22,018 nt of DNA from positions 1 through 22,018 of the IMG/VR virus record IMGVR_UViG_3300023210_000256. One strand, given 5' to 3'. Both the position numbers and the translations under genes were made by a program. This DNA comes from a virus. Positions 1-22,018 of this stretch are shown here, one piece after another. Numbering within the stretch: the stretch's first letter is position 1; each line of letters starts with the position of its first letter. Under the pieces are notes generated by a model. It worked only from the letters and a program-made list of their open reading frames with translations, ran no database searches and was not told the DNA's origin.

Positions 1-344
1 ATTCGTATCGCCCATTCAATCTGTGTCTCATTCCCGTCTGGCAATGGAACAACAAAGTTCGGACGATCAATAAAGCCTCTTTTCTTACCCTTGCACTTCA
101 AATAGAAGATAATTGCTGTCATGTCGCCTTCTTTGATCTTAGCCATTAATTTCAACTCTGCGGTATCAATACTGGACTCATGTATCTCAACCAATGCCTC
201 TGCTATCTTGGGAAAGTCCTGTATGTACTGCCATACGGTCTTATACGTACACCCCAGTTTCTTTGCGGCGTATGTCTGCATACCGTGACATTCTTTAAGT
301 GCATCAATTACTTCTTCTGTTGTGTATTTTCTTTTGCCGACCAT
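1..344 (-). CDS. terminase small subunit-like DNA-binding protein, 3' part cut by window edge
   Basis: The frame starts at ATG (344-342) behind an AAGGGAAAA Shine-Dalgarno and stays open to base 1, so the C-terminus lies outside. The N-terminus reads VGKRKYTTEEVIDALKECHG, then a helix-turn-helix-like stretch (TYAAKKLGCTYKTVWQYIQD, about residues 24-43), then helices and IIFYLKCKGKKRGFIDRP. This pattern (recruiting HTH, then a 'K..A.IFYLK.kgk.rGw.' segment) is common in phage small terminase subunits, which bind the packaging site and recruit the large subunit. It follows the ParB-methyltransferase gene by about 50 bases and would be followed leftward by the large terminase gene. The family call is an inference; another phage HTH protein is possible. 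Confidence 0.72.
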   Translation of the reverse strand, partial: MVGKRKYTTEEVIDALKECHGMQTYAAKKLGCTYKTVWQYIQDFPKIAEALVEIHESSIDTAELKLMAKIKEGDMTAIIFYLKCKGKKRGFIDRPNFVVPLPDGNETQIEWAIR

Positions 345-396
345 TTTTCCCTTACATTACAAAATAGTAAAGATATTGCAAAAAATTTCCTCTACA

Positions 397-1506
397 TTAC
401 CATTCAATTGACTCCCCGTTCAGTTTAATCTTATTATCGCCTACATAGTCAACGTATCGCTGAACGATGACATCCATGTAAATAGGGTCTAATTCGATTC
501 CATAGCATTTGCGATTCGTTAATTCGCAGGCAATCAATGTTGAACCCGAACCAAGAAATAAGTCAAGAACATCGCCTGCCTCATATTTTTTAAAACACCA
601 CACTGGTAAATCAACTGGCTTTTGTGTTGGATGAACTCGGTTTATCTTTTCTGATGCCTGTACAAATCTACGAGTACAACCTTTCAAATTTGTCCATGCA
701 AGCTCACAATCCATCTGGTCAGAGTTTCCATTGTTTTTATCCCACACCAACCAACAAGAAGAATCAGTCAAACAATCAGCATAGTAATTTGCACCCCAAA
801 AAACTATTTTTTCTATTTGGAGGCTTTCACACAAAGCAAACGCCTTCTTTGCAGTATCAGGAGAATCATCATTTTTTATATCCGAACTATATCTTTTTGA
901 CAACACTCCCGAATTACTCACAGCATTCATTCCATAAGGTGGGTCAGTAAATACCATATTCGCCTTCTGCCCATCCATCAGCACCGCAACAATCTCTTTA
1001 TCGGTACTATCGCCACACAACACTCGATGATTACCTAACTCGTATAGGTCGCCCAACTTACTACGTGGTTCCACTGGAACTGGCGGTATATCATCCTCGG
1101 TTCCCGTTTCCTCAATGGGGTCTTTCAATCCAACCAATTCTTCTTCACTAAATCCCCAATCAACTAATTCATCTATTTCACACGTATTTGCTAATACCTC
1201 GAAATCAAACTCACCAGCCACGTTTTTATTAAGTCGTATGTTTAATTCCTTTACTTCTTTTTCCGTGAGGACTCTATCTGGCATGAACACGTTTACTTCC
1301 TCTATGTTTAGTGCTTCAAGTGTCTTTTTCCTCGCATGTCCACCGATAATAGTCATATCGGGATTACAACATAGAGGCTCGGACATTCCAAATTTACTTA
1401 TTGACGCCTTTAAATCCTCCATACCCTTTTCCATGAGATGACGCGGATTATCTGCGTATTCCTTTAATTCTGAAACCTTTACCGCTTTGCAACTCCATTT
1501 AATCAT
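397..1506 (-). CDS. ParB-domain/DNA methyltransferase fusion (beta-class N6-adenine or N4-cytosine)
   Basis: This 369-aa protein joins an N-terminal ParB/Srx-like domain (about residues 5-100, with GGHARK at 55-60) to a DNA methyltransferase. Motif IV (TDPPYG, 187-192) precedes motif I (DLFLGSGST, 315-323), which is the beta-class order; HPTQKP (292-297) is also typical. The DPPY form suggests transfer of a methyl group from SAM to the exocyclic amino group of adenine, less likely cytosine. I chose ATG 1506 because GGAGG lies 8 bases upstream; the longer frame to 1524 has no such site. Such fusions are frequent in phages next to terminase genes and usually lack a partner restriction enzyme; none is visible here. 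The likely role is protection or marking of phage DNA. The target sequence cannot be read from the gene. Confidence 0.93.
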   Translation of the reverse strand: MIKWSCKAVKVSELKEYADNPRHLMEKGMEDLKASISKFGMSEPLCCNPDMTIIGGHARKKTLEALNIEEVNVFMPDRVLTEKEVKELNIRLNKNVAGEFDFEVLANTCEIDELVDWGFSEEELVGLKDPIEETGTEDDIPPVPVEPRSKLGDLYELGNHRVLCGDSTDKEIVAVLMDGQKANMVFTDPPYGMNAVSNSGVLSKRYSSDIKNDDSPDTAKKAFALCESLQIEKIVFWGANYYADCLTDSSCWLVWDKNNGNSDQMDCELAWTNLKGCTRRFVQASEKINRVHPTQKPVDLPVWCFKKYEAGDVLDLFLGSGSTLIACELTNRKCYGIELDPIYMDVIVQRYVDYVGDNKIKLNGESIEW

Positions 1507-1524
1507 GTGTTTTTCCTCCCCCAA

Positions 1525-2058
1525 TCATTTCCCCAATTTCTTTAAAGCCTTTACATACCACACGTTATTAATTAATTCATCGTCAATAATATCGTTTAGT
1601 TCTTCCTCGCTTTCAATCCTTCCCCACCACGAACTACAACCATAAATTATTTCATTTAACTCTGGAACAAATATAGCTGGATTATGATGACAGCTTGAAG
1701 CGGTTATAATACCGTCCTTGCTAATACTATGACTTATACCAAGAGCAACGTCGCCGATAAGTATTCCAAAACGAGTTTTATCACCATGTTCTTCTTTACA
1801 TGATCTAACCTTTACAGGCGTACCGCACTCACCCGTATCAATGACATCTTTTTCTGAATATTTGATTTCTTTATACGAATTTAATGCCAACTGAAACTCC
1901 AATTCTCTCAGTAGCTTCAACATATCACGGACAATCGGAACCTGCGTCTTTGTCAACTTCCCCTCGCCTGTCTCATAATCAGCATGAACAATTTCATCTA
2001 TCCATCTAGCATTTTTACGAATATTTTCAAGCCTCTCTTTTAATTCTTCCTCATTCAC
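1525..2058 (-). CDS. conserved phage protein of unknown function (177 aa)
   Basis: The N-terminal half is helical and charged (ELKERLENIRKNARWIDEIV). The C-terminal half carries the conserved-looking core GTPVKVRSCKEEHGDKT, FGILIGDVALGISHSI, NPAIFVPELNEIIYGCSSWW and NNVWYVK. I recognise this core from many uncharacterised phage proteins, but it has no assigned function that I know of. A GTG start at 2058 is preferred: it has GGGGGAT six bases upstream and overlaps the previous stop as GTGA; a longer frame begins at TTG 2076 without that spacing. It sits between small Zn proteins and the ParB-methyltransferase. It looks like a compact beta-rich fold rather than a membrane protein. Confidence 0.82.
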   Translation of the reverse strand: MNEEELKERLENIRKNARWIDEIVHADYETGEGKLTKTQVPIVRDMLKLLRELEFQLALNSYKEIKYSEKDVIDTGECGTPVKVRSCKEEHGDKTRFGILIGDVALGISHSISKDGIITASSCHHNPAIFVPELNEIIYGCSSWWGRIESEEELNDIIDDELINNVWYVKALKKLGK

Positions 2059-2258
2059 GATTTTATCCCCCAACAACAGACTTTAAATTTTTTCCCGAAT
2101 ACTTTTGTAAGCCTCTTACCCAATGCTTTCTTACTGAATGCAAAGAAGTTGCACGGACAACGCTCATTGCGTTTGGTATTTGCGAACGCCCACCGCTTAC
2201 GTGCCAACAAATCCTTTTGTACTTCCTTAAATTTCAATATTGATTGTGCTTGACTCAT
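2055..2258 (-). CDS. small cysteine protein resembling a split SEC-C zinc motif (67 aa)
   Basis: This basic 67-aa protein has RNERCPCN near residue 34 and GKKFKVCCWG near the C-terminus, separated by about 17 mostly basic and hydrophobic residues. The two pieces match the two halves of the SEC-C motif (RNDPCPCGSGKKYKKCCG in its usual form), which binds zinc through three Cys and one Cys or His. ATG 2258 is preferred over TTG 2270, as GAGTGAT lies just upstream. It overlaps the following gene by GTGA. The function is unknown; zinc binding is an inference from four cysteines. Confidence 0.66.
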   Translation of the reverse strand: MSQAQSILKFKEVQKDLLARKRWAFANTKRNERCPCNFFAFSKKALGKRLTKVFGKKFKVCCWGIKS

Positions 2259-2266
2259 TTTATCAC

Positions 2267-2443
2267 TCAATCCCCATAACTACAACACAATTGACAAAGG
2301 CATGGTTGGTCATACCACTCAGGGTGTTCCTCTTGGCTTCGTGTTAATTCTATCAATTTATCTTGCTCCTGTCTCGTAGGTGCGGATTCAAATTTTGCTT
2401 CTAACTGCTTCCATTCATCATCTGTCCATTGTTCAACTGGCAT
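2267..2443 (-). CDS. small acidic protein with C-terminal cysteine cluster (58 aa)
   Basis: This gene starts at ATG 2443 behind an excellent GGGGGTAA site and overlaps the preceding stop by 11 bases. The first 40 residues are charged and helical (EQWTDDEWKQLEAKFES). The end reads PCLCQLCCSYGD, four cysteines in a short stretch that could bind metal. I do not recognise the family. The gene fills what would otherwise be a gap between two neighbours, keeps the same strand, and has the spacing of a real operon member. Confidence 0.68.
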   Translation of the reverse strand: MPVEQWTDDEWKQLEAKFESAPTRQEQDKLIELTRSQEEHPEWYDQPCLCQLCCSYGD

Positions 2444-2687
2444 GTAAACTTACCCCCAATTTTTCTACGGCGGTTTCAACATCAACGATACCACCACTGA
2501 TTTTATCCAACTTTTCCAGTATTTTATTCAACACATTCCCCTGTGCCAAGCTCTCGGTTTTTGCTTCCAGTTCAGCCACTATCTCAACAAGCCTTGTCGT
2601 GACATCATAATGAGTTTCGAAATCGACACGGCAATTTACCCTCAATATTTCTTTTAATTCGTCTATCGTAGTATCTGAATCAATCAT
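2433..2687 (-). CDS. small coiled-coil protein (84 aa)
   Basis: From MIDSDTTIDELKEILRVN the protein is mainly amphipathic helix, with heptad-like runs (TRLVEIVAELEAKTESLAQ, then NKILEKLDKISGGIVDVET). I chose ATG 2687 because it overlaps the previous stop as ATGA; the Shine-Dalgarno there (GAGGA) is very close to the start, so reinitiation after the upstream gene may matter. A longer frame to 2750 would overlap the neighbour by 67 bases and is less likely. The function is unknown; short coiled coils in phage early regions often mediate binding to host proteins. Confidence 0.7.
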   Translation of the reverse strand: MIDSDTTIDELKEILRVNCRVDFETHYDVTTRLVEIVAELEAKTESLAQGNVLNKILEKLDKISGGIVDVETAVEKLGVSLHAS

Positions 2688-2899
2688 TCCTCGCCATGCC
2701 TTTCCGTCCATTCCGTAACACCATCGCTTTTTGCCTGCCAACTGCAACACGCCTGATGGTTTTCAAATAATATCTCGCCTGTTTCCTTGACTTCAACAAA
2801 CCACCCCCAATGTGTTTTCATCGCTAATATCACAGGAGCTTTACACGCCTTCCTATAAAGTTTGTATGAAACCCTGCATACAGCAATTTGAAATGGCAT
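2684..2899 (-). CDS. hypothetical phage protein (71 aa)
   Basis: The protein begins MPFQIAVCRVSYKLYRKA behind AGGAT and ends WTERHGEE, where its TGA overlaps the next ATG. The middle segment (HWGWFVEVKETGEILFENHQA) looks like two short beta strands followed by a helix and contains several Trp and Cys residues. I do not recognise the family. Its position, start signal and overlap support expression. Confidence 0.62.
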   Translation of the reverse strand: MPFQIAVCRVSYKLYRKACKAPVILAMKTHWGWFVEVKETGEILFENHQACCSWQAKSDGVTEWTERHGEE

Positions 2900-2902
2900 T
2901 AT

Positions 2903-3136
2903 TTAATCCTGTTTAGTAAAACTTTCGAAATCCTTTTTATTCTTGAACTCATAAATATTTGTTATTGAAATCGAAAGGCCATCATGGACATCATGCATGG
3001 TTGCCATATCCTTCATTATCAGCCGATTAATAATGGTTTGGGACGGAAAAGCATTGACCGCCAAAGATATACTTCCACTAAACGAACCAAGTTTACCTTG
3101 AACAATAAAAGCATAGCCAAACATAAAATATCTCAT
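2903..3136 (-). CDS. hypothetical phage protein (77 aa)
   Basis: The protein starts MRYFMFGYAFIVQGKLGSFS, a beta-hairpin-like opening seen in short uncharacterised phage proteins, then NAFPSQTIINRLIMKDM, and ends in a basic helix. ATG 3136 overlaps the previous stop as ATGA and has GAGGG upstream. There is no signal peptide or clear membrane segment; the hydrophobic start is short and interrupted by Gly and Gln. The function is unknown. Confidence 0.68.
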   Translation of the reverse strand: MRYFMFGYAFIVQGKLGSFSGSISLAVNAFPSQTIINRLIMKDMATMHDVHDGLSISITNIYEFKNKKDFESFTKQD

Positions 3137-3426
3137 ACCGCAATTCCCTCATTTTTTATTCTATAATACCTTGCCAGTGCCACCTTGTTCAATTCCTTTT
3201 TGTTCTTCTGGTAATATGCCTGCATTGTCTTTTTCACCTTTTCTTTGTTGTCACGTGCATACTTTCTCGATGTATCTTTTATTTCTTCCCTGTTTTTGTC
3301 GTAATAATCCTTGCCATATTGCTTTACCCTTGCCCTTACCTCTGGAAGTGCATTATAATGGTTTCTGCAACAACCCCTTGCATAATGCCTTTTATTACAC
3401 CCCTTTTTATCGCACCTTCTATTCAT
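3133..3426 (-). CDS. basic zinc-motif protein with YYxKN repeats, HNH-associated type (97 aa)
   Basis: The N-terminus RRCDKKGCNKRHYARGCCRN gives C-x4-C-x8-CC-x2-H spacing, a small treble-clef-like zinc site. It is followed by lysine-rich repeats (KDYYDKNREEIKDTSRKYA and TMQAYYQKNKKELNKVALA). I know both parts from phage HNH endonuclease-related proteins, but the HNH catalytic box itself is absent, so this may be a truncated relative or a DNA-binding accessory protein. ATG 3426 is chosen because AAAGGTAG precedes it and it overlaps the previous stop as ATGA; the longer frame to 3486 would overlay a small gene. Confidence 0.72.
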   Translation of the reverse strand: MNRRCDKKGCNKRHYARGCCRNHYNALPEVRARVKQYGKDYYDKNREEIKDTSRKYARDNKEKVKKTMQAYYQKNKKELNKVALARYYRIKNEGIAV

Positions 3427-3524
3427 TTTACTACCTTTCCACAATACCGACATGTTTGACCGCCGTAGTATATTAGATTCCACCATTCATGGAATCCCAA
3501 TAAACACAATATTTCCCTTATCAT
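3423..3524 (-). CDS. zinc-ribbon micro-protein (33 aa)
   Basis: MIREILCLLGFHEWWNLIYY is followed by GGQTCRYCGKVVK. The layout (hydrophobic start with 'C.LG.HeW', then CxxC-G) is a widespread micro-protein type in phages and often binds zinc. The start ATG overlaps the previous stop (ATGA), AAGGTGGG stands just upstream, and its own stop overlaps the next start (ATGA). The function is unknown. Confidence 0.72.
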   Translation of the reverse strand: MIREILCLLGFHEWWNLIYYGGQTCRYCGKVVK

Positions 3525-3787
3525 TTTCCCACCTTGTCCGCAAGTGCAAGAGTTTTCTTGATTGCATCAGCTTCCCTCTTCGCCTTCTCAATCTCTCCTT
3601 CCAACTCTTCAACAAGCTTACTCAATTCATTGTTACATTTAATCAGGCTGTTGTTGTCCCTGATTGTATATTCTGCAATATTAAGGTAAGTTCCATGCAC
3701 AGGCATTACCCATGATTCCTTTACGACTCCATGAAGGTCTGTATACTTCCATATTGTTTCTGGAACATCAGGCACTTTATCACTCAT
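3521..3787 (-). CDS. hypothetical phage protein with C-terminal coiled coil (88 aa)
   Basis: The N-terminal half (SDKVPDVPETIWKYTDLHG, ESWVMPVHGTYLNIAEYT) looks like a small beta fold. The C-terminal half is a long charged helix (ELSKLVEELEGEIEKAKREA). The start overlaps the glycosyltransferase stop as ATGA, with AAGGAG upstream, so the two are translationally coupled. I do not recognise the family; the coiled coil suggests oligomerisation. Confidence 0.76.
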   Translation of the reverse strand: MSDKVPDVPETIWKYTDLHGVVKESWVMPVHGTYLNIAEYTIRDNNSLIKCNNELSKLVEELEGEIEKAKREADAIKKTLALADKVGK

Positions 3788-4887
3788 AGATTTAACTCCT
3801 TAACTGCATTTTCCCACGTATAGCCTTTTACAGCATCAACGCACGAAACCCTTAGATGTCTATATATTTGCTCTGCGTCCCTCAATACAAATTTTATTCT
3901 TTCAATCAAATCCTCTTTGTCTGGAACATACCAACACCCTCTGTCACCTCTAAAGAATTTGCCATCATCTGCTTTTGCCTGATTGCCTGTACCAACAATT
4001 AAGCCATCTGGATATCCTTTCAGGTATTCACTCATTCCCGTCCAATTCGATGTTATAGTCGGCAACCCACATGCTATTGACTCTAATATCGGCAATCCCC
4101 ACGCCTCACCCTTACTTGCATATAGCCCAAAATCTGATTCATGGTAGAACCTTGCCATTTCTGCATCGGTCACTTGCTGACCAGACCAAAGCCTGATGTC
4201 TTTATCACCTGTAAGCGCAAACGAAATATTTTTGTTGGCATCAACGTCAAATGGATTCTCAATCTTTGCATTAAGTATGGCAGGCACACCCGTTTGCTCA
4301 ACGGCAATCTTAAAAGCCTCAAGTATTGTGTTTGTAGATTTGCGTTCTTCGTATTTACCCACGTGGAGAAAAGACCAATAACCACGCTGTCTTGCTCTGT
4401 GTATTATTTCCTCTGGTACTTGCGTCACATTAAAACAAGTATGGTCATAGCCCTCTGGAACGACTTTGATGCTGTCAAGCTGTTCAGGAAACCCGTTTTC
4501 TTTATAATTAATACCATTGGCAACTAATACATTCCTTCCCCACTCACTAGGAACTAAAACCTGATCTAATGTCTTATATAACGCAATTTCATGCTCTGGT
4601 ATGACATCAGTTTCAAATATGGCATAACCCATACGTGGCTGACCACAAAATTTAATCATGTGGCTTGCATGATATACCATCAATGCAGGTTCGTTGCCTG
4701 TTATATACCTCTGATTATCCAGTGTGTCCTTAATACAATCAGTGTCAACCAACTGATGTGTCATTGGCTGAATAGGCACAAACGCAACTTTCTTCTTTGC
4801 AATTGTCAACGCTTTTAACAGATTTCGGCAATGAATACCAAATCCAGTGTGATTACTGTTGCCATGAATTATTATGTCTAATTTCAT
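3784..4887 (-). CDS. GT4-type (GT-B fold) glycosyltransferase (367 aa)
   Basis: A retaining GT4-like enzyme would move a sugar from a nucleotide-sugar donor. The N-terminal Rossmann part starts MKLDIIIHGNSNHTGFGIHC, with acceptor-site loops up to about residue 150. The donor-binding part has FLHVGKYEERKS (173-184) and the diagnostic GEAWGLPILESIACGLP (260-276) with its E-x7-E pair, then the late segment CWYVPDKEDLIERI. Length fits the family. There is no signal or membrane segment, so it acts in the cytosol. It is bounded by ATGA overlaps with small Zn and coiled-coil genes, and a second glycosyltransferase lies 600 bases upstream. The acceptor (modified DNA base, virion protein or host glycan) is not shown by the sequence. 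Confidence 0.92.
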   Translation of the reverse strand: MKLDIIIHGNSNHTGFGIHCRNLLKALTIAKKKVAFVPIQPMTHQLVDTDCIKDTLDNQRYITGNEPALMVYHASHMIKFCGQPRMGYAIFETDVIPEHEIALYKTLDQVLVPSEWGRNVLVANGINYKENGFPEQLDSIKVVPEGYDHTCFNVTQVPEEIIHRARQRGYWSFLHVGKYEERKSTNTILEAFKIAVEQTGVPAILNAKIENPFDVDANKNISFALTGDKDIRLWSGQQVTDAEMARFYHESDFGLYASKGEAWGLPILESIACGLPTITSNWTGMSEYLKGYPDGLIVGTGNQAKADDGKFFRGDRGCWYVPDKEDLIERIKFVLRDAEQIYRHLRVSCVDAVKGYTWENAVKELNL

Positions 4888-5087
4888 TTTATTTCAATCT
4901 CCTTATCGCAAATGACACACGTCGTATAAAGCTGAGAATTCAAAAAAGTGACCATTGTAGTATCTACCATCTGTCCTTTGTAAAGCGTTCTATTTGCTTT
5001 TGCTTTTGTGTAGATCGTACTAGAACAATCGTGATCGCAATGCGCCTGTCTGATCTTTTTAATTAATGCTTTTATTAATCTAATCAT
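4884..5087 (-). CDS. small CxxC zinc protein, paralogue of the 6886-7281 gene (67 aa)
   Basis: The N-terminus is a basic helix (MIRLIKALIKKIRQAHCDHD), then TIYTKAKANRTLYKGQMVDT, and a C-terminal CVICDKEIEIK that can form half of a zinc ribbon with the CDH cysteines. The same order (basic helix, CDH, 'IY..A.A.R', then a CxxC after 45-50 residues) recurs in the larger protein at 6886-7281, so the two look like paralogues. The start overlaps the previous stop as ATGA. The function is unknown. Confidence 0.72.
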   Translation of the reverse strand: MIRLIKALIKKIRQAHCDHDCSSTIYTKAKANRTLYKGQMVDTTMVTFLNSQLYTTCVICDKEIEIK

Positions 5088-5290
5088 TCCCTGTCCGCTT
5101 TCATCGCCAATTCGCTTTTCAAATTCCTTGCAATTACTGGGTCACTCAAATATTCCTCAATTATCTTTCTGGTGTAACCATTCAACCAATCCTGACCGAT
5201 AAGCCAATCAAGATATAACAAAGGTGCTTCCTCAAGTTTCTTGCCTTTGTGCTTTTTTCCAAATCTTATTACGAAGTCTTTTGCTTCCAT
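5084..5290 (-). CDS. DUF3820-like small protein (68 aa)
   Basis: The segment FGKKHKGKKLEEAPLLYLDW, then LIGQDWLNGYTRKIIEEYL, matches the short 'FGKyKGk.l.evP..YL.WL' module known from DUF3820 and from the C-terminal part of some exonuclease X-like proteins. Here it stands alone. ATG 5290 has a strong GGGGGTAGTT site. The exact activity of this module is not established; a nucleic-acid role is inferred from the company it keeps in other proteins. Confidence 0.8.
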   Translation of the reverse strand: MEAKDFVIRFGKKHKGKKLEEAPLLYLDWLIGQDWLNGYTRKIIEEYLSDPVIARNLKSELAMKADRE

Positions 5291-5313
5291 AACTACCCCC
5301 GTTTAAAAATTAT

Positions 5314-5505
5314 TCATTTCTTTCGTTTATCATCAAAATATTTCTCAACACGATTTTCACGCTTTTTTAAACATAATTTACAAGTAACAGGCTTCCACTT
5401 GCTTGACATCTTTGCATCAGGGTCAATTTTATTCACCGTACAAAGAGGAACAAAAAAAGAATATTGTGACAGTAGTGTTTGTTTATGTGTTTTTCTTTTA
5501 TCCAT
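5314..5505 (-). CDS. small zinc-binding phage protein (63 aa)
   Basis: The core HKQTLLSQYSFFVPLCTVNK ... WKPVTCKLCLKKRENRVEKY resembles a small phage protein type with 'H.vPlC.....W..VtCk.Cl..r'. The Cys at about residue 25 and the later CxxC would give a zinc site. I chose ATG 5505, eight bases upstream of the preceding stop, rather than the longer frame to 5583, which runs inside the glycosyltransferase. The function is unknown. Confidence 0.7.
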   Translation of the reverse strand: MDKRKTHKQTLLSQYSFFVPLCTVNKIDPDAKMSSKWKPVTCKLCLKKRENRVEKYFDDKRKK

Positions 5506-6178
5506 TTCTTTCGTTCTCAAATTCAACCCACTTGCCATCACGTTCTTCCGCACCCATGTTTTCTGGCGGTCTACCCTGACCATCTTTCTGCATTTTATAC
5601 ATCAAATTATTCCACCGTTGCCTGTTCATCGTATGCCTGTGATACATTACTGCAATATGCTTTGGTATATTGGCGTACTTTTTCGTTGTGATACCCTCAT
5701 GCACTTCGCCATGCCATCCGCATTTCTCACGTCGTAACAGCCTCGGTTGAAATTCTTCGCCAACCACCTGTTCATCAAATTCAGATATTCGCCAGATATA
5801 GAAAGCGTCTATGTCGTCCAAATCAAACAGCGATTGGTGCATCAACTCAAAGAACCCGTCACCAAATTCTTCATCTGCATCACAAAACAAACACCACTCT
5901 CTTGTGGTCGCAGACATCAATTCGTTTCGTGCCTGTGCAAAATTGTTGTTCCATTCCAAACCAACAACCCTTGCCCCTGCTTTTCTCGCAATTTCACATG
6001 TCTTATCTGTTGAACCAGTGTCACCAACAATAACCTCTGCGACATGCGGCAACAGGTTTCTAATTGTCTGAAAAATCCGTTCGGCTTCGTTGTATGCTAT
6101 TATCAGTGCCACTACTGGATTCCGATTTACTATAGTATTTGAGTTTTCGTTTTTCTTTTCCACTTGCCACCATCCCAA
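5498..6178 (-). CDS. GT2-family (GT-A fold) glycosyltransferase (up to 226 aa)
   Basis: The family signatures are all present: VVALIIAYNEAERI (22-35), VGDTGSTDKTCEIA (51-64), the DxD-type metal and nucleotide-sugar site FCDADEEFGD (98-107), and a late GWHGEVHEGI (154-163). The C-terminal helix RQRWNNLMYKMQKDG (187-201) is typical of the SunS-like or tetratricopeptide-linked GT2 group. It would transfer a sugar from an NDP-sugar, with the acceptor unknown. The start is uncertain: TTG 6178 and GTG 6163 both lack a good Shine-Dalgarno, and the enzyme core begins only near 6118. Its 5' end overlaps a membrane protein gene by up to 119 bases in another frame, which is unusual here. Confidence 0.9.
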   Translation of the reverse strand: MGWWQVEKKNENSNTIVNRNPVVALIIAYNEAERIFQTIRNLLPHVAEVIVGDTGSTDKTCEIARKAGARVVGLEWNNNFAQARNELMSATTREWCLFCDADEEFGDGFFELMHQSLFDLDDIDAFYIWRISEFDEQVVGEEFQPRLLRREKCGWHGEVHEGITTKKYANIPKHIAVMYHRHTMNRQRWNNLMYKMQKDGQGRPPENMGAEERDGKWVEFENERNG

Positions 6179-6326
6179 AAAATAAAGTTATTGCTATTAA
6201 AGCAAAAAATCCGCCGCTTACATATCCAATGACAGTATGTTCCAATAAATTCCACACTGACAATGCAGTGCAACTAATCAAGAGCATTATTATAAACCAA
6301 TCCGATGCCAAGTTTTCATTCTTCAT
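6060..6326 (-). CDS. small two-helix membrane protein (88 aa)
   Basis: The sequence has two membrane spans: WFIIMLLISCTALSVWNLLE (about 10-29) and VSGGFFALIAITLFFGMVAS (about 36-55), followed by a polar, serine-rich tail. ATG 6326 overlaps the VRR-NUC stop as ATGA and has AGAGGTGAT upstream. The last third is read in the same DNA as the glycosyltransferase start, in a different frame. It could be inner-membrane anchored and work with the glycosyltransferase, or be an unrelated early membrane protein. No family recognised. Confidence 0.7.
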   Translation of the reverse strand: MKNENLASDWFIIMLLISCTALSVWNLLEHTVIGYVSGGFFALIAITLFFGMVASGKEKRKLKYYSKSESSSGTDNSIQRSRTDFSDN

Positions 6327-6724
6327 ATCACCTCTTTCATATATTTTTCTATTATCTCTTTTGCTTGGTCGAACCCCGCCGCCCAATGCGCATCAAAACC
6401 CAATGCAAACATCTGGTCTAAGAACAATCTCTGTTCATCTGAAATACTACTTGCAGTTTCACCCTCTCGTTTCATTTCTAAAAACAATCCATGACTACTG
6501 CGCAAACCGTTTCTTGGCACGGCAATAAACAAATCGCTTACACCCTTCAAAAGACCTTCTCTTTTCATTTTGTTCGCCTGTTGAATACGTTGCAATTTTG
6601 TACCGTGCAACCAAGCCCCATTCGGAATTGCAAATATTACCTTTGTCGGATATTGAACATGAAACCAATTCACAACCGCAATCTGGCTCTGACTCTCTGT
6701 TGGTACTGATATTTTATTTTTCAA
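6323..6724 (-). CDS. VRR-NUC domain nuclease (133 aa)
   Basis: The PD-(D/E)XK-type VRR-NUC pattern is visible in order: ESQSQIAVVNWF, FAIPNGAWL, LLKGVSDLFIAVP (catalytic Asp) and GLFLEMKREG (ExK pair). The C-terminus SDEQRLFLDQMFALGF is typical: 'Q..~~~~l...G'. The family includes Holliday-junction and branched-DNA nucleases; stand-alone phage versions are thought to process replication or recombination intermediates. The start is TTG 6724 behind AAGGATAATA. It is coupled to the membrane protein downstream (ATGA). Confidence 0.9.
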   Translation of the reverse strand: MKNKISVPTESQSQIAVVNWFHVQYPTKVIFAIPNGAWLHGTKLQRIQQANKMKREGLLKGVSDLFIAVPRNGLRSSHGLFLEMKREGETASSISDEQRLFLDQMFALGFDAHWAAGFDQAKEIIEKYMKEVI

Positions 6725-6905
6725 TATTATCCTTTCTTGCTAAAGCCGACACTAAATTTTCGCTTGTCATTGCCATGTCTTTTATTTTTTTATTTACCCA
6801 TTGAAACGAACAAGGAACTTTTTGAGAAATAACACCGATATGAAACAAATCCATATCATTTTCTGGTATTAACTTTAATTCATTACTAATTGATTCTATC
6901 TTCAA
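6714..6905 (-). CDS. hypothetical phage protein (63 aa)
   Basis: I place the start at TTG 6905 because GGGAGGAA lies six bases upstream and the longer frame to 7010 would overlap a clear Zn protein by 125 bases. The protein reads KIESISNELKLIPENDMDLF, then HIGVISQKVPCSFQWVNKKI, and a helical end. It could be a small alpha/beta protein; no family is recognised. It ends 11 bases inside the VRR-NUC gene. Confidence 0.62.
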   Translation of the reverse strand: MKIESISNELKLIPENDMDLFHIGVISQKVPCSFQWVNKKIKDMAMTSENLVSALARKDNIEK

Positions 6906-7281
6906 ATGATTCCTCCCAACCGCAAACATAACAAAGAACTGGCGCATCTGTGCAATATGAACAAGGCGGATTGCCTGTATGACACGAACATGAACCCTCG
7001 ACCTTCTCAATTATCCCCTGACAACCATAACGCCAACACCTATCGCCTGTTGAAACCCCTACATCTTTTTGATACCTTACGGTTTTTTCAAACCCACAGT
7101 GAAAACAAATCTTAAAGTTTTCACCCTTTATCAATAAAACATCGTTATCGGAAACAAGTTCGTCTTTTTCAATATATCGCTTTGCCACGGCATTGATATA
7201 TATCGCATCATCATACTCATGGTCGCAAGCCTGTTGTTTAATCGCTGTGTGTAGTCGTTTTAGCAGTTTTAATATTTTCAT
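6886..7281 (-). CDS. multi-CxxC zinc protein (131 aa)
   Basis: A basic N-terminal helix (MKILKLLKRLHTAIKQQACD) is followed by a mixed segment and then many Cys and His: CFHCG (59-63), CW..GC, CSCH, CSYC and CYVCG near the end. This pattern can hold two or more zinc ribbons and may bind nucleic acid or protein. Its first 65 residues match the layout of the shorter gene at 4884-5087, which suggests duplication followed by loss or gain of the C-terminal zinc part. The start overlaps the previous stop as ATGA. Confidence 0.76.
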   Translation of the reverse strand: MKILKLLKRLHTAIKQQACDHEYDDAIYINAVAKRYIEKDELVSDNDVLLIKGENFKICFHCGFEKTVRYQKDVGVSTGDRCWRYGCQGIIEKVEGSCSCHTGNPPCSYCTDAPVLCYVCGWEESFEDRIN

Positions 7282-7523
7282 AAATTTAATATCCTATCGT
7301 GAAACTGTTCCCATAAATACTTTTTGCCCATCTCTGTTAGCTCGTTTAAATTTGTTCTTTTTAATTTCAATTCTTCAACAATCCCCCTTGAAGTGCTTCC
7401 CTGATAATACCCACTTGCAACTTTCAACACAGCCTCATTCACAACATGCCTCTTGCTACAATCCCCAAAACTAGCATTGCCCCATACTTTGTCAATTTCT
7501 TCATCTGTAACGTATTCACTCAT
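7278..7523 (-). CDS. conserved phage protein of unknown function (81 aa)
   Basis: The sequence MSEYVTDEEIDKVWGNASFG, KRHVVNEAVLKVASGYYQGS, IVEELKL and LTEMGKKYLWEQF is one I recognise from short uncharacterised phage proteins in replication or early regions ('it.eEie.vwG.anFG...kr.vv...LlkiacGy..G.T'). It is alpha-helical with no membrane or metal motif. The start has AAGGTGAT and overlaps the previous stop. Confidence 0.8.
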   Translation of the reverse strand: MSEYVTDEEIDKVWGNASFGDCSKRHVVNEAVLKVASGYYQGSTSRGIVEELKLKRTNLNELTEMGKKYLWEQFHDRILNL

Positions 7524-7777
7524 TTTATCACCTTATAATAAATTTGAAGTTTAACAACTCTTGCTCTGTTTCTTTTTCCTGTATACCCATTCACCCTTAC
7601 CTCTTTTAAATATTCTCTCGCAATTTTTCTGGTCTTAAATGTTGCAATCCTAAATCCTTCACACTCTGATGCAATAAAAATATTGAAATAATATATTCCA
7701 AAAAACCCTTCATAAACTTTGGAATCAATATCGGCGTAATGATAAGCAATCGCCCATACATTATTGTTATATCTCAT
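7520..7777 (-). CDS. hypothetical phage protein (85 aa)
   Basis: The protein is rich in aromatics and beta-prone segments in its first half (NNVWAIAYHYADIDSKVYEG, FFGIYYFNIFIASECEG) and basic in its second half (FKTRKIAREYLKEVRVNGYT). No family is recognised. It is coupled by ATGA to the replication initiator upstream and by an overlap to the next gene, so it is probably translated with them. Confidence 0.68.
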   Translation of the reverse strand: MRYNNNVWAIAYHYADIDSKVYEGFFGIYYFNIFIASECEGFRIATFKTRKIAREYLKEVRVNGYTGKRNRARVVKLQIYYKVIK

Positions 7778-8580
7778 TTTTCACTCTCAAATTCTTTCTT
7801 CGCACTTTCATGTGCAATCTTCATTTCATTTTGTAATTTCTCAAACTCTCCTTTCCTTTCCTTCCTCTGTTTCTCTGTGCCTTTACCCAATAATTTACCC
7901 AGTGCCAACATTGACTTTGCAATTTTCTGTGTTGCCTCGGTTTTAATCACTGGTTTATTTTCTTTTGGCAACTGTGAATTCGGTATGTATTCTGGCTTTT
8001 CATCCCTTGCCCAATTCAAGATGACATCATAATGGCTGGCATAGCCCTTAAATATTTTTGGATTGATACGACTGTATCTGTCAAGATTTTCAATTTTCTT
8101 ATCATGGGTTATGGGAAAACGTAATAAAAGTTCCCCGTGTTCTTCTGCTGTTAAATAAACCGATTTAAGAAAGAGGGTTTTTTGTTCTTTCTCTTTCTCT
8201 TTCTCTTTCTCTTTCTCTTTGAGGGTGTCTTTAGACGGTTGTTTAACCGTTATATTACCGTTACACTCTGGTATTAAAGATTCTTTCTCGGTGTGGTGTG
8301 GCTTCTGATGTTTATTAAAGTTGTTTATCTGTATATACTTACGACTTTCAACCGTGTACCTGACAATGAATTTATCTGTCAATTCACATAGTATTTTCTC
8401 TGGATTAACACTATCATAAGGCATAATTTGAGCCTTTAAAACTTTTGGCTTATCTTCCAATCGTCCCTCTCTATCAGCGTAACACCAAAGTCCCTGAAAA
8501 AACAGCCTCGTTGCAAATCCTAATTCTGCAAGGTCATCGTCAAAAAAGAAATCTGGCTTTAAATATCTTATTCTTGCCAT
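7774..8580 (-). CDS. phage replication initiator / replisome organiser-like protein (268 aa)
   Basis: The N-terminal domain (RIRYLKPDFFFDDDLAELGF, then ATRLFFQGLWCYADREGRLEDKPKVLKA and YIQINNFNKHQKPHH, residues 1-95) is the winged-helix module shared by many phage DnaD-like or O-like initiators ('arn.kp.ff.d..la.l....Rllf.gLW..aDreGr'). A charged KE repeat (about 121-133) links it to a C-terminal part rich in helices. It would bind the phage origin and recruit the helicase loader. Iteron-like repeats lie inside its own coding region, as is common in phages. It starts five bases after the regulator gene stop. Confidence 0.88.
   Translation of the reverse strand: MARIRYLKPDFFFDDDLAELGFATRLFFQGLWCYADREGRLEDKPKVLKAQIMPYDSVNPEKILCELTDKFIVRYTVESRKYIQINNFNKHQKPHHTEKESLIPECNGNITVKQPSKDTLKEKEKEKEKEKEQKTLFLKSVYLTAEEHGELLLRFPITHDKKIENLDRYSRINPKIFKGYASHYDVILNWARDEKPEYIPNSQLPKENKPVIKTEATQKIAKSMLALGKLLGKGTEKQRKERKGEFEKLQNEMKIAHESAKKEFESEK
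8191..8220. repeat. hexanucleotide microsatellite (CTCTTT)x5
   Basis: Five perfect CTCTTT units (AAAGAG on the coding strand), with a sixth partial unit on the left, encode the KEKE linker of the replication initiator. Unit length is a multiple of three, so slippage would change linker length without a frameshift. Confidence 0.95.
8235..8263. repeat. iteron-like repeats, candidate replication origin
   Basis: ACCGTTA occurs at 8246-8252 and again at 8257-8263, 11 bases apart, about one helical turn. An inverted copy (ACGGTT) at 8235-8240 forms a perfect 6-bp stem with AACCGT at 8245-8250. The group lies inside the initiator gene next to the purine-strand microsatellite. Origins inside initiator genes are well known in phages; this assignment is an inference from repeat geometry. 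Confidence 0.45.
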
Positions 8581-8585
8581 TTTAA

Positions 8586-8771
8586 TTAGTAAGTAATTTC
8601 AGAAGGTTTACAAGATAGAGCATTCGATATTTTCTGTTTTTCATCGTCTGACGGCACAACATAACCGTTTTCAATCAATGATAGCTTTGGCATGTGTATA
8701 CCTGTCGCCTTAAAAATATCCGCCTGCGTCATCCCTTTATCGAACCTCATTTGTTTCAATGTTTTTTCCAT
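8586..8771 (-). CDS. Cro/CI-like XRE-family helix-turn-helix regulator (61 aa)
   Basis: LKQMRFDKGMTQADIFKATG, then IHMPKLSLIENGYVVPSDDE and IANAL-like KISNALSCKPSEI, form the classic XRE domain: helix 2-turn-helix 3 around TQADIFKATGIHMPKLSLIE. The protein consists of this DNA-binding domain only, like Cro or small repressors. Its ATG lies just six bases after a TATAAT box, so the mRNA is probably leaderless, as for lambda cI from PRM. A perfect 16-bp palindrome overlaps the promoter, consistent with autoregulation. It precedes the replication initiator and may control the lower early region. Confidence 0.9.
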   Translation of the reverse strand: MEKTLKQMRFDKGMTQADIFKATGIHMPKLSLIENGYVVPSDDEKQKISNALSCKPSEITY

Positions 8772-8777
8772 ATCAGT

Positions 8778-8805
8778 ATTATAATAATATTATTATCAGT
8801 TGCAA
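8778..8805 (-). promoter_or_regulatory. sigma-70 promoter for the HTH regulator (leaderless start)
   Basis: On the minus strand TTGCAA (8805-8800) and TATAAT (8783-8778) are separated by 16 bases. ATG follows the -10 box after only ACTGAT, so transcription should begin at or next to the start codon and no ribosome site is present. Confidence 0.75.
8781..8796. promoter_or_regulatory. perfect palindrome ATAATAATATTATTAT, candidate operator
   Basis: This 16-bp perfect palindrome fills the spacer and touches the -10 box of the regulator promoter. A protein bound here would block RNA polymerase. The regulator it precedes is the natural candidate. Low sequence complexity leaves room for chance. 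Confidence 0.5.
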
Positions 8806-8821
8806 GATAAAAAATATTTAT

Positions 8822-8971
8822 TTATCCCCACACAAAATAATCTGTACACCTGATAATCACGCCCTGCTCACAATCTTCATGTCCTGCGCCTTTGCCTAAT
8901 GCGTGACTCGGCACATAAGTCACTTTGCCAAGATAATTCTTTTCTGTAATAGTTTTGTTTTCAATTTTCAT
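8822..8971 (-). CDS. conserved phage protein, GKVTYVPSH family (49 aa)
   Basis: The sequence KTITEKNYLGKVTYVPSHAL, GHEDCEQGVIIRCTDYFVWG is a short version of a protein I recognise from many phages, where 'G.VtYvP.Ha.G...H.dCe.GvI' is followed by a longer 'vRY.g....t.pedLvwG' part. Here that middle part is missing, so the gene may carry an internal deletion. The small beta-barrel look recalls KOW-like folds. It overlaps the preceding gene by 11 bases and is followed by the regulator promoter. Confidence 0.75.
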   Translation of the reverse strand: MKIENKTITEKNYLGKVTYVPSHALGKGAGHEDCEQGVIIRCTDYFVWG

Positions 8972-9236
8972 TTTCTTTTTCCTCTGTATCTAGTTTTTCC
9001 AATAACTCTGCCTGCTTCTCTTGTGAATATTCTAACCTTTTGGCACAAAGGTCAACTTTTTGTTGTGCTTCTTTTACAAGAAAGTCTTTTCCTTGTTGCC
9101 ATGTGTCAAAATAATTATGATAAGAGGTGTGTTTTAATTGTGTACGACCATTAATCCAAACCGATTTTTCGCTTTCCTTTTCAATCTCAACCGCCTCTAT
9201 TTCCTTGTGATACCCACCTGTTTTGTATTTAATCAT
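8961..9236 (-). CDS. hypothetical phage protein with C-terminal coiled coil (91 aa)
   Basis: The start MIKYKTGGYHKEIEAVEIEK and SVWINGRTQLKHTSYHNYFD look like a short beta module ('I..v.v.....v.~~~g...~~~~~~~~~F.T..eA'), followed by a charged helix (AKRLEYSQEKQAELLEKLDT). I have seen this arrangement in uncharacterised phage proteins. ATG 9236 overlaps the previous stop as ATGA, which I prefer to the longer frame from 9254. The function is unknown. Confidence 0.75.
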   Translation of the reverse strand: MIKYKTGGYHKEIEAVEIEKESEKSVWINGRTQLKHTSYHNYFDTWQQGKDFLVKEAQQKVDLCAKRLEYSQEKQAELLEKLDTEEKENEN

Positions 9237-9562
9237 TTTCCTGTTTTCTCCCATACACTTGCAGGCGTTCCATGTGCTTTCGGATTCCTGACGTTATTAT
9301 ATCCAATATGTTTAATCATGCCTTTTTCCTTTGCAACCTTTACAACACCACCCCATGCTCTACTATTTGGCGGATATGGCAACCCGTTCGTATGTGACCA
9401 AATGCGTAGTTCTTCCGTCATAAAAGTATCGAATGGATATTTAGCAATGTATTTTATTGCTTCGTCCAACCAACCACACTCTTTTTCACAAGCATTATCA
9501 ACCGCCAGTTTAATACCAGTGTCACGATTTACTTCTGTTTGTTCTTTATCAAGTTCATTCAT
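9233..9562 (-). CDS. hypothetical phage protein, winged-helix-like (109 aa)
   Basis: The part from about residue 28 (CGWLDEAIKYIAKYPFDTF, MTEELRIWSHTNGLPYPPNS, RAWGGVVKVAKEKGMIKHIG) alternates helices in a way that resembles a small winged helix ('f..edlR......pP.~~raWG.v~~.A.~.giI...gy'), ending AHGTPASVWEKTGK. Similar phage proteins lie near replication genes, but I know of no assigned function. The start overlaps the MazG-like stop (ATGA) and has GGGGGTAAGGTGAT. Confidence 0.75.
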   Translation of the reverse strand: MNELDKEQTEVNRDTGIKLAVDNACEKECGWLDEAIKYIAKYPFDTFMTEELRIWSHTNGLPYPPNSRAWGGVVKVAKEKGMIKHIGYNNVRNPKAHGTPASVWEKTGK

Positions 9563-9906
9563 ATCACCTTACCCCCGTGTTTATATGATCTTGATTTGTT
9601 GTATTTAGTTTTCAATTCAATCGCCTTTTCCATATCAATACCAACGTACTCACAAAAATCTAATATCCTCAATACACAATCTGCAAGTTCAATTGGAATA
9701 CCCGTTGGTTTGCTTACACCAAATACAGAAGTATCTTCATTTATTATTTCTTTGTATTTTTTGCCTTGCCTGAAACATTCCAATGCCTCTGACAATTCAG
9801 AATGACATAATGCAATCACTTCTCCAAACTCTAAACACTTACCATTATACCATCCTTTTTCTTTTGCAATTTCATGTGTTACTTTTTGAATGTCTCTAAT
9901 TATAAT
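9559..9906 (-). CDS. MazG-like nucleotide pyrophosphohydrolase domain protein, unusual start
   Basis: The family pattern covers IRDIQKVTHEIAKEKGWYNG, EFGEVIALCHSELSEALECF (Glu-rich metal site E..E/SE) and GIPIELADCVLRILDFCEYV (ELaD motif). MazG-like enzymes hydrolyse nucleoside triphosphates to monophosphates and pyrophosphate, cleaning the pool or lowering (p)ppGpp effects during infection. The first in-frame ATG/GTG is GTG 9819, but about 29 conserved-looking codons lie upstream of it, in frame up to a stop just before 9909. No ATG, GTG or TTG exists there. ATT at 9906, 12 bases after AGAGAGGA, is the best candidate; GTG 9819 would cut off helix 1. Confidence 0.8.
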   Translation of the reverse strand: MIIRDIQKVTHEIAKEKGWYNGKCLEFGEVIALCHSELSEALECFRQGKKYKEIINEDTSVFGVSKPTGIPIELADCVLRILDFCEYVGIDMEKAIELKTKYNKSRSYKHGGKVI

Positions 9907-10057
9907 AACAGTTTAATTCCTCTCTGGCATACCATTCTGGACTATACCCATAGTCAAACTCACCCGAACCCTTGTCAAACAGCTTACCAGCATCAACACT
10001 GGTAAGCCCTTGACCGATTAAATACTTAATGTAGCGATCTTTAAACTCAGTGGTCAT
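9896..10057 (-). CDS. small acidic phage protein (53 aa)
   Basis: The protein reads MTTEFKDRYIKYLIGQGLTS, VDAGKLFDKGSGEFDYGYSP and EWYAREELNCYYN. The end, with 'y..eP...A.eeL.yw'-like spacing, resembles small uncharacterised phage proteins. It starts two bases after the Mom-like gene stop, behind GAGGC. Its N-terminus is related to the truncated ORF on the other side of the Mom-like gene. The function is unknown. Confidence 0.7.
   Translation of the reverse strand: MTTEFKDRYIKYLIGQGLTSVDAGKLFDKGSGEFDYGYSPEWYAREELNCYYN
10035..10056. repeat. repeat copy downstream of the Mom-like gene
   Basis: GCGATCTTTAAA followed a few bases later by TGGTCAT recurs at 10751-10777. The copies encode the related starts MTTEFKDRY and MTIGEFKDRL and bracket the Mom-like gene. 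Confidence 0.6.
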
Positions 10058-10058
10058 A

Positions 10059-10712
10059 TCAAAATAGCCTCAATTGTGTTTGGGGTTCAAAACGTGCATC
10101 ATATCTTCCGTTATCACCCTTTGGATATGTTTGGCGTTTATATTTTAATTGACTGTCCCATTCCTTTCTTTGTGCTTTCGTTCCAATAAAATAAACATAG
10201 CGATGTTTTTGTGGCCTATCCCTAACATCTAAATCTTGATAATTTACCCCTTTGTTCTGTGTCACGGTTTTACTGTGTTTATTTGGATTGTTTTTATCAT
10301 ACCTCTCTGTCCTTTTTGCGGACAATCCAGTATAAACCCAATTCGTCGCCTGATAAATATAACCATGATGTCCTTTTGACGTGTCGGCATAGCTAATTAA
10401 AATCATTGATGGCAATAATTTTAATGTGTTTGCAAGAAAAAAAGACAAGGTATTTTTTTGCATGTTTTCATTTATACAAAGACGGTTTAGTTCATAAACA
10501 TGTTTTGAGTGTAATCCCCCACAAACACCCACACATAAAGCGTTATTTGGTGGCTTACCAACAGTCAAAACCCCTGATAATATTTTATTGAAATAAAGAC
10601 CATAACAAAACGAAATACTCGGAATCCTATGTGCATAATGCTTTCTTAACAACCACGGATATGATTCTTCCGATTGTATTAATTGCACACTATATAAATC
10701 TTTCACACTCAA
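10059..10712 (-). CDS. mom: Mom-like DNA adenine modification protein (217 aa)
   Basis: The sequence shows the hallmark segments of phage proteins related to Mu Mom: LLRKHYAHRIPSISFCYGLY, GVLTVGKPPNNALCVGVCGG, VYELNRLCINENMQKNTLSF, LPSMILISYADTSKGHHGYI and YQATNWVYTGLSAKRTERYD, ending with RPQKHRYVYFIG and YPKGDNGRYD. Mom has a GNAT-like fold and converts adenine in DNA to a methylcarbamoyl-type derivative, shielding phage DNA from many restriction enzymes. The conserved ELNRL and SYAD..xxHHGYIYQATN boxes are intact, so it is probably active. The start is TTG 10712, six bases after GGAGG and overlapping a mini-ORF stop (TTGA). No Com-like translational activator is identified with certainty, although the Zn protein upstream is a candidate. 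The chemistry in this phage is inferred. Confidence 0.85.
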   Translation of the reverse strand: MSVKDLYSVQLIQSEESYPWLLRKHYAHRIPSISFCYGLYFNKILSGVLTVGKPPNNALCVGVCGGLHSKHVYELNRLCINENMQKNTLSFFLANTLKLLPSMILISYADTSKGHHGYIYQATNWVYTGLSAKRTERYDKNNPNKHSKTVTQNKGVNYQDLDVRDRPQKHRYVYFIGTKAQRKEWDSQLKYKRQTYPKGDNGRYDARFEPQTQLRLF

Positions 10713-10777
10713 AAGCCCCCTCCAATCAAGTTTTCAATTTCAATAATTAGGCGATCTTTAAATTCCCCAATGGTCAT
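10709..10777 (-). CDS. mini-ORF, truncated relative of the 9896-10057 gene (22 aa)
   Basis: MTIGEFKDRLIIEIENLIGG shares its start with the 53-aa gene downstream (MTTEFKDRYIKYLIG...). It stops at TGA overlapping the TTG start of the Mom-like gene, so it may serve as a coupling leader or be a remnant left when the Mom-like gene was inserted. The start has only a weak GGA upstream. Expression is uncertain. Confidence 0.42.
   Translation of the reverse strand: MTIGEFKDRLIIEIENLIGGGF
10751..10777. repeat. repeat copy upstream of the Mom-like gene
   Basis: GCGATCTTTAAA plus TGGTCAT, the partner of the copy at 10035-10056, in the same orientation and about 720 bases away. The spacing between the two blocks differs by a few bases. 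Confidence 0.6.
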
Positions 10778-10892
10778 TTTCAAAGCATCCATTGAGCGAA
10801 CCGCCATCCTTTTTGTTTGCTGACTTGAATTTTTTCCCACATCTCAGGCAAATTGCCTTGTCACTATTCGTCTTTTTCTTTTTTAATGGCAC
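10758..10892 (-). CDS. zinc-finger micro-protein upstream of the Mom-like gene (44 aa)
   Basis: From GTG 10892 the protein reads PLKKKKTNSDKAICLRCGKK then FKSANKKDGG and GCFENDHWGI. CxxC plus a later Cys and His can hold one zinc. The basic N-terminus suggests nucleic-acid binding. In phage Mu a small zinc protein (Com) turns on mom translation; a small zinc gene directly before a Mom-like gene recalls that, but sequence similarity to Com is not clear, so this is only a hint. GTG has AAAGG about 10 bases upstream. Confidence 0.55.
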   Translation of the reverse strand: MPLKKKKTNSDKAICLRCGKKFKSANKKDGGSLNGCFENDHWGI

Positions 10893-11064
10893 TCAGAATA
10901 AACCTTTCACCACGGTCAAACAAACCCGTTATCGCCGTTCTGATAATATCGGCTTTGGTAATTTTTTCCAATTTGTGCTTTTCCACAAACGCAGAAAGAA
11001 GGTTTTCATGTTCTTCAAATAAATGAACATGAGTGTTAATAATTGGCTTTGTATGTTTTTTCAT
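10864..11064 (-). CDS. ribbon-helix-helix-like small DNA-binding protein (66 aa)
   Basis: KPIINTHVHLFEEHENLLSA forms a strand followed by a helix, then EKHKLEKITKADIIRTAITG matches the helix-turn-helix half of CopG/Arc-type ribbon-helix-helix domains ('...s.sdviR.Ai..'). Such proteins bind DNA as dimers and often repress transcription or help partitioning. ATG 11064 has AAAGGAAATT. It overlaps the Zn micro-protein by 29 bases. Confidence 0.68.
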   Translation of the reverse strand: MKKHTKPIINTHVHLFEEHENLLSAFVEKHKLEKITKADIIRTAITGLFDRGERFILSAIKKEKDE

Positions 11065-11078
11065 AATTTCCTTTCTTA

Positions 11079-11732
11079 TTACCTGATATTTGCCCGTTCC
11101 CTCGATGTTATGCTGATGCCCTCAATTGGCATCTCTCCCTTCGTGGCAGTTATAAACGACTTTATCGCCTTATCGTTTATCATAAGAAAATTGCGTGGCA
11201 CTTGTCCTAGATTTGCAACTGTATATTCATAAACCGTTGTCTTGGACACACCTTGAACCTTCGCTGGCTTTAGCTGAACCCCTGTCTGTGGTAACGCATT
11301 AGATTGAATCTCAAGACTTACCGCCGCCGCTTCGTTGTTATTCTCTCTAGCTTCAATAGCCGCAGTTTCGGTTTTGTCTTTTTTCTCCTTCAAATCTTTG
11401 TCTATTTTATCCTGTGCCTCTTTCCTAATACGTGCCTGTTCGGTGTCGTAATCACCCAACAAACCCCTTAGTTTGTTTTCAGCTTGTTTATATGCACTTA
11501 ATATTGGATTGAAAAAGTCTTGAATTTCCTTCACCGTATCGTCCGCAGGTTTTTTCATTTTCTTCCGTGCTTCCTCAACGGTTTTCCACTTTTTCTTCAA
11601 CTCCCTGATGATGTTAACATTCAACCCATACTCGGCCTGATTTGCAATCTTTGTACCTTCTGCTCTCTCAAGTAATTCCACTGAATTTTTCTGCGCATCA
11701 ACATTTTCCTGTGTTGGTATGAATTTTTCCAC
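11079..11732 (-). CDS. coiled-coil recombination-associated phage protein (217 aa)
   Basis: Residues 15-130 form a long charged helix (NIIRELKKKWKTVEEARKKM, EIQDFFNPILSAYKQAENKL, ARIRKEAQDKIDKDLKEKKD). The C-terminal domain carries YTVANLGQVPRNFLMINDKA, KSFITATKGEMPIEGISIT. The 'VPr.fl..de..I...v.a.kG...ipGi.i' ending is one I recognise from phage proteins encoded beside recT and the exonuclease. I know of no proven function; a Gam-like or single-strand-binding accessory role is a guess. The start is GTG 11732 behind GGGGTAG. Confidence 0.78.
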   Translation of the reverse strand: MEKFIPTQENVDAQKNSVELLERAEGTKIANQAEYGLNVNIIRELKKKWKTVEEARKKMKKPADDTVKEIQDFFNPILSAYKQAENKLRGLLGDYDTEQARIRKEAQDKIDKDLKEKKDKTETAAIEARENNNEAAAVSLEIQSNALPQTGVQLKPAKVQGVSKTTVYEYTVANLGQVPRNFLMINDKAIKSFITATKGEMPIEGISITSRERANIR

Positions 11733-11765
11733 TTTCTACCCCTTTGTAAATAAAATTAATTTTGG

Positions 11766-12365
11766 TTATCCGATATGAAATCTTTCGTTTACCAGACCCC
11801 GATTAAATATCTGGTTTATTGATATAAAATCCCGTATGTCATTAATCCTTTCTGGTTTACTACACCAATCACACTTATAATTGCCGTTTTTATTCAGATA
11901 CAAAATCAACCGCTTTTGATAATCAAATTCCTCAAGGCTCACGATATAGCCTCCTGTCTGTATATAATCTTCGTCTTTCGGTATGCCAGTTTTAATATCA
12001 ATCAGCGTCTTTGTCGTCCTGTCAAGCTTATCTATCATGCCACATACATTTAAGCCTCTATGGAAAACCCTGATTTCAATATCCTCTGGATGAATATTCA
12101 AACAAAGCTCTGCTTTCGCCTTCTTATAGGCGTTCAGATACCCAACTACCCGTTCATGTACAGTGCTTTCGTCCAGAATGCCCTTGTCATAGTATTCCGT
12201 TGCCAAATGTACAGCCCGACCACGTTGCCTGCTATCCTCGGTATAATATTCCTTGCCTTTTGACGGGTACACCGCATCAATCATCTGTGTCACACTGGCA
12301 ATGCGCTGACCATCTACCCAATAACTATGATCTTCGTCCAGAAATTTTATATCCTTACTTCTCAT
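11766..12365 (-). CDS. PD-(D/E)XK exonuclease, RecT partner (199 aa)
   Basis: RecB/Cas4-type nuclease motifs appear in order: RGRAVHLATEYYDKG (helix with His, about residues 48-62), CGMIDKLDRT (metal-binding Asp, about 108-117), LIDIKTGIP (D-x-K, about 121-129) and YIQTGGYIVSLEEF (motif IV Gln-Tyr helix). Such enzymes resect double-strand ends so that RecT can coat and anneal the single strand. Its ATG follows the recT stop immediately, so the two genes are co-translated. The enzyme is a little shorter than many relatives (about 200-330 residues). Confidence 0.9.
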   Translation of the reverse strand: MRSKDIKFLDEDHSYWVDGQRIASVTQMIDAVYPSKGKEYYTEDSRQRGRAVHLATEYYDKGILDESTVHERVVGYLNAYKKAKAELCLNIHPEDIEIRVFHRGLNVCGMIDKLDRTTKTLIDIKTGIPKDEDYIQTGGYIVSLEEFDYQKRLILYLNKNGNYKCDWCSKPERINDIRDFISINQIFNRGLVNERFHIG

Positions 12366-13373
12366 TTATGCCTCAACTTTCACTTTTAATTCATCACACA
12401 ATTCTTGAAAATGCGCTATTGTGTCAGCCTGCGAACTTGGATTTGTAACCAACCTACTGGTTTCCACGCCAATATCCTCAATTAAGTGTTTTCTGTACAC
12501 TGGTTCGGTCAAAGCCTTCTTGAAACGTCCCATTTGTTGCGAGAACTCATTTTCGTCCGCATTTGCCCCGTGTGCGCCCTCGCCATCCACTGGCTGTTCA
12601 GACATGCCATCACCCATTTGTGCGTCAGAACCGTCATCTGGTGTAATATCAGCCTGCTTTATTGGCTCTGGCATGGTAATGTCTGATTTTTCATCCTTTT
12701 CTTGCTTTTTGAAGTCAATTCCCTCATGTTCATTGAGAATTGCCACGGCTTCAAGCAATTTTCCCGACTTTGGCAACATCTTGAAATGGCGTTTCAATAC
12801 TGTCTTTTTATACATCTCGCCTTCCCATTCTTTCCAAATGGTGTCCTTGCCTGCAATTACCGCCTGTGACTTACTTTTAATAAACTCCACTTCCTCTTTA
12901 GACATACAGCAAATGGATATTTCACCGTTTACATAAACCGCAACGGAATATACACCTATGATCTCACCACGTTCTTCTACACTTGCAAATACATTTGGCG
13001 AGTGCAGTAATGTATTTTTACTGCCTGCATGATATTCAAATACGTCATTCTTCCTGACAACTTCCACACGAATATTCTTAACCGCACCTGCGTTGTATGC
13101 AATCTGTATCATTCCACGATAACTTATATCAAGAACACATTTACCTTTGCGTGGTATCAGATACGCATACGCCAGTGACGGATTAAGCGACAACCCAGTA
13201 AGACCCACGTTCAACACCGCAAGCTGTATTGAAGTTATTGAACACTTCACCAGTGCGGCGTTATTCGCAAACTGCTGAACGGCAAACACTTCCTCTTTGT
13301 TAAAATCCAGATTCGTGTTTACTTCCCTGAACTTCTCTGCTTGATTTTTAATTACTGTGACATAATTTTCCAC
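12366..13373 (-). CDS. recT: RecT-family single-strand annealing recombinase (335 aa)
   Basis: The RecT core spans roughly residues 25-230: CSITSIQLAVLNVGLTGLSL, NPSLAYAYLIPRKGKCVLDI (the signature 'gL.lNp....ayliPr.gk..L...y.G'), SYRGMIQIAYNAGAVKNIRV, then VYSVAVYVNGEISICCMSKE and KEWEGEMYKKTVLKRHFKML. The last 100 residues are acidic and disordered, with a helical end, typical for partner binding. It anneals single-stranded DNA during phage recombination and replication. GTG 13373 is chosen because AGGAAGGGGAT precedes it and it overlaps the previous stop (TAGTG); a longer frame to 13448 overlies the membrane protein. Confidence 0.94.
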   Translation of the reverse strand: MENYVTVIKNQAEKFREVNTNLDFNKEEVFAVQQFANNAALVKCSITSIQLAVLNVGLTGLSLNPSLAYAYLIPRKGKCVLDISYRGMIQIAYNAGAVKNIRVEVVRKNDVFEYHAGSKNTLLHSPNVFASVEERGEIIGVYSVAVYVNGEISICCMSKEEVEFIKSKSQAVIAGKDTIWKEWEGEMYKKTVLKRHFKMLPKSGKLLEAVAILNEHEGIDFKKQEKDEKSDITMPEPIKQADITPDDGSDAQMGDGMSEQPVDGEGAHGANADENEFSQQMGRFKKALTEPVYRKHLIEDIGVETSRLVTNPSSQADTIAHFQELCDELKVKVEA

Positions 13374-13678
13374 TACTTCATCCCCTTCCTGTTTATTACA
13401 TATAATGGTTTTATATGTGTAGTCTGTCGCAATTCGTCCATCGTCCAACTGATGTCCTTTTTTTCTACTGCGGGCAACACGTTCAATTTCACTATTTCTT
13501 TCTGTTGCTTCTCAATTACACTGTCTAAGTGGTTCACCAAATAGCCCAATAAAAGCATCATCAAAATAGCCGTAAAAACCACAACACGATAAATTTTTAC
13601 CCTGAATTGCAACATACTGATATAAGCAATTATATTCATACCGTCCATTTCATCTATTTTCTTTTCTTCATGCTTCAC
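13373..13678 (-). CDS. single-span membrane protein (101 aa)
   Basis: The gene starts at GTG 13678, overlapping the previous stop as GTGA with GAGGGGG upstream. A membrane helix (VVVFTAILMMLLLGYLVNHL, about 32-51) lies between a basic N-terminal part and a C-terminal helical tail (VIEKQQKEIVKLNVLPAVEK). By the positive-inside rule the N-terminus would be cytosolic. No family recognised. It is the second of two membrane genes just before recT. Confidence 0.72.
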   Translation of the reverse strand: MKHEEKKIDEMDGMNIIAYISMLQFRVKIYRVVVFTAILMMLLLGYLVNHLDSVIEKQQKEIVKLNVLPAVEKKDISWTMDELRQTTHIKPLYVINRKGMK

Positions 13679-13818
13679 CTTGCCCCCTCTGATAAATATT
13701 CAGTCCAAAATAAATGACTATCTACTGTACCGCCAAGAAAATACATTACCGCAATTAGCGCACAAACAACAAATGCCAAAAACATAATACATATTATTCT
13801 ACCAATGCGCTTCCTCAC
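13675..13818 (-). CDS. small membrane protein (47 aa)
   Basis: From GTG 13818 the protein reads MRKRIGRIICIMFLAFVVCA then LIAVMYFLGG and a polar tail ending LSEGAR. One clear membrane helix with a basic cytosolic start. GGGGGCAAAG precedes the GTG, and both ends overlap neighbouring genes as GTGA. The function is unknown. Confidence 0.7.
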   Translation of the reverse strand: MRKRIGRIICIMFLAFVVCALIAVMYFLGGTVDSHLFWTEYLSEGAR

Positions 13819-13994
13819 TTCTTTGCCCCCTGCATTAAATGTTTCATGCGAAATAAATTATCAACCACATTGTTTATCTGCGACTCTTTGAATCCAAGAT
13901 CATTTTCCGAAAAACCATCATTCAAAACACTCTCAATACCAAGCCTGATCTTTTTCTTACAACCATCAATTCTCTGTGCGTTTGTTACTGCCAA
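13815..13994 (-). CDS. hypothetical protein with TTG start (59 aa)
   Basis: A TTG at 13994 with a near-perfect AAAGGGGGTGATT site upstream is preferred to the longer ATG frame from 14126, because that frame would run through the promoter at 14038-14065. The protein is a charged helical bundle (KKKIRLGIESVLNDGFSEND, SQINNVVDNLFRMKHLM). It is the first gene after this strong promoter. The function is unknown. Confidence 0.68.
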   Translation of the reverse strand: MAVTNAQRIDGCKKKIRLGIESVLNDGFSENDLGFKESQINNVVDNLFRMKHLMQGAKK

Positions 13995-14032
13995 ATTAAT
14001 CACCCCCTTTAAATGAAAATTGTTATTATTTC

Positions 14033-14047
14033 TTTGTATTATACAAA
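14033..14047. promoter_or_regulatory. palindrome TTTGTATAATACAAA over the -10 box, candidate operator
   Basis: Two 7-base arms TTTGTAT / ATACAAA around a single central base, covering the whole -10 box. The identical 15 bases recur at 16210-16224 over another promoter, which argues for a shared repressor site. Confidence 0.65.
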
Positions 14048-14065
14048 CAAAGTAATTCTTGTCAA
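14038..14065 (-). promoter_or_regulatory. consensus sigma-70 promoter upstream of the recT operon
   Basis: On the minus strand a perfect TTGACA (14065-14060) and a perfect TATAAT (14043-14038) are 16 bases apart. The start of transcription is expected near 14031, about 37 bases before the TTG of the first gene, leaving room for its ribosome site. Confidence 0.88.
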
Positions 14066-14074
14066 GAAAAATTT

Positions 14075-14662
14075 TTATCTGGTTCTTTGATGCAAGCAAA
14101 TCAATTTGCCCCACGAATCTTGCCACGATGTCCTTCTGCCGTATTTCCTGTGTAACTTACCCATTAGCTCAAGATTGTCCGAACAAAGGTCATCCCATAT
14201 ATCATGCCAAACAAAGTCATATCTCTCGCCCTTTGGTGGTTTATATTCATAGGCATCTTCGTTTATAATAGTTAGCCGCTTATCTTTGAATGTCGGTGCA
14301 ACCAAATCAATAACGTCTTTTTCTTTTTCAATTACAACCACCGATTTAATTTCTTTTTTCTTCAATATCGCAGTAAGCACAACACCCAAACCCAATCCAT
14401 TGATAAGGACTTTACCGTGTGCCATTCTAATGAAATGCGCACAATCATTTATTTCCGCAGGCGTATTGCTCATTATTGTGTCCTTGCCATCTCTAACAAG
14501 TCTTTTATATGTACCTGCCTCAACTCGTCTATCTGAATTGCTACTAGAAAACTGAAACAAAGCCCTCATATTAAACTCTTGAGCCTGCCGTTCTGAAATC
14601 TCAAATTCATCAATTTCCCAAATCCCTTTTTTGCCAACTGGCACATCAATTTTAATTTCCAT
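14075..14662 (-). CDS. spermidine-synthase-fold SAM methyltransferase-like phage protein (195 aa)
   Basis: The N-terminal part (IKIDVPVGKKGIWEIDEFEI, MRALFQFSS, GTYKRLVRDGKDTIMSNTPA) precedes a Rossmann domain with the SAM-loop GKVLINGLGLGVVLTAILKK (motif I GLGLG), the acidic end SVVVIEKEKDVIDLV and the late box YDFVWHDIWDDLCSDNLELM, ending KLHRKYGRRTSWQDSWGKLI. This exact arrangement is familiar from many phages and is usually listed as a spermidine-synthase-like or class I methyltransferase of unknown substrate. A nucleic-acid or small-molecule target are both possible. ATG 14662 has AAAGGGCAGG upstream; a longer frame from 14707 lies in the preceding gene. Confidence 0.87.
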   Translation of the reverse strand: MEIKIDVPVGKKGIWEIDEFEISERQAQEFNMRALFQFSSSNSDRRVEAGTYKRLVRDGKDTIMSNTPAEINDCAHFIRMAHGKVLINGLGLGVVLTAILKKKEIKSVVVIEKEKDVIDLVAPTFKDKRLTIINEDAYEYKPPKGERYDFVWHDIWDDLCSDNLELMGKLHRKYGRRTSWQDSWGKLICLHQRTR

Positions 14663-14849
14663 CGCCTGCCCTTTCTGGTTTATATTCTTCTGCTGGAAAA
14701 CTATCAACGATACTCTGGCATAATTTTAACATTTTATAACGTGCCATTTTTTCTTCTGGACAATCATCATCAATTTCATCCCATTCATCATGGCATTGTC
14801 TTAAATCTACCAGCGTATTTTGAAACCTGCAATAATTCATGTTTGCCAT
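14652..14849 (-). CDS. conserved phage protein, MNYCRFQNT family (65 aa)
   Basis: MANMNYCRFQNTLVDLRQCH, DEWDEIDDDCPEEKMARYKM and LKLCQSIVDSF match a small protein type I know from many phages ('MnYCRFeNTl.DLrdC.e.......e...ar.~li~lC..I~..~'). It is helical with three conserved Cys; no biochemical role known to me. A strong AGAGGGGTGATT site precedes the ATG, and its end overlaps the methyltransferase start by 11 bases. Confidence 0.82.
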   Translation of the reverse strand: MANMNYCRFQNTLVDLRQCHDEWDEIDDDCPEEKMARYKMLKLCQSIVDSFPAEEYKPERAGDGN

Positions 14850-14862
14850 TCAATCACCCCTC

Positions 14863-15003
14863 TTAAAATAAAGTTATAAATCTTTTGTGGTTTTTATAAT
14901 CTGGATATGCCCTTCTGATTTTCTTCCACGCATCCTTTTTGTTCTTTGCCCTTACAAAACTCGGATAAGGATAGAAACTTGTCTGATAATAAAACTTTCT
15001 CAT
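14863..15003 (-). CDS. small basic protein (46 aa)
   Basis: The sequence MRKFYYQTSFYPYPSFVRAK, NKKDAWKKIRRAYPDYKNHK looks like a strand-helix unit with an aromatic start and a basic helix. The start ATG overlaps the previous stop (ATGA). No family recognised; short basic proteins of this kind in early regions may bind nucleic acid. Confidence 0.62.
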   Translation of the reverse strand: MRKFYYQTSFYPYPSFVRAKNKKDAWKKIRRAYPDYKNHKRFITLF

Positions 15004-15164
15004 TTGTGCATTTCCTTTACCGCTTCCAAAAATTTCTCAACCGTCAACATTACTTCCTTCAACATTTCGTCATCCTTGACAGCATCCCATTTACCACCAC
15101 CTATATACTTAATGTACTTGTTTTTCTGCTTTTCCATATCGTCTATTATTTCAAAATATTTCAT
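15000..15164 (-). CDS. small charged helical protein (54 aa)
   Basis: MKYFEIIDDMEKQKNKYIKY, then IGGGKWDAVKDDEMLKEVML, TVEKFLEAVKEMHK. ATGA overlaps link it to genes on both sides. It is mostly helix with a glycine break. The function is unknown, but both junctions and codon spacing support a real gene. Confidence 0.66.
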   Translation of the reverse strand: MKYFEIIDDMEKQKNKYIKYIGGGKWDAVKDDEMLKEVMLTVEKFLEAVKEMHK

Positions 15165-15364
15165 ACATTAGCTTCCTTCTTTACCTGTTCAATATGATTT
15201 TCCATTTCCATTACAGTTTTTGAAAGCGTATCAATCCATTCCGATAACTCCGCCTGATACTCTGGCTCACTGTACCCACTGGCAACGCTTGAATCCAATC
15301 GTTCCTGTAAATCCGTTGCCGTGGTTTCAAGATTTCCTTTAATTACTTGCATCGGTTTTATCAT
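15161..15364 (-). CDS. hypothetical helical protein (67 aa)
   Basis: ATG 15364 has GAGG five bases upstream and gives MIKPMQVIKGNLETTATDLQ, ERLDSSVASGYSEPEYQAEL, SEWIDTLSKTVMEMENHIEQ. It is a helical protein with a likely coiled-coil end. A longer frame to 15478 is rejected because a small membrane peptide with better signals occupies that DNA. The function is unknown. Confidence 0.7.
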   Translation of the reverse strand: MIKPMQVIKGNLETTATDLQERLDSSVASGYSEPEYQAELSEWIDTLSKTVMEMENHIEQVKKEANV

Positions 15365-15432
15365 ATTAACCTCACAAATATAAACACAATCGTCGCTGTG
15401 ATTGCAAATCTTATCGTGTATGTTTTTAACAT
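15361..15432 (-). CDS. single-span membrane micro-peptide (23 aa)
   Basis: MLKTYTIRFAITATIVFIFV then RLI: one short membrane helix with positive charges near both ends. GGGGGG lies about eight bases before the ATG, its stop overlaps the next start as ATGA, and it fills an otherwise empty gap between two genes. Single-helix peptides of this size can modulate membrane proteins. Expression is inferred. Confidence 0.5.
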   Translation of the reverse strand: MLKTYTIRFAITATIVFIFVRLI

Positions 15433-15731
15433 GCAACAAGCCCCCCTTTTTTAAACCAATGACAATAATCCCTTTCAAGCAGTTCAGCCTTTCCCCACAA
15501 ATAACAGTTTCTTAGTTTCGCATAAACTTCACGGTCTATTTCGTTACACATTCTATTAAACAATGAATCGGTTGTGATAATCTTTCCCGTTACCGTTCCT
15601 TTGTAATATGAAACAAAAGAACAAAAGAATGTTTCTTTATACCCTCCCCTCATTTTTGTAATGTATATTGTATCTTTGTCTGTAAATTCTAAAATGCTTT
15701 TTTGTGTTAAATTCACAATTCTTTCATTCAT
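15426..15731 (-). CDS. hypothetical phage protein (101 aa)
   Basis: The first half looks beta-rich (ERIVNLTQKSILEFTDKDTI, YITKMRGGYKETFFCSFVSY, YKGTVTGKIIT), recalling a small barrel. The second half is helical (FNRMCNEIDREVYAKLRNCY, LWGKAELLERDYCHWFKKGG). No family is recognised. ATG 15731 overlaps the previous stop (ATGA) behind a purine-rich site. Confidence 0.72.
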   Translation of the reverse strand: MNERIVNLTQKSILEFTDKDTIYITKMRGGYKETFFCSFVSYYKGTVTGKIITTDSLFNRMCNEIDREVYAKLRNCYLWGKAELLERDYCHWFKKGGLVAC

Positions 15732-15973
15732 TCAATCGCCTGCCTTTCTCCCAACTGTTGGTTTTCATAGTCGCCTGATGATACACCGTCGTTCTCGTCT
15801 AAATCATATTCTAAGTGCATTGCGATGTCCTCCATGAGACAATTACCGTCACAATCTGCTTCATCATAAAAAACAGTTTCTTCAAGAAGGTTTAATACGT
15901 ACCCGCTATTCTTTTGCTTTTTAAGCAATTCAAATGTTGCCATTAATAATGTCGTAGCTCTATCTTGTTCCAT
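15728..15973 (-). CDS. conserved phage protein, YVLNLLEETVFYD family (81 aa)
   Basis: The segment MATFELLKKQKNSGYVLNLL, EETVFYDEADCDGNCLMEDI, AMHLEYDLDEND is a pattern I know from small phage proteins ('.yVl.lle.tvfYDg.dCdG.cL.eDI...l'). Its paired Cys and acidic residues are conserved, suggesting metal binding, but no function is assigned. ATG 15973 is preferred to the longer ATG frame from 16030, because AAAGAGGTAAAA stands directly before it. Confidence 0.8.
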   Translation of the reverse strand: MEQDRATTLLMATFELLKKQKNSGYVLNLLEETVFYDEADCDGNCLMEDIAMHLEYDLDENDGVSSGDYENQQLGERQAIE

Positions 15974-16001
15974 TTTTACCTCTTTCAAAATGTTGTAAAT
16001 G

Positions 16002-16208
16002 TTAATTAGTGTGTTTTGTTGTATCTCCATCGTTGAAGATTTCCCACCATCCTTTGCCTGTATTCATTTCCCATGCCCAACAATGCCAGACTTCATGTCT
16101 ACCACAGACAGTACACTCTCTGTCAAAAGGGTTCCAATACTCCCATTTATGCCACCAAAAATAACGCCTATAGAATCGCACCAAATATTTAATCTTTTTC
16201 TTAATCAT
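16002..16208 (-). CDS. tryptophan-rich zinc-type phage protein (68 aa)
   Basis: After a basic start (MIKKKIKYLVRFYRRYFWWH) comes KWEYWNPFDRECTVCGRHEV, WHCWAWEMNTGKGWWEIFND. The 'NP..R.C.vCGr.Ev..C...E.....GWWE.FNdGd' pattern is known from small phage proteins and can hold a zinc with CxxC and nearby His/Cys. It has eight Trp in 68 residues. ATG 16208 is six bases after a TATAAT box; the TTG at 16223 lies in the promoter itself and is rejected. It is the first gene of the early region. Confidence 0.78.
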   Translation of the reverse strand: MIKKKIKYLVRFYRRYFWWHKWEYWNPFDRECTVCGRHEVWHCWAWEMNTGKGWWEIFNDGDTTKHTN

Positions 16209-16209
16209 G

Positions 16210-16224
16210 TTTGTATTATACAAA
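16210..16224. promoter_or_regulatory. palindrome TTTGTATAATACAAA over the -10 box, candidate operator
   Basis: Identical 15-base palindrome to the one at 14033-14047, again centred on the -10 box of a promoter. Seven-base arms around one central base. Likely bound by the same regulator. Confidence 0.65.
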
Positions 16225-16242
16225 GTGTTGGTATGAATGCAA
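16215..16242 (-). promoter_or_regulatory. sigma-70 promoter at the late/early boundary (leaderless start)
   Basis: On the minus strand TTGCAT (16242-16237) and TATAAT (16220-16215) are 16 bases apart. ATG of the Trp-rich gene follows after only ACAAAC, so the transcript should lack a leader. It is in the largest gap between holin and early genes. Confidence 0.78.
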
Positions 16243-16313
16243 CAACAAAATTATTTATTTTTAAAATAGTTTATAAGTCTATACGGTTGATATGGTTAGG
16301 CGTGAAAGTTTTT
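16225..16313. other. short intergenic region between holin and early genes
   Basis: This AT-rich stretch holds the -35 box of the early promoter. I see no strong hairpin with a T-run, so no intrinsic terminator can be supported for the late transcript. Confidence 0.6.
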
Positions 16314-16389
16314 TCAAATTAACCCCTTCATTTGCTGATATGCGGCGTGAATTGCATCCTCAAGGTATTCTTCTTTGCCTCCTACTTGC
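16314..16389 (-). other. out-of-frame continuation of the holin C-terminus
   Basis: If one A is removed from the A6 run at 16395-16390, the holin frame continues as QVGGKEEYLEDAIHAAYQQM then KGLI and a stop at 16314. This fits the usual LLH holin ending ('...e.i..lIeaAV.~mk') much better than the annotated tail. The 95-aa product is nearer the family length. Sequencing error, real mutation or slippage cannot be told apart here. Confidence 0.62.
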
Positions 16390-16602
16390 TTTTTTAGTAT
16401 CTTCATTGACGTTAAATTTCTCTGCACCCCTGCCGTCTGGTTTTATCTTGTCCTTTGCTACCCTGATCGCCTGCCAAGCGTAGTTGGTCAGAATCTCAAT
16501 ATTGTTTACCCTTGCTCTGATAATGAAATACCTTACTGAAAAGCCACCAACCGTTATCATCGTCCCACATAATGCACAAGCTAATATATCTAATAACATC
16601 AC
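16360..16602 (-). CDS. LLH-family phage holin, C-terminus frameshifted (80 aa as read)
   Basis: The N-terminal membrane helix (LLDILACALCGTMITVGGFS) is followed by a basic turn and an amphipathic helix (LTNYAWQAIRVAKDKIKPDG, then RGAEKFNVNEDTKK). The 'a...aV.aae......G..K...v' pattern after one membrane span is typical of LLH holins, which sit in the inner membrane and time lysis. As read, it ends in ASRRQRRIP, unlike the family. A one-base change in the A6 run restores a better end at 16314. The start is GTG 16602 or ATG 16599, behind AAGGGGTGAC. No endolysin gene follows in this window. Confidence 0.78.
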   Translation of the reverse strand: MMLLDILACALCGTMITVGGFSVRYFIIRARVNNIEILTNYAWQAIRVAKDKIKPDGRGAEKFNVNEDTKKASRRQRRIP

Positions 16603-16616
16603 CCCGTCACCCCTTT

Positions 16617-17114
16617 CTAAAAATCTCGTTTTTCCAATTTACGATTCAGTTTCATCGCTTTAACTGCGCTCGGACTCTGCTTTGCAAGTTCAGCGTCCAG
16701 TTCATCTTCAACGGTTTTACGCTTTTCGGCTTGCGTTACAACCGTATTATCAATTCGCAATGGCTGTCCCTTTTCGCCTCTCAACTTCTCCCTGTTTTCA
16801 TCGTTATATTCAGACGGATAATCAACGTCTGTTTTATCGTCAAACTCCTTGCCTACCAACAGCGTATTTTCACACCATTCCACACCCTTTGCAAGCCCTG
16901 TGAGCTTCTTTGGATTTGGCATTGATTTTTGCTGTTCAAACAACAGATTAAACCGTGTGGCATCAAGCCTTTTCTGTGACTCGCTGACAGCTTTTGCATA
17001 AACTCTTTCAAGCCAATCCTGTTCAGACTCACCAATACGTTTTGACTTCGGTGCTGGAATAACAATTGACAACTCATTATTCGCTAAATAATACACCCTT
17101 GATTTGTAACCCAT
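16617..17114 (-). CDS. hypothetical tail-region protein (165 aa)
   Basis: The beginning MGYKSRVYYLANNELSIVIP, with PKSKRIGESEQDWLERVYAK, looks like the short 'v.y...~g.v.ii.P.......e.e~~~r.~...' unit seen in small phage proteins encoded after tail fibres. The rest is a charged helix with KLTGLAKGVEWCENTLLVGK and a basic end (AVKAMKLNRKLEKRDF). It could be a fibre-assembly or accessory tail protein. The start has GGGAG upstream. Confidence 0.65.
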   Translation of the reverse strand: MGYKSRVYYLANNELSIVIPAPKSKRIGESEQDWLERVYAKAVSESQKRLDATRFNLLFEQQKSMPNPKKLTGLAKGVEWCENTLLVGKEFDDKTDVDYPSEYNDENREKLRGEKGQPLRIDNTVVTQAEKRKTVEDELDAELAKQSPSAVKAMKLNRKLEKRDF

Positions 17115-17130
17115 ATTTTTATCTCCCTAT

Positions 17131-17949
17131 TTACTGGTCGCCAATTGCCATTAATGAAAACTCGGCGTCACCATTAGTTCCCGCCGTATTTAACACTTCA
17201 ATATTAATTGAACCAACTACTTGTGCAGTATTTTGTTTTCTCAATTGTATTCCCTGTGTCGCTGTACTCATTGCCAGACCCGCCGTAGCATAAAACGCAT
17301 TTGCGAAATCAGTGTCAAATGTTACGGTATAATCCCCAGTCCCATTATCAGTGATTGAAGATACATTGAAACTGTCTTGAATTGCCGCCGTACCTGTTCC
17401 GTCTGCCATAACCCACGCCTTAACCAGCTTTTCTTCTACTGCCGTCGTCGCATCGTCGTCTGTAATTGTTTCGATATTAGGTGGCGAACCACTTGACGCC
17501 GTTGTAACGGAACCGATTTTACGCTCACCAGTAAAGTTATCAGCGTTTGAAGTCCTGAACTTCATACTAAACGTACCCGCTGGAACATTGTCATCCACGG
17601 CATACACATAATATGTCGTTGATGCGGCGGAAGAACCACTTCCATCAATGTTGCCGTCCAAGTCCAACGATATATTTGCGGCATTAACACACGCACGTTG
17701 GTCTATCATCATTCTTTGCGCGGGAACCGTAACGGTATCACTACTGGCGGCAACTGTAATCGCTACCGCCTGCCTGAAATCAAGTAATACCGTTGCCAGA
17801 CCTATATTCTGAACCTTTGACACTGTACCCAAAAAGTCTTGAATCGCCCTGTTTTCCTGTTGCAAAGTAACAATATCACTGGCTTTGATGTCGTCCTCAT
17901 TATCAACAGGTGCTTTGAAATCTTTTTTTGCCGTCGGATAACTTGACAT
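17131..17949 (-). CDS. tail fibre or virion surface protein (272 aa)
   Basis: A helical start (SYPTAKKDFKAPVDNEDDIK, ASDIVTLQQENRAIQDFLGT) is followed by long beta-rich low-charge stretches, and the C-terminal module VKAWVMADGTGTAAIQDSFN, VSSITDNGTGDYTVTFDTDF, ANAFYATAGLAM. That last module ('kAw..f.g.g...i..sfNvssi.dnGtG.Ytv.f...f.~a.Y.') is widespread in phage fibre-type proteins and may trimerise and contact the host. It follows the hub-like gene and has AAGGAG before the start. Confidence 0.85.
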   Translation of the reverse strand: MSSYPTAKKDFKAPVDNEDDIKASDIVTLQQENRAIQDFLGTVSKVQNIGLATVLLDFRQAVAITVAASSDTVTVPAQRMMIDQRACVNAANISLDLDGNIDGSGSSAASTTYYVYAVDDNVPAGTFSMKFRTSNADNFTGERKIGSVTTASSGSPPNIETITDDDATTAVEEKLVKAWVMADGTGTAAIQDSFNVSSITDNGTGDYTVTFDTDFANAFYATAGLAMSTATQGIQLRKQNTAQVVGSINIEVLNTAGTNGDAEFSLMAIGDQ

Positions 17950-17961
17950 TATTATATCTCC

Positions 17962-19179
17962 TTATGTATCTGTTAATTGATTGAGCCTATAATCTAAATA
18001 AGCAATTGTTTCTGTTACATCCTGTTTGACTTTTCCACCGATAATATTAACCTGTAAACCGTCACCATTGCCCATACCATAATTTATACTTTCTACTTGA
18101 TAAGACGTTTTAATAAACGGGGACGAACCCAATACAGAAAAAGAAATTTGTCCCTGTGGCGGTATATCCTCCAACCTCTCTCTTATATTTCCAACACTTG
18201 CACTCACAGTGTCAATTGGATTTTTTCCGTCAGTTAAAAAGCCATCTATAAATTGATCTGCGGTATCGTTTGTCGAAATCGCCGCCTGTTGTAATGTATT
18301 AGTACGTTTTCCAAACTTTTCTTGACTCTCAATATCTAATTTACTTCTTGTGAACGACCCTGCACCAAATAATTTGAATTCGTTTTTTATAGAACTAAAA
18401 TCACTAGACTCAGACAAGGCAGTTAAATTATCAACAGTAAGAGAATTTTTTACTTCCGTACTTCTTACCTTAAAAAATATTTCTTTCTCATTATTCACGC
18501 CCCATTCTGCGTTGCCACTTATTTCTGCCAACGATCTGAACGCCGCCATCACCGAACCATTGAATGTTATAGCATCAACAACAAACCCTTCTGCCCGAAC
18601 AAGCCCTTTGTCTGGTGTTCTTTTTATCTGCGTGTCCTGTATGACAAAATTGTCCATTATAAACTTGACAATATCATCTGTGTTTGAATCAGTAAATGAA
18701 AGCGAATCCAGCCTTATTCTTTCAAGTTGCATCACAAAGCCTTGCACCTGCAATGTCACCGTACTTAAATTTGCAAGCCCCTGACTTCTTGTTGCCACCT
18801 CACCACGATACCACGTAGAATATCGTTCACCGATTTCATCCAAGACATCAATTTGTATTTCCGTGCCATCTTCTATTCCATCCAATGATTGATATGGTAA
18901 GCCCAACACAATACTCGCACCACCACAACCACCAATGCGATTATACTCCCAACTCGCATCCAATAATACTGGTTGTCTGTTCTCGCCTGCATATTTAGCT
19001 TGACCATATTTGCGCTGACCATACTTAAACGGCTTTGCAAAATCATGGAACGTAGATTTCGGGTCAATCAATACAGCAATATCATTATTTTTATTGCGTA
19101 ATATAACCCTTAGATTAAAAGGACGGCTTTCACCCCCGTATTTTTCCTGACCATATTTAACCGTTCCGTATTTCGCCAT
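17962..19179 (-). CDS. tail hub / baseplate-like protein with KYG repeats (405 aa)
   Basis: The protein opens with KYGTVKYGQEKYGG (3-16), and a related triad KYGQRKYGQAKYAG recurs at about 52-65. Each is followed by a similar ES/EN-R-P segment, suggesting an internal duplication. The next part (LLDASWEYNRIGGCGGASIV, then EIQIDVLDEIGERYSTWYRG and VTLQVQGFVMQLERI) resembles gp27/Tal-type hub domains, with a second domain around SDFSSIKNEFKLFGAGSFT. It lies directly after the Dit-like gene, as hub proteins do in siphophage tails. The precise family is inferred from order and fold-like pattern. Confidence 0.78.
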   Translation of the reverse strand: MAKYGTVKYGQEKYGGESRPFNLRVILRNKNNDIAVLIDPKSTFHDFAKPFKYGQRKYGQAKYAGENRQPVLLDASWEYNRIGGCGGASIVLGLPYQSLDGIEDGTEIQIDVLDEIGERYSTWYRGEVATRSQGLANLSTVTLQVQGFVMQLERIRLDSLSFTDSNTDDIVKFIMDNFVIQDTQIKRTPDKGLVRAEGFVVDAITFNGSVMAAFRSLAEISGNAEWGVNNEKEIFFKVRSTEVKNSLTVDNLTALSESSDFSSIKNEFKLFGAGSFTRSKLDIESQEKFGKRTNTLQQAAISTNDTADQFIDGFLTDGKNPIDTVSASVGNIRERLEDIPPQGQISFSVLGSSPFIKTSYQVESINYGMGNGDGLQVNIIGGKVKQDVTETIAYLDYRLNQLTDT

Positions 19180-21191
19180 TATATAAAGGTGTCTCTATGT
19201 TCAATCTGGTAACGTGCTGGCGCAGATTCTATTGTAACCACATTATCACCTTTTGGCATTTCAATAAAATCACCTGTGAAGAAATTTGCGGCATCGTTGC
19301 CACCACCTAAAATTTGCCTCGCTGTTGAATCAAATATCATACTTCCTGTCTGCACCAAGTTTTTCGAATACCTAAAGAATGAAGTACCACCTTCTGGCTC
19401 TGTATTTATAATCCTCGTATCAATCAAATCACCTGAATCAGCAATCATTGTTATACGTGGTCTGGCAAAAGCATTACCACTATTGTTTACCGTAATCGAC
19501 TTCGTGCAATAACTGATCTTAAAATATAGATCGCCGCTTATATTCTGCGTAAACGTATCGCCTGAACTATGTTCGTATTGACCGCCTTGATATTCATTTG
19601 ATAATGTCGCACCACTTACAGACCTAAAATTGGTATCATCAAAGGCTTGATCTCCACTCAGCATCAAATTATATGTACGCCCTATTTGAATCGGTGCATA
19701 TTGGAATGACAATTCAAGCTCTGACTCCGCAACCCAATCACCACTTACAACAGTCACGGTGTCTTGTACGTTGCTGAATTCATCTCTTATGGTACACACC
19801 ACATCGCCCGATGGTGTACCAGTATTTGCCGCAGTTTTAATCGTAATCTTGCTGACCGTACTATGCTCTGCAATGAATGTTTGCCTCACAGAATGCTTTG
19901 AATTCGTTCCAAAATCAACATCTGCGTCACCACTTGCCTGAGAAATACCAATCTTATCATCTGACCAAGCCAATTCTAAATGAGAAAACTTAAACTGATT
20001 TGCATATCGGTACGGGTCATTGTGGACAATGCTTAAAGTATATGGCTGAATGTTTTCTTTTATTGGCGAAATTTGAAAATTGTTTTTCATGCCGAATTTA
20101 TATTTATCTTCATCAAACCACAACTTAAACTCTTTGCGTTCTGTAGCCTGTTGAATCAACTGCAATTGTGTCTGTGCCAATGCAAGCGTATCGACTGTAA
20201 CGGTTCCTGAAATATTTGTTTGGCTTACGTCCTTATAACTTCGCTGTTCACTTATAGCACCATCACGTTTTACATTACCCAAAAACCCTAATTTGTTTGG
20301 TTCTGATTCAGACCAATTATCATTTCCATTATTAATCAGCTTTGGAAAATTAATACTCTTAACAACATCATCGCCAGACACTACGGTTATCAACCTACCT
20401 TTATGGGAACCCATGCCAACGATTGTTGGGAACGTGTGCTTTTTATTCCATCTCTGATTCTCTCGGAAAAACAAATCGCCACTTGAATTACTAGCAACTT
20501 CTCTGTCAAGGTATACGGCGTGTGCCTGCATCAAACCATCGCTAATCTTATTCTTTTCCCATGTAAAGCCATCATGCCTGTAATGGAACCCGTTGTCTGC
20601 AATGCCTGTCAACTGACCATCGACTTCAAGTAGTCGCCAGATATAACCAATACTGTCACCTGATAATATATCTTGTTGCCACCAAGACGAATCTTTTGCA
20701 AATACCTTTGCCGCCGTTGTGGACGCATATATTTTACCGTCCCATACCTCAACACCCTTTACGGACGTTTCACCTGTCGTATGCTCAGACGTAAGCGTAC
20801 TACCGTCTGAGGTATAAACATCGCCATCTTCGCCAGCAATATAGATATTATCCCCACTTTTACTGGCAATCTGATGAAATATCGTTGATTGTGCGCTTCC
20901 TACCTGCGACCACGCACCGTCAACTGAGTTTTTGCGGTATAACCTACCACCATCGGTTCCAAGATACAGGAAACCGTCTGTGTGAAGTTTTAAGGCGGTC
21001 ACTTTACCCGTTAAGCCTGCACTCTCAGTTGTCCAGTTCTTACTATCCCCTTCCACTGACCTGACAACATCGCCACTCACACCAACGAAAACCGAACCAA
21101 ATGCAGATTCAACGGCAAGTGGAAAACTCAGACTGTCTTTTACTGTCACCTGTTCTGTGTAACCCGATATGCTATGTATTAATTCTGTCAT
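19179..21191 (-). CDS. Dit-like distal tail protein with inserted beta-propeller and sugar-binding-like domain (670 aa)
   Basis: Residues 25-285 contain several repeats ending in short blades such as GFLYLGTDGGRLYRK, DNIYIAGEDGDVYTSDG and GKIYASTTAAKVFAKD, the mark of a beta-propeller. Residues 300-400 look like the middle of an SPP1-type Dit (ALAQTQLQLIQQATERKEFK, LWFDEDKYKFGMKNNFQISP, YTLSIVHNDPYRYA). Residues 420-560 form a jelly-roll-like unit (RQTFIAEHSTVSKITIK). The end returns to Dit-like strands (TVNNSGNAFARPRITM, MPKGDNVVTIESAPARYQIE). Dit forms a hexameric ring at the tail tip; the extra domains suggest host-surface binding. SGD occurs 12 times. The gene sits between the tape measure and hub genes. 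Confidence 0.85.
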   Translation of the reverse strand: MTELIHSISGYTEQVTVKDSLSFPLAVESAFGSVFVGVSGDVVRSVEGDSKNWTTESAGLTGKVTALKLHTDGFLYLGTDGGRLYRKNSVDGAWSQVGSAQSTIFHQIASKSGDNIYIAGEDGDVYTSDGSTLTSEHTTGETSVKGVEVWDGKIYASTTAAKVFAKDSSWWQQDILSGDSIGYIWRLLEVDGQLTGIADNGFHYRHDGFTWEKNKISDGLMQAHAVYLDREVASNSSGDLFFRENQRWNKKHTFPTIVGMGSHKGRLITVVSGDDVVKSINFPKLINNGNDNWSESEPNKLGFLGNVKRDGAISEQRSYKDVSQTNISGTVTVDTLALAQTQLQLIQQATERKEFKLWFDEDKYKFGMKNNFQISPIKENIQPYTLSIVHNDPYRYANQFKFSHLELAWSDDKIGISQASGDADVDFGTNSKHSVRQTFIAEHSTVSKITIKTAANTGTPSGDVVCTIRDEFSNVQDTVTVVSGDWVAESELELSFQYAPIQIGRTYNLMLSGDQAFDDTNFRSVSGATLSNEYQGGQYEHSSGDTFTQNISGDLYFKISYCTKSITVNNSGNAFARPRITMIADSGDLIDTRIINTEPEGGTSFFRYSKNLVQTGSMIFDSTARQILGGGNDAANFFTGDFIEMPKGDNVVTIESAPARYQIEHRDTFI

Positions 21192-22018
21192 TTATATTTG
21201 ACTAAATTGTCTAGGTTTGTTTAGTTCTAATTTAACCATATTACCCAATTCATTACCGACCGTCCTTATATCTTGCGAACTTGATAGATTCACATTTGCA
21301 CCACGTAAGTCAACAGTAACGCCACCGCCTCCGTCTGTGCTTAATCTTGATGTTCCAATGCCTGAAAAAGTTTCTCCCTTATCCACAAAGGCAAGACCTG
21401 ATCTAGTAATTTGTCCACCCCCTGCAAGTTTAGGAATTTTAATTGCCGTTGCCACAGAATTTGACCTGTTCGGAAAGAAACTATTGGACAAGGATTCAAG
21501 ACCACCGAACACACCACTAAATACATCTTGAGCCTTTGAAAACTCTGGCGATACACTTATACCTTTGATTACGCTCTGGAAACCCGATGTATCAAACGAA
21601 TCACCTTGCTTTGATAAAAACTCTGCAATAGGCGCAACCGTTTTTGCCATAATTGATTTCATCAATGTGGTATTTCCAAGACTTGCAACCACTGCACTTA
21701 CTATGTTATCAAATACTGATGACTTCAAAGACTCTTTGAATTTTATAAAGCCTGACGATGCCGTAGATTCTGCAAACCCTGTACTGATGGAACTTGCAAC
21801 TGTATCATTTAGGATAGCTCCCAATTGATCGACGACTTTCTTGAAGTTTGCAACAACCGCACTCATTTGATCTTGAATATTTAAAGCGTCCTGTGGACTC
21901 GATGGAACCCGTCTATTATTAAATGCTGACGAGAACCTTTGCTCTACGTCACTTCCTGTTAATCCAAAACTTGCAAATCCCTGATTCACACCTGTCTCAC
22001 CTGCGGTAATAGAACCAG
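21192..22018 (-). CDS. tail tape measure protein, C-terminal part (5' end outside window)
   Basis: The frame is open to the window edge, with residues GSITAGETGVNQGFASFGLT upstream of the first internal GTG (21989), so the start is outside. It contains long hydrophobic and helical stretches (FKESLKSSVFDNIVSAVVAS) and the typical late-tape-measure end: FPNRSNSVATAIKIPKLAGG, GQITRSGLAFVDKGETFSGI, then a short tail. 'a.GG.i..sglA.VgE.G.E.' near the C-terminus is a hallmark of tape measure proteins, which set tail length and leave with the DNA. Position before the Dit-like gene agrees. Confidence 0.88.
   Translation of the reverse strand, partial: GSITAGETGVNQGFASFGLTGSDVEQRFSSAFNNRRVPSSPQDALNIQDQMSAVVANFKKVVDQLGAILNDTVASSISTGFAESTASSGFIKFKESLKSSVFDNIVSAVVASLGNTTLMKSIMAKTVAPIAEFLSKQGDSFDTSGFQSVIKGISVSPEFSKAQDVFSGVFGGLESLSNSFFPNRSNSVATAIKIPKLAGGGQITRSGLAFVDKGETFSGIGTSRLSTDGGGGVTVDLRGANVNLSSSQDIRTVGNELGNMVKLELNKPRQFSQI

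Follow-up and report, generated by a model that had tools for sequence, protein, structure and literature searches.

The mom-like gene of the window, by which we mean the whole stretch of viral DNA analysed here (22,018 bases, an entire IMG/VR virus record), was probably inserted as a nearly bare gene between a small upstream ORF and a 53-aa gene, duplicating about 27 nt of its target. In other phages, comparison of loci shows that mom was inserted at gene junctions, with boundaries close to those of the ORF and, in some of them, with duplication of the target. By analogy with these cases the window most likely carries an insertion of greater age, in which the upstream copy has degenerated; what was duplicated would be the target and not a gene.

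The record is probably a fragment and looks like part of a tailed phage, profile scans of its genes having returned weak tail-protein matches, RecT (PF03837, E=3.6e-31 in the Pfam profile scan), exonuclease-like genes, a replication initiation protein and a DNA methylase. RecT and the exonuclease-like genes lie upstream of mom. The mom-like gene product matches the Pfam family Mom (PF25680, E=6.5e-37, 127.6 bits for a curated cut-off of 27.1), phrog_1384 (E=3.3e-60) and the solved Mom 8bv8 (E=1e-7). It aligned with D108 Mom at 26% identity within the alignment, and 27 columns were invariant across 26 Mom sequences including D108 (for example ELNR, N87, D110, YQA, RY and YPK). Its N-terminus reads (TTG)SVKDLY and the TTG start is likely right, because many relatives begin MSIKDKY at this position. 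Mu Mom is an adenine-modifying protein that makes phage DNA resistant to restriction; by homology, the window protein would likewise modify adenines and shield phage DNA from restriction. The features of the locus are as follows.

10758..10892, minus strand: 44-aa ORF, CLRCGKKF...GCFENDH, overlapping the start of the 22-aa ORF
10751..10777, minus strand: upstream repeat copy (copy A), 27 nt, ATGACCATTGGGGAATTTAAAGATCGC; ATG and eight codons, MTIGEFKDR
10709..10777, minus strand: 22-aa ORF (stub), MTIGEFKDRLIIEIENLIGGGF; MTIGEFKDRL..., stop codon TGA at 10711-10709
10719..10723, minus strand: GGAGG, probable ribosome-binding site of mom, read in the sequence 6 nt before the TTG
10059..10712, minus strand: mom-like gene, 217 aa, TTG start, C-terminus TQLRLF
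10034..10057, minus strand: downstream repeat copy (copy B), 24 nt, ATGACCACTGAGTTTAAAGATCGC; start of the 53-aa gene
9896..10057, minus strand: 53-aa gene, MTTEFKDRYIKYLIGQGL...CYYN, beginning MTTEFKDRY and left intact

Direct reading of the sequence confirmed the arrangement described by the first-pass annotation, in which a repeat lies on both sides of mom in the same orientation, at the starts of a 22-aa and a 53-aa ORF, with a TTGA at the mom start. The two copies differ by one 3-nt gap, each opens with an ATG in the same phase, and their exact common core is GCGATCTTTAAA (plus-strand spelling). A repeat search of the window reported them as 22 nt at 82%, and the exact 12-mer of the repeat occurs just twice in the window. 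Copy B starts 1 nt past the mom stop codon, and copy A lies 38 nt from the mom TTG (10712-10710), which the TGA of the 22-aa ORF overlaps to give TTGA. We presume that the 53-aa gene was the insertion target, that copy A is a remnant of the duplicated target and that the 44-aa ORF was the upstream neighbour before insertion. By eye, the 44-aa ORF is zinc-finger-like and perhaps encodes a small zinc protein; library scans gave weak matches and no clear family. The 66-aa protein at 10864-11064 could, also by eye, be a ribbon-helix-helix regulator; it had no Pfam match at E<=1 and its PHROG matches were weak. GATC is strongly under-represented in the window (23 sites, 58 being expected from shuffles), and one site falls in each repeat copy.

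The match between the 22-aa ORF and the 53-aa gene is limited to the first 27 nt. Past the GATCGC, their DNA was aligned as well by 866 of 5000 shuffles and by 1987 of 6280 real stretches, and the protein past the repeat by 365 of 5000 shuffles. A homology between the 22-aa ORF and the 53-aa protein reaching up to LIGxG was considered and rejected, the shuffles giving it no support. Profile scans of the stub were run on one version without the first Met and on another corresponding to a longer 43-aa reading. Since nothing beyond GATCGC aligns better than chance, the shared element is about 27 nt and not a second gene. The original description of mom as inserted into a duplicated gene therefore gives way to a duplicated target of about 27 nt (the start codon and eight codons), which fits better.

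The search for repeats around mom in other phages covered the best 80 of 595 loci (L001-L080), 26 more (L109-L134), some of which are the same contigs as some of the former, and 10 cultured-phage loci (L135-L144) chosen from 293 records. Including the window, these 117 loci were clustered by shared flanks into 52 contexts, and the flank at the mom start was scored against the flank at the mom stop in 50 testable contexts, which exclude the window. A score of at least 20 was reached in 5 of the 50 contexts and by 1 of 586 control ORFs (Fisher 1.4e-5), with a threshold set after the scores had been seen, control ORFs that were unclustered, unlike the Mom loci, and start codons chosen differently for the control-ORF scoring and the final 50-context scoring. 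The five contexts are L015, L051, L020/L022, Bacillus phage Riggi (L135) and Acinetobacter phage JeffCo (L136). Their duplications measure 23, 33, 34, 44 and about 50 nt. When each repeat was searched over the whole genome (Riggi) or over the fetched stretch (the other four), it matched best at the two mom flanks; in L051 and L020 the repeat directly adjoins the mom start. The 45 contexts below 20 are without clear repeat, L064 with a score of 17 falling under the threshold and being left uncounted. Polaribacter phage P12002L (L140) was rejected as a repeat case: it first scored above 20 but fell below 13 with a nearer start codon. Its repeats look dispersed, because the sole control ORF above 20 also comes from this phage. 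Full flank matches at L001 and L053, where the gene lies at the end of the contig, were artefacts and were excluded.

The comparison proposed with the first-pass annotation, a search for mom-less relatives with a gap bounded by the repeat, was carried out at other Mom loci and yielded three sites with a single copy and no mom. In L051, mom comes after dnaB, whose final 33 nt recur beyond mom with 31/33 identical positions. All ten other dnaB contigs (L090-L099, among which L094 and L099 are nearly identical) lack mom and contain the repeat once, and in the dnaB tree L051 nests inside these empty contigs, with a support of 0.97 for its grouping with L090. In L020/L022, at a junction near terminase, 23 nt ending in the ATG of the next gene are present on both sides of mom; six of the seven other contigs with this junction (L102-L107, L102 and L103 being nearly identical) show a single copy and lack mom. 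The seventh, L108, carries a GNAT-type gene instead of mom (1941-2495; PF00583, 1.1e-7), ending NIISLF. In Riggi, mom is flanked by a stretch of about 50 nt, promoter-like by eye and near identical over 31 nt, which its relatives Finn, Leo2 and Novomoskovsk, the ones read, contain once, at a site without mom. JeffCo gave a half-sided case: of its nine related records, Barton and DMU1 lack mom at this place and contain a single copy, and the JeffCo sequence past the second copy does not match theirs. For L015, the search of cultured phages gave no match to an empty site. Insertion without a long duplication is illustrated by L069, in which the start codon of a small zinc-ribbon gene is the site occupied by mom and only ATGAAA is shared. 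A 95-96% identical mom is found in L068, L071, L072 and L130 on the other side of this zinc-ribbon gene, and the L069 junction is empty in L068 and L071. The idea of mom as a captured cassette is thus well supported by empty sites for Mom genes elsewhere, and extends to the window only by analogy. The opposite pattern, a mom always present between unrepeated borders, is contradicted by its absence from close relatives at several sites, but its second element, borders without a clear repeat, is what the majority of contexts display.

The limits of the transferred DNA were delineated from eight pairs of contexts in which the mom DNA is 84-93% identical and the flanks are unrelated. In six of them, identity extends from no more than 6 nt off the start codon (in one, from -18) to no more than 15 nt off the stop codon; the other two are partial, L053 being cut at the contig end in the pair L004/L053 and identity starting at +45 in L009/L022. 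As mom DNA is shared only from about the start to the stop codon, the moving unit is near a bare ORF. Judged from these sequences, mom spreads with little more than its ORF, and at some sites a duplication of 23-50 nt is left behind.

No relative covering the mom locus of the window was found among viral contigs, cultured phages or species genomes, and hence there is no empty site for the window itself. Single-sequence searches with the 53-aa gene, which reach close relatives only, gave no relative in the same three collections: a single match in cultured phages was at chance level (E=5), and the lone genome match (L082) was discarded as spurious, lying inside a Methanoperedens ORF that resembles an acetyltransferase by eye. 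The window RecT and the 217-aa upstream gene had no related viral contig, and the latter had one partial match among cultured phages, in Ruegeria phage 45A6. Relatives of the window tail gene were detected in L083 (69%), L084 (68%) and, more remotely, L085; L083 and L084 end about 2 kb beyond the tail gene, and the fetched parts of the tail-gene contigs showed no match to the early genes of the window except a weak glycosyltransferase one.

We infer that the window repeat arose as in the other phages. Mom would have entered as an ORF with at most a short leader, at the junction of the small upstream ORF and the 53-aa gene, and about 27 nt of the target, comprising the start codon of the 53-aa gene and the codons next to it, would have ended up on both sides. 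The downstream copy would preserve the whole 53-aa gene, and the upstream copy would have become a stub ORF running into the mom start. The duplication itself could be made by recombination, either illegitimate joining or annealing; RecT and exonuclease-like genes lie near the window mom, and RecT was found in none of six other contigs, all short fragments (L051, L020, L022, L015, L108 and L069). Selection would then keep the insertions that leave both neighbours working and provide mom with a start signal, and such insertions would be retained because Mom would protect phage DNA from restriction. Capture through short homologies, as first suggested for this locus, is one possible account of the repeats, a duplication made at insertion explaining them equally.

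Taken on its own, the window repeat is only moderately improbable, and its significance depends on the null chosen. A 12-mer repeat alone is unremarkable, since the window holds 87 plus-strand 12-mer direct-repeat pairs, ten of them within 1 kb, at nine distinct places. The score of the repeat is 13, weaker than in the proven cases, and 7 of the 586 control ORFs score as high (6/498 and 1/88). When the 100-nt flanks of mom were compared with Markov shuffles, their alignment score was reached in 8 of 20000 and the 12-mer in 1 of 4000, and mom ranked first among 45 window genes for its flank-repeat score. Two unrelated short ORFs might then share a 27-nt stretch by chance, mom having arrived otherwise or long ago. 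The neighbouring 12-mer pairs, the control ORFs and the missing homology past GATCGC all agree with such a coincidence, but the position of both copies at an ATG in phase, the abutment of copy B on the mom stop codon, the rarity of the score among shuffles and the resemblance of the layout to proven Mom insertions speak against it, and we consider it quite unlikely. A different objection concerns the stub, which might be a working leader coupling translation to mom and kept for that purpose. Its TGA overlaps the TTG start, which favours such a leader, but mom also possesses a GGAGG of its own, six bases ahead of the TTG, so that coupling is only possible, and no stub-like ORF was seen in the best 80 of 595 Mom loci; a coupling leader is in our opinion unlikely.

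Two further explanations bear on the direction of the event. Mom could have been acquired by homologous exchange from a related phage already carrying it beside the same gene end, the repeat being the short homology used. The downstream copy in L051, Riggi and JeffCo is nearer to the allele of the relatives and the upstream copy more changed, as if derived from a donor, and such exchange is discussed for Island3 gene 68 and LRRHood in the part of Pope et al. 2011 available to us (PMC3029335). In L020/L022, however, the copy resembling the native allele is the upstream one. No donor was found, and similar mom genes occupy unrelated contexts. Because the allele-like copy is downstream in three loci and upstream in L020/L022, exchange with a mom-carrying donor stays a real rival, though a somewhat unlikely one. 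Deletion would instead make mom and its repeats ancestral, the relatives having lost the gene by recombination between copies. Recombining the window copies would indeed excise mom while leaving the frame of the 53-aa gene unbroken, but the dnaB tree places one occupied contig within ten empty ones, so that many parallel losses would be needed, which makes deletion highly improbable. Insertion with duplication of the target is the reading that we retain for the window.

Close precedents for the scar exist. According to the accessible sections of Pope et al. 2011 (PMC3029335), the 1.35 kb insert of mycobacteriophage LRRHood is bordered by 29 bp direct repeats and gene 68 of Island3 by repeats of about 50-60 bp; these repeats include the end of the neighbouring gene and are single-copy in close relatives, and insertion is weighed there against deletion. 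Extra genes between direct repeats, with one copy in relatives, are likewise seen at L051, L020/L022 and Riggi, and the window has the two copies. The difference is that other genes are involved in the mycobacteriophages, whereas here one modification-gene family is scarred in several unrelated phages with borders near the mom ORF. Phage morons are similar in that an extra ORF lies between genes adjacent in relatives, as seen for other Mom genes; they typically have a promoter and a terminator (PMC3029335, same sections), and a consensus scan of the window found neither a promoter-like site immediately ahead of mom nor a terminator-like site on the mom strand. Transposons and homing genes share target duplication or single-gene movement with these loci but differ in that the moving unit here is only the modification-enzyme gene, with neither recombinase nor nuclease. 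Between the window repeat copies there is no transposase or integrase, mom being the sole long coding-strand ORF, and no inverted pair is present at the ends of mom. Unlike that of a target-duplicating transposable element, the length of the duplication is not fixed across the five loci (23 to about 50 nt).

The com-mom module of Mu and D108 involves the same protein family. In library scans the small upstream ORF did not match any Com profile. The 44-aa ORF was considered as a Mu-like Com; its matches were weak and unrelated, and this CxxC ORF overlaps the stub, not mom. A CxxC pattern occurs within 300 nt upstream of mom in 10 of the best 80 of 595 loci (the L053 artefact excluded); in L068, L071 and L072 the mom start shares an ATGA overlap with a small CxxC zinc-ribbon ORF, which is reminiscent of com-mom. 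The Riggi announcement, in the portion available, names a Mom-like gene, uses "repeat" for the terminal repeat and does not mention an insertion (PMC3853051), and a survey of jumbo phages, also available in part, describes Mom domains fused to nucleases (PMC7824862). Among the matches listed by our literature searches (titles and abstract starts, with few subscription journals covered), there was no report of direct repeats around mom or of a clamp motif in Mom.

Such a motif was noticed at the C-terminus of Mom. The extreme end of the L001-L080 proteins reads Q-x-x-[LIM]-[FL], 75 of these best 80 of 595 following the pattern Q..[LMIFY][FL], which was found in none of the 10 cultured-phage Moms (L135-L144). 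QLRLF in the window (10059-10076) and QLNLF in L066, L067, L074 and L077 resemble the sliding-clamp consensus QL[S/D]LF, and UmuC carries QLNLF according to an article available in part (PMC3716654). From this resemblance, Mom may be tethered to the replication clamp.

A more general proposal, which we regard as very doubtful, is that Mom genes are a class of mobile ORFs that travel alone, without a recombinase of their own, repeatedly entering gene junctions, near start to stop, by a common route that duplicates 20-50 nt of target, mom borrowing a start region or promoter and the neighbour keeping its own. The way in which single genes enter packed phage genomes is a long-standing problem, since most phage mosaic borders carry no recognisable trace, as stated in the sections of PMC3029335 mentioned above. 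Several insertions at Mom loci come with a corresponding empty site and a duplicated target, so that illegitimate joining, annealing by phage recombinases and exchange at short homologies become testable on real junctions. They also show the spread of a probable anti-restriction gene among unrelated phages.
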